Shown: positions 1 to 64,000 of the stretch, piece by piece
Layout of the letters: each line of letters begins with the position of its first letter
How positions within the stretch are numbered: the first letter of the stretch is position 1
Source: Winogradskyella forsetii
GTDB lineage: Bacteria > Bacteroidota > Bacteroidia > Flavobacteriales > Flavobacteriaceae
Direction of reading: 5' to 3'
Assembly (NCBI RefSeq): GCF_013394595.1
Contig: NZ_CP053348.1
Coordinates: forward strand, 1,948,001 to 2,012,000
DNA length: 64,000 nt
The notes under the pieces: model-generated
Databases searched by the model: none
Told to the model about the DNA's origin: nothing
The model's input: only the letters and a program-made list of their open reading frames with translations
Translations under genes and position numbers: made by a program

Positions 1-957
1 CGATTTGTCTGCACCATGTTCCGTGTTGTATTCAATGATTTCTTTAGATTTGGTTTCAATATATTCGGAGACCAATTGAATTTTTTTGAGCTTTTCAATG
101 TCTTCTTCCGTCAAAAATTTAATAGTAGAAACTTTAATGATCACCGAGCGTTTAATACGTCGTCCTCCAGAAGACTGCATACCTCTCCAGTTTTTAAACG
201 AATCTGAAATTAAGGCATACGTAGGAATTGTGGTAATGGTCATGTCCCAATTCTGAACTTTTACGGTCGCTAAATTGATCTCTATAACATCACCATCTGC
301 ACCATATTTCTCAAACGTGATCCAGTCGCCAATGCGCACCATATCATTTATTGAAACTTGAATACTGGCTACAAAACCAAGAATGGTATCTTTAAAAATT
401 AAAATAATAATTGCTGAAGCTGCTCCTAAAGTCGTAGCAAATTTAAAGAATGATATGCCTGTTAATATGGCGATAGCAGAAAACGCACCTATAAGCCACG
501 CAAAGATCATAAAGACTTGAATGTAACTGTCTATGGGCTTGTCTCTATAACTCGGAATGGTTTTAAGATAGTCTTTTATTGATTTTAATATACTGCGTAT
601 AATACTTAATGTTAGTATAATTCCAACAACTTTTAAAGTTTTGGAAATTATGGATTCGGCATATTGAAAATCAGAGAAAATTTGTGGTAAAAATTCAATC
701 AGTATAATTAACGGAACAACATGCGCTACATTTCTAGGTAGCTTATTGTCAATTAAAATATTATCAAAATCCGTTTTGGTACGCTTAGCGATACCTGCAG
801 AAAATCGCCAAAGAAGTCGTTTGGTTACATAGTCTATGGCAAACGCAATTATAATAACTGCAATTAGTAAAACTAACATATTCAAAAAACTGGCGGTATC
901 TTTTGATAAGCCTTTTTCTATGAGAAAATCGTAAAAAATATGTTTTATATTAAGCAC
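1..957 (-). CDS. MscS-family mechanosensitive channel (C-terminus beyond window)
   Basis: Pore-forming channel of the inner membrane that opens under osmotic downshock. 319 residues are visible and the C-terminus is cut by the window edge. Hydrophobic helices lie near residues 26-44, 79-92, 107-122 and 146-168. They are followed by an Ala/Gly/Ser-rich pore helix (about 172-200) and the MscS beta-domain signature with RIGDWI at 208-213. The N-terminal layout resembles the YbdG-like branch of the family. I chose the GTG at 957 because it gives the family-typical short soluble leader before the first helix; the first internal ATG would cut into that helix. The start overlaps the end of the upstream DUF3817 gene by 8 bp, so the two are probably translationally coupled. 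Family assignment is firm; the start is likely. Confidence 0.88.
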   Translation of the reverse strand, partial: MLNIKHIFYDFLIEKGLSKDTASFLNMLVLLIAVIIIAFAIDYVTKRLLWRFSAGIAKRTKTDFDNILIDNKLPRNVAHVVPLIILIEFLPQIFSDFQYAESIISKTLKVVGIILTLSIIRSILKSIKDYLKTIPSYRDKPIDSYIQVFMIFAWLIGAFSAIAILTGISFFKFATTLGAASAIIILIFKDTILGFVASIQVSINDMVRIGDWITFEKYGADGDVIEINLATVKVQNWDMTITTIPTYALISDSFKNWRGMQSSGGRRIKRSVIIKVSTIKFLTEEDIEKLKKIQLVSEYIETKSKEIIEYNTEHGADKS

Positions 958-1246
958 GGCGAGATTTTGTTAAATATTTTTTATCAATGTAAAATGTACC
1001 CAAAGGAATAACGGAAGCCAATAAAACTACCCATAGCGTTCGGGTTGGCCACTTCATGTCAGAACTAATTAAGATAGCGATAACCACATAGGCCATAAAT
1101 AAAATTCCATGTGGCATGCCTAACCATTCAACATATGTAGGCTCATTATAAAACCATTTTAATGGTGAAGCAATAAACAATAATAAGATATACGAAACAC
1201 CTTCCAATAACGCTATAATCCTAAAAAGTGGTAACAATTTGAGCAT
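950..1246 (-). CDS. DUF3817 small integral membrane protein
   Basis: A 98-residue membrane protein of the DUF3817 family (function unknown). It opens with MLKLLPLFRIIALLEGVSYILLLFIASPLKW, the family's characteristic first helix, and has further hydrophobic stretches around residues 42-57 and 65-83, so three membrane spans are likely. An upstream in-frame ATG at 1348 exists, but the 34 extra residues do not resemble the family, so I place the start at 1246. The 3' end overlaps the MscS start by 8 bp, suggesting co-transcription and co-translation. What the pair does together is not known. Confidence 0.8.
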   Translation of the reverse strand: MLKLLPLFRIIALLEGVSYILLLFIASPLKWFYNEPTYVEWLGMPHGILFMAYVVIAILISSDMKWPTRTLWVVLLASVIPLGTFYIDKKYLTKSRRA

Positions 1247-1348
1247 GATCTTAAATTTTCTGCAAAAGTACTTTAGAATTAATGAATAAGCGCAGGTTTT
1301 AACAGCTTTTAAGAAATATTTTGTAACAAAGAAAACACTTTCAAGCAT

Positions 1349-1848
1349 TCATATTCAGTATATAAATGACTTAGCTTATAATTGAGCTTAGACTTATCTA
1401 ACAGATTCATTTGAAAACTTAATGTTGGGATTTCACTATAAACAGAATACAGTAACAAATACGGCCTCAGCAACCCATTTTAAGTGACTTATTTAGTTAG
1501 AGACGAGCAGTATCTCATAAATGTATTAATTTACAACAGCATCAAACGCATCAAAAAATGCCATAAAAATACAGTAGCTAAATATCATAATGGCGCTATT
1601 ATAGAACATATTAGCCAGAATTTTGACCTAAAGTAATCTTATGTGTTTGTTTATAAGCTTTAAAATTTAAATATTTGGTATAGAAATTGTATCTTTGTTA
1701 TCAGTTTATTGAAAATATACTACACAAATAACTTTATCCTTAAGTTATTTCTCTAGATTTTAATACTATTCATTGTTAAGTTAATTAACTTGTCTGCATT
1801 ATACATATTTTCAAAAGCACACACACATATTAATTTTTAAAACTACGA
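1349..1848. other. 500-bp intergenic region; leader of the cold-shock gene
   Basis: I see no supportable gene here. The right part (about 1700-1848) is probably the long 5' leader of the cold-shock-domain gene, because the -7-like box at 1690-1697 lies roughly 150 bp before its ATG. The left part (1349-1650) has only short broken reading frames. Confidence 0.5.
1690..1697 (+). promoter_or_regulatory. Bacteroidota -7 box (TATCTTTG) for the cold-shock-domain gene
   Basis: TATCTTTG matches the Bacteroidota consensus TAnnTTTG exactly. No TTG lies 17-20 bp upstream, so the -33 element is weak or absent. It would give a leader of roughly 145 nt. Confidence 0.5.
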
Positions 1849-2307
1849 ATGGCTAAATCACAACAGACTTTTAGTAAAAGTGAAAAAGAAAAAAAACGAT
1901 TAAAAAAACGGGAAGACAAGCGCAAGAAAATGGAAGCGCGTAAACTCGAAAAAGAAGAAAATGGATCAGAAGGAATTCCTATGGCTTATGTTGACCATAA
2001 TGGAAATCTTACGGATACACCGCCAGATCCTGCAATGAAGGTTAAGGTCAAGGCTAAAAATATTGTTCTTGGTGTTCCTACTAAAGAAGAATCGGACGAA
2101 GATCCGTTTGACCCAATTAGAACAGGAAAAGTATCTTTTTATGATAGTTCCAAAGGTTTTGGATTTATTATCGATACCGAAACTAATGAAAAGCATTTCA
2201 CACACGTCAGTGGTATCATTGATGAAATTATCGAAAACGACAAAGTAACGTTTGAACTTGAAAAAGGGCAACGTGGCATGAATGCCGTACGCGTGAAAAA
2301 AGTATAA
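1849..2307 (+). CDS. Cold-shock-domain protein with charged N-terminal extension
   Basis: A nucleic-acid-binding protein of 152 residues. The C-terminal third (about 90-152) is a cold-shock domain with the RNP1-like motif KGFGFI and the RNP2-like HFTHVSGI. The first ~45 residues are a highly charged Lys/Glu/Arg tail with a run of KKR-type residues, likely disordered and RNA-contacting. A middle linker (about 45-85) contains an AYVDHNGNLTDTPPDP segment. It is more than twice the length of a classical Csp. The ATG sits behind a long leader, which in CspA-type genes acts as an RNA thermosensor; whether that applies here is inference. A strong hairpin terminator follows directly. The role is probably RNA chaperoning during growth shifts. 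Confidence 0.88.
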   Translation: MAKSQQTFSKSEKEKKRLKKREDKRKKMEARKLEKEENGSEGIPMAYVDHNGNLTDTPPDPAMKVKVKAKNIVLGVPTKEESDEDPFDPIRTGKVSFYDSSKGFGFIIDTETNEKHFTHVSGIIDEIIENDKVTFELEKGQRGMNAVRVKKV

Positions 2308-2332
2308 ATACTATAAATTTAGATAATCATTG

Positions 2333-2367
2333 AAGCCATTATAGTTTTACTATAGTGGCTTTTTTTT
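2333..2367 (+). terminator. Rho-independent terminator after the cold-shock-domain gene
   Basis: Stem AAGCCATTATAG (2333-2344) pairs with CTATAGTGGCTT (2350-2361) with one G-U wobble. A run of eight T residues follows. Confidence 0.85.
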
Positions 2368-2490
2368 ATGTGTAAAAGTTTGATTCTTACGATCATCATC
2401 CCCTTGTTTAAAAGAAAGCTTGAGTTTTTTAAAACCGAGCTATTAAAAACCTCGTAGGTAGAGCAACAATTAATTTAAAACTTTAAAATT

Positions 2491-3066
2491 ATGAAAACGA
2501 GAAAAATCATTTCAACATTGACATTGGCAATAGCCTTAATTTTTGGATCTACAGTAATGGCCCAAAATAAAATGGAAAAAGATACAAAGATGGTTGGCGG
2601 TGCAGCCATGTATCCCTCTAAAGATATTGTGTCTAACGCCGTGAATTCTAAAGACCATACAACATTGGTAGCTGCTGTAAAAGCTGCAGAATTAGTAGAA
2701 ACTTTACAAGGGAATGGTCCTTTTACGGTATTTGCGCCGACAAACGCTGCTTTTGATAAATTACCAAAAGGAACCGTAGCCACTTTATTGAAGCCTGAAA
2801 ATAAGGAAAAACTTCAAGCCGTATTAACTTATCATGTGATAGCGGGAAAATTTAGTGGGAAAGATATAATGAAAGCCATTAAAAAAGGTGGTGGAAAAGC
2901 GACCTTTAAAACAGTAAATGGTGGTATGTTAACGGCAATGATGGACGGTAAGTCATTAGTACTTGCAGATAACGCAGGTAATAAATCTATGGTGACCATT
3001 GCCGATGTTAATCAATCAAATGGTGTTATCCATGTTGTTGATACGGTGGTATTGCCAGGAATGTAA
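2491..3066 (+). CDS. Secreted fasciclin (FAS1) domain protein
   Basis: 191 residues. The first ~25 form a signal peptide ending at MAQ/N, so the mature protein is exported to the periplasm or surface. The rest is a single FAS1 domain: the conserved H1 block (FTVFAPTNAAFDKLP, about 78-92) and the H2-type block (VLTYHVIAGK, about 111-120) are both visible. The domain ends with the usual NGVIHVVDTVVLP strand. FAS1 domains mediate adhesion or small-molecule binding; no specific partner can be read from the sequence. It appears to be a single-gene transcript, with a terminator on each side. Confidence 0.9.
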   Translation: MKTRKIISTLTLAIALIFGSTVMAQNKMEKDTKMVGGAAMYPSKDIVSNAVNSKDHTTLVAAVKAAELVETLQGNGPFTVFAPTNAAFDKLPKGTVATLLKPENKEKLQAVLTYHVIAGKFSGKDIMKAIKKGGGKATFKTVNGGMLTAMMDGKSLVLADNAGNKSMVTIADVNQSNGVIHVVDTVVLPGM

Positions 3067-3133
3067 AATATTTAGTTGAGTTAGGATAAGAATTAGTTCA
3101 TGATGGTTGATTGGAGTTAATAACTAATTCTTG

Positions 3134-3165
3134 AAAGCACAAGTTTTTTGACTTGTGCTTTTTTT
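3134..3165 (+). terminator. Rho-independent terminator after the FAS1 gene
   Basis: AAAGCACAAG (3134-3143) pairs perfectly with CTTGTGCTTT (3152-3161), followed by T residues to 3165. Confidence 0.9.
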
Positions 3166-3167
3166 AT

Positions 3168-3328
3168 GAACTCATCTTGACTTTTTTATTTTTAACCGAA
3201 AATGAGAGAAAATTTGCTCAGATCAAGCTATTTTTGAAAGACATAGCATCGCTACATATAAGAAAATAGATGAAATATGAGTTAATTTTAGCCATTTTTT
3301 AGGAAATAGAAAAAGTCAAGATTAGTTC
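3168..3328. repeat. 161-bp element with 19-bp terminal inverted repeats (MITE-like or structured RNA)
   Basis: GAACTCATCTTGACTTTTT at 3168-3186 is complementary at 18 of 19 positions to 3310-3328, with weaker pairing continuing inward. The 123-bp interior has no usable reading frame. It lies between two terminator hairpins in a stretch without genes. It could be a miniature inverted-repeat element or a long-stem RNA. Confidence 0.5.
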
Positions 3329-3340
3329 TATACTTTAGAA

Positions 3341-3370
3341 AAGCCGTTATCTTTGATAGTGGCTTTTTTG
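3341..3370 (+). terminator. Terminator-like hairpin with no gene in front of it
   Basis: AAGCCGTTATC (3341-3351) pairs with GATAGTGGCTT (3355-3365) using two G-U pairs, then T residues. No coding gene ends upstream of it after the FAS1 terminator. It may therefore end a small RNA or belong to the adjacent inverted-repeat element. Confidence 0.5.
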
Positions 3371-3402
3371 GGCATAGAATCTAAATGACTGAAACCAAAT
3401 AT

Positions 3403-3519
3403 CCTGCAAGGTTTTAAAAACCTTGTAGGTATAAATTGCTTAAGAAAAACTATTTTGGGAAAGGGTCACTCATAATAACAACCGTTTCAACCCCACAAGG
3501 TAAAGAAAGACCTTGCAGG
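3403..3519. repeat. Two CCTGCAAGG-type inverted-repeat units
   Basis: Unit 1: CCTGCAAGGTTTT (3403-3415) faces AAAACCTTGTAGG (3417-3429), one mismatch. Unit 2: ACAAGGT (3495-3501) faces ACCTTGC (3510-3516) and its 3' side ends in the same CCTTGCAGGA text. A related half (CCTCGTAGGTAG) occurs before the FAS1 gene near 2450. They look like a short dispersed palindromic intergenic repeat. Confidence 0.55.
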
Positions 3520-3551
3520 ATTTATAAAAAAAAACACTTAAACAATATTAA

Positions 3552-4025
3552 ATGCATGCAGAAATAAAGCATTGTCCCGAAAGAAAAGTAGTTGGATTAT
3601 CCGCAACAATGAAACAAAATGAGCATCATAAAATCCCAGAACTCTGGAAACGTTTCATGCCTAGAAAAAGAGAAATCGGAAACCTTGTTTCAGAGGAGTT
3701 AATAGCGATGCAAATATTTGCCAATGATACAACGCCTGAAGTTAATAATGAACATAATATTTGGGCCTGTGCTGAAGTTTCAAATTTTGAAACTATACCG
3801 AAAGGTTTGGAGGTTTTTACAATTCCGAAAGGTAAGTACGTGGTCTTTTTACATAAAGGAATGGATGCTTCTGCGACCTATCAAAAAATCATGACCGAAT
3901 GGTTACCAACTTCAGATTTGAAACTAGATAATAGACCACATTTTCAAGTAATGGGAGCGAAGTATAGAAATGGAAGTGAGGATTCTGAGGAGGAATTTTA
4001 TTTACCTGTAAAGCTTAAAACTTAA
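3552..4025 (+). CDS. GyrI-like / AraC effector-binding-domain protein
   Basis: A soluble 157-residue protein that resembles stand-alone GyrI-like (AraC effector-binding) domains. The N-terminal strand reads IKHCPERKVVGLSATMKQN, followed by the IPELWKRFMPRKREI segment. The C-terminal half holds a GKYVVFLHKG strand and a Y-x-x-I-x-x-EWLP helix. Such domains bind small amphipathic ligands, and some act as gyrase inhibitors or hydrolases. No DNA-binding domain is attached, so this is a free ligand-binding unit. Its 3' end overlaps the 3' end of topB by 11 bp, tail to tail. Function beyond ligand binding is unknown. Confidence 0.75.
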   Translation: MHAEIKHCPERKVVGLSATMKQNEHHKIPELWKRFMPRKREIGNLVSEELIAMQIFANDTTPEVNNEHNIWACAEVSNFETIPKGLEVFTIPKGKYVVFLHKGMDASATYQKIMTEWLPTSDLKLDNRPHFQVMGAKYRNGSEDSEEEFYLPVKLKT

Positions 4026-6312
4026 TCCGATAATCACAACCACTCTTATAATTACTACAACCAAAAGCCGACTTTCCTTTTAAAATTTTACCAGTTTTAC
4101 ATTTAGGGCAATTTTCCCCAGCTTTAACTGTAACTTTTTTAGTAACCTGTTTGGGTTCAAATTTCAACTTAAATGCAGCATCGAATCGCAATAAGCCTTC
4201 TTGAGAGTTTACTTTTTCCGAAGTCTCAGGATTAAAACCTTTTAAATTCACGGTTGAACCTTTCGTCAATAACCGAATGTATTGCTTTTCGGAAATTTTC
4301 TTATCAGCAAAGCTAAACGGTAAGGTAAAGTCACAAGATTTACCATAGAGATTACAGCCATAAGCCGACTTTCCTTTTAAAAGCGAACCCGTTTTGCATT
4401 TTGGACAAGAACTTCCAACCAAAGCCTTAGACTTTGATTTTGATTTTGATTTCGATTTAGACTTTCCAACAGGTTTGTTGTTCACTGCTGAAATTCTGGT
4501 TTGTACCTTTTCACTTCGGACTTCGTAAACCAAAGCATCCACCATGCGTTTCATACCTCTTATAAAAGCACTCGCGCTGAATTCACCTTTTTCAATATCC
4601 TTTAATTGCTTTTCCCAAGAACCTGTAAGCTCTGCAGATTTCAACAATTCATTTTGAATCGTATCAATCAATTGAATGCCTGTAACCGTCGGCAAAATCT
4701 GTTTTTTATTTCGCTTTATATATTTACGTCTAAATAAAGTTTCAATTATATTGGCACGCGTCGATGGACGACCAATACCGTTTTCTTTCATTAAATCCCT
4801 AAGCTCATCATCCTCAACTTGCTTTCCAGCCGTTTCCATAGCGCGCAGAAGGGAGGCTTCCGTATATTGATTGGGCGGTTTGGTTTGCTTTTCTAAAAAA
4901 GAGGGTACGTGAGGTCCTTTTTCACCTTTGACAAAAGATGGTAATAGACCAGCTTTTGTCACATTGAGCGAAGTCGAAGTGTCTTTTTTTAAGTTATTAT
5001 TTTGGTCACTATGCGAAGTCGAAGTGTCTTGCTTCTCAAATACCAAGCGCCAGCCTTTAGACAAAATCTCCTTTCCCGTAGTTTTAAAATTAACATCAGC
5101 CGCTTTTCCTATAACAGTAGTGTTAGATACTTTACAATCGTCATAAAAAACAGCAATAAAACGTTTTACAATAATATCATAAACTTGCTGCTCATTGTAT
5201 TGCAAATGCGTTTGCATACCGGTTGGAATGATAGCATGGTGATCCGTTACTTTTTTGTCATTAAAGACACGTGAGGACTTCTTTATCTTTTTGTTTAGAA
5301 TAGGATCCGTAAGATTCGAGTAATCAGTTAATTTAGATAAAATGCCTTTGACTTTAGGATACACATCATTCGGTAAAAATGTGGTATCCACTCTTGGATA
5401 GGTTACGGCTTTTTTCTCGTATAATTTTTGGGCTATTTTAAGCGTATCGTCTGCTGAAAATCCGAACTTGGTATTACAATACACTTGTAATCCCGTTAAA
5501 TCGAACAGCTTTGGAGCATACTCTGTACCTTTCTTTTTGGTGATTGATACAATTTCGAATTCATGTTCCTTTACTTTATTGGCTAAAATTTCACCATCTT
5601 CCATCTTTAAAAAACGGCCTTCTTCATAACTAAAAAGTGTATCCCTGTAAAGGATTTGTAGTTCCCAATAAGGTTGTGGCACAAAGTTTTCAATGTCTTT
5701 AAATCGATTCACAAGCATAGCGAGCGTGGGCGTTTGAACACGTCCAACCGAAAGCACCTGTTTGTAGCCGCCATGTTTCACCGTATATAATCTGGTGGCA
5801 TTAATGCCTAAGAGCCAATCGCCAATAGAACGCGAAAAACCTGCATAGTAAAGATTATCGTAATTCTTAGAAGGCTTTAAGTTATTGAAACCTTCTTTAA
5901 TGGCTTCTGTCGTTAAAGACGAAATCCACAAGCGCTGCACTTCGCCTTTATAGTTAGCTTTATTGATGACCCAACGTTGAATGAGCTCTCCTTCTTGGCC
6001 AGCATCACCACAATTAATCACAACCTCTGCTTTATCAAATAGACTTTTTACAATTTTGAATTGCTTTTTAATCCCATCATTATTCGCCACCTTAACCTTA
6101 AACTTTTCAGGTAACATCGGCAAGTTGTTTAAGTCCCAACTTTTCCAATACGGTTTATAATCCGCAGGTTCAAATAAGGTACAAAGATGTCCAAATGTAT
6201 AAGTCACCGCATAACCATTGCCTTCATAGTAACCATCACGTTTTGTGGTAGCTCCTAATACAGATGCAATTTCTCTGGCAACACTTGGTTTTTCGGCAAT
6301 ACAGACTTTCAA
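4015..6312 (-). CDS. topB: DNA topoisomerase III (type IA)
   Basis: Type IA topoisomerase of 765 residues that cuts and passes single strands through a Tyr-DNA link. The N-terminal TOPRIM domain shows E7 (AEKPS) and the acidic pair in CGDAGQEGE (D103, E107), the Bacteroidota variant of DADREGE. The catalytic Tyr is Y305 in VTYPRVDT. RVQTPTLAML (191-200) and GIGRPSTRA follow. The tail carries a Lys-Ser alternating linker and two Cys4 zinc ribbons (CPKCKTG...GC...C). Residues about 427-455 (two DTSTS segments) look like an insertion made by an intergenic repeat that stayed in frame. It overlaps the convergent GyrI-like gene by 11 bp. Confidence 0.95.
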   Translation of the reverse strand: MKVCIAEKPSVAREIASVLGATTKRDGYYEGNGYAVTYTFGHLCTLFEPADYKPYWKSWDLNNLPMLPEKFKVKVANNDGIKKQFKIVKSLFDKAEVVINCGDAGQEGELIQRWVINKANYKGEVQRLWISSLTTEAIKEGFNNLKPSKNYDNLYYAGFSRSIGDWLLGINATRLYTVKHGGYKQVLSVGRVQTPTLAMLVNRFKDIENFVPQPYWELQILYRDTLFSYEEGRFLKMEDGEILANKVKEHEFEIVSITKKKGTEYAPKLFDLTGLQVYCNTKFGFSADDTLKIAQKLYEKKAVTYPRVDTTFLPNDVYPKVKGILSKLTDYSNLTDPILNKKIKKSSRVFNDKKVTDHHAIIPTGMQTHLQYNEQQVYDIIVKRFIAVFYDDCKVSNTTVIGKAADVNFKTTGKEILSKGWRLVFEKQDTSTSHSDQNNNLKKDTSTSLNVTKAGLLPSFVKGEKGPHVPSFLEKQTKPPNQYTEASLLRAMETAGKQVEDDELRDLMKENGIGRPSTRANIIETLFRRKYIKRNKKQILPTVTGIQLIDTIQNELLKSAELTGSWEKQLKDIEKGEFSASAFIRGMKRMVDALVYEVRSEKVQTRISAVNNKPVGKSKSKSKSKSKSKALVGSSCPKCKTGSLLKGKSAYGCNLYGKSCDFTLPFSFADKKISEKQYIRLLTKGSTVNLKGFNPETSEKVNSQEGLLRFDAAFKLKFEPKQVTKKVTVKAGENCPKCKTGKILKGKSAFGCSNYKSGCDYRIKF
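4958..5030. repeat. Two copies of a GCGAAGTCGAAGTGTCTT repeat inside topB
   Basis: GCGAAGTCGAAGTGTCTT occurs at 4968-4985 and again at 5013-5030. Each copy is preceded by GTCAC within 10 bases. The repeats lie in frame in topB and encode the two DTSTS segments. The text resembles a dispersed Flavobacteriaceae intergenic repeat (GAGCGAAGTCGAAG type). Confidence 0.7.
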
Positions 6313-6478
6313 ATTTGTTTGTTTTTTGACGCTGCGAAATTAGTGAATTTTCAAAATACTTAGCTACCAATAGACTATTTGATTTATCGCCTTCAGTATC
6401 ATGTTTCTAAAGATTGTTATTTAAAAGATTCTCGATTTTTTATACTATTTGAACTTATCAAGAATGAAGTCTTGGTTC

Positions 6479-6499
6479 CCTGCCTTGCCGGCAGGCAGG
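6479..6499. repeat. GC-rich near-palindrome between topB and the M23 gene
   Basis: CCTGCC TTGCCGGCAA-type text centred on GCCGGC, with CCTGCC on the left and GGCAGG on the right. It is unusually GC-rich for its surroundings and resembles a short dispersed palindromic repeat. The 222-bp gap 6313-6534 holds nothing else I can name. Confidence 0.5.
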
Positions 6500-6534
6500 T
6501 TGTTTCTAATAGCGTAGCGGTCTAGTATCTTATT

Positions 6535-7461
6535 TCAAAGTTCTAAAACCAATTTCTGACCAATTTTTAACGGAGCGTTTTGTTTTATGGCATTCGTGTT
6601 ACAAAGCTTGGTTACAGACATATTATTTCGTCTCGAAATATCATAAAGCGTATCTCCTTTTTTTACCACATAGAATTTGGGTTGCTTTGCTAAACTTAGC
6701 AACGCAGCTTCATCAGCCGACTTAATGACCTTCACTGTGCTCACACGTCTTGAGTTATGAAATCTGGCATGTGCCCATTTTTGGGTCACCCACACTTGAT
6801 CTGCTCTGATGGCGTTTTTAGGTGAAAAATCAAAAAGATATTCAGGATGGATGGGTTGACCTTTATAGCTCAATTCCAAATGTAAATGGCTTCCTCGGGA
6901 ATTGCCTGTATTGCCACCTTTGCCTAAATATTGACCTTTAGCGATAGAATCGTTAGGTTTCACATCAATTAGTGATAAATGCGCATATGTGGATTCCAAA
7001 CCATTATAATGACGCACAACGACTGTATTTCCAAATCCATTGGTGTATCTGGCATAGCGGACAATACCATCCAATACGGAAACCACTGAATCGCCTGTGA
7101 TTAAATCAATGTCAATACCTCTATGTGCGCGTCCTCTTCGCCAGCCGTAATGTGATGTAACCACTTTTTTTCGCGGCACTGGAGAAGCGTAAGTACTATC
7201 GTTAAAGTTTAATACCATAGGAAATTGTTGCATGGTATTTTTGTAAGGATTATAAACAGTTGTATCCCAGTTTTCGGCTGTAATATCAAGTTGTTCCGTG
7301 ATTGGAGACACTAAAGGAATTTCAACGGTTTCGGTTAGAATGCCTTTGTTGAATTTGGTTATAGGTAATTCAATTTTTATGGAATTAACAAGTGAATCTT
7401 CTTGTGCGAACATATTTGATGTGAAGCACACTAAGGCAAAACAGAAAAAAATGTATTTCAT
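6535..7461 (-). CDS. Secreted M23 metallopeptidase with C-terminal LysM domain
   Basis: Exported peptidoglycan hydrolase of 308 residues with a signal peptide (first ~19, ending MFAQ). The M23 (LytM/peptidase M23) domain spans about 100-210. It shows the zinc ligands in SHYGWRRGRAHRGIDID (HxxxD) and in GSHLHLEL (HxH), plus the FGNTVVVRHYNGLESTYAHL core. A LysM repeat (FYVVKKGDTLYDISRRNNMS...LKIGQKLVL) occupies the last ~47 residues and would anchor the enzyme on peptidoglycan. The metal ligands appear complete, so it is predicted to be an active endopeptidase rather than a NlpD/EnvC-type regulator. Confidence 0.92.
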   Translation of the reverse strand: MKYIFFCFALVCFTSNMFAQEDSLVNSIKIELPITKFNKGILTETVEIPLVSPITEQLDITAENWDTTVYNPYKNTMQQFPMVLNFNDSTYASPVPRKKVVTSHYGWRRGRAHRGIDIDLITGDSVVSVLDGIVRYARYTNGFGNTVVVRHYNGLESTYAHLSLIDVKPNDSIAKGQYLGKGGNTGNSRGSHLHLELSYKGQPIHPEYLFDFSPKNAIRADQVWVTQKWAHARFHNSRRVSTVKVIKSADEAALLSLAKQPKFYVVKKGDTLYDISRRNNMSVTKLCNTNAIKQNAPLKIGQKLVLEL

Positions 7462-7601
7462 AGAGGGAAAAAAAGTCTTATCAGCATTGGAAACGTAAAT
7501 ATAGAATAAATATTGTTTGGTAAAAATTGGTCTATGGACTTAATGTTGGGGCTTGAATAGTATCTATTAATTAGATACTTTTTTTATGCTATAAAGTATT
7601 G

Positions 7602-7609
7602 TAAATTTG
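7602..7609 (+). promoter_or_regulatory. -7 box (TAAATTTG) of the SF2 helicase gene
   Basis: Exact TAnnTTTG match 31 bp before the ATG. No TTG at the -33 position, which is a T-run instead. Confidence 0.5.
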
Positions 7610-7640
7610 CAATTGCATTTAATACTTCGAAATAAAATAT

Positions 7641-9194
7641 ATGTCTGAAACAAATCAAGCTGTTCAAGAAAAGAAAACCGATAAAGAATTATACGACTAT
7701 CAACATGGTGCCATAAGCCAGATTTTCGAAAAGTTTGATAACGAACGCGACGATTATCACTTACTATACCAATTACCAACAGGTGGTGGAAAAACAGTCA
7801 TCTTCTCTGAAATGGTGCGTCAATACTTAAAAAACCATCAAAAAAATGTGTTGATAATGACGCATAGAGTGGAGCTTTGCAACCAAACTTCAAAAATGTT
7901 GGATGGTTTTGGCGTGACCAACAAAGTGGTCAATAGTAAGGCGAATTTAGATGACCAAGCTGAGTATTCGTGTTTTGTTGCCATGGTTGAAACCTTGAAT
8001 AACAGACTGAATGATGATAAATTAGATATTTCTGATGTAGGATTGGTAATCATTGATGAAGCACATTACAATTCCTTTACAAAACTCTTTAAGTTTTTTG
8101 AAAAATCCTTTATTCTTGGTGTCACCGCAACACCTCTAAGTTCTAATAAAGAGTTGCCAATGAAGGATAACTATGATGAGCTTATTACCGGAGAAACCAT
8201 AGAGAACCTTATAGAAAATGAGTTTTTGGCGCGAGCGGAAACCTTTGCTTATGATATGGGATTAACGTCTCTGGAAGTGGGCTCCAATGGTGATTATACC
8301 GTAAAATCTTCGGAAGATTTATACTCAAGTCCTGCGATGTTACAAAAGCTTATTGATGCTTACAAAAAACATTCCTTAGGTAAGAAGACCTTGATTTTCA
8401 ACAATGGTATTAACACCTCCATAAGCGTGTACTATGCGTTTAAGGAAGCGGATTTGCCAATTATGCACTTGGACAATACGGCAACTAAAAAACAACGTAA
8501 ACAGATTTTGCAATGGTTTCATGAAACACCAGATGCCATATTAACGTCGGTAAGTATCTTAACCACTGGTTTTGATGAACCCACCATTGATACCATTATA
8601 CTAAATAGAGCCACTAAATCCTTAACCTTATATTATCAAATGATTGGTCGTGGATCTCGTATATTGAATAATAAATCCAAATTTACAACCATAGATTTAG
8701 GAAACAACCTATATAGATTTGGACCTTGGGGCGCAGATTTGGATTGGCAATTGATTTTTAAGTCGCCAAATTGGTATGCCGATAGAATTAAGGATGACGA
8801 ATCTATTGAGGCTAATTTTAAACATGATTTATCAGAAGAAGTAAAAGAGGAATTCTCTAAATCTGAAGATACGTATTTCGATATCAGACAAACCTACAAA
8901 GATGCTGTAGATAGTGGCGAATCTTCTAAAGTGGTTTTAGAACGTTCCATAGAGCAACATGCAAAAATTTGTATTGAAAATAGTGAGGATGTTTATGATG
9001 CGCTGGCTTTGGCAAAATTGCTTAAAGACGATATCAACCAACGTATAGAAATCTATGCCAAATGTATTAGCAGAAGTACCTATAACTTTTTAAAATGGTT
9101 AAAGGATGATTACCAAAAGAAACTGAATTCGTATCTGCGTGCCAATTTTGACGAAAAGTTTGAAGAAATTCACGGATTTCCTCCTGAGGATTAG
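7641..9194 (+). CDS. DEAD/DEAH-type SF2 helicase
   Basis: ATP-dependent superfamily 2 helicase of 517 residues. Motifs in order: PTGGGKT (Walker A, about 46-52), TATP-like VTATPLSS (motif III), DEAH (motif II, about 138-141), TGFDEPTIDTIILNRAT (motif V) and YQMIGRGSR (motif VI). The ResIII-like core and the C-terminal helical extension rich in acidic residues resemble stand-alone DEAD/DEAH helicases of the XPB/restriction-subunit type. No nuclease or methylase neighbour is present, so a restriction role is not supported. It probably remodels nucleic acids in repair or RNA metabolism; the substrate cannot be read. Confidence 0.85.
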   Translation: MSETNQAVQEKKTDKELYDYQHGAISQIFEKFDNERDDYHLLYQLPTGGGKTVIFSEMVRQYLKNHQKNVLIMTHRVELCNQTSKMLDGFGVTNKVVNSKANLDDQAEYSCFVAMVETLNNRLNDDKLDISDVGLVIIDEAHYNSFTKLFKFFEKSFILGVTATPLSSNKELPMKDNYDELITGETIENLIENEFLARAETFAYDMGLTSLEVGSNGDYTVKSSEDLYSSPAMLQKLIDAYKKHSLGKKTLIFNNGINTSISVYYAFKEADLPIMHLDNTATKKQRKQILQWFHETPDAILTSVSILTTGFDEPTIDTIILNRATKSLTLYYQMIGRGSRILNNKSKFTTIDLGNNLYRFGPWGADLDWQLIFKSPNWYADRIKDDESIEANFKHDLSEEVKEEFSKSEDTYFDIRQTYKDAVDSGESSKVVLERSIEQHAKICIENSEDVYDALALAKLLKDDINQRIEIYAKCISRSTYNFLKWLKDDYQKKLNSYLRANFDEKFEEIHGFPPED

Positions 9195-9233
9195 AGCACG
9201 CACTACAATTCATTAAAACATATAAAATTCTTG

Positions 9234-9241
9234 TATATTTG
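9234..9241 (+). promoter_or_regulatory. -7 box (TATATTTG) of the TPR-HTH regulator
   Basis: Exact TAnnTTTG match. Transcription would begin near 9248, about 16 nt before the CTG start proposed for the gene. This argues against any start farther upstream. Confidence 0.55.
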
Positions 9242-9263
9242 AGAGAACCAACTTAACTATATA

Positions 9264-11021
9264 CTGAAAACGAGAGTCTACTTTTTATTATTCTTTCAAA
9301 TAGTTGCATTTTCATTGAGTAATGCTCAAATGCCCTTGACTAGTGAGGAAGCTTTTAAGCGCTATGAAGAGATTACAGCGGTGATGGAAGCTGATTTTCC
9401 AGAGAATGAATATAGAACTTTTCGAAGAGAATCTTTTTCGGAAACCCAATTGCAAACCTATTTATCACAACATTTTCAACGTATGGAATTGTTGAAGTTT
9501 ATAGATAATCATCACTATTTTAAATTGCGTAGTTATCAACACTCAGGTAATTGGTTTATGCAATTACGTTTTCCCAAAGAGTCCATAAAGTGGTATAGAA
9601 AGTTTTTTGATTATTACACTCAATATCGCAGTGAATTAACGGATTTGGAAACGCAAGCGTTATTTGAATTGATAACGCATTCTTACAGCGTACAAGCTGA
9701 AAATTATGCTAAAATTGGTCTTTTAGATAGTGCAAAAATTCAGCATAAACTTAATTTAAAATTTATAGAGCCTCATAATGTCATTGCCAAGCCTTCTGCC
9801 TACAATAATTATGGCTTATATTTTTATTGGAACAAACATGAGCTTGATTCCGCTTTAGTTAATTTTAATAAAGCTTATTATTTTACTCAAAAACATTTTC
9901 CAAATCATACACTTTTAGGGAGTATACGCGATAATATTGCTGATATCTATTTTGAAACTAAAAAGTATAATAAAGCATTACAATTCTACAGTGAGAATTT
10001 AGATTTTTATAATTATGCTATTAATGAAAAATCTCTAACCAAAGATATACCAAGATTATTAAGTTCTGGTAGTCAAAAGGCAGAAACGTTATTAAAACTC
10101 AATCGTGCTAAGGAAGCCCAAAAGGTTATAAATGTGTTGCAACCCATTGTAGATGATACTATTAATGCGCCCAGTATTAGAAGATCGTCATCTCATTTAG
10201 AATTTTTAACTGCAAAATCGAATCTATATGTGCTTCAACAAAGTTACCGGAAAGCTTATGAAACATTGGATACGATACTGAAACTTTCTGCGATTAATCA
10301 TAATGTAACACTTAATTCTGAAAACAAATGGAGAGAAGAGCTTAATACAATAGCTCTAGACCGAGTAGAATTACAAGCTGAAATCGATAGAATTGAAAAA
10401 GAAAATAAAATTGAAAGCCAACGTTCTAAACTTTGGTTTATTACCCTGTTATCGACAACGTTTGTTATAGTATTGTTGTCACTGTTTTTAAGTCGTCGTC
10501 AACACCTTATCAATGCTAAAAACAAACAACTTCTTGCGGAACAACAATTGGAAAATTCGGATTTAAAAATGAAACAATTAAATTCTGAAATTAAATCGAA
10601 AAAACGGGATTTGTCTGATTTTGCAATTAACTTAACACAGAATCAAGAATGGGCAAAAACATTGGCGGATAAAATAAATGATTTTAAATCTGCGAATAAA
10701 CAAGATAGTGCTAAACTACTTGAGGCATTAGAGCTCGAAATACAAAATAAGGTCAAGTTTGATAGCGAAACAAAAGAATTCTATGAACGCTTGGATAAAT
10801 TAAGTGATGGTTTTTATAGCGAATTGAATTCTCGTTTTCCAAATTTGAGTAAGAATGAAATTAGACTTTGTTCATTAATCCGATTAAAAATTGATAGCCG
10901 AAGTATCGCTACACTTCAGAATATTACCTTGGCCTCACTCAATACAAGTCGTTACCGACTTCGAAAAAAACTTCACCTTAACGAAGCTACAGAATTAGAC
11001 GATTTTATTCAGAATATGTAA
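9264..11021 (+). CDS. TPR-transmembrane-HTH regulator with CTG start
   Basis: About 586 residues: signal peptide, TPR repeats (about 90-330), one membrane helix (LWFITLLSTTFVIVLLSLFL), a coiled coil, and a C-terminal LuxR-like HTH (LSKNEIRLCSLIRLKIDSRSIATL...LNTSRYRLRKKL). Bacteroidota proteins of this plan sense an extracytoplasmic signal and contact DNA from the membrane. The first ATG (9330) or TTG (9315) would delete the signal peptide. Reading back to the CTG at 9264 gives KTRVYFLLFFQIVAFSLSNAQ, an ideal signal peptide with its cleavage site. No ATG, GTG or TTG lies between the upstream stop (9239-9241) and that point. CTG start use, or an ATG-to-CTG mutation, is inferred. Confidence 0.8.
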   Translation: MKTRVYFLLFFQIVAFSLSNAQMPLTSEEAFKRYEEITAVMEADFPENEYRTFRRESFSETQLQTYLSQHFQRMELLKFIDNHHYFKLRSYQHSGNWFMQLRFPKESIKWYRKFFDYYTQYRSELTDLETQALFELITHSYSVQAENYAKIGLLDSAKIQHKLNLKFIEPHNVIAKPSAYNNYGLYFYWNKHELDSALVNFNKAYYFTQKHFPNHTLLGSIRDNIADIYFETKKYNKALQFYSENLDFYNYAINEKSLTKDIPRLLSSGSQKAETLLKLNRAKEAQKVINVLQPIVDDTINAPSIRRSSSHLEFLTAKSNLYVLQQSYRKAYETLDTILKLSAINHNVTLNSENKWREELNTIALDRVELQAEIDRIEKENKIESQRSKLWFITLLSTTFVIVLLSLFLSRRQHLINAKNKQLLAEQQLENSDLKMKQLNSEIKSKKRDLSDFAINLTQNQEWAKTLADKINDFKSANKQDSAKLLEALELEIQNKVKFDSETKEFYERLDKLSDGFYSELNSRFPNLSKNEIRLCSLIRLKIDSRSIATLQNITLASLNTSRYRLRKKLHLNEATELDDFIQNM

Positions 11022-11186
11022 CTTATTTTGGGTAATTTTTTGTTCTGTCTATTAAATGTCTATTGGCTGTGCATTAGCTGTCTATTTCAAAATCAATAGA
11101 TTAGAGTTTATGATTTATACCTTAGTTGCAACTTAATATTTAGTTATTAAAAACGATTACATATAAATTCTAAAAACTCTAACCTT

Positions 11187-11714
11187 ATGAAAACACAAGT
11201 ACTTGGTTTAATTGCTTTAGGTCTAACCAACCTCATGATTGCACAAAATGACATTGCTGCAATTACACATTCCGAAGCTGTAATGCCTACTGAAAGTAAG
11301 GCAGAAAGCACAGTTAAAAATCTAAATTCCGAATATTTGTCCTTAACGCGCCATGATGGAGCGGCTTTAGTGGTGAAAAAACTTCAAAATATCGTTGCGA
11401 ATTATAATATAAAGACAGCCGATGTTTACCAGCCAAAACGAAATATCACATATACCGTAAATTTTAAGGAAGATCTAAATTCCATTGATGTTATTTATAA
11501 CAAAGACGGTAAGATACTAAGCTGCAAAGAACACTATCAAGATGTGAGGTTGCCATATGATGCGAGCGTTAAAATTGCAAAGCAATATCCTGGCTGGGCT
11601 TTTGATACTGTTAGTTGTAAAGTTTCCTACTCTGATGATAATTCGCCCGTTATAACTTATGAGGTAATTATAGAAAAAGAAGAAAAAACCAAAAAAATAA
11701 GAGTGACTATCTAA
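11187..11714 (+). CDS. Secreted protein, possibly PepSY-like
   Basis: 175 residues with a signal peptide (MKTQVLGLIALGLTNLMIAQ). The C-terminal half contains LPYDASVKIAKQYPGWAFDTVSCKVSY, which recalls the PepSY-like periplasmic fold (xxAVxxxIxKxYPGW) common in Bacteroidota. It follows the TPR-HTH regulator by 165 bp and is followed by a terminator, so it may be a single-gene unit. The preceding regulator could control it, but nothing in the sequence proves that. Function unknown. Confidence 0.7.
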   Translation: MKTQVLGLIALGLTNLMIAQNDIAAITHSEAVMPTESKAESTVKNLNSEYLSLTRHDGAALVVKKLQNIVANYNIKTADVYQPKRNITYTVNFKEDLNSIDVIYNKDGKILSCKEHYQDVRLPYDASVKIAKQYPGWAFDTVSCKVSYSDDNSPVITYEVIIEKEEKTKKIRVTI

Positions 11715-11739
11715 GCTTTATCAACCCTTTATATTATCG

Positions 11740-11773
11740 AAAACGGAGCTCAGTATTTTTAGTTCCGTTTTTT
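11740..11773 (+). terminator. Rho-independent terminator
   Basis: AAACGGAGCT (11741-11750) pairs with AGTTCCGTTT (11761-11770) with one G-U, followed by T residues to 11773. Confidence 0.85.
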
Positions 11774-11828
11774 ATGAATCAATAATTGTTAATTTATAAT
11801 ACCCATACGTTATTATCTCAAAATAGTG

Positions 11829-11836
11829 TAGTTTTG
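11829..11836 (+). promoter_or_regulatory. -7 box (TAGTTTTG) of the J-domain/SDR operon
   Basis: Exact TAnnTTTG match 23 bp before the J-domain gene's ATG, giving a short leader. Confidence 0.55.
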
Positions 11837-11859
11837 CGCCTCAATTTAAAGAACTACCA

Positions 11860-12309
11860 ATGAAACGCATTACCCAATATAAAAAGTTATTTTCGATAGA
11901 AGGTTCTATTGACTTAAAAGAGTTAAAAACATCTTATAGAAATCTTGTCAAAGAATGGCATCCTGATAAGTTTCAAGAGGGAGACGACAAACAAGAAGAA
12001 GCCGAATTAAAAAGTCGTCAGATTATTGATGGGTATCATTTTTTAGTAAGTATCGCACCAGAAACAAAAGCTGCAAATCTTGATGAATATGCGGCGACCA
12101 TAACAGACTCCAGCATTTTAGATTTTCAACATAAAGGGCAACTTTTAGAAATCACGTTTCTAAATGGTACGACCTATGAATATTTTGGAGTTCCCAAAAA
12201 CGTTTTTATTAAGTTTGTAAATTCAGATAAACAAACGCGTTTTGCAAGACGAAGTATTTTCAATTCGTATTTGTACAGAAAATCCAAGAAAGAGCTTCAA
12301 GAAGCTTAA
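11860..12309 (+). CDS. J-domain protein with C-terminal KTSC domain
   Basis: 149 residues joining two modules. Residues 1-65 form a J domain with the invariant HPD (EWHPDKF, about 38-40), which stimulates a DnaK-type Hsp70 ATPase. Residues about 78-145 form a KTSC domain ([36 protein letters not shown]), a small fold found with RNA-associated proteins such as lysyl-tRNA synthetase. The SDR gene starts 29 bp downstream on the same strand, so the two are probably one operon. The combination suggests an Hsp70 recruiter for a nucleic-acid client, but the client is unknown. Confidence 0.85.
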
Positions 12310-12338
12310 GACAGCGAAGGAGCAGTGCCAAGACGACT

Positions 12339-13889
12339 ATGAACAGCGATAATTCAAACAAACCTGAAGATATTTCAATCAATGAGATTGAAAACTGTAT
12401 AGCCATTTTAGAACGTTTAGTTGCTGATACAGACCAAATTTTCGAAATCCCAAAACCACAACGGACTGCTTTAATAAAAGCATCAGGACAATTATCAAGG
12501 CCTAGTAGAGCAGAGTTTTCACGTCGCAAAAAAGACGCCAAGAAAGCTGCAAAGCGAAAACAAGCGGCAAGGGATAAAAACGCCCGAAAAGTTACAGGAA
12601 TACGAAGCGCAAGGGAAGCACATGTTTTTGTGGCTCCAAAATTATTGCCAGAAGCCGATTTAAAGGCCAAAGAACAATTAGAATTGGAATCGCCTCGAAA
12701 CTGCTATGTCTGTAAAACCTTATTTACCAAACTACACCATTTTTATGATACCATGTGTGAAGAATGTGGTGATTTTAATTATGCCAAACGTTTTCAAACA
12801 GCAGATGTAAAAGGCCAAGTCGCCGTAATAACGGGCTCTCGATTAAAAATCGGTTATCATATTACCTTAATGCTATTAAGAGGAGGTGCAACGGTTATTG
12901 CTACCACGCGTTTCCCTGTAGATTCTGCGTTACGTTTTTCCCAAGAAGAAGACTTTACGGAATGGGGACATCGGCTGAAAATCCATGGTCTCGATTTAAG
13001 ACATATTCCAAGTGTGGAAATCTTCTGCAATTTTATAGAACAACGCTACGAAAAACTGGATATTCTCATTAATAATGCAGCGCAAACCGTAAGACGACCA
13101 GCTGGTTTCTATAGTCATTTAATGCCCAACGAAGAGCGACCTATAGACGAGTTGCCAAAATTTGCCCAAGATTTGCTCAGGGACCATAGTGAATGTTTAA
13201 CGGAATTAAAACAATTGACTTCTGGGGCATCATCCAATAAAAATATGCCAGTGACTTGGCATGGACCTGAACCTGGTATTGGTTTACGGGCTTCTGCAAA
13301 ATTATCACAGATTCCTTATAGTTTTGATAACGCCTTGGTGTCTCAAGAGGTGTTTCCAGAAGGGAAATTGGATGCCGACTTGCAACAAGTAGATTTAAGA
13401 AAAACCAACAGTTGGCGATTAAAGCTTGGCGAAATTGAAACCACAGAAATGATTGAAGTGCAACTTGTGAATTCTGTGGCACCCTTTGTATTGTGTAACC
13501 GTTTGTCTGAAGTGATGAAAAAAGACCATACCGGACAAAAACATATTATCAACGTGTCTGCGATGGAAGGGAAGTTCCATTCGTTTTTTAAAGAAGATCG
13601 ACATCCACATACCAATATGGCCAAAGCCGCTTTAAATATGCTAACACATACGGCTGCTGGTAGTTTAGCTAAAGAAGGCATTTATATGAATGCGGTAGAT
13701 ACAGGTTGGGTCACTGATGAAGATCCTGCTGAATTGGCAAAGCGCAAACAAGAACTGCACGATTTTCAACCACCTTTAGATATTGTCGATGGCGCTGCAC
13801 GTGTTATGGATCCTTTGTTTGATGGTATCAATACCGGCAAACATTGGTCTGGTAAATTCTTGAAGGATTATCGTCCTATCAGCTGGTAA
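12339..13889 (+). CDS. Zinc-ribbon SDR-family protein lacking the catalytic Tyr
   Basis: 516 residues. The N-terminal ~110 are helical and basic ([23 protein letters not shown]). A Cys4 zinc ribbon follows (C122-x2-C125, C140-x2-C143). From about 157 onward is a Rossmann SDR domain: [12 protein letters not shown] (162-172), [10 protein letters not shown] (240-249), and the active-site strand NVSAMEG with Ser407. At the YxxxK position the sequence reads TNMAK (T425, K429), so the general-acid Tyr is replaced. A ~130-residue insert (about 260-390) interrupts the fold. It may bind NAD(P) without classical SDR catalysis. It is co-oriented with the J-domain gene 29 bp upstream. Confidence 0.82.
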
Positions 13890-13997
13890 TTGATGAGCGA
13901 TCAGATATCATCTAAGTCTATTTAAGTACCATTTTATAGTTTAAAAGACTGTTAATGTCATTGGTATTTGAATCTTTTGGTAGTATCTTAGAGTATT

Positions 13998-14588
13998 ATG
14001 AAGAAAAGCGCTATTTACAAGAGACTAGGATTATTATTGTGCATAGGTATACTTGGTATATTATGGAACTGTAAATCCACTGACATCACTGATGACGAAA
14101 ACTATACTGCCGACATCAGCAAGTTGGAAATACTTCTCGAAAAAGATACCTACTACATTAATATAGATACCGCATTACCATTTGTCACTGCAGCAACGCA
14201 ACAAGTAGCAAATGCGCTTTTTTTGTCAAGAACCGGAAATACTGCAAGTAGAATAGATGTGATGGGAGATGGTCATTTTATAACCATACAAAATGACTCC
14301 GTAAAAGGTGATTTGCCATTTTTTGGCGAAAGACGTTTAAGTGCAGGGCCTTATGGTGGTAGAAATGGTGGAATAGCGTTTGAGGGCCTTCCAAGTAATT
14401 ACGAAAAAAACCTCAATAAGAAGAAAAGGAAGCTCAAGATTAAATTTACAATCAGTCAAAATGGGGAACCCTCTGAACACTATGAAGTGAACCTGAATAT
14501 ATTCCCAAATAAAAATGCCACAATAAACATAAATTCAACTTTTAAGACCAATATGGGCTATACAGGAACATTAAGTGCTGAGCAATAA
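13998..14588 (+). CDS. DUF4251 lipoprotein
   Basis: 196 residues with a lipoprotein signal peptide; the lipobox is near LWNC (Cys26), so the protein should be membrane-anchored in the periplasm. The mature part matches the Bacteroidota DUF4251 pattern. ITIQNDSVKGDLPFFGERR, SAGPYGGRNGGIAFEG and NININSTFKTNMGYTG correspond to the family's SVDSYLPYFG, GGIKF and NSNxRxxISYxG blocks. The family's function is unknown. Confidence 0.85.
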   Translation: MKKSAIYKRLGLLLCIGILGILWNCKSTDITDDENYTADISKLEILLEKDTYYINIDTALPFVTAATQQVANALFLSRTGNTASRIDVMGDGHFITIQNDSVKGDLPFFGERRLSAGPYGGRNGGIAFEGLPSNYEKNLNKKKRKLKIKFTISQNGEPSEHYEVNLNIFPNKNATININSTFKTNMGYTGTLSAEQ

Positions 14589-14725
14589 TTGGACTAGTAA
14601 GTGTAATTTAAAAATCTCCATTAATGCATTGTTAAATCTGATACGATTACGTTAAGGTTTCTTAATTTTTTTGGTTACCGATCAATAGATAAGTATATTA
14701 AAGTAAATCAAAACTTTACTTTACA

Positions 14726-15109
14726 ATGAAAACGACATTATTTATAATTACCCTATTGTTTACTTTTAATCTTTCTGCACAAGATCCAATTTTACAAAAA
14801 GATCATGAAGCCTTACAGGTCACTGCGACAAAAATCGCAAAAACCTATGATGATCAAATAGGTTTAGACGGTAAGCAATTTATCTTGTTCGAAAAAAAGA
14901 TTGAAGAATTTTTAATCAAAGAAGAAGAGATTCATGAAAATTATGAGGGCGAGGAAAAACTCGATTTGTTATACAAATTAAGAAAAGCAGAGACGATGGA
15001 AATGCGAAACATATTGACACAACCGCAATTCGATTTATACAGACGTATTAAACCACAACTTCAACCACTAGCCATGGTAAATACAGACGATAAAACCGAT
15101 AATAAATAA
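14726..15109 (+). CDS. Small secreted helical protein
   Basis: 127 residues with a signal peptide (MKTTLFIITLLFTFNLSAQ). The mature protein is charged and helical, ending LTQPQFDLYRRIKPQLQPLA. That is reminiscent of Spy/CpxP-like periplasmic helices with an LTxxQ motif, but the match is too weak to name. A hairpin terminator follows 24 bp after the stop. Function unknown. Confidence 0.65.
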   Translation: MKTTLFIITLLFTFNLSAQDPILQKDHEALQVTATKIAKTYDDQIGLDGKQFILFEKKIEEFLIKEEEIHENYEGEEKLDLLYKLRKAETMEMRNILTQPQFDLYRRIKPQLQPLAMVNTDDKTDNK

Positions 15110-15132
15110 AGGTTATTTACTTGAAAAACAGG

Positions 15133-15166
15133 AGACGTTCTATAATATGCTTAGAGCGTCTTTCTT
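15133..15166 (+). terminator. Rho-independent terminator
   Basis: AGACGTTCT (15133-15141) pairs with AGAGCGTCT (15153-15161) with one G-U, followed by a T-rich tail. Confidence 0.65.
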
Positions 15167-15216
15167 ATTTACTTCAGATTCTTTTGTTTTACGGCAAGAA
15201 TGTGAAACGTTAAAAT

Positions 15217-15224
15217 TACCTTTG
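15217..15224 (+). promoter_or_regulatory. -7 box (TACCTTTG) of the DEAD-box helicase
   Basis: Exact TAnnTTTG match about 130 bp before the chosen ATG, implying a leader of roughly 120 nt. A small hairpin, ACGGA/TCCGT, lies in that leader at 15236-15252. Confidence 0.5.
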
Positions 15225-15352
15225 CCACAAATTAAAACGGACTGAAAATCCGTGACATTAATGAAATCCAAGAATTTAATGTATTAATCAATTTTCAAAC
15301 TAGAAGGGATTAGTGCGAATTCGTGGAATTCCTGTCAAAAAAAATAAATACT

Positions 15353-16471
15353 ATGACAACATTTTCAGATTTAGGCATTCACAAATCATATATAAAAGGG
15401 TTAAAAGAACTTAATATCATAAATCCGACGGAAATACAAGAAACCGTAATTCCTGTTTTATTAGAATCCAAAACCGATTTAATAGGTTTGGCACAAACAG
15501 GAACGGGAAAAACGGCTGCTTTTGGCTTGCCTGTTTTACATGCCATTGATCAAAACGCACCTGAAGTCCAAGCGTTGATTATTGCACCAACACGCGAATT
15601 GGTGCAACAAATACAAAAGCAACTCTTCAGATTCACGAAGTATATAGATGGAAAAATTTTTGCTGAAGGCGTTTATGGCGGTGAAAAAATAGATAAACAA
15701 ATTAAAAACCTGAGCAGGACCACGCACATTGTGGTTGCCACACCAGGACGTTTGCTAGATTTGGTAGAACGTGGTGCGGTGGATATTTCAAAAGTAAAAA
15801 TCTTGGTTTTAGATGAAGCCGATGAAATGCTCAGTATGGGTTTTAAGGAAGATTTGAATAAAATATTAAAATTCAACACCTCTAAAAGAAACACTTGGTT
15901 GTTTTCTGCAACGATGCCAGATGAAATAAAAAGCATCATAAAAAATTATATGTCGCCAAATGCCGTTAAAATTGAAGTCAATAAAAATGCGTTGGTAAAC
16001 GAGAATATTTCCCATCATTTTATACACACGTCTATTAAAGACAAGGTGAATATGATTATCCGCATCTTGGATAAGCGTCAAGACGAAAGAGGTATCATTT
16101 TCTGTAGAACAAAAGCAGGTACAAAAAATTTAGCACAACAATTACAAAACGAGGGTTTTGCGGTGGACGCTTTAGAAGGCGATATGCAACAAAAGGAACG
16201 CGATAAAGTGATGCGTGCTTTTAAAAACGAAAGTTTACAGGTGTTGATCTCAACCGATGTTTCAGCAAGAGGAATCGATGTGAATAATCTGGCATTTGTA
16301 TTGCATCATCAACTTCCTGAACAACTAGACTATTATACCCATAGAAGCGGAAGAACAGCTAGAGCTGGTAAAACGGGGCAATCCATTGCATTAATCATTC
16401 CTGGAGACATGCCAAAAGTTCTAGAAATTCAGAAAGCCTTAGGCATAACGTTTAGGGAACTTACGATGTAA
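15353..16471 (+). CDS. DEAD-box ATP-dependent RNA helicase
   Basis: A 372-residue core-only DEAD-box RNA helicase. Motifs in order: Q motif (INPTEIQETVIP), AQTGTGKTAAFG (motif I), PTRELVQQ (Ia), TPGRLLD (Ib), DEAD (II), SATMP (III), IIFCRTKAGT (IV), STDVSARGIDV (V) and HRSGRTARAG (VI). It stops soon after motif VI with no basic C-terminal tail, unlike RhlE or DeaD. I use the ATG at 15353 (MTTFSDLGI); an in-frame GTG at 15323 adds ten residues that do not fit the family. The long leader recalls cold-inducible RNA-helicase genes; that regulation is inferred. Confidence 0.93.
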   Translation: MTTFSDLGIHKSYIKGLKELNIINPTEIQETVIPVLLESKTDLIGLAQTGTGKTAAFGLPVLHAIDQNAPEVQALIIAPTRELVQQIQKQLFRFTKYIDGKIFAEGVYGGEKIDKQIKNLSRTTHIVVATPGRLLDLVERGAVDISKVKILVLDEADEMLSMGFKEDLNKILKFNTSKRNTWLFSATMPDEIKSIIKNYMSPNAVKIEVNKNALVNENISHHFIHTSIKDKVNMIIRILDKRQDERGIIFCRTKAGTKNLAQQLQNEGFAVDALEGDMQQKERDKVMRAFKNESLQVLISTDVSARGIDVNNLAFVLHHQLPEQLDYYTHRSGRTARAGKTGQSIALIIPGDMPKVLEIQKALGITFRELTM

Positions 16472-16750
16472 TTTAAGTTTAATTTCCAATAAGGTCACGT
16501 TGAGTATCCTGTCTTATCTGTCAGGATGTATTGGGAAGTTTGTGAATTGAAACGGTTCTTGATACTAAATTTTACTGAGAATCTAATAATTATACAACTT
16601 CTCGATACAAAATTCCAAAAAAAAGTGGAATTTCACTCGAAGAGACGGAATGTAATGTGATTTTTGAACTACAAAACTTACCCAAAATCGTCTACTTCAA
16701 AATTTAATATTATCTTGGGTGTTTATTAATACATATACTACAAAACAGCA

Positions 16751-17740
16751 ATGAAATCATTTTCAATAGAAGACATCAATGCCATTATAAATGGTGAAGT
16801 TATAGGCGAAACTACAAATCAAATTAAGGGTTTAGAACAAATTCAGAAAGCCAATGAAAATCAAGCCACTTTTATTGGAAACCGAAAATTTGCAGGCTTA
16901 TGGAAAGATTCTAAAGCTAGTTTAGCCATTGTTAATGACACTATTGATATAGAACCTGGTGACAATCGGGTGTTTATCAAAGTAAAGAATGCGGATTTGG
17001 CCATGGCTAAATTGTTGGAGACGTTTACACCAAAAGCACCACATTTTGAAACCGATATTCATCCTTCAGCAACCATAGATAAATCGGCTAAAATTGGCGA
17101 TGGTAGTAGAGTAGGAGCTGGCGCTTACATTGGTAAGGATGTGGTTTTAGGCGCTAATGTTACTATCTATCCTAATGTTACCATTTTAGATGACACCACC
17201 ATTGGAGATCACACGACGGTGTGGTCTGGCACGATAATTAGAGAACGCTCTGTAATAGGAAGCCACTGTATTTTTCATAATAATGTGAGTATCGGAGCCG
17301 ACGGATTTGGTTATCGCCCAAGTGATGACGGCAGAGGATTGGTAAAGATTCCTCACATAGGGAATGTGGTTATTGGAAATGGGGTTGAAATTGGTGCTAA
17401 TTCTTGTGTGGATCGCGGTAAATTCAGCTCAACGATTTTAGGGGATGGTTGTAAGATTGATAATTTAGTGCAGATTGCACATAATTGCGTACTTGGACGT
17501 TCTTGCATTATGGCGGGAAGTTCTGGACTCGCAGGTTCTGTAACACTTGGAGACGGCGTCGTTATTGGCGGTTCTGCTTCTATAAAAGACCATACGACTA
17601 TCCATTCTGGAGCCACTGTTGGAGCCGGTTCTGGCGTTATGAACGATGTTCCTGCCGGAAAAACGGTATTAGGGTATCCTGCTGTGGACTCTAGGGAAAT
17701 GCTAAAGCAATGGGTAGCGCTTCGTAAGTTGGCGAGATAA
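16751..17740 (+). CDS. lpxD: UDP-3-O-acylglucosamine N-acyltransferase (LpxD-type)
   Basis: Adds the second hydroxyacyl chain to UDP-3-O-acylglucosamine in lipid A synthesis. 329 residues. The N-terminal ~100 form the LpxD uridine-binding domain, followed by a left-handed beta-helix of hexapeptide repeats ([30 protein letters not shown]...). The catalytic His lies in [10 protein letters not shown], and the [16 protein letters not shown] block is the usual LpxD signature. The C-terminal helix ([13 protein letters not shown]) completes the trimer. Flavobacteria often have two LpxD paralogues and no other lpx gene is nearby, so this could be the second copy. Confidence 0.9.
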
Positions 17741-17763
17741 TTTTAAGTTATTGAGTTATATAA

Positions 17764-17824
17764 TTATTGGGTTATTTAGTGATTATGCAAAACGCAATAA
17801 TACTAAATAACCCAATAACTTTTT
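17764..17824. terminator. Bidirectional terminator between lpxD and the convergent small gene
   Basis: TTATTGGGTTATTTAGT (17764-17780) is perfectly complementary to 17802-17818, a 17-bp stem with extra pairing at the loop. A T-run follows on the plus strand. It lies between convergent genes and can serve both. Confidence 0.85.
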
Positions 17825-17830
17825 AAAACA

Positions 17831-18094
17831 TTATGCTGATCTATGTTCAACATTTTCCTTTAAATGCAATAAACCAGCAACCATTCCATCAAGTTCATGT
17901 TCTAGAAATGTAGCATTTCTTTTACTAAATCCTTTAATAATGTTGGAATAGAGCTCTACACCACAATGTTTAATGCAAACGCTGTACGTGTCATTTTCCG
18001 CATCTAATTTTACAGAAGTTCTGTAATCGCTTGAAACTAATAACCAGTAACATAAACTATTAATCTGGTTAAACAAAGAGAATTTTGTATCCAT
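17831..18094 (-). CDS. Hypothetical 87-residue protein
   Basis: I do not recognise this protein. It is soluble, of mixed composition with two Cys, and has no signal peptide or membrane helix. It is convergent with lpxD, and its stop lies next to the shared bidirectional terminator, which supports expression as a gene. The middle (SVKLDAENDTYSVCIKHCGVELYSNIIKGFSKRN) reads as two strands and a helix. Confidence 0.6.
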   Translation of the reverse strand: MDTKFSLFNQINSLCYWLLVSSDYRTSVKLDAENDTYSVCIKHCGVELYSNIIKGFSKRNATFLEHELDGMVAGLLHLKENVEHRSA

Positions 18095-18296
18095 AATATG
18101 TAAGTTTAATAGACTGAGGGAGATCTTATGGCTAAGATATTGGCTAATGGATTTCCATTCAAATTTCTATGGTGTAGTCCTATGTTTTATCGTTTAGGTG
18201 TTTTTTTTGACATGAAAATCCGATAATTTACCGCTTTTATTTTCTGGCATCATTGTTGAATACTACTTCATAATTATTAAAATAAAATAGAATACA

Positions 18297-18488
18297 ATGA
18301 TTAAAGGAACAGTAAAATTCTTCAACGATACCAAAGGTTTTGGTTTTATCACAGAAGAAGGTTCAAACAAAGAACATTTTGTACACATCTCAGGATTGAT
18401 AGACGATATTCGCGAAGGCGACCAAGTGGAATTCGATCTTACAGAAGGCAAAAAAGGATTAAACGCCATAAACGTAAAAGTTATTTAA
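18297..18488 (+). CDS. Cold-shock protein, CspA family
   Basis: A 63-residue single cold-shock domain that binds single-stranded RNA and DNA. It has GTVKFFNDTKGFGFI (RNP1) and EHFVHISGL (RNP2) and the closing strand GKKGLNAINVKVI. Its domain is close in sequence to the C-terminal domain of the longer cold-shock protein at 1849-2307. The ~200-bp gap before it could hold a regulatory leader. Its terminator was duplicated downstream. Confidence 0.93.
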   Translation: MIKGTVKFFNDTKGFGFITEEGSNKEHFVHISGLIDDIREGDQVEFDLTEGKKGLNAINVKVI

Positions 18489-18543
18489 ATATAGTGCTTA
18501 ACCTCAGTTATAAAGGCTCATCATTCATTTGATGGGCTTTTTT
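18481..18543 (+). repeat. 63-bp direct repeat, copy 1 (end of csp plus terminator)
   Basis: Identical at 62 of 63 positions to 19360-19422 (A in place of G at the 21st base). It covers the last codons of csp and its terminator. Confidence 0.85.
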
Positions 18544-18545
18544 TT
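18512..18545 (+). terminator. Terminator of the cold-shock gene
   Basis: AAAGGCTCATCA pairs with TGATGGGCTTTT across the loop, followed by T residues to 18545. The downstream gene's ATG is only 14 bp beyond. Confidence 0.85.
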
Positions 18546-18558
18546 GTATTTTGACTTC

Positions 18559-19290
18559 ATGAAATTTTTTAACAAAATACGATTTGAAATGCTAAAAGGA
18601 AAACGCCTTACTGACTATCTTATTTATGCTTTTGGAGAAATTGTACTTGTTGTTATTGGGATTCTAATCGCTTTAGGTATTAACAATTGGAATCAGCAAC
18701 GGCAACTTCATAATAGCAATAGAGACTTACAACAAAAAATAGTGGTCCAACTAGATCGTGATATTCAAAATTTGGAATCTTTCAAAAAAGAATTAGACAC
18801 ATTAAACCAAGTATATTTAAAGACATTAGGAAGGGATTATGATCGAGAAAAAATAAATGATGATGGTTTAATTTCTACTATTTTATTTGAAGTTAAGGAA
18901 TTGGCTCTAGATAAACATAGCGTGAACTGGATTGACACTGCCGAATTGGATAATTCTAAAATATCTGAAGCTTTGGTGGAATTAAGTAGCCTCTATAAGG
19001 GGTATTTCAAAAATATTGATGACATTGAGAATATAATTTATAAAAAGCTCACTAGCAATCTTGAGACTATTGAAGCAAATCAACCATGGTATACTGAATT
19101 AATTACGGACTTTAGATGTAATACAGATTGTATAAAGTATTTGCTTTATAATGAAGAACATAAATCGCGGATTGCATCCTTACGGTTTCTGTATATTAAT
19201 GGTTATGGTAGTATTGTGGATGGGTTTTATAATGATTTGAAACGTGCAAAGTCCAAACTTGAAAAATTTAATAATTCGAATGACAAATAG
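18559..19290 (+). CDS. DUF6090 membrane protein
   Basis: 243 residues. It shows the signature of a family common in Flavobacteriia: a short basic N-terminus (MKFFNKIRFEMLKGKRLTDYLIYA), then one membrane helix ending in the motif GEIVLVVIGILIALGINNWNQ (about 29-49), then a ~190-residue soluble helical domain. I start at the ATG at 18559, which gives the family's standard N-terminus; the ORF extends ten codons farther upstream into the csp terminator. The gene lies between two 63-bp direct repeats, so it looks inserted or duplicated into the csp 3' end. Function unknown. Confidence 0.85.
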   Translation: MKFFNKIRFEMLKGKRLTDYLIYAFGEIVLVVIGILIALGINNWNQQRQLHNSNRDLQQKIVVQLDRDIQNLESFKKELDTLNQVYLKTLGRDYDREKINDDGLISTILFEVKELALDKHSVNWIDTAELDNSKISEALVELSSLYKGYFKNIDDIENIIYKKLTSNLETIEANQPWYTELITDFRCNTDCIKYLLYNEEHKSRIASLRFLYINGYGSIVDGFYNDLKRAKSKLEKFNNSNDK

Positions 19291-19359
19291 ATAATAAAAT
19301 GGAAAAAGTTACTCAATGCGTTTTGAATGGCTATTAGTAGAAGAGAAACCACTTATGGA

Positions 19360-19422
19360 TTATTTAAATATAGTGCTTAGCCTCAGTTATAAAGGCTCAT
19401 CATTCATTTGATGGGCTTTTTT
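19360..19422 (+). repeat. 63-bp direct repeat, copy 2 (duplicated csp terminator)
   Basis: Second copy of 18481-18543, containing a full terminator hairpin (19391-19422). It now ends the DUF6090 gene's transcript. The rest of the 19291-19630 gap shows no supportable gene. Confidence 0.85.
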
Positions 19423-19630
19423 GTGAATAAAAGTGCTATTTAGCTGATTATAAATACGTTTTACACGAATTATTTAGGATATGAGGAGAATAAGAACTAA
19501 ATTTCAATCAACCATTTCCTACCAGTCCATCTCCTTCTATTGTTATCCCTAATTTACCTTGTTTCATATTCCGTTATTTACGACCTAAATTGATTGTGGA
19601 TTATTTTTTAAACCACATATACAATAAGGT

Positions 19631-20119
19631 ATGTTTACATTACAAGATGAAATTACAGAAGAAGACCTTTTATACGTTTTAAAAAATCCATGGAAATTTT
19701 CAACGTATGAGTGGAAGCTTTACAATATACATAATGAGAAAACGGCCTTTGACACTTTAATGGAACAATTTGAATTATCTCGAAAGGACGGATTTAGCAA
19801 AATATTTAGGACAGCAAATAATTTACCCTTACTTATTTTAATGGCTGTTAAAACTAGTGAAACAGCATTACATTGTTATTTGGTAGCAAGTAAGCATATG
19901 GAGGAGAATGGACAAGCCTTAAAAGTCACTTTTAAAATGCGTCAAATTTTAGAGGAACAGTCTTACAATTATAAAGGCTGTACAATGGTAGTATATTCTC
20001 AATCAAGAGAGTCTGACAAACAGATGTCTTGGTTACGTTTTCTGGGACTAAAATATAAACCAGAAGGCAATGTGGGTGATGCTAAATATTTTGAATATGA
20101 ATCGAGGGTAAAAGTTTGA
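19631..20119 (+). CDS. Hypothetical protein, weakly GNAT-like
   Basis: 162 residues, soluble. The order of elements (an N-terminal helical lead, a central strand LPLLILMAVKTSE, and the end VVYSQSRESDKQMSWLRFLGLKYKPEGNVG) recalls GNAT acetyltransferases of the phage-internal-protein type, which close with a WLxxLGF segment. I cannot see a clear acetyl-CoA loop, so the fold is only a suggestion. It lies just before the small protein/cyclase pair but with a 93-bp gap. Confidence 0.55.
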   Translation: MFTLQDEITEEDLLYVLKNPWKFSTYEWKLYNIHNEKTAFDTLMEQFELSRKDGFSKIFRTANNLPLLILMAVKTSETALHCYLVASKHMEENGQALKVTFKMRQILEEQSYNYKGCTMVVYSQSRESDKQMSWLRFLGLKYKPEGNVGDAKYFEYESRVKV

Positions 20120-20212
20120 AGATTTAGATTAGGCTATTGTGATTAACTAATAGTATCTGTAAACTTAAAATAAATCAATTAATTAATAATTTTAACTTAA
20201 AACACACTAATT

Positions 20213-20644
20213 ATGGGCGGAGGAAAACCAGGCAACACAGTCATTACATTAACTGTGGATACAGAAAACATTAAACCAAACGAACAAAGTATTAAGGACA
20301 ACGTTGTTTTTACGGACAATCAAAGTGACCCTGCAGAAAATCCAGGTCATCCAGATGCTTATGTATCTACGGTGATCAAGGGTTCATCTTGCACTTGGCA
20401 AGGCGTTGCAAAAAATGGAAGGGATACCATAAATATCACTGACGTAGCCAAAAAGCCTGTTGGAGGTGGTGCAGATATTTTAGAAGAAATTGCCTTAGGA
20501 GACCCATTTGATGACCCAAAAGTAACTGCAAAGGTAAAAAACAAAGCCATTACTGGACCTGAGTCTTATAACGTTACTTTTATGATAAATAAAAATGAGA
20601 GTCAGGTTTATACAATAGATCCAAAATTAAAAATGAAGCGCTAA
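20213..20644 (+). CDS. Small soluble protein of unknown function upstream of the cyclase
   Basis: 143 residues that I do not recognise. It has no signal peptide or membrane helix. The sequence is rich in Thr, Asn and Pro and reads as beta strands (TVITLTVDTENI, DAYVSTVIKGSSCTWQGVAKNGRDTINITDV, SYNVTFMINKNESQVYTIDPKLK). It begins MGGGKPGNT. It ends 5 bp before the TPR-adenylate cyclase gene, so the two are almost certainly co-transcribed. It could be a partner or target of cyclase signalling; that is inference from spacing only. Confidence 0.75.
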   Translation: MGGGKPGNTVITLTVDTENIKPNEQSIKDNVVFTDNQSDPAENPGHPDAYVSTVIKGSSCTWQGVAKNGRDTINITDVAKKPVGGGADILEEIALGDPFDDPKVTAKVKNKAITGPESYNVTFMINKNESQVYTIDPKLKMKR

Positions 20645-20649
20645 ACTCT

Positions 20650-22446
20650 ATGCTTAAGAGGCATAAATCAGGTTATATTGGCTGTATACTATTTATGTAT
20701 ACGGCCATTTTATGTGGCCAAGATCAGCAATCTGCGGACAGTCTAATTTCAGTTTATAATTCTGGTAGTTACAATTCTAGTCCATATAAATTATTAAACG
20801 AAATCTCAAAAGAAGAAACCAATCCTCAGATTGCTATTAAATATGCCAAAATGCATTCAAAATTAGCGCATCAAAATAGTAATTATTTTGAATTACATAG
20901 AGCATTACTAAACATAGGAAATGCCAATTATTTTTCTGGAAACTACACAATGGCTCTTAAGTCTTATTTAGAAAGTCTTGACCATGCCAATAAAACAGAA
21001 GATTTAATTGGCCAAGCTACTTTACATATTTCCATAGCAGATACTTACATGATGCTTGAAGATAAAAAAAACACTTTTATTTACTATGAAAAAGGTATTA
21101 AGTTACTACGTAAAACTGAAGATGAATATAATCTTGCTTCTGCATTATTTAATTCGGGAGATTGGGATATTGAGAATAGAAAATATGATCAAGCCCTTTT
21201 AAAATTTGAGGAATCAAAAGCCATTTTTGAAAAATTAGATTATCCTCTAGGTATGGCTTATAACATTGGTAATATTGGCGTAATATATGCAGAAAATGGT
21301 CAAAATAAACTAGCTGAACAAATAATAAATGAGAGTATTGCCATTTTAGAAGACTATGAGGACTATTATGCTATTTCTGATTACCTAACGAGCCTAGCAG
21401 AAATTTCTAATGCTCGCAGTGATTATGTGAAAGCTATCGATTACGCCAAACAAAGTTTGGATTTAGCAACACAATATGAATTACTAGAACAGATTAGTAT
21501 TTCAAATTTAAAACTTTCAAACTACTACGAGAACATAGGAGATACAAAAACTTCATTACACCATCATAAAGAATACTATAAATATAGAGATAGTATCCTC
21601 AACTTGGATGCGGTAAGGAATACTGCAGAAATGCAAAGAAAATTTGACGTTGCGCAAGAACAAGACAAGACCATTATTTCAGAGCAAAAACGAAAAACCG
21701 AACGTATGGCGTTATGGTCAACACTTGGTGTTCTTTTCCTAATCGGTGTATTAGCTTATGGTTTATTTAAGAAGAACAAATTTGTTAGGAAAACCAATAA
21801 AATCATAGCTTTTGAAAAAGACCGTTCCGATAAATTATTACTCAATATTCTACCAGAAGAAACCGCTCAAGAACTTAAAGATAAAGGCAGAGTAGTGGCG
21901 AAGCAATTTCCTTCAGCTACGGTTTTGTTTTCAGATTTTAAAGGCTTTACAAGCTATGCAGAAAACCTTTCTCCAGAACAATTGGTGCAAACCATAGATT
22001 ATTATTTTTCTAAGTTCGATTTAATTATGGAAAAATACGGTCTCGAAAAAATTAAAACCATTGGTGATGCTTATATGGCTGTTGGTGGTTTAAGTTATGA
22101 TAACGTTGACCAAGCCAAAGAAATGGTATTGGCGGCTAAAGAAATGAATGAATTTGTAGCCCAAGCAAAGAATGATGATACGACCACGGCCACTTTCGAC
22201 ATCCGAATTGGCATCAACACAGGACCTGTTGTTGCTGGAGTGGTGGGCACCAAAAAGTTTGCTTATGACATTTGGGGAGATACCGTTAATATTGCGTCAC
22301 GTATGGAAAGCAATTCTGAACCAGGACGTATCAATATTTCAGAACATACCTATGAGATTATCAAGCATGATTTCGATTGTGAATACAGAGGAGAAATTGC
22401 GGTGAAAAACAGAGGAGATTTAAAAATGTATTTCCTAAACGCTTAA
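20650..22446 (+). CDS. TPR-containing class III adenylate cyclase
   Basis: 598 residues. Signal peptide (~1-23), TPR array (about 80-315), one membrane helix (355-373), a short coiled coil, and a class III cyclase domain (about 395-598). Metal-binding Asp: D429 in LFSDFKGFT and D473 in TIGDAYMA. Substrate-specifying Lys (K469 in KIKTIG) and Asp (D540 in AYDIWGDTVN) are the adenylate-type pair, with N547 and R551 for the transition state. It is predicted to make cAMP inside the cell in response to a signal sensed by the periplasmic TPR array. It shares an operon with the small gene 5 bp upstream. Confidence 0.92.
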   Translation: MLKRHKSGYIGCILFMYTAILCGQDQQSADSLISVYNSGSYNSSPYKLLNEISKEETNPQIAIKYAKMHSKLAHQNSNYFELHRALLNIGNANYFSGNYTMALKSYLESLDHANKTEDLIGQATLHISIADTYMMLEDKKNTFIYYEKGIKLLRKTEDEYNLASALFNSGDWDIENRKYDQALLKFEESKAIFEKLDYPLGMAYNIGNIGVIYAENGQNKLAEQIINESIAILEDYEDYYAISDYLTSLAEISNARSDYVKAIDYAKQSLDLATQYELLEQISISNLKLSNYYENIGDTKTSLHHHKEYYKYRDSILNLDAVRNTAEMQRKFDVAQEQDKTIISEQKRKTERMALWSTLGVLFLIGVLAYGLFKKNKFVRKTNKIIAFEKDRSDKLLLNILPEETAQELKDKGRVVAKQFPSATVLFSDFKGFTSYAENLSPEQLVQTIDYYFSKFDLIMEKYGLEKIKTIGDAYMAVGGLSYDNVDQAKEMVLAAKEMNEFVAQAKNDDTTTATFDIRIGINTGPVVAGVVGTKKFAYDIWGDTVNIASRMESNSEPGRINISEHTYEIIKHDFDCEYRGEIAVKNRGDLKMYFLNA

Positions 22447-22479
22447 ATAAAAGAGAAAAGCCCTATTCATAAATAAAAA

Positions 22480-22509
22480 AAAACCTACAATTATAAAATC
22501 ATAGGTTTT
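22480..22509. terminator. Bidirectional terminator between convergent genes
   Basis: AAAACCTA (22480-22487) pairs with TAGGTTTT (22502-22509), with A-rich and T-rich flanks on both strands. It serves the cyclase operon and the aldehyde dehydrogenase operon. Confidence 0.65.
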
Positions 22510-22539
22510 CTTTCAATACTTAATATAGTTAATGGGCGC

Positions 22540-23937
22540 TTATGACTTAGCAATCATAATCGATTTTGCATTCACAAATTCCTTCATGCCAAATCCACCA
22601 TGTTCTCTTCCAAAGCCTGAATTTTTAACGCCTCCAAATGGCATATTTGGATCTGCTAATCCAAATTTATTGATAAATACCATTCCTGTGTCAAAGTGAT
22701 TTTCGGCCAATTTTGTAGCGCGCTCTATATCAGTTGAGAAGATACCGCCTCCTAGTCCAAATCTACTATCGTTAGCAATGCGCATGGCTTCATCTTCATC
22801 TTTCGCTTTGATCAATGCAGCCACAGGTCCAAAAAGCTCATCATCGTAAGCTGGCTGACCAGAACTAACCGACTCCAGTACAGTTGCCGGATAATAGTAG
22901 CCCTCTCCATCAGGCATCTCTCCACCGCAGAGTACTTTGGCACCGTTTGAGACACTCTTTTCTACTTGTTTGTGTAGTTTTTCACGCAAATCCTTACGTG
23001 CCATAGGTCCCATATCTGTTGCATCTTCTGTTGGATCTCCAACCTTTAAATCTTTCATTGCTTTTACAAACGCATCCCTGAATTCATCGTAGATAGCTTC
23101 AACGACTATAAATCGTTTTGCTGCGATACAGGTTTCTCCATTGTTATAGATTCGCCCTTGAACACAGGTTTTAACGGCAAGGTCTAAATCAGCATCATCA
23201 AGTACAATATAGGCATCATTACTTCCTAATTCAAGCACCGATTTTTTTAGAGCTTTCCCAGCTTTTTCTCCTATGGTTCTTCCTGCATCCGGACTTCCAG
23301 TTAAAGTGATTCCTCTAACCAAATCATTATTTATGATATCATCGGATTGATCGTGATCAATAACGAGTACACTAAATAAGCCGTCTGGTAAGCCTGCCGA
23401 TTTATAAATAGATTCCAATAACTTTGCGGTTCCTGTTACATTGGCCGCATGCTTTAATAGGATGCTGTTTCCTGTCATGAGATTTGAAATACTGTATCGG
23501 ATCACTTGATACGCTGGATAATTCCAAGGTTGGATACCATATATAACACCAATAGGTGAGTAGGTAATAATTCCTTTTCCGCCATCTTGCAATTCCCGTT
23601 CTTCATTTTTTAGAACCTCTGCAGCGTTATTTGCTGAATATTCGCAAATTCCTGCACATAAATCAACTTCTTGTTCACTCTGCTTTAATAGTTTACCCAT
23701 TTCATCCGTCATGACTTTTGCCAATTCAGATTTACGGTTTTGAAGTTCTTTACCAATAGCTTTAATGATTTTGCCACGCTCTTCATAAGACTTTGTTTTC
23801 CATTCCAAAAAGGCTTCATGCGATTTTTTGATGGTGGCTTTAACTTGGTCATCAGTCATATACTCATAAGACTTCAATTCATTTCCGTTGGTTGGATTTA
23901 TAGTTGTAACCATTTCTTTTTCTAATGTCGTTTCCAT
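22540..23937 (-). CDS. NAD(P)-dependent aldehyde (succinate-semialdehyde type) dehydrogenase
   Basis: 465-residue cytosolic aldehyde dehydrogenase. The catalytic Cys is in NNGETCIAAKR, the active-site Glu is in LELGSNDAYIVL, and the Rossmann helix shows GITLTGSPDAGRTIG. The conserved PFGGVKNSGFGREHG tail motif is present. The pattern resembles the succinate-semialdehyde dehydrogenase branch, but substrate cannot be fixed from sequence. It lies 44 bp behind a co-oriented SDR gene and is probably its operon partner, giving a two-step alcohol/aldehyde oxidation module. Confidence 0.9.
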   Translation of the reverse strand: METTLEKEMVTTINPTNGNELKSYEYMTDDQVKATIKKSHEAFLEWKTKSYEERGKIIKAIGKELQNRKSELAKVMTDEMGKLLKQSEQEVDLCAGICEYSANNAAEVLKNEERELQDGGKGIITYSPIGVIYGIQPWNYPAYQVIRYSISNLMTGNSILLKHAANVTGTAKLLESIYKSAGLPDGLFSVLVIDHDQSDDIINNDLVRGITLTGSPDAGRTIGEKAGKALKKSVLELGSNDAYIVLDDADLDLAVKTCVQGRIYNNGETCIAAKRFIVVEAIYDEFRDAFVKAMKDLKVGDPTEDATDMGPMARKDLREKLHKQVEKSVSNGAKVLCGGEMPDGEGYYYPATVLESVSSGQPAYDDELFGPVAALIKAKDEDEAMRIANDSRFGLGGGIFSTDIERATKLAENHFDTGMVFINKFGLADPNMPFGGVKNSGFGREHGGFGMKEFVNAKSIMIAKS

Positions 23938-23981
23938 ATTTTGTTTTTAAGTTTTTGTTATATTTTATTTCTGTTCAATTT

Positions 23982-24722
23982 TTATTTCTGTTCACTAGGC
24001 ACAATGTAAACATCATTGATATTCACACGTTCGGGTTGTGATAACGCATAGTGAATCGCGTTGGCGATATCTTCGGCCTCCAAGGTGGTCATGCTCATCA
24101 TGTCCTTCATGTTTTCCTTGATATCTTCATCTGTAATTGTATCCGTTAATTCTGTTGCTACAGCACCAGGTTCAATAGATGTAACATTAATTCCGTATTT
24201 TGGTGCTAATTCCTGTCGCAAGCCTTCCGAAAACATTTTAACTGCAGATTTTGTAGCACAGTACACGGCGCCACCTGGAAAATAACGGTGTGCTGCCATG
24301 GATGAAATATTGATGATGTCACCACCTTTATTGTCAATCATTTTAGGTAACACTGCAGCCACACCATTTAAAACACCTTTGATATTGACATCTACCATTT
24401 TTTCCCATTCATCTGTTTTTAATTTCTTGACGTATGATAATGGCATCAGGCCTGCATTATTTATTAATCCATCTACCTTACCATAAGTTTCTACAGACTT
24501 GGCTACTACATGTTCAAAATCTTCTTTTTTGGTCACATCTCCTGACGCTACTAATGCTTTTCCACCATTACTTTCAATAGCATCCTTAATGCTATTTAAT
24601 TTGTCTTCACGTCTTGCCATTAATACAACGTTAGCGCCATCATTAGCTAATTTCTTAGCGGTTGCTTCGCCAATTCCGCTTGAGGCTCCTGTGATTATAA
24701 TTGTTCTATTATCTAAATTCAT
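23982..24722 (-). CDS. SDR-family oxidoreductase
   Basis: 246-residue classical short-chain dehydrogenase. It has TGASSGIGEATA (cofactor loop, about 11-22), the NNAGLMPLS motif, and the catalytic Ser-Tyr-Lys set with YCATK (YxxxK). The Arg in RREDK after the second strand suggests NADP preference. It is the first gene of a probable two-gene operon with the aldehyde dehydrogenase. It is divergent from the peroxiredoxin-like/OYE cluster over a 225-bp gap. Substrate unknown. Confidence 0.9.
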   Translation of the reverse strand: MNLDNRTIIITGASSGIGEATAKKLANDGANVVLMARREDKLNSIKDAIESNGGKALVASGDVTKKEDFEHVVAKSVETYGKVDGLINNAGLMPLSYVKKLKTDEWEKMVDVNIKGVLNGVAAVLPKMIDNKGGDIINISSMAAHRYFPGGAVYCATKSAVKMFSEGLRQELAPKYGINVTSIEPGAVATELTDTITDEDIKENMKDMMSMTTLEAEDIANAIHYALSQPERVNINDVYIVPSEQK

Positions 24723-24947
24723 AGTTTTTTGTTTTATTAATATCTAATTAAAGATGCCATGAATTATACAATATGGTTAACGCTAACGTATTAATTATTA
24801 ACGGATTTACGATTCCTTCTTAAACAATTACGACTAGAACGTATTGATGCGTTGATAAGCATTAAAATAATTCGTAAACGGGCTAAGCACTAGATCTCCT
24901 ATTGATTAGATTGTTTCAACCAAAAAAAATTTAATTAGAAAGAAAAT

Positions 24948-25454
24948 ATGTTAAAACCAAGAGAGAAAACACCAGATTTAACTATTAATTTAGTCAACGA
25001 TACCGAATGGACTTTAAGTAAACAGGATCCTAAAACCTTTACGTTGCTCATTGTTTATAGAGGAATTCATTGTCCGGTATGTAAAAAATACTTAGAAGCC
25101 TTACAGACCAAATTATCGGAATTCAATGATTTAGGCGTCAACGTCATTGCTATAAGTAGTGATACCGAAAAGACAGCGAAGAAAACTTATGACGAATGGG
25201 CTATAGGCGATGTACCTATCGGCTTTGAATTTCCTATTGAAGACGCGAGAGCATGGGGCTTATTTATCTCTAAAGGAATTAAAGACGAACCAGAAACGTT
25301 TATTGAGCCAGGCTTGTTCTTAATTCGTCCTGATCAAGAATTATATGCGGCTTCCATTCAGAGCATGCCTTTTGCACGTCCTGAATTTGATGCTCTTATA
25401 AAGGCTATAAAATTCGTGAAGAAAGAAGATTATCCCGCTAGAGGAGAGGCTTAA
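24948..25454 (+). CDS. Peroxiredoxin-like (AhpC/TSA family) protein
   Basis: 168-residue thioredoxin-fold protein of the AhpC/TSA superfamily. The redox site is GIHCPVCKKYL: a CxxC in place of the PxxxTxxC site of typical peroxiredoxins, so disulphide exchange or an atypical peroxidase is more likely. The Trx-fold core continues with VNVIAISSDTEKTAKKTYDEW. It starts the plus-strand redox cluster; the Old Yellow Enzyme gene follows by 56 bp and BrkB after that. Confidence 0.85.
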   Translation: MLKPREKTPDLTINLVNDTEWTLSKQDPKTFTLLIVYRGIHCPVCKKYLEALQTKLSEFNDLGVNVIAISSDTEKTAKKTYDEWAIGDVPIGFEFPIEDARAWGLFISKGIKDEPETFIEPGLFLIRPDQELYAASIQSMPFARPEFDALIKAIKFVKKEDYPARGEA

Positions 25455-25510
25455 ACTTTACAATCGAAATTTTAAAAATCATATTACAAATCATATTATA
25501 ACAATTAACT

Positions 25511-26605
25511 ATGGAAAGTATATTTAAAACTGACACCGATATTTTCAAACCCTTTAAATTAGGAGATATCGAATTAAAAAATAAAATAGTAATGGCGCCA
25601 ATGACGCGCTCGCGAGCCATTGACAATGTACCTAATGACCTTATGGCTAAATATTATGGTCAGCGTGCTTCGGCAGGTTTAATTATCTCTGAAGGTACCT
25701 CACCATCCGTTAATGGTATTGGCTATCCCAGAATTCCGGGCGCCTACAGTCCTGAGCAAATAGACGGTTGGAAGGAAATCGCCAAAACCATACACGAAAA
25801 GGGCGGAAAATTCTTTGTACAATTAATGCATTGCGGACGCATCTGTGCAGCAGAGAATGTGCCGAGTGGAGGAGAAGTGCTAGCGCCAAGTGCGGTATTG
25901 GCAGATGGATTGATGTTTACCGATGAAAAAGGGGAAGTACCACATGTGACACCTAGAGCAATGGCCATTTCAGATATTGAACATGCCCAGCAGGAATATG
26001 TGGATAGCGCTATGATGTTGATAGAACGTGCTGGCGTGGATGGTGTGGAATTGCATTCTGCCAACGGTTATCTTATGGATCAATTTTTGAATCCTAAGTC
26101 TAATTTGAGGTCAGATATTTATGGTGGCGATTTTAAAAATAGAGCACGCTTTGTTATTGAAACGGCCAAAAAAGTAGCGAGTGCTATTGGTGGAAACAAG
26201 TTGGGTATTCGATTTTCACCTTATGGCGCGATGAATGATGTTGAGCATAATTATGATGATCTTGTAGAACTTTATTCTTATTTGGCAAGTGAATTGCGAA
26301 CCATAGGTTTAGCTTATATTCATATTGTAGATCATACCGGAACTATGGGTGCGCCAGATTTTAAAACGGATATCAAGAAAACCATTAAATTGAATTTTGA
26401 AGGCCCAGTTATTAGTGGTGGCGATGTGGATTCTAAGGAAGATGTAAAACAGGTCTTGGAAAATAGTTGCGATTTAGCGTATATTGGCAGACCTTATGTG
26501 AGTAATCCTGATTTGGTGGAAAAATTAAAAGATGGTAAAGCTTTAACTGAGCCTAATCCAGACTTATTTTATACACCAGGACCTGAAGGGTATACTGATT
26601 ACTAG
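25511..26605 (+). CDS. Old Yellow Enzyme-family alkene reductase
   Basis: 364-residue FMN-dependent ene-reductase that reduces activated C=C bonds of enones, and often nitro compounds, with NAD(P)H. Signature segments: KNKIVMAPMTRSRA near the N-terminus, FVQLMHCGRICA, the paired active-site HSANGYLMDQFLNPKSNLRSDIYGG, and the phosphate-binding IGRPYVSNPDLV. The peroxiredoxin-like gene lies 56 bp upstream and BrkB 36 bp downstream, so an oxidative or electrophile stress operon is plausible. Confidence 0.93.
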   Translation: MESIFKTDTDIFKPFKLGDIELKNKIVMAPMTRSRAIDNVPNDLMAKYYGQRASAGLIISEGTSPSVNGIGYPRIPGAYSPEQIDGWKEIAKTIHEKGGKFFVQLMHCGRICAAENVPSGGEVLAPSAVLADGLMFTDEKGEVPHVTPRAMAISDIEHAQQEYVDSAMMLIERAGVDGVELHSANGYLMDQFLNPKSNLRSDIYGGDFKNRARFVIETAKKVASAIGGNKLGIRFSPYGAMNDVEHNYDDLVELYSYLASELRTIGLAYIHIVDHTGTMGAPDFKTDIKKTIKLNFEGPVISGGDVDSKEDVKQVLENSCDLAYIGRPYVSNPDLVEKLKDGKALTEPNPDLFYTPGPEGYTDY

Positions 26606-26641
26606 AAAACCAAAAACTGTTTGTAACCTATATGATAACGC

Positions 26642-27505
26642 GTGACCTTTAAAATTAAGCATTTACCTAAATTATTAGTCGCCTCGGCTAAATCATGGTT
26701 TAATGGCCAACCTTTTCAACGCAGTGCTATTGTGGCGTATTATGCCATTTTATCGTTGCCTGCACTCATTATCATTATCTTAAAGGTAGTGGGTAGTGTT
26801 TGGGGTGAGGACATTGTACAAGGGGAGTTGTTGGCCGAAATTTCTAATGCTATTGGTCCAGATGCGGCTGATGCCATCAGGAATATGATTGAAAATCAAA
26901 GTGGTGAACAGACTTCAGTATTTGCTACCATTATAGGTATTGGTACCTTATTGTATGGGTCCACAGGTGTGTTTTTTCAATTGCAATCCGCATTGGATGA
27001 TATTTGGAATATGGAGCCGCCTTATAAAAATGATCTTGTGGCTACCTTAATGAGTCGTGTAAAAAGCTTTGGGTTTATATTAATTCTTGGTTTTTTATTG
27101 TTGACCAGTTTTGTATTGACCTCATTGCTTAGCACATTTAGTAAACAATTGAATCGTTTTTTACCCGATGATCTGTTCGATTATATATTTGTGGTGGATT
27201 TTTTAGTCTCTATAACGTTTATCTATGTGCTGTTTGCTACGATGTTTAAATTTTTGCCTTCTGCTAAAATAACATGGAAATCGGTACGGATTGGTGCAGC
27301 GTTGACGACCATTATGTTCTTGATTGGAAAATATTTGTTGGCTTGGTATTTCAATACTATGGAACCTGGCTCGACTTATGGTGCGGCAGGTTCTATTATA
27401 TTGATTATGCTTTGGGTATCTTATTCGAGTTTGATTTTATTGTTTGGGGCGCATTTTACTAAGAAATATGCTGATAAGTATGTGGAGAATGATTTGATTT
27501 CTTAA
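26642..27505 (+). CDS. YihY/BrkB-family membrane protein
   Basis: 287 residues with about six hydrophobic helices and the family's PFQRSAIVAYYAILSLPALIIIILKVVG start and LYGSTGVFFQLQSALDDIWNMEP segment. The biochemical role is unsettled; older RNase BN annotations of this family are mistaken. GTG at 26642 is the start, because TGA and TAA stand immediately upstream in this frame and no other start fits. It follows the OYE gene by 36 bp and is probably the last gene of that operon. Confidence 0.87.
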   Translation: MTFKIKHLPKLLVASAKSWFNGQPFQRSAIVAYYAILSLPALIIIILKVVGSVWGEDIVQGELLAEISNAIGPDAADAIRNMIENQSGEQTSVFATIIGIGTLLYGSTGVFFQLQSALDDIWNMEPPYKNDLVATLMSRVKSFGFILILGFLLLTSFVLTSLLSTFSKQLNRFLPDDLFDYIFVVDFLVSITFIYVLFATMFKFLPSAKITWKSVRIGAALTTIMFLIGKYLLAWYFNTMEPGSTYGAAGSIILIMLWVSYSSLILLFGAHFTKKYADKYVENDLIS

Positions 27506-28128
<623 letters not shown>

Positions 28129-28353
28129 TTATAGGACATTATGGAACAATTAGTGTAATAGCGCTTTTGGGCGATATTTGACATACTATTCATATTTAAT
28201 TATCCTGAGGATGATTAAATATGAATACAATAAAGACCTATAAATAATAAAGCTACAGCAATCAATACTTTATCATAAAATAACGTCAATGATTATGTAC
28301 AAGCTAATTGTGGATTGAAATACTAAAAGTAAACTTCATCCTGAATAGAATTC
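28129..28353 (+). repeat. 225-bp tandem repeat, copy 2
   Basis: Starts exactly 225 bp after copy 1 and has the same hairpin at 28187-28227, base for base. Blocks A and B are nearly identical to copy 1, but the ~45-bp middle differs. The next TTATAGGACA starts another 225 bp on (28354), so a third unit began or was truncated. The remaining gap to hipA (28354-28434) holds nothing else. Confidence 0.75.
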
Positions 28354-28434
28354 TTATAGGACATATATTCTAATATAAATTTGGTATATCAAAACAGTAT
28401 GTACAATAGTATTTTGAGAATTTAATTTGAGAAT

Positions 28435-29712
28435 TTAAATGCTATTAGAATAATCGGTAAAATCGTCCTTTATTGATAAGTATACCCTTTCAGGAATATT
28501 CAATTCTTCCGCAATATTTTCCCACTCATAGATAACTTTACAAACTTCGAGTATTATTTTTTTAGGACTTTTTACGGAATACTTTTCAGCAATGGTTAGC
28601 AAATCTGATACTTTAATTTGAGTATTCTTACTATTTAAACTTAGCATATGTGGCGCATTTGGCCATTTCCTCAGTGCGTTTAGAGAATAGTTAATATCAT
28701 ATGAAGGTGAAATTCTCCAGCGATCATTTTCTTTTTCATAAAGAAAAGAATGATTTTTAAGATGATCATCCACATTATTGAATACATAATTAAATACCAT
28801 TCTTCTAAATAATGCATCGATGTCTCCTGATGGTAGATTTAAGTTATTTGCAATTGCAAATACATTTTCATAAGTAGAAACTGAAGGATCTCGAAAATTA
28901 TAACCACTGATACCTGTAGCGGTCAAAACATGTATTTTTTCTCCATTTATGCGATCGTACCTTGTGGTCGCGAAATGTTTGTTATCTATCATTTTACAAT
29001 GCATCATATCCAAACCAGCTAATAAAGCGAGCTTATAATACCCAAACTCAACCAATTCTCTTGAATACCCATCATCAGTATCCATATTCAGTTTGACTAA
29101 ATAATGATTATAATCATTGCTATATTCCACATCTCCAGGAATCAATTCTTTACTCTTTTTATGCTCAGACACAATAATTTTTGGGCGAGCGCCACCTGGA
29201 GATGATCCAAGTTTAAAGATGTTTAGCAGTGCTAAATCAGATAGCTCTAATTCTTTATGGTTTTTCTTCACATCTATTACTTTTCTTAATATACCAGTAA
29301 TGGCGTCCAAATTTATTTTTCCTGCTTTTGGCAATGACTTTCCGGGAAAATATTCTAATGAACCCATTCCCCTATTTGATAGATATGCCAATTGGAAGAT
29401 TGGAGACAACTTATGCTTATCAATATCTTTTGATTTTATCCATTGGTTAAAGACTTGATTTCCAAAATCGTCTGGAAGTGAATCAGCTATCACTGGAGGT
29501 AATCCTCTAAATTCGTGTGCTTTATAGTTTTTAAATATTTGAGTCTGGGAAACACGTTTAATAATGAACGGAAAAATATTGGTATACTGTTTACGCTGCA
29601 GAAAGACTTCACTATGCTGAAAATAGCTTTCTGCTTTAATAGAATCATAGGCTAAAATGCCTATCTCTTCCCCAAAAATTCTGACTTTTATCTTATCTAA
29701 TCTATTATTCAT
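28435..29712 (-). CDS. hipA: HipA-family Ser/Thr kinase toxin
   Basis: 425-residue kinase of the HipA family; characterised members phosphorylate aminoacyl-tRNA synthetases and cause growth arrest. N-terminal HipA domain, then the kinase core: the P-loop-like GSSPGGARPK (about 182-191), catalytic FNNVDDHLKNHSF with D and N, and the metal-binding SPSYDIN (DFG-like). Length is normal. The start overlaps the end of the HTH antitoxin gene by 8 bp, the usual hipBA coupling. It lies inside the accessory island. Its activity and target cannot be told from sequence. Confidence 0.9.
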   Translation of the reverse strand: MNNRLDKIKVRIFGEEIGILAYDSIKAESYFQHSEVFLQRKQYTNIFPFIIKRVSQTQIFKNYKAHEFRGLPPVIADSLPDDFGNQVFNQWIKSKDIDKHKLSPIFQLAYLSNRGMGSLEYFPGKSLPKAGKINLDAITGILRKVIDVKKNHKELELSDLALLNIFKLGSSPGGARPKIIVSEHKKSKELIPGDVEYSNDYNHYLVKLNMDTDDGYSRELVEFGYYKLALLAGLDMMHCKMIDNKHFATTRYDRINGEKIHVLTATGISGYNFRDPSVSTYENVFAIANNLNLPSGDIDALFRRMVFNYVFNNVDDHLKNHSFLYEKENDRWRISPSYDINYSLNALRKWPNAPHMLSLNSKNTQIKVSDLLTIAEKYSVKSPKKIILEVCKVIYEWENIAEELNIPERVYLSIKDDFTDYSNSI

Positions 29713-29989
29713 ATAAGTTTATGTCACTTAAACCATCATCTTCATTGGCTTTTTCTAGCATTAGATTAAAACTTACGTCTAGGTCATGTAATAAATCAAA
29801 GTATTTTAAAATTTTCAAAATATTTAGGGTATTAGAGCCTTTGCCTTTCTCTATATTAATTATCGTCAAACGCGAAACATTAATTCTTTTACCTAACTCT
29901 GCTTGAGTTAAATCTTCTTTGTCTCTATACGATTCTACTAATCGTCCTATTTTATTTATGACTGTTGTAATTGTTATCTGATTATCCAT
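29705..29989 (-). CDS. hipB: HipB-like HTH antitoxin
   Basis: 94 residues with an XRE-type helix-turn-helix (LTQAELGKRINVSRLTIINIEKGKGSNTLNILKIL), the DNA-binding antitoxin fold of HipB. I start at the ATG at 29989; the ORF could open 23 codons earlier, but that would read through the first operator palindrome and add a hydrophobic leader foreign to the family. The C-terminus overlaps hipA by 8 bp. It is preceded by an array of three 18-bp palindromes, which it very probably binds to repress its own operon. Confidence 0.88.
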   Translation of the reverse strand: MDNQITITTVINKIGRLVESYRDKEDLTQAELGKRINVSRLTIINIEKGKGSNTLNILKILKYFDLLHDLDVSFNLMLEKANEDDGLSDINLYE

Positions 29990-29990
29990 A

Positions 29991-30089
29991 TGTATAAATA
30001 TATATACAAATATACTTAAATATACCAAAATAGTATAAATAAATATACATTTAATCAATAATTAAATAAAAAGTATAAGTATATATACA
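29991..30089 (-). promoter_or_regulatory. Operator array of hipBA: three 18-bp palindromes
   Basis: TGTATAAATATATATACA (29991-30008), AGTATAAATAAATATACA (30032-30049) and AGTATAAGTATATATACA (30072-30089) share the form wGTATA-N6-TATACA and begin 41 and 40 bp apart, about four helical turns. A minus-strand -7 box (TATATTTG, 30007-30014) overlaps the edge of the first site, right before the hipB start. This fits cooperative autorepression by HipB. Confidence 0.75.
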
Positions 30090-30134
30090 TTTATTTTGTA
30101 AAATATAAATTTAGTATAATAAAACATACACGGA

Positions 30135-30234
30135 TTCTATATATGCATTTTTGGTTGGCTTTGTTGCTAAGGAATTACATTTGGTATTTAGCTGCTGATT
30201 CTACCTTCCCACTGAGTTGTTGCATTGGATTGTA
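30135..30234 (-). pseudogene. 100-bp fragment duplicated from the NERD gene
   Basis: About 95% identical to 31081-31181 within the neighbouring NERD gene, in the same orientation, with one deleted base. It encodes part of the coiled-coil region (around WEARISKLNTRCNSL) but has no start, stop or extension. It is a decayed partial duplication lying between hipB and the NERD gene. The remaining parts of 30090-30134 and 30235-30315 show no feature. Confidence 0.8.
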
Positions 30235-30315
30235 ATCTGGTTTTGAGATGATTATGGCTTGTAATTTAGTGAAAAAAGTTGTAACCCAAGGTATTGCTCG
30301 TTACATTTATAACGC

Positions 30316-31404
30316 TTATTCTGGTCCATGATTTTTAATGTTGTTTAAACGATGAGCAATATTTGTGACTTCTGAATCCGTATATATAGGCTCAAAATAG
30401 TTGATGAAATCGTTTAACTCATTTAAAGCTTTAACAGTTACAAATTTGAACTCTTCCTTTGGTTTATGATTAATCATCACAATAAGATTTCTTATTTTTA
30501 ATTTTCTATCTCCCCAATGATGTTTGTTCAGAAATCTGCTCTTTGCGGAATTGTTGCTATTTAGAATCACAAAAAGTGCAAAACTTGCCCTCTTTATTTG
30601 ACTCACTGGTGATCTCATATCATACCTTTCAATGGATGCTTTACTCCAGTTCTTTGTTTCTATAATAAAAATACCCGCTCTGCTTACTAAAAGATGATCG
30701 ATTTGAATACTGTAAATACGGTCATTCTCACGTTTATTGTAAATGGGTTCATTGAATTTGACCGAAAAGTCATTGAATAGGACATACGTATCCGGTAATT
30801 TTTTAAGCTCTTTTTCTACTAAACTTTCACCGATTGCTCCTGCGATTAAGTCGTTTAATGAATAAGCGACTTCCTTCATATGTTCAAGTTCGTTAAGTTT
30901 TTTGGTATAGCGATTTGAAATGGTTGCTTGTCTATTTGGCATTTTTGCCTTTATCTCATTTATTTTTGTTTTAAGAATACTTCCTTTTTTATGAGTCTGC
31001 CAACTAACGAGTCTATTGAAATTTTTCTCTAATAGAAACTTTATTAATTTAAAGAACTGCAATTGATACCAGATCGCAGTTTCTATATATGCATTTTTGG
31101 TTGGCTTTGTTGCTAAGGAATTACATCTGGTATTTAGTTTGCTGATTCTAGCTTCCCACTTAGTTGTTGCATTGGATTGTATGGTGTCATATTCTTTTTG
31201 CAATGTATGCTGCTCAGCTAATAAGTCATCTATTTCGAGATCAACGTCATTTTGGATTTTAAAGAGCGCTTCCTCTATTTCGTTGTTATAATTATTAATG
31301 AATGTTTTGATCTCACCAATAGAATTAAATCTAGTGATGCCTTTTTCATCTAAGGTTTCTCTAATCCTTACTAAAGATTCTATTTGGCCAAGGACAATTG
31401 TCAT
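30316..31404 (-). CDS. NERD-domain nuclease-related protein
   Basis: 362 residues. The first ~180 are charged and helical with coiled-coil character. A NERD domain follows, with the PD-(D/E)xK-like set visible as IGESLVEKEL (E193), IDHLLV (D236) and IIETKNW (E249, K251). NERD proteins are predicted nucleases often found with helicases in defence or DNA processing. It starts 23 bp after the UvrD-like gene on the same strand, and the OLD nuclease gene lies upstream of that, so it reads as the third gene of one operon. It carries the source of the duplicated fragment found at 30135-30234. Confidence 0.85.
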   Translation of the reverse strand: MTIVLGQIESLVRIRETLDEKGITRFNSIGEIKTFINNYNNEIEEALFKIQNDVDLEIDDLLAEQHTLQKEYDTIQSNATTKWEARISKLNTRCNSLATKPTKNAYIETAIWYQLQFFKLIKFLLEKNFNRLVSWQTHKKGSILKTKINEIKAKMPNRQATISNRYTKKLNELEHMKEVAYSLNDLIAGAIGESLVEKELKKLPDTYVLFNDFSVKFNEPIYNKRENDRIYSIQIDHLLVSRAGIFIIETKNWSKASIERYDMRSPVSQIKRASFALFVILNSNNSAKSRFLNKHHWGDRKLKIRNLIVMINHKPKEEFKFVTVKALNELNDFINYFEPIYTDSEVTNIAHRLNNIKNHGPE

Positions 31405-31427
31405 GAATAAAACTTATAATTATATCT

Positions 31428-33329
31428 CTAAACCTTTATTACATTAGCTTCTCCGAACCATTCTTTAGCTTTAGCAATAACATTATTAGAGGGAGAATTG
31501 AAATAGATAGCTAGTTTTTCTTTAGATCTTGTACAACAAACATAGAATAGTTTTTGAGTTCTTTCTAGAACAGATTCAGTACCTGCAACTAAGAAGAGGT
31601 TTTTAAAATTATAATTATTCCATCCTCCATTATCTAGAATTACTAATACATTATCAAATTCAGCACCTTTAGTTTTATGTTGAGTTGAAAAAGGTGTAAA
31701 ACCTTCTAAGTAATTATATAATTTTTGGAATTCTTTATATTTTACATTCTTAACTCTATTAAATATATATTCTTTATTAGTTTTAAAACCCTCCAATTTA
31801 TCATCAATTAGACAAATACCATTTTCATTTGCTTCTATAATTACATGTTCAATAGTTTTTTCACCAACATCAATCAATGATTCTATACTCGCTTTTAAAA
31901 CTCTTTTGTCTTCTATATTTCGTATGTTAAACCTATAATCTGTTGCCCTTAAAAATTCATTGTAACGTTTGTTAGAATAAAGAAAAATGTTAGTCTCTAT
32001 TTTAAATAAATGCCTAATTAGAGCATCTCTTTTTGAACCTTTTTTGTTTTCATCATCTTCACTTTGTTTTTTATCATCAAGTAATTGGTCTTTATCCACA
32101 TATATCTTTGAAAGAACATTCCAATTTTGATTCCTAGCGAAATCATATAATTCTGGGTTATCATCGATAAATTGTTGCATAGTATTCGTTGGGTTTACAC
32201 CTACTAAAAAGTCTAAGACTTCCCCAAAAGTCATTTCAGAGAAATCTTCATCAATTCCGTTATCTTTTATGTATTTGCGAACTCGATTTTTATATTTCAA
32301 CACACCATCACTATTATAAATATTCATGAGGTTTCTAATTCCAGCTTTATCAGCAATTAAATTGTGAGTTAAATTAAGCTCTTTTGTGTTTTTTGAATCA
32401 CTAAAATCCCAACCGAGATATTCTTTTATTTCTTGAATGTTGTTAATGTCAGAGTACAAAAATTGAATATTTCCAGTCTTTAAGACACCTCCTTCATCCA
32501 TATTAGGAGCATTTTCATCATCTGATTCAGTTTGTACCAAACCATCTGTTCTAAGTCTATTGGCCAAATCGATAACTAATTTTGGATTTCTCCTATTTTG
32601 TTGCTTCTTTACTTCTCGAACTTCGTCATTTTCTTCGCCTTTATAAGCATCTAAATTGCCAACAGTATTATCATAAATACATTGCATAGCATCTCCAAAA
32701 AAGCCAATAATATTTTTTTTATCACTTAGTTTAAAATGCTCTAAAAAAATCTCTATTACTAATTTGCTAGTATCTTGATATTCATCTACAAAAATGAACT
32801 TAAATCTATCTTTAAGTATATCACTTAGTTTAGGATATGTTAGAAATAAGTGATTTGCTAATATTAACAATTCATCGTGAGAGATTATACCATCTTGTAG
32901 ACGCAAATACTCTTTATATTGAATTCCTTTTTCTAATTCATCGAAAAAATCGTTTGGTACTAGGTCAACAGTTGAAATTTTAATTCTAGTAATTAATTCG
33001 TCATTTGCCAACGAAACAAGGCTTTGTTTTAACTCTTTCTGAAAGTGTTTAATATTATCCCACAAGAAGTCATGTATTGTAGTTACGTTTAAATTTTTAT
33101 GATTTACTCTTTCTTCAATTTCTTTAACTGCTGCATTAGTATATGTCATACAAGCAACCTTTGAAGTAGGGTAATCCTCGATACATTTTTTAATAACTTG
33201 TACTAGAGTATATGTTTTTCCACTACCTGCTCCACCACTTAACAAGAAATTATTACCACTGTTAATATGGTATATTATTTGTTCAAATTCGTCTAGTTCT
33301 TCCATATCACTTCCTACTATTTCAGCCAT
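31428..33329 (-). CDS. UvrD/Rep-like SF1A helicase (GajB-like)
   Basis: 633 residues from the ATG at 33329. Motifs: SGGAGSGKT (31-39, Walker A), MTYTNAAV (Ia), FVDEYQDT (about 180-187, Walker B), FGDAMQCIYD (III), STQHKTKGAEFDNVLV (V) and YVCCTRSKEKL (VI). It belongs to the UvrD/PcrA class that accompanies class 2 OLD nucleases; in the Gabija defence system the helicase GajB is encoded next to GajA. Its start overlaps the end of the OLD gene by 13 bp, so the two are translationally coupled. An alternative upstream start (33365) is unlikely. Gabija membership is inference from arrangement. Confidence 0.9.
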   Translation of the reverse strand: MAEIVGSDMEELDEFEQIIYHINSGNNFLLSGGAGSGKTYTLVQVIKKCIEDYPTSKVACMTYTNAAVKEIEERVNHKNLNVTTIHDFLWDNIKHFQKELKQSLVSLANDELITRIKISTVDLVPNDFFDELEKGIQYKEYLRLQDGIISHDELLILANHLFLTYPKLSDILKDRFKFIFVDEYQDTSKLVIEIFLEHFKLSDKKNIIGFFGDAMQCIYDNTVGNLDAYKGEENDEVREVKKQQNRRNPKLVIDLANRLRTDGLVQTESDDENAPNMDEGGVLKTGNIQFLYSDINNIQEIKEYLGWDFSDSKNTKELNLTHNLIADKAGIRNLMNIYNSDGVLKYKNRVRKYIKDNGIDEDFSEMTFGEVLDFLVGVNPTNTMQQFIDDNPELYDFARNQNWNVLSKIYVDKDQLLDDKKQSEDDENKKGSKRDALIRHLFKIETNIFLYSNKRYNEFLRATDYRFNIRNIEDKRVLKASIESLIDVGEKTIEHVIIEANENGICLIDDKLEGFKTNKEYIFNRVKNVKYKEFQKLYNYLEGFTPFSTQHKTKGAEFDNVLVILDNGGWNNYNFKNLFLVAGTESVLERTQKLFYVCCTRSKEKLAIYFNSPSNNVIAKAKEWFGEANVIKV

Positions 33330-35398
33330 AATAATCCTTCTTTGATATATAAAGGAATTTCCCAATTGGTATATTCTTCATTTGTATGGAATAATATATC
33401 TAGTGCGAAGTGTGTTTTTTTTCTAACACATTTTTCGGCTAATTTATACGAATCATTGGCAGCAACATCAAAAAGATCTCTATTCTTTAATCCTCTAAAA
33501 TCGTCTTTTTTATCATTGATAAATTCTCTGTTAATTTGAATAAATGCATCTTCAAAACTTCGAGCAGTTGTACCACTTTCTTCGGTTTGATATACAACAC
33601 AAAGGTTACCGTTATCATCAGCTTGCCAAACGCCTTCATTTTTGACGATTTTTTTATTTTCAATTGTAAAGGCTTTCAACTCATTTAGAGTGGCGTTATT
33701 AAAAAACAACCTTAGAGCATCGTTAGAATAGTTCGTCCCATCAGCAACTCTACATTTTTTTGAATCATCTCCTACTGCATCCAAATCTGTTATTATTAAA
33801 GATTTAATTCCAACAAACTCAATGAATTTTTCAAAAATTTGTGAATATGCTCCAACCTCAATTATAGATATATTTTGAGAACACAAGGGCAGTTTTGTGT
33901 CTTTTTCAGCCAAAGCATCATAACGCCTTTTCTCTTCTTTATCTAATTTCTTCATTAAAGTTGGTATCAAAATTCTTTCAGTATCTCCTTCAATTAAAAT
34001 AGCTTTGTCAGCAAAGAATATTTCGGCTCTACTAATAGTCAAATACTGTTTTAAAAACTGATATTGAGTTAAATCATCTTCATACTGTTTTTTAAGATCA
34101 AGAAGGTTTTTCGCATTTACAGTGTTTTCACCTTCTTTTTTAAGATACTTTACATCATCAAAATTGCTTTCAGAAACTATGTGTGAGGAGTGAGTTGTTA
34201 TTACTGTTTGCAATTTCCTATTATCACCATCTTCTCGAACAATTCCTTGGTCAAGTAAAGACTTAATGTTTTTAATAAAAACATATTGCATTTGAGGATG
34301 TGTATGCGCTTCAGGTTCTTCTATAAATAACAAATTTATGTCAGCAGGCTTTTCATCTTTACTTTTTTTAAATTCTTGTATTAATATTTCTATCTGAAAT
34401 ATCATACTTATCAAGTTCATATACCCTAGACCATTGTTATATTCAGGTAAAGTCGTATCATTATGTTTGTACATAACTGTTGTGTTTCCTGATAGCAATT
34501 CTCTGTGCTGTAATGAAGATTCAATTTTAATTGTAGAATCATCGCTCTTTATTCCTCCAAATAATCGGACTTTTTCAACAACATCTTCAAATAGAGATTC
34601 ATAAATTCCAGATAAAGTATAATCTGTTGATATTAATTCTTCTTTAAATTGCTCTATTTTTTCATTTTGTTCATCTGTTTTCTCAGTTTCATTATATATC
34701 TCTGATGTTTGACCTGATAGAGTTTTATCATTTTCTTTGTTCGTGACACTTCTTTTAGCACTTATATATTTAAAGCTTATAATATCTTTGGTAGATATTT
34801 TTTCTAAATCTAAATCAATGAAATTATCCTCATTTTCAATTTCATCAATTTTATTATACTCTATAGATTTTCGACTAGATTTAAAGAATTTCCCTTGGTA
34901 CAATTTCAAAAAATAAAATATATCTCTCTGTCTATAGTTTTCATCTTCAACTAATTTCGCAGCCTCCTTTGCTTGAAATTCAACATACTTTTGTTTAATT
35001 CTATCCAATGCATCATATGTTAAATGATATTCATAACCTATAACAATAAACTTGTTTTCAGGATCTAAGTCCATCATGACTCTACTAAGGTTAGCTAGGT
35101 TATCATGTTCATTATACTCTATAAATAGCTTAAGTTTAATGCCTACAGGTGCATATTCTTCTTCGAGTGGTATATCTTCTTCAATTAATGCTTTTAAGTC
35201 ATTTTTGAAATCGATATTGAAATCATCAAATGAAAATCTACTTTTATCTGAACCATTCAAAAAACTGTTTATTACTGCCAATAGTGAAGTCTTTCCTGTA
35301 TTGTTTTTGCCAATTACTAAAGACATTATTTCTTCTAAATCAATTGAGAATTGTTTTAAAAGTCTATAGTTTTCAATTTTAATCTTCTTTATTTTCAT
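33317..35398 (-). CDS. OLD-family ATPase with TOPRIM nuclease (GajA-like)
   Basis: 693 residues. N-terminal SMC-like ATPase with Walker A GKNNTGKTS (30-38), Walker B INLLFIEEPEAHTHP (354-368) and the TTHSSHI motif (401-407). C-terminal TOPRIM with Glu470 in LIEGDTE and D538-x-D540 in TDLDAVG, the two acidic sites needed for cleavage. This is the class 2 OLD arrangement, which in Gabija (GajA) makes an ATP- and nucleotide-sensing nicking endonuclease. A UvrD-like helicase overlaps its 3' end. A perfect-arm 20-bp palindrome stands 20 bp upstream of the ATG. It could also be an orphan OLD system; Gabija is the best fit. Confidence 0.9.
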   Translation of the reverse strand: MKIKKIKIENYRLLKQFSIDLEEIMSLVIGKNNTGKTSLLAVINSFLNGSDKSRFSFDDFNIDFKNDLKALIEEDIPLEEEYAPVGIKLKLFIEYNEHDNLANLSRVMMDLDPENKFIVIGYEYHLTYDALDRIKQKYVEFQAKEAAKLVEDENYRQRDIFYFLKLYQGKFFKSSRKSIEYNKIDEIENEDNFIDLDLEKISTKDIISFKYISAKRSVTNKENDKTLSGQTSEIYNETEKTDEQNEKIEQFKEELISTDYTLSGIYESLFEDVVEKVRLFGGIKSDDSTIKIESSLQHRELLSGNTTVMYKHNDTTLPEYNNGLGYMNLISMIFQIEILIQEFKKSKDEKPADINLLFIEEPEAHTHPQMQYVFIKNIKSLLDQGIVREDGDNRKLQTVITTHSSHIVSESNFDDVKYLKKEGENTVNAKNLLDLKKQYEDDLTQYQFLKQYLTISRAEIFFADKAILIEGDTERILIPTLMKKLDKEEKRRYDALAEKDTKLPLCSQNISIIEVGAYSQIFEKFIEFVGIKSLIITDLDAVGDDSKKCRVADGTNYSNDALRLFFNNATLNELKAFTIENKKIVKNEGVWQADDNGNLCVVYQTEESGTTARSFEDAFIQINREFINDKKDDFRGLKNRDLFDVAANDSYKLAEKCVRKKTHFALDILFHTNEEYTNWEIPLYIKEGLLWLK

Positions 35399-35417
35399 AT
35401 ATATAAAATTGCACTTC

Positions 35418-35437
35418 GTAATTATAGTTATAATTAC
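35418..35437 (-). promoter_or_regulatory. 20-bp palindrome upstream of the GajA-like gene
   Basis: GTAATTATAGTTATAATTAC: 9-bp arms, 2-bp centre, 20 bp before the ATG. It would overlap a promoter at this distance and is a candidate repressor site. No regulator gene is adjacent apart from HipB. Confidence 0.5.
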
Positions 35438-35845
35438 AAAGCAAAATTGCTCTTGAATTTACTTCAAGAAATATGCTCGTATTAATATTAATTAAGGGAG
35501 AGTTTAAATATATAAAAAATGTAAGAATTAATTTGAGGGAAAACCGTAAACATTTGAATACTAATTTATTTAAAACCATTCCACACACATTTTCGCCACT
35601 CCTCTGCCCTTTCTTAAAAAGAGTGTTCCATTAACTGAGTAAAGAAAATTATAGATTAAATTTTTCTACAATAAGATTACTAACATGCGCTTTTAACTCA
35701 AATCGAAGAATGAGATTCGACGAAGCTTGCGAAGTCAAATATCTCATTCAAGATTCATGAACTCATTAACTTAAAATAAAAACCTTGTGAATAAAGCCCA
35801 TGTTTATGCTTCGGCTGCGCTCAGCACAGGCTGCACGCAAGTACA

Positions 35846-35974
35846 ATATAGGACAATTCACAACAATTAACGTAATAGCGCTTTTTAGCGGTATTTGACA
35901 TCATCTGAGTTCTATGACAGTTACGCTGTTATATAACGTTATAGATTATGTACAAGCTAATTGTGGGTTTGAAA
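35846..35974 (+). repeat. Third, diverged copy of the structured repeat
   Basis: Starts TATAGGACAATTC, has block A (ACAATTAACGTAATAGCGC...TATTTGACAT) and block B (TATAACGTTATAGATTATGT...GCTAATTGTGGG), the same ends and the same strand as the copies at 27904-28353. Its middle is shorter and carries a different small hairpin (TGACAG/CTGTTA). With the left copies it brackets hipBA and the GajAB-NERD operon. Confidence 0.75.
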
Positions 35975-36020
35975 AAGACTAATGTCATTATTTGCCTTCG
36001 CGCCAGCTGGCCCATTCACT

Positions 36021-36045
36021 AAATTAGTCCACAGGACTAATTTTT
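36021..36045. terminator. Hairpin between the island and the Omp85-type gene
   Basis: AAATTAGTCC (36021-36030) pairs with GGACTAATTT (36034-36043), followed by T residues on plus; on minus it lies about 60 bp beyond the stop of the barrel gene and could terminate it. Confidence 0.5.
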
Positions 36046-36105
36046 AACGCTCTGTCCTGTATCCAATTAAAAGCATCTACAGGATACTTTCATTAAAGAA
36101 AAAAA

Positions 36106-37281
36106 TTAAAACGCTTCAGCAATACCAAAATAAAACCCACTTTTACCAGATTCACCGAAACCAACATCGAAACGAAGGTTCAGGTTTTCGGCTTTGTCAA
36201 TAGTGAATCGTGCACCAGCGCCCACATTTGGTTTTAGGTTCTTGAATTGGAATTCATTCACATTGTGATAGACATCTCCAGTGCCGGCAAAGGCGACCAA
36301 ACCCCATCTTGAGTTTTCAAATTTCTTGCGGTATTCTACCTGAGTTGCCAAAAGATCGCGATCTACGTAGCGTCCTTCTTGATAGCCTCGCATAATATCC
36401 TTGCCGCCAAAAAACGAATATTCTGAAAAGGGCAAGTCACCACGTGAAAATTGCCCAAGCACTTGAAAGGCTAAAATATCTTTGTTCTTTTTTGAAACAC
36501 TTATATAGCGTCTTAAATCGAAACGTGTGAGATTGAAGATATCCGTACCGCCCAATACCTTATCGTATTTGCCGTGGGTTAATTCAAAATACCAACCATC
36601 TTCCGCATTTAAAATATTGCTTCTGCTATCGTAAAGCATAGCCACCTCTGCGCCTACTGATGTAGAGCCATCAAATCCATTGGGTTGATTTTGGGCGATG
36701 AGGCCATCGGGTTCGAATTCGGTTTTAAAAATGTGGTTGTATCTAAAGCCTGCACCGACAAATAGATACCTAAAGAACATGCGTTTTAGAAAAATGGGTT
36801 CTAAAAGAAACTGATAGTAATCGTATTGCTCTTCGTTCCTAATTGGTGTTTCTGCACCTATGCCATAGTACAAGCGTGGGTAATTTTGAAATAACAAATT
36901 CCCTTCTATCACCCATTTTTCTTGATTTGTAAAGACTTCGAATCCTGAATACAAAAAAAATTGACTGTTAAGCGTGTATTGCAAGGTCATGGGCATGTTA
37001 GAGACTCGTGTTTCGTCGCCACTGCCATCAAATTTAAACAGGTATTTTGCGCCCGTACCAAAGGCAAAATTAGTTTCTGGCTTATAGGTGAACACTGGTG
37101 CCGCTATAAACTTCTGTACATATAGTGTGGAATCGCGTGCGGCCTTCTTTTTATTGGGATAAAAGGTGAAAATCTCCTTGAGTTTATCAATGGTTTGGGC
37201 CTGTACCACTGTAGATGACAAACAAATGGTGACAACCAATAGCCATCTGAGTCCTAATTTAGTGCGTCTATATTTGAACAT
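36106..37281 (-). CDS. BamA/Omp85-family outer-membrane barrel protein
   Basis: 391 residues with a signal peptide (ending VVQAQ). The rest is an outer-membrane beta-barrel with no POTRA domains: alternating hydrophobic strands and the Omp85 motif GGKDIMRGYQEGRYVDR (the RGY/RGF motif) in the last third, ending in the aromatic-rich strand GFYFGIAEAF, with the usual C-terminal Phe. It resembles stand-alone surface-antigen (D15) domain proteins of Bacteroidota rather than BamA, which is about 800 residues. Probably an outer-membrane protein of unknown cargo. Confidence 0.85.
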   Translation of the reverse strand: MFKYRRTKLGLRWLLVVTICLSSTVVQAQTIDKLKEIFTFYPNKKKAARDSTLYVQKFIAAPVFTYKPETNFAFGTGAKYLFKFDGSGDETRVSNMPMTLQYTLNSQFFLYSGFEVFTNQEKWVIEGNLLFQNYPRLYYGIGAETPIRNEEQYDYYQFLLEPIFLKRMFFRYLFVGAGFRYNHIFKTEFEPDGLIAQNQPNGFDGSTSVGAEVAMLYDSRSNILNAEDGWYFELTHGKYDKVLGGTDIFNLTRFDLRRYISVSKKNKDILAFQVLGQFSRGDLPFSEYSFFGGKDIMRGYQEGRYVDRDLLATQVEYRKKFENSRWGLVAFAGTGDVYHNVNEFQFKNLKPNVGAGARFTIDKAENLNLRFDVGFGESGKSGFYFGIAEAF

Positions 37282-37519
37282 GTAAAATTCTGTTAGAAAG
37301 GTGCTAGATGCCTATGGCAAAAAGTTCCGAAAATAAATGTGCGAAATTAGTCAATTTAAACTGCCCTATTTGGTTTTTAGTTGTCTTTTTATGGCTTGTA
37401 TACGTGGAAAATAAGCATCGTTTAATTGGCTATTTAATGCCGTGCATAATCCTATTGCTATACTTCGACCATGCTGAGTGCTAGCGACAGGCTGGTTATA
37501 GGACAATTGCAAGCATTGA

Positions 37520-38314
37520 TTAATCTTCGTTTTTGGCTTTCAATTTTAAAATCGCGGCTTTAAGATCTTCAAATTCCGTATAGCCACTAGCGATGTTATA
37601 CAATTTGTCCTTGTGTCTATAGATAACCGATGGAAATCCACGAACGCCCAATTGCCTGCTTTTTGTAAAATCGGCTTGGGTAGCCAGCTTCATGCTCTCA
37701 GAGGTAAATTTATCGCTAAAGTTCTCAAAATCGATATCGAGGGTTTCGCAAATCACTTGATAGAAATCCACTTGCTTAGGATCTTTGGATTTGGTGTAGA
37801 AATAATGTTGTACCAGTTCATAGAACGCCAAGGTTTTTTCGGGTGCTAGGGTTCTTGCGGTGATTACGGCTCTGCAGGCGGGTTCGGTATCGTAATTGAA
37901 TTCGTCTTTTTCGAATAGCTCATAACTAAAAGGTTGCCCAGATTTTTCGTGCACTTGCTGCCAGTGGTGTTCTAGAAAACGCTTAAAGGAGCTATCCCAT
38001 GCTTCCCCTCCACCAGGTCTTAAGCCGCCCATAATGAGATTGAAGGGTATGTGCTTTTGCGTGGCGTAGCGTTGTAAAGCGTTTATCTGTGGCGAAATTC
38101 CCCAACACCAGCTGCACATTGGATCACCAATATAGAAGAGTTCCTCATCGTCGTTCCATGCTATGGTTTTGTTGTTGTCTTCAAAATCGGGTATTTCGCA
38201 AAGCCCAGTTATGGAATCGCATTGCACTTGTATCTTATGGTCTTGACTCATCGTTTTAGAATGGTAACTAAGGGTTAGTAAAATTATAAAGATGTACTTC
38301 ATTAACATTTGCAT
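37520..38314 (-). CDS. DsbA-family (FrnE-like) thioredoxin-fold protein
   Basis: 264 residues. It has a possible signal peptide (first ~23) and a thioredoxin-like DsbA fold with the redox motif in FYIGDPMCSWCWGISPQINAL (C-x2-C type, CSWC). It is followed by the cis-Pro segment RGFPSVIYR and a long helical insert. This pattern is that of the FrnE/DsbA branch (2-hydroxychromene isomerase-like). It may act in the periplasm on disulphides. A piece of its coding sequence occurs in decayed form at 44541-44591. Confidence 0.85.
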   Translation of the reverse strand: MQMLMKYIFIILLTLSYHSKTMSQDHKIQVQCDSITGLCEIPDFEDNNKTIAWNDDEELFYIGDPMCSWCWGISPQINALQRYATQKHIPFNLIMGGLRPGGGEAWDSSFKRFLEHHWQQVHEKSGQPFSYELFEKDEFNYDTEPACRAVITARTLAPEKTLAFYELVQHYFYTKSKDPKQVDFYQVICETLDIDFENFSDKFTSESMKLATQADFTKSRQLGVRGFPSVIYRHKDKLYNIASGYTEFEDLKAAILKLKAKNED

Positions 38315-38537
38315 TAATTATAGTAAAGATACATAGTCTTTTTGAGATATGGGATTATTGAACTTGGACGATTAGACTATTTTTCTGTTGCTTGTTTTAA
38401 AAATACAAGGAAAACACCTCTGCTAATTTTTAAATGTTAGAAATGTGATAGACTCCTATTCCATTAGCTGTGCTTTTACACCTACCTACCGGTAGATTAT
38501 AGGACACTTTTAATAGTTGTATCGGGTTGATGAATGG

Positions 38538-39842
38538 TTAAAGAGCTAATGTTTTACTTTTTAAAAGCGTAAAATAGAACGTCGTCCCTAAGCCCTCCTG
38601 GCTCTCTAACCAAATAGAACCATTATAATAGTTAACGATTCTTTTAACAATAGAAAGTCCAATACCTGAAGAGGCGCTAGTACTTTCGAGTTTGGTAAAC
38701 ACTTTAAATATTTTATCGAAATAATCCGATTTAATACCAATTCCGTTGTCTTTTACAAAAAATTCAAAAGCGTCCGTTTTCTCTGTACAACCAATTTCGA
38801 TTAGGCCTTTATCTTTATGGGAATACTTTATGGCATTTTGTATTAAGTTTTGAAATATCTGCTTAAACCTCCAAGCATTACCGTATAAACTTGGCAAGTT
38901 ATCTTGAATAGTAATGGTTATGTATTTTGGAACTAACAAAGTCTGTATCACTTCAGCTAACATAAGGTTAAAGTCGATCTCATGATTTTCTGACTCTAGC
39001 CTATCAACCGTAGAATAGTCTAAAACACCTTTTATTAAATTATCCATTTTCTCTACATTGAATAACGCAAGATGTAATGGTTGTATATCCATTTCATCGC
39101 TACTGTCCTTGTGATCATTGATAAACCACGTAATCAAGGTATGAATGTTTATTAGCGGTGCTTTTAAATCGTGAGATACCACATGTGCATACTCGTTTAA
39201 TTGCTCATTTTGACGTGATAAATCTATCAGTAGTTTTTCTCGCTTCTTATCTTGTGCACTTATACGTTCTTCATTTTCCTTTCTTTGAATAACGTTAACC
39301 AACATATTGGCATACACAAAAAGAATTTCCTTTTCGTTTTCGGCATATTTATTAATTTTTTTAACAGCATCAAAGCCTACAAACCCAATTAACTCATTAT
39401 TTTTAATTTTTGGAATGGCAATTAAGCTTTTAATGCCTTGAGGCTCTAAAACTGCACGCAAGCCATTTTCTCCATCATGAGGAAGAAGGCTCACATCTTC
39501 AATAAAAAATACGTCGCCTTTTTTGTGTGCCTCTACCCATTGTGGTATATATTCAATGGGGACATTTTGTAAATTATTTATTTCTGGCGCTATACCTTCG
39601 GCGCACCACTCATACGTATTGGATGTGGTGTTGTTTACCAAATCATAAGAAAAAATATAACTTCTGTCTGCCTCTACAAACTCTCCCATTTGCTTTAAAG
39701 ACTCTTGAATAAGTTTATCTATATCCGATAGATCGGCATTTATATAGGTTGTAGAAATGCTAATTAATAAATCTTGAAAACGTAACTGTCTTTCTATAAT
39801 TCTATCCTTATTAGTCTTGTCTTTGTTTTTGTTGGTCTCCAT
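38538..39842 (-). CDS. GAF-domain sensor histidine kinase
   Basis: 434 residues and no membrane helix, so a soluble kinase. Residues about 20-195 form a GAF-type sensor domain (ISTTYINADLSDIDKLIQ...). HisKA follows with the phosphorylated His in YAHVVSHDLKAPLINIH, then HATPase_c with the N box NLIQNAIKYS, the G1 box DNGIGI and the G2 box SSGIGLSIVKRIV. No response regulator gene is adjacent, so its partner lies elsewhere. The ligand of the GAF domain cannot be read. Confidence 0.92.
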   Translation of the reverse strand: METNKNKDKTNKDRIIERQLRFQDLLISISTTYINADLSDIDKLIQESLKQMGEFVEADRSYIFSYDLVNNTTSNTYEWCAEGIAPEINNLQNVPIEYIPQWVEAHKKGDVFFIEDVSLLPHDGENGLRAVLEPQGIKSLIAIPKIKNNELIGFVGFDAVKKINKYAENEKEILFVYANMLVNVIQRKENEERISAQDKKREKLLIDLSRQNEQLNEYAHVVSHDLKAPLINIHTLITWFINDHKDSSDEMDIQPLHLALFNVEKMDNLIKGVLDYSTVDRLESENHEIDFNLMLAEVIQTLLVPKYITITIQDNLPSLYGNAWRFKQIFQNLIQNAIKYSHKDKGLIEIGCTEKTDAFEFFVKDNGIGIKSDYFDKIFKVFTKLESTSASSGIGLSIVKRIVNYYNGSIWLESQEGLGTTFYFTLLKSKTLAL

Positions 39843-40066
39843 AACTGGTAAAGTCGATTTAACTATAGTCTCTTAGGTTTATTATTAATAAAAGCGGCGT
39901 TAAATTTACAAAGTATTATGAGAAGATAATTATTTAGAATCAGAAATAATTTGAGGTTATTATGATGTACGCGTTAAAAGTAAGTTTGAAACTGAATTTG
40001 AATTATTTATGCATTTTGATAGGTGTCCATTATATTTTTAGTTTATTTGTTTTCCAATCTATTGCT

Positions 40067-42160
40067 ATGTTTACAAAAACCATCCAACAATTTGCCTTAG
40101 TCCTATTTATTTTATGTAGTCTTAGTACTTGTTATGCCCAGATTAAAGTCGGTAACACCCCAAATTGGGTGGTCAATCAGAGTTATGAGCAAAATCCAGA
40201 TATCGATTTAAAGGAAATTTCATTCGGCTTACTCACCTTATTAAGCGATGAGCAAATTCATATTCCTAAAGAAGAACGTTATATCCGTATTGTTAGAAAA
40301 ATTACGGATAATGTTGGTGTGCAAGATGGCTCTATGATTTCCATTAATTATGATCCCACCTATCAGCAATTGTTATTACATAACGTCACTGTGATTAGAA
40401 ACGGAAAGCAGATGAACAAGCTTAATGTTAATGATTTTCAGACCATACGGCAAGAGTCTAATTCCGAAAGTTACATTTACGATGGAAGTCTCAATGCCGT
40501 AAATAATTTAGCAGATATCCGCAATGGTGATATTTTAGATATAAGCTATTCTATTAAGGGATTTAATCCTATTGTTGGGAACCATTTTTCGGGTGCCACC
40601 ACGCTAAACGATTTTCAACCTGTAGGCAAAATCAACTACTATATTATTGCGGAGAACCCATTACAGTATAAAACTTTGAATTCCGAGAGTGCCCCCAAGA
40701 TTGGGAGTTACAAGGGTTACAAAACATACAATTGGGAATCTACCTTAACCGAAAAGCCCCTTTTTGAAGATAATATGCCTAGTTGGTATTTACCTTATGA
40801 ACACTTATTTGTTTCGGACTATAAGGATTGGAATGCCGTAGTTAATTGGGCATTGGGAATATATGAAACTGATCTACAATTATCAACGGCCTTAAAAGCA
40901 AAAATAGAACAGATCCAAAAGAATTGGGAAGATGAAGGTGATCGTATTACGGCAACCTTAAAATTTGTTCAAAATGAAATTAGATATCTCGGTTTAGAAT
41001 CTGGTATTGGCGCTTATAAACCATTTTCGCCCAATAAGATACTCGAGCAGCGCTTTGGTGATTGCAAAGACAAAAGTTATCTCATGGTGACCATGTTACG
41101 TCATATGGGTATTGAGGCTTACCCTGTACTCGTTAACTCACTTTTGGGAGAATCCTTGCATCAGTTTTTACCATCTCCCAATGTATTTGATCACGTGGTT
41201 GTAAAAGTTGTGGATAGTGATAATGAGCCTTTCTTTTATGATCCGACCTTTAGTAATCAATTTGGTAACTATAGCTCAGTGTCATTTCCAGATTATGGGA
41301 AGGTTTTAGTGATTAAGGACGGCGTGTCAACATTGGAACAAATTGTAAACAATGACAAGAGTTTAGTAGAGGTTTTTGATATATTCGAATTACCAACCGT
41401 TGGCGGTCCAGCAATGTTAAGAGTTATGACGTCCTATAAAGGTGCTGAAGCTGATATTATGAGAAGACGTTATAAATCTAGCAGTTTATCGACCATCCGC
41501 GACGAGTTTAAAAGCTATTATGACAACCTTTATAATGGTGTAGAAGTTATAGAAGATCCTACATTTGATGATGATAGTATTTATAATAAAATAATTGTAG
41601 AAGAGTTCTATAAAATCAATGATATATGGGAGCCACTGGTTGGCAATGAGAAAAATATAGCTGTAAATTTTGCACCATACAGTATTCTAGATGTTTTTCT
41701 CTCCCCTAATGAGAAAACTCGAAAAACACCTTTTGCGCTATTTTATCCCACACACAAAAAACATAATATTACCGTTAAGCTACCGAATCGCTGGGGTGTT
41801 GAGAAAGATAACATCAAAGTGAACTCTAAAAGTTTTGATTTTTCGATGGCCAGTAAATTGGATGGATCGGGAAGGACGCTTTATCTCAACTATGAATATC
41901 AAAATAAAAATAGTTTTGTAGCCCCTGAAGATTTTGAAGATTATTACTCCAAAAATAAAGCGGTTGAAAACATACTATCCTATTATATTTATATCCCTAA
42001 AAGTGAAGCGAGCAATAAACCCATTTACAATACTTTGGGCCCTGACACTGATGACCTGGTCTCAAGTATAGCTACCATATTTTATTGGGTTTTTGCTATC
42101 GTTATCATCATTGTTATTGGTCTGGTAGTCTTTGTAATTAAAAGAAATAAAAAGGGTTAA
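40067..42160 (+). CDS. DUF3857 and transglutaminase-like domain protein
   Basis: 697 residues from the ATG at 40067, which directly starts a signal peptide (MFTKTIQQFALVLFILCSLSTCYAQ); an ATG 35 codons upstream would bury it. Domains: DUF3857 (about 35-250), transglutaminase-like core with Cys in FGDCKDKSYLM, His in VFDHVVVKV and Asp in FYDPTF, a DUF3858-like beta region, and a C-terminal membrane helix (IATIFYWVFAIVIIIVIGLVVFVI). Likely a membrane-anchored periplasmic protease-like enzyme. A frameshifted, internally deleted copy of its 3' end lies at 44251-44537. Confidence 0.9.
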   Translation: MFTKTIQQFALVLFILCSLSTCYAQIKVGNTPNWVVNQSYEQNPDIDLKEISFGLLTLLSDEQIHIPKEERYIRIVRKITDNVGVQDGSMISINYDPTYQQLLLHNVTVIRNGKQMNKLNVNDFQTIRQESNSESYIYDGSLNAVNNLADIRNGDILDISYSIKGFNPIVGNHFSGATTLNDFQPVGKINYYIIAENPLQYKTLNSESAPKIGSYKGYKTYNWESTLTEKPLFEDNMPSWYLPYEHLFVSDYKDWNAVVNWALGIYETDLQLSTALKAKIEQIQKNWEDEGDRITATLKFVQNEIRYLGLESGIGAYKPFSPNKILEQRFGDCKDKSYLMVTMLRHMGIEAYPVLVNSLLGESLHQFLPSPNVFDHVVVKVVDSDNEPFFYDPTFSNQFGNYSSVSFPDYGKVLVIKDGVSTLEQIVNNDKSLVEVFDIFELPTVGGPAMLRVMTSYKGAEADIMRRRYKSSSLSTIRDEFKSYYDNLYNGVEVIEDPTFDDDSIYNKIIVEEFYKINDIWEPLVGNEKNIAVNFAPYSILDVFLSPNEKTRKTPFALFYPTHKKHNITVKLPNRWGVEKDNIKVNSKSFDFSMASKLDGSGRTLYLNYEYQNKNSFVAPEDFEDYYSKNKAVENILSYYIYIPKSEASNKPIYNTLGPDTDDLVSSIATIFYWVFAIVIIIVIGLVVFVIKRNKKG

Positions 42161-42263
42161 GTCATAATAGTTTTAGGTTTTAGGGCTTTGCTCTACGCAC
42201 TGGGCATTCGTTTATTATTTTGATATTGAAGACTTCAGAAATCTTGTCAACTCGGTTTCGTAG

Positions 42264-42482
42264 AAAGAGTGTTTATTTGTTGCTGACAATGGGTATTTGA
42301 CCGCTGAAGTAGATGGTTCTGTAACCAATGAAATTGAACTACCAACAGGTGGTGCTGACGGGCAAGTGCTTAAGATCGATGGCGCTGGTAACTATGCTTG
42401 GATTGATTTACCAACTGGTGGCGGAAGTACTGCGCCAAGTGTGATTACAGCTAATAGTAATTTTTATATGCGGAAGCCTTAG
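42264..42482 (+). pseudogene. Fragment of a repeat-type surface or tail-fibre protein
   Basis: An open stretch after a TAG (42261-42263), with no start codon, encoding a segment of the form VADNGYLTAEVDGSVTNEIELPTGG...DGQVLKIDGAGNYAWIDLPTGGGSTAPSV. That text resembles the repeated stalk regions of large Bacteroidota surface and phage-fibre proteins (xxGTDGQVLKTDGAGNYxWxD). It runs into the 3' end of the GreA/B gene on the other strand. I read it as a degraded relic, not a gene. Confidence 0.6.
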
Positions 42483-42976
42483 TTGTAGTTAATTTCCAAA
42501 ATCTCAATCGTTCTTACTTCAGATCCCAGTTTAAAATCAACGGTGTCGCCCACTTTTTTACCAGTGATTGCCATAGCAATAGGCGCTACAAAGGCTATTT
42601 TTTGTTGGGTGACATCGGCTTCATCCACACCCACAATCTGAAATTGCTGCAGAATACCGTTCATCTTTAATTTTACATGGGCACCAAATCTTATTTCGTT
42701 TTTGGGTTGTTCTTTCGGGTTGATGATTCTTGCCGAGGCCATGCGCTCCAGCAATAAGCCCATTTTGCCGTCTATAACTGCCAAATCCCTTCGTCGTTGC
42801 TGCTCATCGGTAGTTTTTAAACTGCTCCGCTCCTGCTCCAAGGCTTCTTTTTCAGCTTTTAACTGCTGTATGCCATTAGGGGTCACGTAATTTATGGTGG
42901 TAGATGGCAAGGCTGCCCTTGGTGGTATAATTGGGGTTTCTTCCTGATCGTCTTCTTTTACAAATCCTCTGCTCAT
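42479..42976 (-). CDS. GreA/GreB-type transcription elongation factor
   Basis: 165 residues. N-terminal coiled coil with QQLKAEKEALEQERSSLKTTDEQQRRRDLAVIDGKMGLLLERMASARII, and a C-terminal FKBP-like domain (IRFGAHVKLKMNGILQQFQIVGVDEADVTQQKIAFVAPIAMAITGKKVGDTVDF). The pattern MSRGFVKEDDQEExPxxPPR at the start is that of a GreB-like family in Bacteroidota; I therefore start at 42976, although ATGs at 42985 and 42994 are in frame. It would stimulate transcript cleavage by backtracked RNA polymerase. Confidence 0.85.
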   Translation of the reverse strand: MSRGFVKEDDQEETPIIPPRAALPSTTINYVTPNGIQQLKAEKEALEQERSSLKTTDEQQRRRDLAVIDGKMGLLLERMASARIINPKEQPKNEIRFGAHVKLKMNGILQQFQIVGVDEADVTQQKIAFVAPIAMAITGKKVGDTVDFKLGSEVRTIEILEINYN

Positions 42977-43347
42977 AGTTTTCATTTGATACAACTAAAG
43001 ATACAATAATTCAGGCATTTTAATTTTAGGTCATCTTTTATCGTGATTGATTGACAGCCATTTTAAGTATTTGAAAATGTTGGACGTCTTAATATGCCTT
43101 GGCTTTGACTATAGTGAATTTAACATACTCAGAACCAATGGGATTATTTCATGACTTTAATTGAAGCTTCTTATTTTTACGCTATCTTGCAAATTAGTTA
43201 ATTAATAATTTATAGTATCAAAGCAGGTGTTGATTACTTGCTTGGGTCTCATAGCACAAAATTAATCCTATCGAAAATAAAAAGCTCACCTTAGAATCCC
43301 TCTTAGAACTAGATTTCAATACCATAATATGGATAGCGGCACCCGTT
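42977..43347 (+). other. Intergenic region with promoter of the sterol-desaturase-like gene
   Basis: A -33 TTG (43161-43163), 19 bp, then a -7-like TATCTTGC (43183-43190, one mismatch to TAnnTTTG) stand about 160 bp before the first ATG of the gene. Together they form the best promoter in this gap. Nothing else is seen. Confidence 0.5.
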
Positions 43348-44163
43348 ATGTTCGCCCTCGTCGCTCTTGAATACTATCTGTCCGTAAAACAAAAAAGAAA
43401 ATTATATCATGGCAAGGATTTTTTGGCTTCTGCCACTATAGGCTTTGGCAATCTGTTTGTTAATGCTTTAACCAAAGTTGGTATATTTTATATTGTAGTA
43501 ATATGCTATAATTTAACACCATGGCGTATTCCGCATACTTGGTGGTCCTATCTGTTGTGCTTTATATGCCTAGACTTAGTTAGGTATTGGTCGCATAGAA
43601 TTTCTCACTTCCAGCGATTTTGGTGGTCAACGCATGTGGTGCATCACAGTTCGGAATATTATAATTTTTCAACCTCTTTTCGGTTGTCTTGGGTACAAAA
43701 TCTTAAGATTGTATTCTTTTTGCCTGTTATAATGTTAAGTTTTGATCCTGTTGTGTTTATTATAGTTCACCAATTGGAGATTCTTTACCAATTTTGGATC
43801 CACACGGAATATATACGTAAACTACCACAACCTATTGAGTATGTTTTTGTAACGCCATCGCATCATCGGGTGCATCATGCCACAAATGAAGATTATATTG
43901 ACAAAAATTTTGGTTCTACCTTAATTATATGGGATCGTATGTTTGGCACCTTCAAAGCTGAAAAAGAACAGGCCATATATGGTATTACAAAGCCAGTAAA
44001 TTCATTTAATCCTGTTTATTTGGTATTTCACGCTTGGGGTGATTTATTAAAGGATATTTGGAAGCGCCCTAAAATGACTTGGCAGATCCTTTTTGGAAGC
44101 CCTACGCTTTGGGAACGTGAGCAAATGGTATCTAAAGACAAGAAGCGTACAAAGAATGAGTAA
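43348..44163 (+). CDS. Sterol desaturase / fatty-acid hydroxylase family protein
   Basis: 271 residues as called. Membrane-bound di-iron oxygenase family: histidine clusters SHRISHF, HVVHHS and HHRVHHATNEDY (HxxxH, HxxHH, HxxHH) would bind two irons. The ATG at 43348 cuts the first membrane helix in half; the frame stays open back to a TAG at 43250 and encodes a natural extension (NPIENKKLTLESLLELDFNTIIWIAAPV). No ATG, GTG or TTG lies in that stretch, so the true start may be ATT or ATC (about 43257-43270). Substrate unknown; sterols are rare in these bacteria. Confidence 0.85.
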   Translation: MFALVALEYYLSVKQKRKLYHGKDFLASATIGFGNLFVNALTKVGIFYIVVICYNLTPWRIPHTWWSYLLCFICLDLVRYWSHRISHFQRFWWSTHVVHHSSEYYNFSTSFRLSWVQNLKIVFFLPVIMLSFDPVVFIIVHQLEILYQFWIHTEYIRKLPQPIEYVFVTPSHHRVHHATNEDYIDKNFGSTLIIWDRMFGTFKAEKEQAIYGITKPVNSFNPVYLVFHAWGDLLKDIWKRPKMTWQILFGSPTLWEREQMVSKDKKRTKNE

Positions 44164-44250
44164 GCTATTTGCTTTAGGTTAAAATGAACGAAATCCATTA
44201 TCTCGGAATGTAGCAATGAAAATTAAGCCTATAAAACTACTTTAGCCAAG

Positions 44251-44537
44251 CTTGAATTCACTGTTAAGCCTCAGAGTCGTTGGGGAGTTAAAAAAGATAA
44301 CATCAAATTGAGCTCTAAAAATTTTGATCTTTCGATGGCCAGTACGCTGGATGGATCGGGAAGGACGCTTTGCCTCAACTATAATATCAAAATAAACATA
44401 GCTATGTAGCCCCTGAAGATTTTGAAGCCTATTACTCCGAAAATAAAGAGGTTGAACAAATACTACCCTATTATAGGGTTGTCTTTAAAATTAAAAGAAA
44501 TAAAAAGCGCTAAGTAGTTATTGTTTTAGGGCTTTGC
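44251..44537 (+). pseudogene. Decayed copy of the 3' end of the transglutaminase gene
   Basis: Parallels 41765-42195 of the DUF3857/transglutaminase gene (RWGVxKDNIKxxSKxFDxSMASxLDGSGRTLxLNY) but with a one-base deletion in the TATGAATAT codons (here TATAATAT), a resulting stop, and a roughly 130-bp internal deletion. It even keeps the intergenic text after the stop (GGGCTTTGCTCTA). It is a non-functional partial duplication. Confidence 0.85.
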
Positions 44538-44540
44538 TCT

Positions 44541-44591
44541 AGATGGCCAATGAAACCCTCGGACGCCCAACTTCCTGCTTTTTGTAAAATC
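44541..44591 (-). pseudogene. 51-bp remnant of the dsbA-like gene
   Basis: Resembles 37621-37672 of the DsbA-like gene on the same strand, best over GACGCCCAA and CTGCTTTTTGTAAAATC. It directly follows the transglutaminase relic. Identity is roughly 75-80% by eye over 50 bp, so it is a likely rather than certain relic. Confidence 0.55.
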
Positions 44592-44659
44592 TAGTCTAGT
44601 TGATTAGTTTACTACAATAATTAGCAATGAAAACTACATATGATGGTTAATTTTGTAGT

Positions 44660-44935
44660 ATGAAATTCACGAGGTATTTTTCAAAGGTTTTAAAAGAACA
44701 AGGGACTCCGAACATCAACGTTGACCACTACCAACGGCTGCTAAATATTATTGTATTGGAGAATAAAATTGATTTATTATATAAATTGCAAAAGAGCAAT
44801 CATAGTAGACGTGGAGAGCGTATGTATCAACATGATATCAGTAACCTTCAATCGATATTAGATAGGCTAACCATGGAGAACAAGCCCGAAAACCTTTTGA
44901 AATATATGCTCAATGCGTCGCGATTTGAAAATTAA
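44660..44935 (+). CDS. Hypothetical 91-residue helical protein
   Basis: I do not recognise it. It is soluble, basic and largely helical (DHYQRLLNIIVLENKIDLLYKLQKSNHSRRGERMYQHDISNLQSILDRL). It precedes the SRAP gene by 12 bp on the same strand, so the two are probably co-transcribed. The ATG at 44660 is the only sensible start. The SRAP neighbour suggests, but does not show, a DNA-repair context. Confidence 0.6.
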   Translation: MKFTRYFSKVLKEQGTPNINVDHYQRLLNIIVLENKIDLLYKLQKSNHSRRGERMYQHDISNLQSILDRLTMENKPENLLKYMLNASRFEN

Positions 44936-44947
44936 CTATATTTGGAT

Positions 44948-45679
44948 ATGTGTTACGGAAAAGCATTGACAAAGTCAGAGGACGAGCTAAAAGAACAGTT
45001 GAATAACCGCTACGGCATCAATTTCGCCGTGCCCTCGGCATATAAACCCTACTATCACTTGAACGGTTTTACCCATGGTACTATCTATATCATACCTATG
45101 GATGACCCAGAGCATATATGTGCTGCGTCATGGGGAATGATTCCCGATTGGGCTGCACACGACCCTGAAACCTTTTGGAGAAAATCGAATACACTTAATG
45201 CACGGTCTGAAACCATTTTTGAAAAGCCCACGTTTAAAAACTCAGCAGATGACAAACGCTGTTTGATCCTTGCCGACGGTTTTTATGAACCGCACCACGA
45301 GAACGGTGTTGCACTGCCGTATTTCTGTTATCAACCGAGTAAAACATATCCCAAAGGAGATCTCTTCATGTTTGCTGGTCTATACAACAAACTAGATACC
45401 GAACTGTACACCGCAACTATATTGACAACGGAAGCAAACCCTTTCTTTGCAGAAGTGCATAATAAAAAGAAACGCATGCCATTGGTTTTAGCGGATGACC
45501 TTTTTGAGGATTGGCTAGATGCGGGTTTAAACTCCCAAACGCTATTAGAATTGATGGATTTTGGCTTTACAAATAAGGCATTTAAAGCGCATCCGGTAAG
45601 TAGGGATCTGTACAAAAAAGGGATTGATACCAATCAACCGTATATTACCGAAGCGGTCGATAAAGGCACTTTGTTTTAG
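44948..45679 (+). CDS. SRAP-domain protein (YedK/HMCES family)
   Basis: 243 residues. The start is the ATG at 44948, because the catalytic Cys must be residue 2 after Met removal (MCYGKA); a TTG two codons upstream is ignored. Motifs: NARSETIFEKPTF (the Asn and Glu of the active site), GFYEPH, and the C-terminal HxKRMPLVL. The protein cross-links to abasic sites in single-stranded DNA to shield them during replication. The small gene 12 bp upstream is probably in the same transcript. Confidence 0.93.
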   Translation: MCYGKALTKSEDELKEQLNNRYGINFAVPSAYKPYYHLNGFTHGTIYIIPMDDPEHICAASWGMIPDWAAHDPETFWRKSNTLNARSETIFEKPTFKNSADDKRCLILADGFYEPHHENGVALPYFCYQPSKTYPKGDLFMFAGLYNKLDTELYTATILTTEANPFFAEVHNKKKRMPLVLADDLFEDWLDAGLNSQTLLELMDFGFTNKAFKAHPVSRDLYKKGIDTNQPYITEAVDKGTLF

Positions 45680-45795
45680 TGTACTGTCATTTAAAATCCT
45701 AAATGATATTGCGTGTTGCCTGAATTTGTGCGTTGACGTTTTATAGAGTCCTTTTTAATGTAATGTTGTTTATACTTACCAGCAATGAGCTACGG

Positions 45796-46215
45796 TTAAT
45801 CCTTTTTTGAAAGTGAAAATTTACCGTGTACTTTACCAAAAAAAGCATCTTTTAACCTTCGGTATTTATCTAAATGATAGAGATAGCTTCTTCGGTAACT
45901 TTCATGTTCAGTGATGTAGGTCATATCGCATTGTGTGTCTTCGCATTCTGCAATATCCATTCGAGAGTGTGCATATTTTAAAAGGGCATTTAGTAAGGTT
46001 TCATTTTCAGTTTGCTTCTTTTCAAATCGCTCTATGATTTCATGCTCTTCCAGATTATTTTTTAAACCTTTATTACAAATATCGATAAGGTTATTGAGCT
46101 CCTTTTTAATGTATTTTAAATGATTGATCCAGTTATCCAATTCCATCGTATTGATTTTGTGGGTTACATCAATACTGGTATCGTGATCAAATATGTCTGT
46201 ATTTGGAGTTTCCAT
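45796..46215 (-). CDS. Hypothetical 139-residue helical protein
   Basis: No family recognised. It is charged and helical with coiled-coil potential (LDNWINHLKYIKKELNNLIDICNKGLKNNLEEHEIIERFEKKQTENETLLNALLKYA), and has two Cys in ECEDTQCD. It starts 11 bp after the GreA-domain gene and is the last gene of a probable three-gene operon with glutamate dehydrogenase. Confidence 0.7.
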   Translation of the reverse strand: METPNTDIFDHDTSIDVTHKINTMELDNWINHLKYIKKELNNLIDICNKGLKNNLEEHEIIERFEKKQTENETLLNALLKYAHSRMDIAECEDTQCDMTYITEHESYRRSYLYHLDKYRRLKDAFFGKVHGKFSLSKKD

Positions 46216-46226
46216 ACGTTTAAATT

Positions 46227-46646
46227 TTATATTATTATATCTATACCACTATAGGTTTCTTGTTGTTGAACCTTAGCAATGGTAATTTGCTGTATCCCAT
46301 TCGGGAAATCCCATATAATGGAATCTCCCTCTGAGTAACCGATTAAAGCCGATCCCATTGGTGTTAGTACAGAAATTTTGTTGTTTTTAACATCTTTATC
46401 TATTGGAAAGACCAATTTCACTGTTTTTTCTATGCCATTATTAAAGGCTACCGTTACTGTTGAGTTAAACCGTATCACATCTTTGGGCATATCTTCTTCA
46501 TTCACTATAAGTGCTGTTTTTAGCTCTTCGGATAAATTCATTAAACACTTCTGAATTTCTTGGTTTTCAGCATAACCAGAAATGTTGAGGATACGTTTTA
46601 AATAGACATACTCCTTCTTTTCTAATACTAAACTTCCGTACTTCAT
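46227..46646 (-). CDS. GreA/GreB C-terminal-domain protein (Rnk-like)
   Basis: 139 residues. The C-terminal ~75 residues form the FKBP-like domain of transcript cleavage factors (IRFNSTVTVAFNNGIEKTVKLVFPIDKDVKNNKISVLTPMGSALIGYSEGDSIIWDFPNG). The N-terminus is a short helical region rather than the full Gre coiled coil, which is the pattern of Rnk-type proteins that bind RNA polymerase. It starts 20 bp after the GDH stop and precedes the hypothetical gene by 11 bp. It is the second Gre-domain protein in the window (the first is 42479-42976). Confidence 0.82.
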   Translation of the reverse strand: MKYGSLVLEKKEYVYLKRILNISGYAENQEIQKCLMNLSEELKTALIVNEEDMPKDVIRFNSTVTVAFNNGIEKTVKLVFPIDKDVKNNKISVLTPMGSALIGYSEGDSIIWDFPNGIQQITIAKVQQQETYSGIDIII

Positions 46647-46666
46647 GTCTTTAATCTTTTAAATTT

Positions 46667-47971
46667 TTATGGAAAAATCCCTCGTTGTATGTATGCTTTT
46701 TCAATGCGTTCAATAGCGATACAAAATGCTGCTGTACGCATATCAACACCTTCTTTTATTGAATAGTCATAAACTTTATTGAAAGATTCTTTCATCTTTT
46801 TATCTAGCTTGACCATAACTTCATCCAACTGCCAAAGCTCGCCGTTTCGGTTTTGGAGCCATTCAAAATAACTGCCAACGACACCACCTGAATTGCATAA
46901 AATATCTGGTATTATGGTGATCCCTCTTTCTAATACTATTTTTTCTCCTTCTACATTTGTTGGACCATTAGCCCCTTCAGCGATAAGACTTGCTTTTATT
47001 CCTGACGCATTTTCTTTAGTAATCTGATTACCTAAAGCTGCAGGAATACAGATGTCACAATCTAAGGTGAAGAATTTGTCTTTATCTACAGACTTTGCAT
47101 TTGGAAAATCCACAATACGCCCTTCATTAATTTGGGTATATTTAAACAAATCATCAACCTTTATCCCTTTTTGGTTTTGAATACTTCCGTAAGCATCTTG
47201 TACGGCCACTAGTTTAGCACCCTCTTTTTCCAAGAAATGTGCTGCCCAATAACCAACATTACCAAAACCTTGAACGATAAACGTCTTGCCATCTAGACTT
47301 TTATCATTTTTATCAGCCCAAAATTTAATGGATAAATACACGCCATAACCTGTTGCTCTATCACGTCCTTCCAATCCTCCACTTCCGTCTGGTTTCCCTG
47401 TAACGACGTGCTGATTTGCTGTGCGCTCTGCCGGTGGACGCGTACTCATATACGTATCTGCAATCCATGCCATAGTCTGGCTATTGGTATTGACATCTGG
47501 TGCAGGAATATCGTGTTCCGGTCCGATATTGTCTGCCAATGCAAATGTGAAACGTCTTGTGATTCGCTCTAATTCGTTTTTAGAATATTTTGTAGGATCT
47601 AGTTTTATACCCCCTTTTCCGCCACCATAAGGCAATCCTGCCAATGAGGTTTTCCAGGTCATCCACATGGCCAAAGCTCTTGCTGCATCAATATCCACAG
47701 TGGGATGGTATCTTAAACCACCTTTGTAAGGCCCTAATGCGTTATTGTGTTGCACTCTATATCCTGTGAAAATTTCTACTTCACCATTATCCATTTTTAC
47801 TGGGAAATTCACAACGATTTCATTGTTGGTAATGCTTAAAATTTTTCTGATGTTTGGATGAAGGTTAATTTGGTCCGCAGCACTGTTAAACTGCTCCATA
47901 ACGTTATCCATCATACCTCTTACGGGTACTTTTTTGGTTGTTTTTTTCAAATCTGCTGTTACTATTGTCAT
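46667..47971 (-). CDS. Glutamate dehydrogenase (Glu/Leu/Phe/Val dehydrogenase family)
   Basis: 434 residues. It interconverts glutamate and 2-oxoglutarate plus ammonia. Signature motifs: GPYKGGLRYHP, the catalytic Lys region LPYGGGKGGIKLDP, and a Rossmann GFGNVGYWAAHFL for NAD(P). The ending IERIEKAYIQRG is usual. Family members prefer NAD or NADP; the cofactor cannot be fixed here. It heads an operon with a Gre-domain protein and a helical protein. The nearest upstream promoter feature is a weak sigma-54-like element (48175-48188). Confidence 0.93.
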   Translation of the reverse strand: MTIVTADLKKTTKKVPVRGMMDNVMEQFNSAADQINLHPNIRKILSITNNEIVVNFPVKMDNGEVEIFTGYRVQHNNALGPYKGGLRYHPTVDIDAARALAMWMTWKTSLAGLPYGGGKGGIKLDPTKYSKNELERITRRFTFALADNIGPEHDIPAPDVNTNSQTMAWIADTYMSTRPPAERTANQHVVTGKPDGSGGLEGRDRATGYGVYLSIKFWADKNDKSLDGKTFIVQGFGNVGYWAAHFLEKEGAKLVAVQDAYGSIQNQKGIKVDDLFKYTQINEGRIVDFPNAKSVDKDKFFTLDCDICIPAALGNQITKENASGIKASLIAEGANGPTNVEGEKIVLERGITIIPDILCNSGGVVGSYFEWLQNRNGELWQLDEVMVKLDKKMKESFNKVYDYSIKEGVDMRTAAFCIAIERIEKAYIQRGIFP

Positions 47972-48422
47972 TCTTGGTATATTTTAAATAAAGCTTTATT
48001 GTTTTAAAATTTTCTTCTATTGGTAAATCTGTAGGGACTTGTTTTAATAGTATCAAATCTCAATTTATTTTGTTTTGTCCTTCGATTTATGAATTCGTTT
48101 ATTATGTTCTTAATTTTCATTTTATTCATTTTTTAGTTTTTGTTTTTTAAAGTCACAATGAGCACAATTCATTTGCTATTAATTTCCCAACTATTATACT
48201 GTTAGTTTTAATTGTACCCAAAGTGACTATTTTTCATATTACAATAATGGTCTTGTCAATAGACTTTCTTAATTAAAATATCTATTTATAATGGACCTCT
48301 CATTGTATTTCTGAGTAATATATTTTTTTCGCGATGCGCTATCGGATTTTTTAGGTCTTGAATTTTTGCATGTTATCGCTGAAATAATTGCATTATAAAT
48401 CATGATCTTAATTATTTAAATG
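47972..48422 (-). other. 451-bp T-rich intergenic region before GDH
   Basis: No gene. On the minus strand TTGGGAAATTAATAGC has the GG and GC of a sigma-54 promoter at the correct spacing (48175-48188), but the remainder fits poorly. No TAnnTTTG box was seen. GDH may therefore be sigma-54-dependent like its neighbours; this is weak. Confidence 0.3.
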
Positions 48423-48599
48423 TTAAACTAATTCTATTTTTTGCTTTAAATTTTCTTGTGGGTTTTGCACGGGCTCTAGTATGCTCGATTCCGTAATATC
48501 TTGGTCATAATCGCTACAAGACCAAACCTTGTCTTTTTGCATTGTTAGTACGCAGTTATTGCGGTGTATGCAACTCGGACAGCTATTAATGTGATTCAT
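48423..48599 (-). CDS. Small Cys-rich protein (58 residues)
   Basis: 58 residues, soluble. It starts MNHINSCPSCIHRNNCVLTMQKDKVWSCSDYD: four Cys in CPSC...C...C, a small zinc-ribbon or redox motif. This Cys-rich N-terminus is followed by an acidic tail. I start at the ATG 48599; the reading frame is open farther upstream through the sigma-54 promoter, which makes longer starts unlikely. The gene has a full sigma-54 promoter and an upstream inverted repeat, so it is a probable target of the adjacent NtrC-type regulator. Confidence 0.75.
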   Translation of the reverse strand: MNHINSCPSCIHRNNCVLTMQKDKVWSCSDYDQDITESSILEPVQNPQENLKQKIELV

Positions 48600-48634
48600 A
48601 TTAAAATGTATTAATGATATGCATATACCAAAAG

Positions 48635-48649
48635 GCAATGCTTGTGCCA
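48635..48649 (-). promoter_or_regulatory. Sigma-54 promoter of the Cys-rich gene
   Basis: Minus strand TGGCACAAGCATTGC: TGGCAC, 5 bp, TTGC, a complete -24/-12 match. It lies 36-50 bp before the ATG at 48599. Confidence 0.85.
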
Positions 48650-48670
48650 AAGCCATTATAAAATTTATAA

Positions 48671-48711
48671 AAAACCTCAAAACCCTTATAAATAAAGGGT
48701 CTTGAGGTTTT
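48671..48711. terminator. Hairpin in front of the Cys-rich gene's promoter
   Basis: AAAACCTCAAAACCCTT (48671-48687) pairs with AAGGGTCTTGAGGTTTT (48695-48711), one mismatch. It lies between the enhancer-like site and the sigma-54 promoter, and would stop transcription from the secreted-protein gene before it. Confidence 0.7.
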
Positions 48712-48748
48712 TAAACAATCATAAAATAAATTAATAACTGGCACTTAA

Positions 48749-48764
48749 TTACCCATACGGGTAA
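48749..48764. promoter_or_regulatory. Enhancer-like inverted repeat (UAS) of the Cys-rich gene
   Basis: TTACCCATACGGGTAA, 6-bp arms, about 100 bp upstream of the -24 element. That distance is standard for binding sites of sigma-54 activators. It shares GGGTAA arms with the site at 49393-49432. Confidence 0.6.
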
Positions 48765-48817
48765 AATCTATCTTATCATTAAAGCCAAAAATTATCGGTT
48801 CCAAAAACTTTAAAATA

Positions 48818-48851
48818 AAAATTCCCTTGTAGTCATATCTACAAGGGAATT
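48818..48851 (-). terminator. Terminator of the secreted-protein gene
   Basis: AAATTCCCTTGTAG (48818-48831) is perfectly complementary to CTACAAGGGAATTT (48838-48851). On the minus strand a T-rich tail follows. Confidence 0.88.
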
Positions 48852-48878
48852 TCTTCTAAGGAAAACATATAATTTTAA

Positions 48879-49235
48879 CTATAATACTTTAAGCTCTCCT
48901 GTTTGTATTGCATCTTCAAAATCGACCTTTACACTTCTTATGGCATTATAAAACTTGCCTCCGTCTTTAGGTTTCAAACGGATTTCTGTACTACCATCTT
49001 TGGTTAAAGCTACACTTGTAACTATAACCTCTTCACCATAGACCAATTTATCATTGGCGATGCCACCACGTTTTATGATAAAATTCTTTTTAGGGAAATT
49101 GATATGTTTAAATTCTTGCCCTGAAGGGCTGGCAATTTTAAAAACATCCCCTTTTTTCACGTCAATTTTTTTATCTTGGGCGCTTACACCCAACGTTAAA
49201 AAAGCAAAAATACATACGACTATAAGTTTTTTCAT
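48879..49235 (-). CDS. Small secreted protein under sigma-54 control
   Basis: 118 residues with a signal peptide (MKKLIVVCIFAFLTLGVSAQ), so exported. The mature part (DKKIDVKKGDVFKIASPSGQEFKHINFPKKNFIIKRGGIANDKLVYGEEVIVTSV...) is beta-rich; I do not recognise a named domain. I start at the ATG 49235; an ATG eight codons upstream would extend the signal peptide awkwardly. It lies directly downstream of the sigma-54 response-regulator gene and carries its own sigma-54 promoter and an inverted repeat, so it is a probable target of that regulator. Confidence 0.78.
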   Translation of the reverse strand: MKKLIVVCIFAFLTLGVSAQDKKIDVKKGDVFKIASPSGQEFKHINFPKKNFIIKRGGIANDKLVYGEEVIVTSVALTKDGSTEIRLKPKDGGKFYNAIRSVKVDFEDAIQTGELKVL

Positions 49236-49292
49236 TTTAAAAAATTTTAAGTTAAACATTCCATGTTATTTCTAACAATTGTTAGTAAATAA

Positions 49293-49307
49293 GCAAGTCA
49301 TGTGCCA
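49293..49307 (-). promoter_or_regulatory. Sigma-54 promoter of the secreted-protein gene
   Basis: Minus strand TGGCACATGACTTGC: TGGCAC, 5 bp, TTGC, a complete -24/-12 match. It lies 58-72 bp before the ATG at 49235. Confidence 0.85.
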
Positions 49308-49392
49308 CAAGAACTGTGTTGCATGGCTTAACTTACAACCACTTAAAAAACAGATAGTTATATGTTTTATGAAATTTAATGTGAAGTCAATC

Positions 49393-49432
49393 ACTGGGTA
49401 AAAAAGTATCAAGTGCGTAAAATTTACCCAGT
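49393..49432. promoter_or_regulatory. Enhancer-like inverted repeat between the regulator gene and its presumed target
   Basis: ACTGGGTAAA (49393-49402) faces TTTACCCAGT (49423-49432): perfect 10-bp arms, 20-bp gap. It starts 86 bp upstream of the -24 element at 49302-49307. Inside it, the minus strand reads GGGTAAATTTTACGC (49415-49429), matching the pattern GGGTAA-N3-TTAYNC seen twice upstream of the operon at 53993-54026. It touches the stop codon of the regulator gene, so a role as its terminator is possible but there is no T-run. Confidence 0.65.
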
Positions 49433-50761
49433 TTAATGATCCAATTTTTGACGAAGGGTTTTACGTGTAATACCTAAAATTCCTGCAGCTTTGGTTTTGT
49501 TATTTCCTGTGGCTCTTAATACTTTTTCTATGTATTCTTTTTCCACAACCTTGAGTGGTACTAAGGTATCCGCAGAAAAAGCTATGGAATGTTTTAAATG
49601 ATCTGGAAGATGAGCCACATCCACAACCTTGTCGCACATAATTACAGCACGCTGAATGATGTTTTCTAATTCCCTGATATTGCCTGGCCAATTATAACGG
49701 TTTAAAATTTCTAAAGCTTCAGGTGTTATTTTCAGAAATCGGTCTTTATACTCAATTCCATATTTAAACAGAAATTTATCGACCAATAATGCAATATCAT
49801 TTTTACGTTCTCTCAATGGCGCCACGTTGATTTCCACAACGGTCAATCTATAATACAAATCTTCTCTAAACGTTTGTTTTTGTATCATTTCTCGCAACTC
49901 ACTATTTGTAGCTGCTATAATACGTACATCTACTTTTTCTGGCTTTGTTGCCCCTACCCGAACCACTTCTTTTTCTTGAAGTACGCGCAACAATCGTGAT
50001 TGAACGGTTAGCGAAGCGTTTCCTATTTCATCTAAAAAAATAGTGCCGCCATTCGCCGCTTGAAAAAAGCCCTCTCTATTGGTTTCGGCTCCCGTAAATG
50101 CACCTTTTAAATAACCAAATAATTCTGCTTCCAATAAATTTTCTGGAATACCACCACAATTAACCGCAATAAATGGTGCTCTTGAAAATTGGCCTTGATA
50201 GTGAATGGCACGAGCAACCAATTCCTTACCGGTACCACTTTCCCCTTTAATAAAAACGGTTGCCTTATTATTTTTTACACGCTCTACAACTTGTATAACG
50301 TCGTTTATTTTTTCTGAATTTCCAATAATGTCTCCATAGGCATTACTTTTTTCTTCTGATGAATTTTTGGACGGTACCACTTGTACTTCGGAAGTAACTA
50401 AAGACTTATCCAAAGCAGATTTAAGCTCGTCTTTTGTAAACGGTTTGGTTAAATAATCGACCACTCCAGATTTAATCGCCGCTAAAGAACCTTGAACAGA
50501 TGGGTAACCGGTAACCACTAATTTAGGTAATTTTGGATAATGCTCAGACACAAATTTTATAAGCTCAAAACCATCAACCTCTGGCATTTTTAAATCAGTA
50601 ATCAATAAATCGATTTGTGTGTCTCGTAAAATCGTGACCGCTTCTTTAACGGAAATAGTCTTAAAAACGTGATAATTCCATGATTGTAAATGACGTTGTA
50701 GAAGTTCTAGAATATTAACGTCATCATCAACTATAAGTATATTTTCTTTGCGTAATAGCAT
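49433..50761 (-). CDS. NtrC-family sigma-54-dependent response regulator
   Basis: 442 residues. Receiver domain with the phospho-acceptor Asp (D56 in LLITDLKMPEVDG). The AAA+ domain has GESGTGKE (Walker A) and the sigma-54-contacting GAFTGA loop (220-225). A C-terminal Fis-type HTH follows (NNKTKAAGILGITRKTLRQKL). It activates sigma-54 RNA polymerase from enhancer sites. It forms an operon with the histidine kinase (8-bp gap), NhaA and the 4HB sensor gene. Two genes just beyond it have full-match sigma-54 promoters, making them its likely direct targets. Related sites also lie upstream of the operon, suggesting feedback. Confidence 0.95.
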   Translation of the reverse strand: MLLRKENILIVDDDVNILELLQRHLQSWNYHVFKTISVKEAVTILRDTQIDLLITDLKMPEVDGFELIKFVSEHYPKLPKLVVTGYPSVQGSLAAIKSGVVDYLTKPFTKDELKSALDKSLVTSEVQVVPSKNSSEEKSNAYGDIIGNSEKINDVIQVVERVKNNKATVFIKGESGTGKELVARAIHYQGQFSRAPFIAVNCGGIPENLLEAELFGYLKGAFTGAETNREGFFQAANGGTIFLDEIGNASLTVQSRLLRVLQEKEVVRVGATKPEKVDVRIIAATNSELREMIQKQTFREDLYYRLTVVEINVAPLRERKNDIALLVDKFLFKYGIEYKDRFLKITPEALEILNRYNWPGNIRELENIIQRAVIMCDKVVDVAHLPDHLKHSIAFSADTLVPLKVVEKEYIEKVLRATGNNKTKAAGILGITRKTLRQKLDH

Positions 50762-50768
50762 AATTCAT

Positions 50769-51860
50769 TTAGTCTTTTGGAAGTGTTATTGTAAAGATAG
50801 CACCTTTATCACTATTATTTTCGGCTGTTATTGTGCCTTTGTGGGATGCTACAATACCGTGCACAACACTGAGTCCTAAACCTGAACCATCACCTAGCGG
50901 TTTAGTTGTAAAAAAGGGTTGAAAAACTTTAGGTAAATCGTCTTTGGTAAAACCAGAGCCTTCATCAGAAATTTTAATAATAACATTCTTTGTCGTGCAC
51001 TCTGTTTCAATGGTTACTAAACCGTTTTTAGGCGAAAAATAAATGGCATTCATCAATAAGTTGAAAATAATCTGCGTCAATTGTATAGGATCTGCTCGCA
51101 ACCACAGCGCTTCCTCTTCAGTTTTAATGATATATTTTACCTGTTCTTTTTTAAATGTGGCATCTAATAATTTAATCGCATTTTTTATATGTGCAATAAG
51201 GTTGAGACGTTTCATTTGTTGAGGCATCTCACAAGCAAAGAACATTAATTTTTTAACGACTTCCCTAGAAAATATTGCATTTTTAATTATTTTATCGATA
51301 TCAGAAATGGCTTTTGGATTGGATTTTAAGTCTTCTTTAAGCAGCTCTCCAAACCCAAGAATATTTGCTAAGGGCGTATTAAGCTCATGTGCAATGCCAG
51401 CTGTGATTTCACCTAAAATACTGAGGCGATCAGTATGCTCCATTTGTCGTTTAAGCGAGGCTTCGTTTTTCTGAATTTCCACGCGCTCTAAAAGGTTACC
51501 TAACTTTAGTGCGACATTATCCAATAACAATTGTTCCTCTTTTAGAAAATTAATTTCTTTGGATTTTGATGTATTCAAATGCACTACAATCTTTCCTTTT
51601 ACCGCATTGAATATTTTAATATTTGAAAAGATGGTTAAATTATCTTCAGAAAAAGAATTCGTTTTAATTGAAATCGTATCACATTCGATTAGTACATCGG
51701 TTTTTTTAGGATACTGAAATGCTTTTTTGAGACTGAAGGCTATCGCTTTTATCGTATCCTCAACGAGTTCAATGTCTGTGTTTGCAATAATTGAGGACAC
51801 CTCGTACAAACAAGTCAACTCTTTAATTCTTTCTTTTAATGCTTGCTCTGTATTAGTCAT
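50769..51860 (-). CDS. Soluble histidine kinase, partner of the NtrC-type regulator
   Basis: 363 residues without membrane helices. The N-terminal ~150 are GAF-like with a coiled coil. HisKA follows with the phosphorylated His in LGEITAGIAHELNTPLANIL, then HATPase_c with the N box NLLMNAIYFS, DEGSGF and DGSGLGLSVVHGIV. It is cytoplasmic and so must sense an internal signal or one relayed by a membrane partner. The gene start overlaps the end of nhaA by 8 bp and its stop is 7 bp before the response regulator gene. The membrane 4HB protein two genes upstream is the obvious candidate input; that link is inferred. Confidence 0.93.
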   Translation of the reverse strand: MTNTEQALKERIKELTCLYEVSSIIANTDIELVEDTIKAIAFSLKKAFQYPKKTDVLIECDTISIKTNSFSEDNLTIFSNIKIFNAVKGKIVVHLNTSKSKEINFLKEEQLLLDNVALKLGNLLERVEIQKNEASLKRQMEHTDRLSILGEITAGIAHELNTPLANILGFGELLKEDLKSNPKAISDIDKIIKNAIFSREVVKKLMFFACEMPQQMKRLNLIAHIKNAIKLLDATFKKEQVKYIIKTEEEALWLRADPIQLTQIIFNLLMNAIYFSPKNGLVTIETECTTKNVIIKISDEGSGFTKDDLPKVFQPFFTTKPLGDGSGLGLSVVHGIVASHKGTITAENNSDKGAIFTITLPKD

Positions 51861-53196
51861 TATTTATTATTTCTTTGTCAAATTCAGCATCATTGATGAT
51901 CTTAGTCTGACTTGTGCTGAACCTCAATATCAAATATCCTATTACGGCAGAAATTAAGGACCCAAGAAGAATGCCTATTTTGGCAGAACTTATATATTCT
52001 GGTGTAGATGCAAAAGCTAAACTAGCAATAAATATAGCCATTGTAAAGCCAATACCTGCAATGAAAGACACACCAAAAATTTGCCTTTTGTTTATATCTG
52101 ATGGGATTTCAATTAAATTTAGCTTTTTAGCCAAAAATATTATGGCTGGAATACCTAAACCTTTTCCTAAAACCAGACAGATTACAATATTTATGATCAA
52201 AGGTATTTCTATCCCTACGGAACTGTCTATGATAACTCCTGCATTGGCCAATGCAAATAATGGGATAATAAAATAGGCTACCCAACCGTGAAGGTTATGT
52301 TCTAAATGTTGCAAAGGCGACTGAAATTTATTGCTCCAACTCTCTAAATCATCCATGTGTTCTATTTGTTCTTTAGATAAAATAGGCTTCTTTAATACAC
52401 TTGCATTTTTTATGTTATGATAAATAGTTTCCAATTGTGAGATAAAGGTCGACGTTTCAATTTTTTGTCTTATTGGAATAGAAAAAGCTAACAAAATACC
52501 TGCAACAGTAGGATGCACTCCAGATTTTAAAAACAATAACCAAATGATAATTCCTGTGAAAAAGGTTATAAATTTAGAATAGTAACCTTTAAAAGACAAT
52601 GCATATAATATAGCCAGTAGACCAAGCCCTATCAGTAACAAGGTCATTTTAATAGTGCCACTATAAAAAATAGCGATGACTAAAACCGCTTCAATATCAT
52701 CTACAATGGCGAAGGCAATTAAGAAAACTTTTAAACTGATTGGCACTCTTTTTCCTAGAGCATTTAATACTGCTAACGAAAAAGCGATATCTGTTGCCAT
52801 TGGTATTCCCCAGCCTTTAAACGTTTCCGGATTTTGATTTAAAAGCATAAATAAGACTACTGGAACTATGACGCCTCCTAAAGCTCCAAATAAAGGAAAT
52901 GCCAATTTCTTTGCTGAGTTTAATTCGCCTATTAGCACTTCCCTCTTAATTTCTAAACCTATTAGGAAAAAGAAAATAGCCATGAGACCATCGTTTATCC
53001 AAAGTATTACTGGTTTTTTAAGCTCAAATCCTTCGGAAGTTATACCAATTTTATAATCCCAAAGGGCCGTGTAACTATCTCCAAAACCAGAATTAGCCCA
53101 AACTAAAGCTACAAATGTGCTTAATAATAGTAGAATGCCGCTAAATCCTTCAATTTTTACAAACTTTTGAAATGGCGTTAGTAATCTTTTAGGCAT
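51853..53196 (-). CDS. nhaA: Na+/H+ antiporter NhaA
   Basis: 447 residues, about 12 membrane helices. The ion-binding Asp pair is in FAIVDDIEAVLVIAIFYSG (VDD), and the family motifs GWGIPMATDIAFSLAVLNALGKRVP and GKGLGIPAI are present. It exchanges cytoplasmic Na+ for external protons and guards internal Na+ and pH. The operon order (4HB sensor, nhaA, histidine kinase, sigma-54 regulator) places an antiporter inside a two-component operon. Its start is 17 bp after the sensor gene stop, and its end overlaps the kinase gene by 8 bp. That arrangement suggests that the kinase answers to Na+ or pH, but this is inference. Confidence 0.95.
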   Translation of the reverse strand: MPKRLLTPFQKFVKIEGFSGILLLLSTFVALVWANSGFGDSYTALWDYKIGITSEGFELKKPVILWINDGLMAIFFFLIGLEIKREVLIGELNSAKKLAFPLFGALGGVIVPVVLFMLLNQNPETFKGWGIPMATDIAFSLAVLNALGKRVPISLKVFLIAFAIVDDIEAVLVIAIFYSGTIKMTLLLIGLGLLAILYALSFKGYYSKFITFFTGIIIWLLFLKSGVHPTVAGILLAFSIPIRQKIETSTFISQLETIYHNIKNASVLKKPILSKEQIEHMDDLESWSNKFQSPLQHLEHNLHGWVAYFIIPLFALANAGVIIDSSVGIEIPLIINIVICLVLGKGLGIPAIIFLAKKLNLIEIPSDINKRQIFGVSFIAGIGFTMAIFIASLAFASTPEYISSAKIGILLGSLISAVIGYLILRFSTSQTKIINDAEFDKEIINND

Positions 53197-53213
53197 ATTT
53201 AAATTGTTAAAGT

Positions 53214-53843
53214 TTATTGTTTTTCAATTCTGTAGAAGGTTACGGCCAATATAATAATACCAACTACCAAAAGCGCGTAAATTTCCATAGTGGATAATAA
53301 CAGGTTAGAATTTAAAGATTTTTGAGCAATGCTCATAATATTTTTGCTTTCTGAAACTTGGATTAGTGCTAAATTATCTAAATCCTTTTTAAGCCCAATC
53401 AAGTCTTTGTCAAATAGGTTCTTTTTATCAATGTCATCGGTATGCCCTTTTTTAGATTGAGCATTCATATTCTCATTAAATCTAGTTTCTTTGGACTTTA
53501 ACTTTTTGAAACCACTTTTAAAATTATTAAAAGTATGCAATTCGTTGCGCGTAAGTTCTGTTTCAGAAAATGAAGTAATGAGTGTTTCTATTTCTTTATT
53601 TGTACTTAAGGCTATTGTTTTGGAGTCCTCAGCGAGTTGTTTTTGCTTTTTATGAATAAGATTGTTCATTTTGTATATATAATCTTGAGCCAAAACACGA
53701 TCATAATATACAGAGGTTACGGCATTTTGAGCTGTTTCAAAGTGTCGTTTATCCATACGGTTTGTTCCAAATATTAATAAGAAAACAGCAACTAAAGCTA
53801 AAACAATGTTTATTTGACTTGATATCGTCTTTTTTTTGGACAT
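53214..53843 (-). CDS. 4HB-type membrane sensor protein
   Basis: 209 residues with two membrane helices (about 12-28 and 183-201) flanking a ~150-residue extracytoplasmic helical bundle (QNAVTSVYYDRVLAQDYIYKMNNLIHKKQKQLAEDSK...). This is the plan of a four-helix-bundle chemoreceptor sensor domain, but no signalling domain follows: the protein ends six residues after helix 2. It is the first gene of the operon with nhaA and the two-component genes. It may pass a signal to the soluble kinase or to NhaA; the partner is not shown by the sequence. Confidence 0.82.
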   Translation of the reverse strand: MSKKKTISSQINIVLALVAVFLLIFGTNRMDKRHFETAQNAVTSVYYDRVLAQDYIYKMNNLIHKKQKQLAEDSKTIALSTNKEIETLITSFSETELTRNELHTFNNFKSGFKKLKSKETRFNENMNAQSKKGHTDDIDKKNLFDKDLIGLKKDLDNLALIQVSESKNIMSIAQKSLNSNLLLSTMEIYALLVVGIIILAVTFYRIEKQ

Positions 53844-53992
53844 AGTAAAAATGTTTAAGACATCTAAAAGATGTTATATTCATAATTCTATAAATATGTG
53901 TCAATGATTGTACCTAAGAAAAGTGAAGTCCACTATGTTTTCGTAAATAGCTTTATATCAAATAATTAAAAAACATACCTCACAATTGTTAT

Positions 53993-54026
53993 GGGTAATA
54001 ATTATCCGATTGGGTAATTTTTACTC
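53993..54026. promoter_or_regulatory. Tandem regulator sites upstream of the nhaA operon
   Basis: GGGTAATAATTATCC (53993-54007) and GGGTAATTTTTACTC (54012-54026) both fit GGGTAA-N3-TTAYNC and begin 19 bp apart, about two helical turns. They are 150-183 bp upstream of the first gene. The rest of the 341-bp gap (53844-54184) shows no sigma-54 pair with the correct GG-N10-GC spacing and no TAnnTTTG box. Confidence 0.55.
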
Positions 54027-54184
54027 GATTTTTAATTGTGGTTAATGCACTATCCTATTGTATTATCTCTTATCTGTTTACACTAAGAACAAAAGAATTT
54101 ATACCACTGCTATTTTGGCTAAAATTTTATGAGATCGTTAGCTTTGAGATGCTAATTAACATAATGCAATTCTATAAAATACAA

Positions 54185-56416
54185 TTAAAACTTGTTACCT
54201 TCTAGATTCCAAATTGGTAAAGCAATACTGCTATTTCCTTTAAATATAATCTTTAAAGGTATTTCTGCATCTTTAATTGTTTCTTCATTGACTTCTTTAC
54301 CTGTGCCGTAATTGAGTTGGGCATTATTATTCTTATTCACATTGATTACCACGACAATACGACTCCCCTTTTCTATTTTTTTACTGATTAATTTAGAGTT
54401 ATCAAATGGAATTTGTGTAAATGCATTGGGTGTGAGCAGATTTCTTTGTTCTCTGTCCTTCGCAAAACTAGCTCTGCCAATAAAATAACTTAAATGAAAG
54501 TATTTACCTTCTGGCGTCAGTTGATAGACTATTACCGAATAATCCACATCTTTTTTATTGATGGCTAACTCCAATTTTCCAAAAAATGATCCATTTATAA
54601 TGACATTTTCTTTTAAAGTTTCAGATTTAAAAATCAACCCATCGTTTAAATTGATTTGATCACGTTCCAAAGGCCAAGGATAATATTCGGAATTACTCAT
54701 ACTTTCCCTATCCTTAAAATCGACTGACATTTGAATCTCTGAATTATTTGGTTTTGATTTTAAGACATAAAATTCGTTGGTTTTATCAGCACTTAAATGA
54801 AAGATTAATGTATCGTTAGTCATGGCGCCTAAACTGGGTTTGTGCATCCAAGTATTGGTATCCATGACTTGAAAATTGACTTTATCTTTTAAAATACTAG
54901 GCTTTTCTTTAGCATTTAAAACATAATCAAACCACTCATAAATCACATTTTCTTCAATATTTAGTAATGCCGCATTATCTAATTTATAATTCCGTAAGCT
55001 TTCTTCTGGCTTGGTTTGTGCCGTCCAATGATCATAAGGCCCTACTAATAAATAATGGTTTGGATTTGTTGCGTATTTATGATGCTCATTGAAATAATAC
55101 ATGGCGCCTCGTTGTGAGTCGTCATAATACCCTGTAATGGTTAAAATAGGTATATCAATTTTTGCAAACTCTTGTTTGTACGGAATCATTTTTTTCCAAT
55201 AGTCATCATAACTCGGATGTTGTATATAGGTACTCCATAAGGTGTTGACTTGCCCATCTAAACTATCTAGCTTGTTAAACGCCACGCCTGTTTCGTACCA
55301 GGTGTTTTTTAAGGTGTTCCAGCGATTAAAATCTTGCGAAGCTTCAAAATCTAAAAACTTATTGTTAGTGACATAGAAATTCCATGAATACGAATAATTG
55401 TGTAGGATATTGTTTTCCATTGGATAATCAATTCCTGGAGCAACAGCTACCATGGGTACAATGGTTTTTAATGCAGGATGCACTTTGTGTTTCATAGAAG
55501 CCCATTGTGTAAAGCCATTGTAACTACCACCATACATGGCTACTTTTTGATTAGACCACGATTGTTTACTTATCCAATCAATCACTTCATACACATCTGT
55601 GTGTTCATATTCAAGAGGTTTGATGTTGCTTTTACTTAATCGTTTTCCTCTTGTATTTGAAATAACACCATTATAGCCTTTAGATGCTGCTAACATCGCA
55701 CTAACTTCATTGGTTCCTGCGTAAATAGAAGACACTAATATGGTTGATTTTTTAGGTGTTGCATGTCCTTTTCGCTGTATTACTACTATGGAAACTTCGG
55801 CACCATCTTTCATAGGAATTACAATACTATCATTTACGACATATCTCCGTTTATGATCTTGTTTAATTTCATTAAAGTATATTGCTCTAGTTTCTGAAAA
55901 TACCGTTTTTAAAAAGTACTTTTTTACTAAATCTATAGCTGTAGGCTGTGATATCTTTTCAGATTTAATATTACTATACGAATTATTAAAATTACTAACG
56001 TAATAATCAGTTGGGTCTCTAACTATCAGGAATTTATCTAAATTAATAACTTGTATATCATCAGCATTCTTTACGTATTTGTTGTAAGCTTTCGTAAATG
56101 TGTCTTTGAAGTTCGCAGATAGTTTTGCCTCTACATAATGCTTGTAGACATCTAAATACTGACTTTGATCTCTTGGTGTTTCTTCTATCCTTTTTTTTAT
56201 TGAAGCTAAGGCGTCTTTATATTCACCTCTTATTAACTGGAACTTAAACTGGTCTATTGCTGATAAATTTTGAGTATCACATTGTATTGCCAATTGCTGC
56301 ATTTGATTAGCAAGTGCTATGGAATCAGATAGTTTTACTTGTATAAATGGTAATTCTTGTGCAAAAGAAGTCAAGCTAATTGCGAATAATACGAGTATCA
56401 GAAATGATTTTTTCAT
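54185..56416 (-). CDS. Secreted CocE/NonD-type (S15-like) hydrolase
   Basis: 743 residues with a signal peptide (ending SFAQE). An N-terminal helical domain of ~200 residues precedes an X-Pro dipeptidyl-peptidase / cocaine esterase alpha-beta hydrolase. It has nucleophile Ser in GGSYNGFTQW, acid in GYYDDSQRGAMYYFNEHH, and catalytic His in LVGPYDHW. The C-terminal jelly-roll fold follows. Active-site residues are complete. It would hydrolyse peptide or ester substrates outside the cytoplasm. It follows the CPBP gene by 32 bp on the same strand. Peptidase or esterase cannot be separated from sequence. Confidence 0.9.
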   Translation of the reverse strand: MKKSFLILVLFAISLTSFAQELPFIQVKLSDSIALANQMQQLAIQCDTQNLSAIDQFKFQLIRGEYKDALASIKKRIEETPRDQSQYLDVYKHYVEAKLSANFKDTFTKAYNKYVKNADDIQVINLDKFLIVRDPTDYYVSNFNNSYSNIKSEKISQPTAIDLVKKYFLKTVFSETRAIYFNEIKQDHKRRYVVNDSIVIPMKDGAEVSIVVIQRKGHATPKKSTILVSSIYAGTNEVSAMLAASKGYNGVISNTRGKRLSKSNIKPLEYEHTDVYEVIDWISKQSWSNQKVAMYGGSYNGFTQWASMKHKVHPALKTIVPMVAVAPGIDYPMENNILHNYSYSWNFYVTNNKFLDFEASQDFNRWNTLKNTWYETGVAFNKLDSLDGQVNTLWSTYIQHPSYDDYWKKMIPYKQEFAKIDIPILTITGYYDDSQRGAMYYFNEHHKYATNPNHYLLVGPYDHWTAQTKPEESLRNYKLDNAALLNIEENVIYEWFDYVLNAKEKPSILKDKVNFQVMDTNTWMHKPSLGAMTNDTLIFHLSADKTNEFYVLKSKPNNSEIQMSVDFKDRESMSNSEYYPWPLERDQINLNDGLIFKSETLKENVIINGSFFGKLELAINKKDVDYSVIVYQLTPEGKYFHLSYFIGRASFAKDREQRNLLTPNAFTQIPFDNSKLISKKIEKGSRIVVVINVNKNNNAQLNYGTGKEVNEETIKDAEIPLKIIFKGNSSIALPIWNLEGNKF

Positions 56417-56448
56417 TTATTATTTTTTAAAAGTACAAATCGATTACC

Positions 56449-57183
56449 TTAAGCGAGAATATCCCAACCTGCAAAACCAATAACAGTATAAAACAAGTTG
56501 CTTAAGATATGTATTAGAATGGCCATTTTTAAAGATCCTGTTTTTAAATATATGTAACCCCAAGTTATGCTAAAGAGAAAATACATTGGCCATAAAATCA
56601 TAGGGCTATGTCCAGCAGTAAAAACAACAGAAGTTATTACTATAGCTGCCCAAGCAGGTATCCGCTTTGTTAATGATGATTGTAAATAGCCCCTAAAAAC
56701 AACCTCTTCCATTATAGGACCTACAATGAGTGCCAATAGTAAAAAGCCACTCATTTCAAGTGCTCCTCCGTTTTCCTGAATAAAACTAAACATTTTAGAG
56801 CCACCAGCTATGATCCCTCCTTGGTCAAAGCTTGGTAAAATAACCGACCTATATATCCAGGCTAAAACATGTGTTGAAACCAATGCTGCTATGACTAATA
56901 AAACTGCTTTGTTATTTTTGATCTTACTAGCTTGCAGTCCTATTTGTGGATAAAATGATTTGCCAGACCTTTTTAGATCCCACCAGAATAGAAACAATAT
57001 CATAATACCGCTTAACAAGGCAGACGATACTCCAATAATCTCAATAGGAACTGTCTTTGACGGCGTAAATAACTTAAAAGCATAAGAGGTAATAATTCCT
57101 GCTAAAAGCTGACATACGTACATGGCAACGATGGCAAGAACTCCCCTTTTTATTGTTAATTGTGATTTTTTTTCGTCGCTCAT
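56449..57183 (-). CDS. CPBP-family intramembrane metalloprotease
   Basis: 244 residues, six to eight membrane helices. Motifs: EEVVFRGYL (EExxxR, motif 1), VVFTAGHSP (FxxxH, motif 2) and the last helix ILIHILSNLFY with H and N (motif 3). The residues proposed for metal binding are present, so it can be active. In bacteria these proteins process or modify membrane peptides or prenylated proteins. It lies between a lipoprotein gene (37-bp gap) and the S15-like hydrolase (32-bp gap), so the three may form an operon. Partner substrate unknown. Confidence 0.9.
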   Translation of the reverse strand: MSDEKKSQLTIKRGVLAIVAMYVCQLLAGIITSYAFKLFTPSKTVPIEIIGVSSALLSGIMILFLFWWDLKRSGKSFYPQIGLQASKIKNNKAVLLVIAALVSTHVLAWIYRSVILPSFDQGGIIAGGSKMFSFIQENGGALEMSGFLLLALIVGPIMEEVVFRGYLQSSLTKRIPAWAAIVITSVVFTAGHSPMILWPMYFLFSITWGYIYLKTGSLKMAILIHILSNLFYTVIGFAGWDILA

Positions 57184-57220
57184 ATTGATTAATTTGAAAT
57201 GTTAAGCGTAATTATAAATA

Positions 57221-57841
57221 TTACTTGTTATTTGGGTTTACGTACTTGATTAATTCTTCATTATATACAAAGCCGTCTTGCGTTTGGGTCATTTTAATAA
57301 AGTTTTTTATTTCTGGCGCATACAACCAAACTTCATCGGTTTGTGCATTGTAACCTCTAGAATTTGAAACGGTTCCCTTGTATTCTATGGTGTAGGCCAT
57401 AAATGTCCCTGCTCCTACTGTTTCTTCTTTATAGGATAACACTTTGGCTTCTTGGCTTTGTGTTCCTGTGGTACCATCTTGACTTGTCCAGTTTTTTTCA
57501 TAAGTCCATGTTTTACCAACTTCTATAGGCCACTTGTATCTTGGTGTTTTACTTTCTTCTGGTTTTACAATGTCTGAAACAGGAACCGTATCTTTAGCAA
57601 CGACCATTCCTAAACCACCATCTATTTGTACTATTTCTCTTTTATCTTCGCCTTCTGAACGTACTTCACCTTCCGTAGTTACGCCTTTGTATTCCCAAAT
57701 CCATTGTTCTCCAACGGTATAATCTTTTAGGGTTGGTTGTTCAGTTAATGATGCTTGGTTTTCACTACAAGAACACAGTAGATAAAATAATACTATGCTT
57801 ATGACTTTAACCAGATAAGATGCTATTTTAAAATAATTCAT
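57221..57841 (-). CDS. Lipoprotein of unknown function
   Basis: 206 residues with a lipoprotein signal peptide and lipobox near LLCSC, so lipid-anchored. The mature domain reads as a beta-rich fold (YTVGEQWIWEYKGVTTEGEVRSEGEDKREIVQIDGGLGMVV...YKWPIEVGKTWTYEKNW...VGAGTFMAYTIEYKGTV). The WxYxK and GKTWTY elements resemble TapB/DUF3108-like periplasmic lipoproteins. It is the first gene of the group with the CPBP and S15 genes. Confidence 0.75.
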   Translation of the reverse strand: MNYFKIASYLVKVISIVLFYLLCSCSENQASLTEQPTLKDYTVGEQWIWEYKGVTTEGEVRSEGEDKREIVQIDGGLGMVVAKDTVPVSDIVKPEESKTPRYKWPIEVGKTWTYEKNWTSQDGTTGTQSQEAKVLSYKEETVGAGTFMAYTIEYKGTVSNSRGYNAQTDEVWLYAPEIKNFIKMTQTQDGFVYNEELIKYVNPNNK

Positions 57842-57959
57842 AATATGATATTTAATTGATTATAGCACAAAGTAAAGGCGTAAGTTTCACTGAAAAAAGC
57901 AAAAGTACATGAGCGCCAATAAACGTCAATAAACGTTAGAAAAGCCAACTTTTTATTCG

Positions 57960-58682
57960 TTATAAACTATTCCAGTTTTTAAATTTAACTGATTGTCTGC
58001 TAGAGACTTCTACTTTTTCGCCAGTCGTTAATATAATTTGTAATTTATTATTGAAGTATGGGTGAATCTCTTTGATGTAATGTATGTTAATCATTTGACT
58101 TCGATTCACACGAAAAAAGACTTTAGGGTCTAACTTCTCTGCTAATAAATTTAAAGACCGCTTAATCATGGCTTTATCTGAACCAAAATACAGTCGCGCG
58201 TAATTTTCTAAAGATTCAATAAAATAAATATCTGTTAGTGGAATAAAGTGACACTTTTCACCATCTTTTATAAATATCTTTTGATGCATGGGTAAGGTTG
58301 TAGGCTCAAGTTTTGTCCTATTAGATAATTCTTCCTTTACCTTTTCCATAGTTTTAGAAAAACGCTCATCTCTTAAAGGCTTTACTAAATAGTCTAAAGC
58401 ATTCATCTCAAAAGCTTTTACAGCATATTGATCATAGGCCGTGGTAAACACAACATCTGGTACATTGGTTAACTCTTCCAATAAGTCAAAACCAGATTTA
58501 CCAGGCATGTGAATATCTAAAAACAATAAGTCTGGTTGTAAGTCTTCAATGAGCGTTATGGCCTCATCCACATGACTGGCTTCACCAATAATTTCAAACT
58601 CTTGATGTTTTTCTAATGCGCGTTTTACTTCTTCTCGCGCTAAACGTTCATCATCAATAATTATGGTTTTAAATGTATTCAT
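57960..58682 (-). CDS. LytTR response regulator
   Basis: 240 residues. Receiver domain with the phospho-acceptor Asp in LLFLDIHMPGKSGFDLL, followed by a LytTR DNA-binding domain (IFIKDGEKCHFIPLTDIYFIESLENYARLYFGSDKAMIKRSLNLLAEKLDPKVFFRVNRSQMINIHYIKEI). It pairs with the LytS-type kinase whose gene overlaps its start by 14 bp. The HFIPL and FFRVNRSQMIN text is typical LytTR. Target genes are not visible here. Confidence 0.95.
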   Translation of the reverse strand: MNTFKTIIIDDERLAREEVKRALEKHQEFEIIGEASHVDEAITLIEDLQPDLLFLDIHMPGKSGFDLLEELTNVPDVVFTTAYDQYAVKAFEMNALDYLVKPLRDERFSKTMEKVKEELSNRTKLEPTTLPMHQKIFIKDGEKCHFIPLTDIYFIESLENYARLYFGSDKAMIKRSLNLLAEKLDPKVFFRVNRSQMINIHYIKEIHPYFNNKLQIILTTGEKVEVSSRQSVKFKNWNSL

Positions 58683-59775
58683 TGTCTATATGCATTGGAA
58701 TTATTATTGTAGCACAGACCTGGTTGTTTTCATGCGGTGTTAAACTAAAACTAGCCTTGCCTTTATATTGAATTTCTAGGCGCTTTTTTAAGTTTTTTAG
58801 ACCTAAACCAACCTTGTTATTTTGATTAATGACTCCAGGATTCTCAACAGTCATGTGAATATGGTTATCCTCTTCTTTAAGGTTTAAGACCACAGCACCA
58901 CCATCAACTTTTAAGTCGATGCCGTGTTTAATGGCGTTTTCTACTAACAACTGAATACTTAAGGCAGGAATTTTATAATTAATAAGGCTTTTATCAATAT
59001 TTGTTTTGAGCTGAAGCCGTTCTTCAAAACGCATTTTTTCTAATTCAATATAATCATAAACTAGATCGAGCTCGTTTTTAATAGGTATTAAATCTTTGTC
59101 TTTTTCATATAAGGATGAACGTAATAAGTCTGATAACAAATCAATAGCTCTTCTTGCTGTATCAGGACTTTCAATGACTAATGACTTAATAGAATTTAAG
59201 GAGTTGAATAAGAAATGTGGATTTAATTGCGCTGATAAATTATCTAATTGGGCTTGTTTTGCTATTATAGACAATTGAGCATTCTCCCGTGTGGTATCGA
59301 CTTCTTTTTGATAGTAATGATATAGGTGATACGCGAGTAACCAAATGGTCATATGCCTTAAACCAGTAATTAAAACAGGGTTCCAAACAAAAAGAGGATT
59401 CCAAACAAAAACCTTGCTTATCGAATCACTTTGACTATTTACTAAATAAATATAGGCAGCCATTTTAAGATTCATCAGTAACATGAATACAACAGAAAGT
59501 ATAAGGAGCGCAGGAATTACTTTCCAAATCAATTTTTTTATACCTAATTCATTCCACTTGCGTTGTATAGCAAGAGTTCGATAAGCATGTGTTATTGCTA
59601 TGCATATCGCCACGTCAAAAAAGTAGTTAATAATGGCATGAGACATTTGAAAACTATCCCTGAACAAGGCAATGTAAAGCCAAAAAAGAGAAACCAGCCC
59701 CCAACCTATTAATTGGCACTTCCAATACAGCGATATGCTGGTATGACTCGTCTTTATTTTATTATTGCTTTCCAT
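58669..59775 (-). CDS. LytS/YehU-type membrane histidine kinase
   Basis: 368 residues from the ATG at 59775 (a TTG three codons earlier is ignored). Four N-terminal membrane helices (about 18-150), a coiled linker, then the HisKA_7TM-like/His_kinase domain with the phosphorylated His in LNPHFLFNSLNSIKSLV. The ATPase has the N box LVENAIKHG and GLGLKNLKKRL. It overlaps the regulator gene by 14 bp. Such pairs in Bacteroidota sense small molecules at the membrane; the ligand cannot be read. Confidence 0.93.
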   Translation of the reverse strand: MESNNKIKTSHTSISLYWKCQLIGWGLVSLFWLYIALFRDSFQMSHAIINYFFDVAICIAITHAYRTLAIQRKWNELGIKKLIWKVIPALLILSVVFMLLMNLKMAAYIYLVNSQSDSISKVFVWNPLFVWNPVLITGLRHMTIWLLAYHLYHYYQKEVDTTRENAQLSIIAKQAQLDNLSAQLNPHFLFNSLNSIKSLVIESPDTARRAIDLLSDLLRSSLYEKDKDLIPIKNELDLVYDYIELEKMRFEERLQLKTNIDKSLINYKIPALSIQLLVENAIKHGIDLKVDGGAVVLNLKEEDNHIHMTVENPGVINQNNKVGLGLKNLKKRLEIQYKGKASFSLTPHENNQVCATIIIPMHIDNEYI

Positions 59776-59935
59776 TTTAAACAAAGCAACGAAATACTTT
59801 TTAAATTGAAAAGTAAAAGTACAGGAACGTCAAATATGAGGTTTAAGTGTTGATTATAAAAACTATATGGCAAACAAATAAGTTACCTAATAGACAACAC
59901 TATAATACATATTGTATTGTAACCAAATTATTACA

Positions 59936-60625
59936 CTATGTGCTTGTAACAGTTGTTGTAGCAATTGAAGACGAAATTATCACCACTAGCATGGCTAAGA
60001 TAATTTCATGCACCTCTTTTATAGTAGCACTTAAAAGCGGACTATTCTTGGCCTCAGCTATTGTTCTCTTAATGTTATCTTTATAGCGTTTAGCGCGATC
60101 CTTTCCATAAACGGTTCGGTTTAAATTACATGAATCTATCAGACTAATAAGCATAAGCTCATCCAATGCTGGGCTTTTGTTAAATTCTATGATCTCATAT
60201 AACCGTTTTCGTAGGCTGTATTCTGGCTTCGAATTAACCGTTGGAAATTTATCATTATTAAATACCCATAAAAACTTTTCCTCTCTTTTGGTTAAAATGC
60301 CTTTTAAAATGAGCTTATCGAGAATTTCTTTTTTGATGGCGCGTTCTTTGTTCCCCAACTTTTGTACCCAATATTTAAGTGTACGTGCTTTCTTTGAACT
60401 TCTTAATTGCTCTAAATAAACATCAAGTAACCCATCGTTAGTTTGCTTTGAGTTATTCACAATAACTTTTTTGTTTTCTATTTTGATACAGTCTTGTAAT
60501 GATAGTTCCAATACTATGGCACCAGCTAATCCATAAGTCAATGCAAATGGCCCAGAAACAAAAGTCCCCTTGTCATCATCTAATACCAATAGCAGCAGTT
60601 TATCTGCCAAGTTTAAGTCTGTCAT
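59936..60625 (-). CDS. GPP34-family (Golgi phosphoprotein 3-like) protein
   Basis: 229 residues. The N-terminal ~190 match the GPP34 helical fold (LNLADKLLLLVLDDDKGTF...YGLAGAIVLELSLQDCIKIENKKV...). In eukaryotes this fold binds PI4P; bacterial members are of unknown function. The last ~25 residues (EIILAMLVVIISSSIATTTV) are hydrophobic and could be a membrane anchor. It starts 68 bp after the ABC/M1 fusion gene and is probably in the same transcript. Confidence 0.88.
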   Translation of the reverse strand: MTDLNLADKLLLLVLDDDKGTFVSGPFALTYGLAGAIVLELSLQDCIKIENKKVIVNNSKQTNDGLLDVYLEQLRSSKKARTLKYWVQKLGNKERAIKKEILDKLILKGILTKREEKFLWVFNNDKFPTVNSKPEYSLRKRLYEIIEFNKSPALDELMLISLIDSCNLNRTVYGKDRAKRYKDNIKRTIAEAKNSPLLSATIKEVHEIILAMLVVIISSSIATTTVTST

Positions 60626-60693
60626 TATATGAGTTTTTTATACCTCTATATGTTGCTCAAAATTCTGAAATGTTACAATAAAGGACCTTTTAA

Positions 60694-63600
60694 TTATAAT
60701 TCTATAGGCTTCACTGTCTCAAACAAATCTGTAATTACATACTGAAGTGAATCTGGTGTCACTGCTTTAAAATACCCTATTAAATCTTTACTGGTGGCAT
60801 AGCGATTGGTAGTTGTTTTTAGTTTGCCGTTGGTGGTATTCCAATCTTCCAAAAAGTGTCTTAAAGCTTTATTTACGCGCTCCTCTCCTATTTCTTTTTG
60901 AAATTGATACATATTGATGGCACCTTTAGCATAATACACATAATCTTGATGTTCTACTAACGCCAACGAAGGTTCTTCTAAAGCTTCCCTATCTTTTCCT
61001 TCTTTATATCTCTCGTTCTGATGTTCTAAAAACTGAAGTAGCTTCTCTTCAGAATACTGGTCCTTCAAAACCATCATAGCGGCATACTGCGATAAGGTTT
61101 CTAAAATAAAATATTGCCCTTTTACATTTGCTGCCTCCACTTGCATACCAAACCATTGGTGGGCAATTTCGTGAGCGGTGATGAAAAATGCCATATCTAC
61201 ATCCTGCTCATCATCAATATCTAAAACAAAACCTATGGATTCTGAAAATGGAATGGTGCCAGGAAACGATTGTGCAAATTGCGCATAACGTGGAAATTCC
61301 ATGATACGCAGTTGCTCGTATTGATAAGGGCTAAAGTTTTTGCTGTAATAATTTAATGAAGCTTTCATGGAGCTCATCATTCTATCAATGTTGTAATAGT
61401 GTGCTTTATGATAATAAATTTCAAGATCAACAGGATTTCCTAAAGCATCTTGATCTGGCGTCCATATGTCTTTTTTTAGTTCATAGGTTGCTGAAACTAT
61501 GGCGTAAAAATTAATCATCGGAACTTTCATTTTATAATGAAAATAATTGCGATTGTTTTCTGTCCATTGCTTCTCTAAACTACCAGGTGCTAAAGCGGTT
61601 TGATTTTCTGAAGTACCTATAGTCATGTCAAAATGAATACCATCCGAATCACTACCAGATCTTGCATTTTTAAGTTCGTATTTATGGTCTCTGTTTTCTC
61701 TACTCATTCTTATTGGCAAATTATTAGCTTCCCTTTCATCAGCATCATTTAATTCATATTTTTTACTATAGCCAATAGTTGGTAAATCGGAATTATTAAA
61801 AAATGTACCATTATTATTGATGTTTACATTGGAGTTTCCTAATTCAAATCCTTTGGTGGCAAAACGTTGCTCAAAATACATGGTTACGGAGTCACCAGGT
61901 TTTAGGGCTATATTGAGATTATAGATAGTGTAATCAAAATTTTTATACTGATTATCAGTTGTAAAACCACCTTCAAAAGCGATAGTATCTATTGTTATAT
62001 TGCTTTCAATAAGTTTTTGAATATGAACTTTTTGGATACGCTTATTTGTAGTGTTTTTTAAAGTGTAATACCCTTTTGCGGTATAGTCTCGGTTTTCAGG
62101 ATACAACTCTAATTGTAAGTCAACAGCGACTATCTTGGGTTGTGGTAAATATTCAAATGGTTTGAGTTCCTTTTCATAGGCGACTCGAAACGCCGTTGCT
62201 TCTGAATCTGTCCAATACTCATTTAAAATATTCGTATTATAAAATATAACACTTCCAACAGTTATAAAGGTCAAAAGTATCACGCAAAAAAGCCTAAAAA
62301 GCGGCTTGCTCAATCTGTATTTACCCACTTTTATACGTTTTATCAAGTTGGTTTCAGTACCTCTAACCGACATTAAAGATGCTACAATTAATAATAACAT
62401 GCCAAAGAGAAACCAGTACGATTTAATTAACAGATAGGGTTTTAAAAAATGCCCGTAACCATTCATATCAGAATAGGCTCCTAACGCGCTTCCTCCAAAA
62501 AAGTATAAATCATGATCAAACCCAAACAGTCCCATAGCTATGTTAGATATAAAGAATACAATAACTAACATAACACCCACAAACTTATGATTCACCAGTG
62601 CTTGGATAAAAAAAGCAATAAAGGTATATAAGGCTAGAGACGGTAATATCTCTAAAAAGAAACCAGAAAAATAGACTTGAAACTCATAGTTATAATAGCC
62701 ACTCAATGTTTGAAATAGAATTCCTGAACCAATTAAAGCGAGCATAAGAACCACATAAACTAAGTTTAATCCCATAAACTTACCAGCTAATTTCATAAAG
62801 CTTGACATTGGTGTGGCGTCATAAATGAGATCTAGTTGAGCGCCTCGCTCTTTCCATACCAATTCTCCTGAATAAAACACTAATATTATAATGAAAAAGT
62901 AAATTGACGTTTCTTTAAGTTCTTCGACAATAAAATAGGTTGCCGGATAGCTATCTACACCATACACAGTTCCAAGATTTACCGAATTAATTAGGATGAT
63001 AATCATCCCGCAAATAACAATACCCCTAAATGAAGCTTGCTTGCAAATGCTCACAAAATAAAACCAAGAAAACTCTTTTAACTGCGTTAATTTGAAACGC
63101 ATACCATAATGCTTTTTAGCAGCTGGTATCACCAAAACCTTACCGTCATACAAGGATGTATGAGCCAGCACTTGCTGCTTTTTCCGTTTAGATCGCTTGT
63201 CTTTGACCACATTAAAATTGAATTTTTTAAAACCGTAAATCAGTGCTATTATCCCCAAAGCCATCCAAAACAGTTTGTTATACAGTAATGCCCCAATGAA
63301 TGGAAGGTTTTGCGTGCTCTTTTCTATAGCTGTCCAAGATTTTGTAGCATAAGTAGTTGTTGTTAACGAAAACGGATCTAGAATGGCTTGCCAAAATTCA
63401 TTGGTAATGGATTTGGTTAGCATAAAAACCACAAATACTATAATTCCTTGTGTATATACGACCACCAGGTTTCTACTTAAGGCTCCTGTTACAAAAAATA
63501 GTGATGCCCCAAAAAATAAAGTTGGCAAGGTTATCAATACAAACGTTTTTAAATAAAGCATAGCATTAAATTCTAACAGATCTTTTGGGTTTTGCCATGG

Positions 63601-63984
63601 CATAAATTCACCCAGCATCATACCAAATAGAATACCCGTAAATGCAAATAATAAAACCGTAAATGATCCTAAAAATCGACCCAGCAAATACTCTTTTTTA
63701 TTGATTGGCGTCGAAAACAGCAATGATTCTATATTGTATTCAAAATCCCTTAATACAGAGACTCCCATGATCATGGACGCTAAGATCATGAATATGCCAG
63801 TAATAGCTCCCATGGTTTTTGCAATCACTATGGGTGAGTTTTTTTTCATAAGTCCCATTTCTGACCCTTGAAAAATAAAATCTACTCCTACAATGGAAAA
63901 CAGAAATAGAAACAGGAAGAATACATAGGTGTCTGGTCGTTTGATTCGGTAATGTAATTCGAACTTAAAAATTTGATACCACAT
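60694..63984 (-). CDS. ABC-2 permease fused to M1-family aminopeptidase
   Basis: 1096 residues. Residues 1-570 hold two six-helix ABC-2-type permease halves. They are followed by a periplasmic M1 peptidase domain (about 620-1096) with the zinc motif HEIAHQW (938-944) and the downstream Glu (E962 in ILETLSQY). This fusion is common in Bacteroidota. The ATPase partner is not in the window (it should lie beyond 64000, upstream of this gene). The peptidase half lacks an obvious membrane exit after residue 640, so it should face the periplasm. The substrate is unknown. Confidence 0.93.
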   Translation of the reverse strand: MWYQIFKFELHYRIKRPDTYVFFLFLFLFSIVGVDFIFQGSEMGLMKKNSPIVIAKTMGAITGIFMILASMIMGVSVLRDFEYNIESLLFSTPINKKEYLLGRFLGSFTVLLFAFTGILFGMMLGEFMPWQNPKDLLEFNAMLYLKTFVLITLPTLFFGASLFFVTGALSRNLVVVYTQGIIVFVVFMLTKSITNEFWQAILDPFSLTTTTYATKSWTAIEKSTQNLPFIGALLYNKLFWMALGIIALIYGFKKFNFNVVKDKRSKRKKQQVLAHTSLYDGKVLVIPAAKKHYGMRFKLTQLKEFSWFYFVSICKQASFRGIVICGMIIILINSVNLGTVYGVDSYPATYFIVEELKETSIYFFIIILVFYSGELVWKERGAQLDLIYDATPMSSFMKLAGKFMGLNLVYVVLMLALIGSGILFQTLSGYYNYEFQVYFSGFFLEILPSLALYTFIAFFIQALVNHKFVGVMLVIVFFISNIAMGLFGFDHDLYFFGGSALGAYSDMNGYGHFLKPYLLIKSYWFLFGMLLLIVASLMSVRGTETNLIKRIKVGKYRLSKPLFRLFCVILLTFITVGSVIFYNTNILNEYWTDSEATAFRVAYEKELKPFEYLPQPKIVAVDLQLELYPENRDYTAKGYYTLKNTTNKRIQKVHIQKLIESNITIDTIAFEGGFTTDNQYKNFDYTIYNLNIALKPGDSVTMYFEQRFATKGFELGNSNVNINNNGTFFNNSDLPTIGYSKKYELNDADEREANNLPIRMSRENRDHKYELKNARSGSDSDGIHFDMTIGTSENQTALAPGSLEKQWTENNRNYFHYKMKVPMINFYAIVSATYELKKDIWTPDQDALGNPVDLEIYYHKAHYYNIDRMMSSMKASLNYYSKNFSPYQYEQLRIMEFPRYAQFAQSFPGTIPFSESIGFVLDIDDEQDVDMAFFITAHEIAHQWFGMQVEAANVKGQYFILETLSQYAAMMVLKDQYSEEKLLQFLEHQNERYKEGKDREALEEPSLALVEHQDYVYYAKGAINMYQFQKEIGEERVNKALRHFLEDWNTTNGKLKTTTNRYATSKDLIGYFKAVTPDSLQYVITDLFETVKPIEL

Positions 63985-64000
63985 AATTAGTTAGATTTAG

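What the first reader, a model, noticed from the sequence alone, without database searches (positions are those of the whole stretch)
30316..35398. Three-gene Gabija-like defence operon with a NERD nuclease
The sequence shows an OLD-type ATPase with TOPRIM (E470, D538-x-D540), a UvrD-like helicase overlapping it by 13 bp, and a NERD-domain nuclease-like protein 23 bp behind. The first two match the class 2 OLD plus UvrD plan known as Gabija (GajA-GajB). A NERD gene as a fixed third component is not part of the canonical two-gene system as I know it. It could supply a second nuclease activity or be an accessory or anti-escape element. The adjacency of hipBA suggests a defence island.
Basis: partly seen in the sequence, partly recalled or inferred. 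Interest (0 to 1): 0.75.

Follow-up and report, generated by a model that had tools for sequence, protein, structure and literature searches.

The report
Gabija pair beside an unrelated NERD gene
This is an ordinary two-gene Gabija anti-phage system that happens to sit in front of a separate nuclease-like gene, both carried in an island bounded by an unusual folded DNA repeat that recurs beside changing gene cargo in related bacteria.

Summary
The genes are as described, all on the minus strand: GajA (33317-35398), GajB (31428-33329 from its ATG, 13-bp overlap) and a NERD-domain protein (30316-31404) 23 bp behind. The first two are a Gabija pair by near-full-length PADLOC matches (940.7 and 771 bits) with the expected catalytic motifs. 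NERD is not a fixed component: 0 of 16 related GajA-GajB loci have it, among them a same-genus locus at the same site (88% identical GajA and GajB). Of 183 NERD relatives found, the 80 held have no GajA-GajB pair in the fetched DNA. DNA homology to the nearest relatives changes partner inside the 23-bp gap, so a recombination junction lies there. NERD is usually a lone gene. More unusual are the island's edges: direct repeats at 27900-28320 and 35842-35973 that fold as a three-way junction with compensating changes, found in 30 of 397 sampled genomes of the family, next to cargo that differs and is often defence-like. Whether they are recombination sites is untested. A functional link between NERD and Gabija in this strain is not excluded.

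The parts
33317..35398 (-). gajA: class 2 OLD nuclease (AAA_15 ATPase + TOPRIM), 693 aa
   Evidence: PADLOC PDLC00079 940.7 bits, residues 1-693; PF13175 218.3 and PF20469 56.9 bits; E470, D538, D540
31428..33329 (-). gajB: UvrD-like helicase, 633 aa from ATG at 33329 (a TTG at 33365 gives 645 aa)
   Evidence: PADLOC PDLC00135 771 bits, residues 24-645 of the longer frame; GAGSGKT and DEYQD; start checked
30316..31404 (-). NERD-domain protein, 362 aa; independent gene
   Evidence: PF08378 52.8 bits, residues 189-277; E193, D236, K251 in 80 of 80 and E249 in 79 of 80 aligned sequences
30126..30234 (-). degenerate copy of part of the NERD gene (about residues 74-111), a scar
   Evidence: 57-nt and 42-nt repeats 98% and 95% identical to 31081-31137 and 31140-31181
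29705..30058 (-). hipB-like HTH gene (ORF from TTG; the true start may be an inner ATG)
   Evidence: PF01381 33.5 bits; TIGR03070 41 bits, below its cut-off of 71.65
28435..29712 (-). hipA-like gene
   Evidence: PF07804 136.5 bits, PF13657 25.9 bits
35842..35973 (-). island-edge element, short form, upstream of gajA
   Evidence: fold counts
28125..28320 (-). island-edge element, long form, first tandem copy
27900..28095 (-). island-edge element, long form, second tandem copy (D-type end)

Best explanation
A canonical two-gene Gabija system and, independently, a single-gene NERD nuclease and a hipBA pair are cargo of one variable island bounded by direct repeats. Gabija should work as described for Bacillus cereus: GajA tetramers carrying GajB dimers, with the GajA TOPRIM site cutting DNA and GajB acting as a DNA-end-sensing helicase/NTPase (inferred from homology and motifs). 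The NERD protein is probably a PD-(D/E)xK nuclease that acts on its own (inferred). It came to lie 23 bp behind gajB by recombination (the change of homology partner is shown) and is probably co-transcribed with gajAB (inferred from the spacing).
For: PADLOC matches over nearly the whole of both Gabija proteins and the motifs. NERD is absent from 16 of 16 related GajA-GajB loci: L031-L037, L124-L128, L211, L216, L217, L297. No hit to a full-length NERD-family profile at E <= 1 in 14 GajA-GajB loci. In the 395-genome class sample the 8 other genomes with any NERD match (5 of them over most of the protein) and the 8 others with a GajB match do not overlap. The 80 NERD relatives held, of 183, have no GajA-GajB pair in the fetched DNA. 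DNA homology to G650 and G1172 covers 31438-35403 and 31427-35411 (GajAB only); homology to Arcticiflavibacter luteus covers 30331-31412 (NERD only). Same genus: GajAB without NERD or HipA at the same site (L211), other cargo behind the same left flank (L198). A same-strand gene of 100 aa or more within 60 nt upstream of NERD in 6 of 80 loci.
Against: The 23-bp gap with no terminator-like site in it makes co-expression likely here, so a functional link in this strain is not excluded. Genes of other predicted nuclease families follow gajB in some relatives. A profile of 15 GajA proteins did not hit the B. cereus GajA chains in the PDB at E <= 0.001, although the GajB profile hit GajB chains. 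A domain-only NERD profile gave one weak hit in L035 (E 0.00077, best domain 0.025) that I read as chance. One NERD locus, L084, has a 67-residue GajA-like hit. Some NERD loci end close to the gene on one side, so a GajAB pair there could be missed; genome searches score only the best few candidates per genome.
Confidence: 0.87

Rival explanations
1. NERD is a fixed third Gabija subunit.
For: One locus with a 23-bp gap.
Against: 0 of 16 related Gabija loci and 0 of 80 NERD relatives held show the pairing; the change of homology partner lies inside the gap.
Confidence: 0.03
2. This Gabija lineage has an interchangeable third slot, often filled by a nuclease; NERD is one filler that backs up Gabija.
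For: Genes behind gajB in relatives include DUF2130 (L031, overlapping by 4 nt), RmuC (L035, overlapping), a PLD-SNF2 protein (L128, about 45 nt) and a PLD protein (L127, 261 nt); that DUF2130 and RmuC are PD-(D/E)xK-like is recalled. NERD is discussed as a backup nuclease in BREX PglW (PMC12839542, passages read).
Against: Other followers are Fic, AbiC-like, YfbU and genes without a significant Pfam match; only 10 of 16 followers were given to Pfam. Nuclease genes are common in defence islands and no baseline was measured.
Confidence: 0.1
3. The edge repeats are transcribed RNA structures or terminators rather than DNA recombination sites, and cargo is exchanged by ordinary homologous recombination.
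For: A fold with covariation is expected for RNA too. I recognised no integrase by eye among the ORFs of 22000-44000; only five of their proteins were searched against family libraries.
Against: One orientation within each multi-copy genome, few copies per genome, position beside cargo, and different cargo between the same flanking genes in L180 and L181.
Confidence: 0.4

Closest known systems
Gabija (GajA-GajB)
   Same: OLD ATPase-TOPRIM nuclease and UvrD-like helicase as neighbours; PADLOC models; catalytic motifs
   Different: GajA profile does not reach the solved B. cereus GajA by sequence (GajB does); a foreign NERD gene follows
NERD-domain proteins (PF08378) of defence systems: Mokosh type I, Nhi-like, BREX PglW, a subset of DndF (named in passages of PMC10952713 and PMC12839542)
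   Same: NERD PD-(D/E)xK domain
   Different: Here a separate 362-aa protein; no kinase, helicase or PLD domain was found in it
Integron attC sites and cassette arrays
   Same: Folded, imperfectly palindromic direct repeats beside exchangeable cargo; in some copies outer TTACATAACG/CGTTATGTAA-type ends (reading); attC features are recalled
   Different: Multi-gene cargo of about 3-9 kb; no match over the integron-integrase cut-off in 32 of 32 genomes; ten stretches around recombinase matches hold no element core

Membership tests
Gabija | GajA: OLD-type ATPase fused to TOPRIM | tested here: met
   PDLC00079 940.7 bits over 1-693; PF13175, PF20469
Gabija | TOPRIM Glu and DxD (BcGajA E379, D432, D434 in PMC10781630, passages read) | tested here: met
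   E470, D538, D540; all three columns invariant in 15 GajA sequences. The invariant glycine was not mapped.
Gabija | GajB: SF1A helicase with Walker A and DEXQD | tested here: met
   PDLC00135 771 bits; GAGSGKT, DEYQD; profile hits GajB PDB chains at 2.2e-11
Gabija | gajA and gajB adjacent | tested here: met
   13-bp overlap; the pair is kept in 16 related loci
Gabija | Sequence similarity of GajA to solved BcGajA | tested here: inconclusive
   No BcGajA chain at E <= 0.001 with a 15-sequence profile; OLD-type nucleases hit
Gabija | 4:4 complex and anti-phage activity | not testable with these tools
   Needs experiments
Gabija with NERD as a third subunit | NERD gene conserved beside gajAB | tested here: not met
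   0 of 16 GajAB loci; 0 of 80 NERD loci held
NERD (PF08378) | Domain over the curated cut-off and PD-(D/E)xK residues (the motif assignment is recalled) | tested here: met
   52.8 vs 22.1 bits; residues conserved in 79-80 of 80
Integron cassette / attC (for the edge element) | Integron integrase in the genome | tested here: not met
   0 of 32 genomes over the TIGR02249 cut-off; weaker tyrosine-recombinase matches in all 32, as in 14 of 14 control genomes
Integron cassette / attC (for the edge element) | Site with conserved fold | tested here: met
   All 58 copies: 86.4% of cells paired, 17 pairs with changes on both sides (3 of 500 shuffles reach that), covariation score 0.154 against at most 0.071 in slid versions
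HipBA | HipA-like protein with an upstream HTH gene | tested here: met
   PF07804 136.5 bits; PF01381 33.5 bits

The most novel reading that the evidence does not exclude
The island is one member of an undescribed family of mobile cargo segments in Flavobacteriaceae. Its ends are about 130-190-nt DNA sites that fold into a three-way junction, act as recombination sites (attC-like, but with multi-gene cargo) and shuttle whole defence operons such as Gabija between genomes and sites.
Probability: 0.35. Interest if true: 0.75.

Novelty: new member of a known kind. Interest (0 to 1): 0.35.

Why it matters
It removes a false lead (a three-gene Gabija) and shows how operon-like spacing in a defence island can come from recombination. 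If the edge element is a recombination site, it would give a sequence handle for finding unknown defence genes in this family: proteins on its cargo side match 177 PADLOC families (75 proteins) against 15 on the other side (87 proteins).

Tried and rejected
Rejected: NERD as a fixed component. NERD as plasmid or phage cargo: no match at E <= 1e-5 in either collection, one IMG/VR contig. Edge element as a known RNA: nothing over gathering in the window, L039 and L177 and three implausible hits at E 0.31-0.57. Empty-site search with the right-flank gene: no match at E <= 1e-60 in the 39 other genomes of that search. The left-flank gene matched in 22 of 59 others and 18 were fetched; no clean empty site was seen in the 12 gene tables printed. 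Element core in viral contigs: 0 exact matches of one 25-nt form. No NERD structure model was obtained.

Literature (listings unless said otherwise): three papers hold 'Gabija' and 'NERD' as whole words; two were read by passages and do not join NERD to Gabija there, the third is a drug-allergy abstract book seen only in the listing. Searches listed nothing I recognised as this element or a three-gene Gabija; two of them showed only 10 of 224 and 10 of 23 papers, so this is no proof of absence in print.

Weak points of the counts. PADLOC tallies count families, not proteins; only 25 families are listed per set and methyltransferases match many models. Cargo/control sets come from 28 of 29 loci (L182 dropped). 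NERD-neighbour sets used 145 of 149 and 110 of 112 genes. The first fold count used 31 of 58 copies picked by me, leaving out several with a diverged or interrupted left half; I recounted on all 58. The first classification of element ends was wrong and was redone. In one search one of the 80 NERD loci gave no ORF. Distant GajA hits (L038, L219-L223, L225 and weaker ones) and L218, whose gajA is cut by the contig end, are not among the 16; none of them has a NERD hit.

Full report
WHAT IS THERE. On the minus strand, gajA (33317-35398) overlaps gajB by 13 bp (ATG at 33329), and a 362-aa NERD protein (30316-31404) starts 23 bp behind gajB. GajA matches PADLOC's GajA model PDLC00079 end to end (940.7 bits) and GajB matches PDLC00135 (771 bits); the NERD protein matches no PADLOC model at E <= 0.001. 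Pfam finds AAA_15 and the OLD TOPRIM domain in GajA, UvrD domains in GajB, and PF08378 over its cut-off in the third protein. E470, D538, D540 (GajA), GAGSGKT and DEYQD (GajB) and E249/K251 (NERD) are present. HipA- and HipB-like genes follow. In 1-kb windows the island is about 26-33% GC, its flanks about 32-41%.

IS THE NERD GENE PART OF GABIJA? Not as a fixed part. In an even sample of 395 genomes of the class, matches to the NERD protein occur in 8 other genomes (5 over most of the protein, 3 partial) and to GajB (E <= 1e-20) in 8 others (seven at 49-67% identity, one at 31%); only the window's own genome is in both lists. GajA and GajB lie together in L031-L037, L124-L128, L211, L216, L217 and the Pontibacter plasmid stretch L297: 16 loci. 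tblastn with the NERD protein finds nothing in any of them (the cut-off was 1e-15 and 1e-3 to 1e-5 in the others). At least 1.2 kb behind gajB was held in each. A profile of the NERD family finds nothing at E <= 1 in 14 GajAB loci, the distant L038 and L211 included; a domain-only profile gives one weak hit in L035 that I read as chance. A scan of the species collection found 183 relatives of the NERD alignment and kept the best 80. None of the 80 has a GajB match at E <= 1e-3 in the fetched DNA; one, L084, has a 67-residue GajA-like hit (E 3e-5); three have HipA-like genes.

THE JUNCTION. The nearest GajAB outside the genus in hand (L124; 88% and 82% identical) aligns at DNA level with 31438-35403 only. 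The nearest NERD (L039, Arcticiflavibacter luteus; 80% identical protein) aligns with 30331-31412, besides the scar and the edge repeats. In the same genus, G1172 holds GajAB (88% and 88%) between the yihY-like gene and the DsbA-like gene (my names) that flank the window's island. It has edge elements on the D side and a short partial match to the U side, but no NERD and no HipA; its homology in the cargo spans 31427-35411. G1165, whose yihY-like protein is 93% identical, has an edge element behind that gene and different cargo, among it a cytosine methyltransferase-like gene (my reading); here only the left flank fixes the site. The change of ancestry thus lies within about 15 bp behind gajB. 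A scar at 30126-30234 repeats part of the NERD gene.

WHAT THE NERD GENE IS. In 79 relatives plus the window, E193, D236 and K251 are conserved in 80 of 80 and E249 in 79 of 80. The N-terminal half is probably helical: the family profile meets only helical proteins of the PDB, at chance-level scores (best E 0.015). It is mostly a lone gene: a same-strand ORF of 100 aa or more within 60 nt upstream in 6 of 80 loci and downstream in 5 of 80. Its direct neighbours match 111 PADLOC families against 22 for genes six positions away (145 and 110 proteins), and no PADLOC or Pfam family occurs in more than 3 of 145 neighbours. So it tends to sit near defence genes without a recurrent partner. It has no match in the plasmid and phage collections. 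In 7 of 51 relatives checked the matched segment does not read through. That it is a nuclease is inferred from the domain; no activity was tested.

HOW GABIJA WORKS. PMC10781630 (passages read): GajA tetramers and GajB dimers form a 4:4 complex, the TOPRIM active site holds a Glu and a DxD, and GajB is an SF1A helicase. PMC10952713 (passages): ATP and GTP inhibit GajA, and GajB senses DNA termini and hydrolyses (d)ATP or (d)GTP. The window proteins have the motifs; complex formation and protection are inferred. In the passages read, NERD domains are named in Mokosh type I and Nhi-like systems (PMC10952713) and in BREX PglW and a subset of DndF (PMC12839542), not in Gabija.

THE ISLAND EDGES. 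Direct repeats lie at 27900-28095, 28125-28320 (long form) and 35842-35973 (short form). Only these three copies were found in the whole genome. Short and long forms also bracket the NERD-bearing segment of L039, at 2477-2597 and about 11350-11539. A 28-nt core with up to 3 mismatches occurs in 30 of 397 genomes of the family; the reversed control shows 0 in the rows listed. In the 6 genomes with two or more copies all copies have one orientation. Two kinds of end are seen: U, running on into ...CGTTATGTAACTT, and D, into ...TATTATGTAAAATAG. Of 58 copies, 32 are D, 15 U and 11 neither; the window's own upstream copy is among the 11. In L039, L177, L181 and L188 a U lies at the start and a D at the end of a cargo segment. 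On 31 copies chosen by me a three-way-junction fold keeps 93.8% of cells paired with 10 pairs changed on both sides; 0 of 500 shuffles reach this and slid versions pair 26-42%. On all 58 copies it is 86.4% and 17 pairs (3 of 500 shuffles reach 17); slid versions pair 28-42% and have 10-16 such pairs, but a covariation score of at most 0.071 against 0.154. Related sequences can exceed shuffles without structure. RNAalifold on the 31 gave 19 pairs, 7 with compensatory changes.

CARGO. L180 and L181 share the upstream 337-aa and downstream 583-aa genes but hold different genes between them: a 1112-aa P-loop NTPase in one, a NACHT-like gene with a metallophosphoesterase gene in the other (the names are my reading, and the Pfam tally counts two KAP NTPases and two metallophosphoesterases without saying which). 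Genes on the cargo side match 177 PADLOC families (75 proteins) against 15 on the far side (87 proteins). Pfam finds GmrSD, KAP, HD-CE, DpnII and methyltransferases, but also arginase, deoxyhypusine synthase and thiamine-phosphate synthase, so the cargo is not only defence. In 12 of 29 loci a gene with the motif LLLFIATPIKY lies downstream of the element at 0.2-9.5 kb, in 7 within 2.2 kb, which hints at a recurrent site. No genome of 32 exceeds the integron-integrase cut-off, while weaker tyrosine-recombinase matches occur in all. Ten stretches around such matches hold no element core; a short weak similarity to the window's U region was seen in two of them. Of three stretches examined for repeats, two hold arrays of other repeats that look attC-like to me.

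A POSSIBLE THIRD SLOT. In several relatives another gene follows gajB closely: DUF2130 (L031), RmuC (L035), a PLD-SNF2 protein (L128), an AbiC-like protein (L125), YfbU (L216), a 439-aa gene in front of SMC-like, Wadjet-like genes (L124, my reading); farther off, a PLD protein (L127) and Fic (L297). Ten of the 16 followers were given to Pfam. Nucleases are frequent among them, but no baseline was measured, so I keep this only as a rival.

VERDICT. Gabija: yes, ordinary. NERD as a fixed subunit: no. Defence island: yes, with unusual edges that deserve their own study.

Noticed in passing
window 27900-28320 and 35842-35973; L167-L195, L198-L215: Structured direct repeats at the edges of the island, found in 30 of 397 sampled genomes of the family beside different cargo.
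   Followed up: partly
window 30126-30311: Degenerate duplicate of part of the NERD gene between NERD and hipB; 30235-30311 resembles DNA beside other cargo in L198 (83%, 77 nt).
   Followed up: partly
L180 and L181: Two genomes of one genus with the same flanking genes and different defence-like cargo next to the element.
   Followed up: partly
L031:302-8889 and L033:2312-10465: GajA-GajB directly behind two genes that look like a methyltransferase and a restriction helicase (type III-like by sequence reading), apparently one operon.
   Followed up: no
L126:10547-11386 and L033:10606-11514: Proteins behind gajB without any Pfam match at E <= 0.05.
   Followed up: no
L299 (own genome, C1:2120001-2140000): A tyrosine recombinase with Phage_int_SAM_4 in front of a region with repeats of the type CAACACCGTGTATA; looks like a separate integron-like array.
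   Followed up: partly
own genome C1:9337-9513: A second, short NERD-domain match (33.7 bits, open frame of 131 aa).
   Followed up: no
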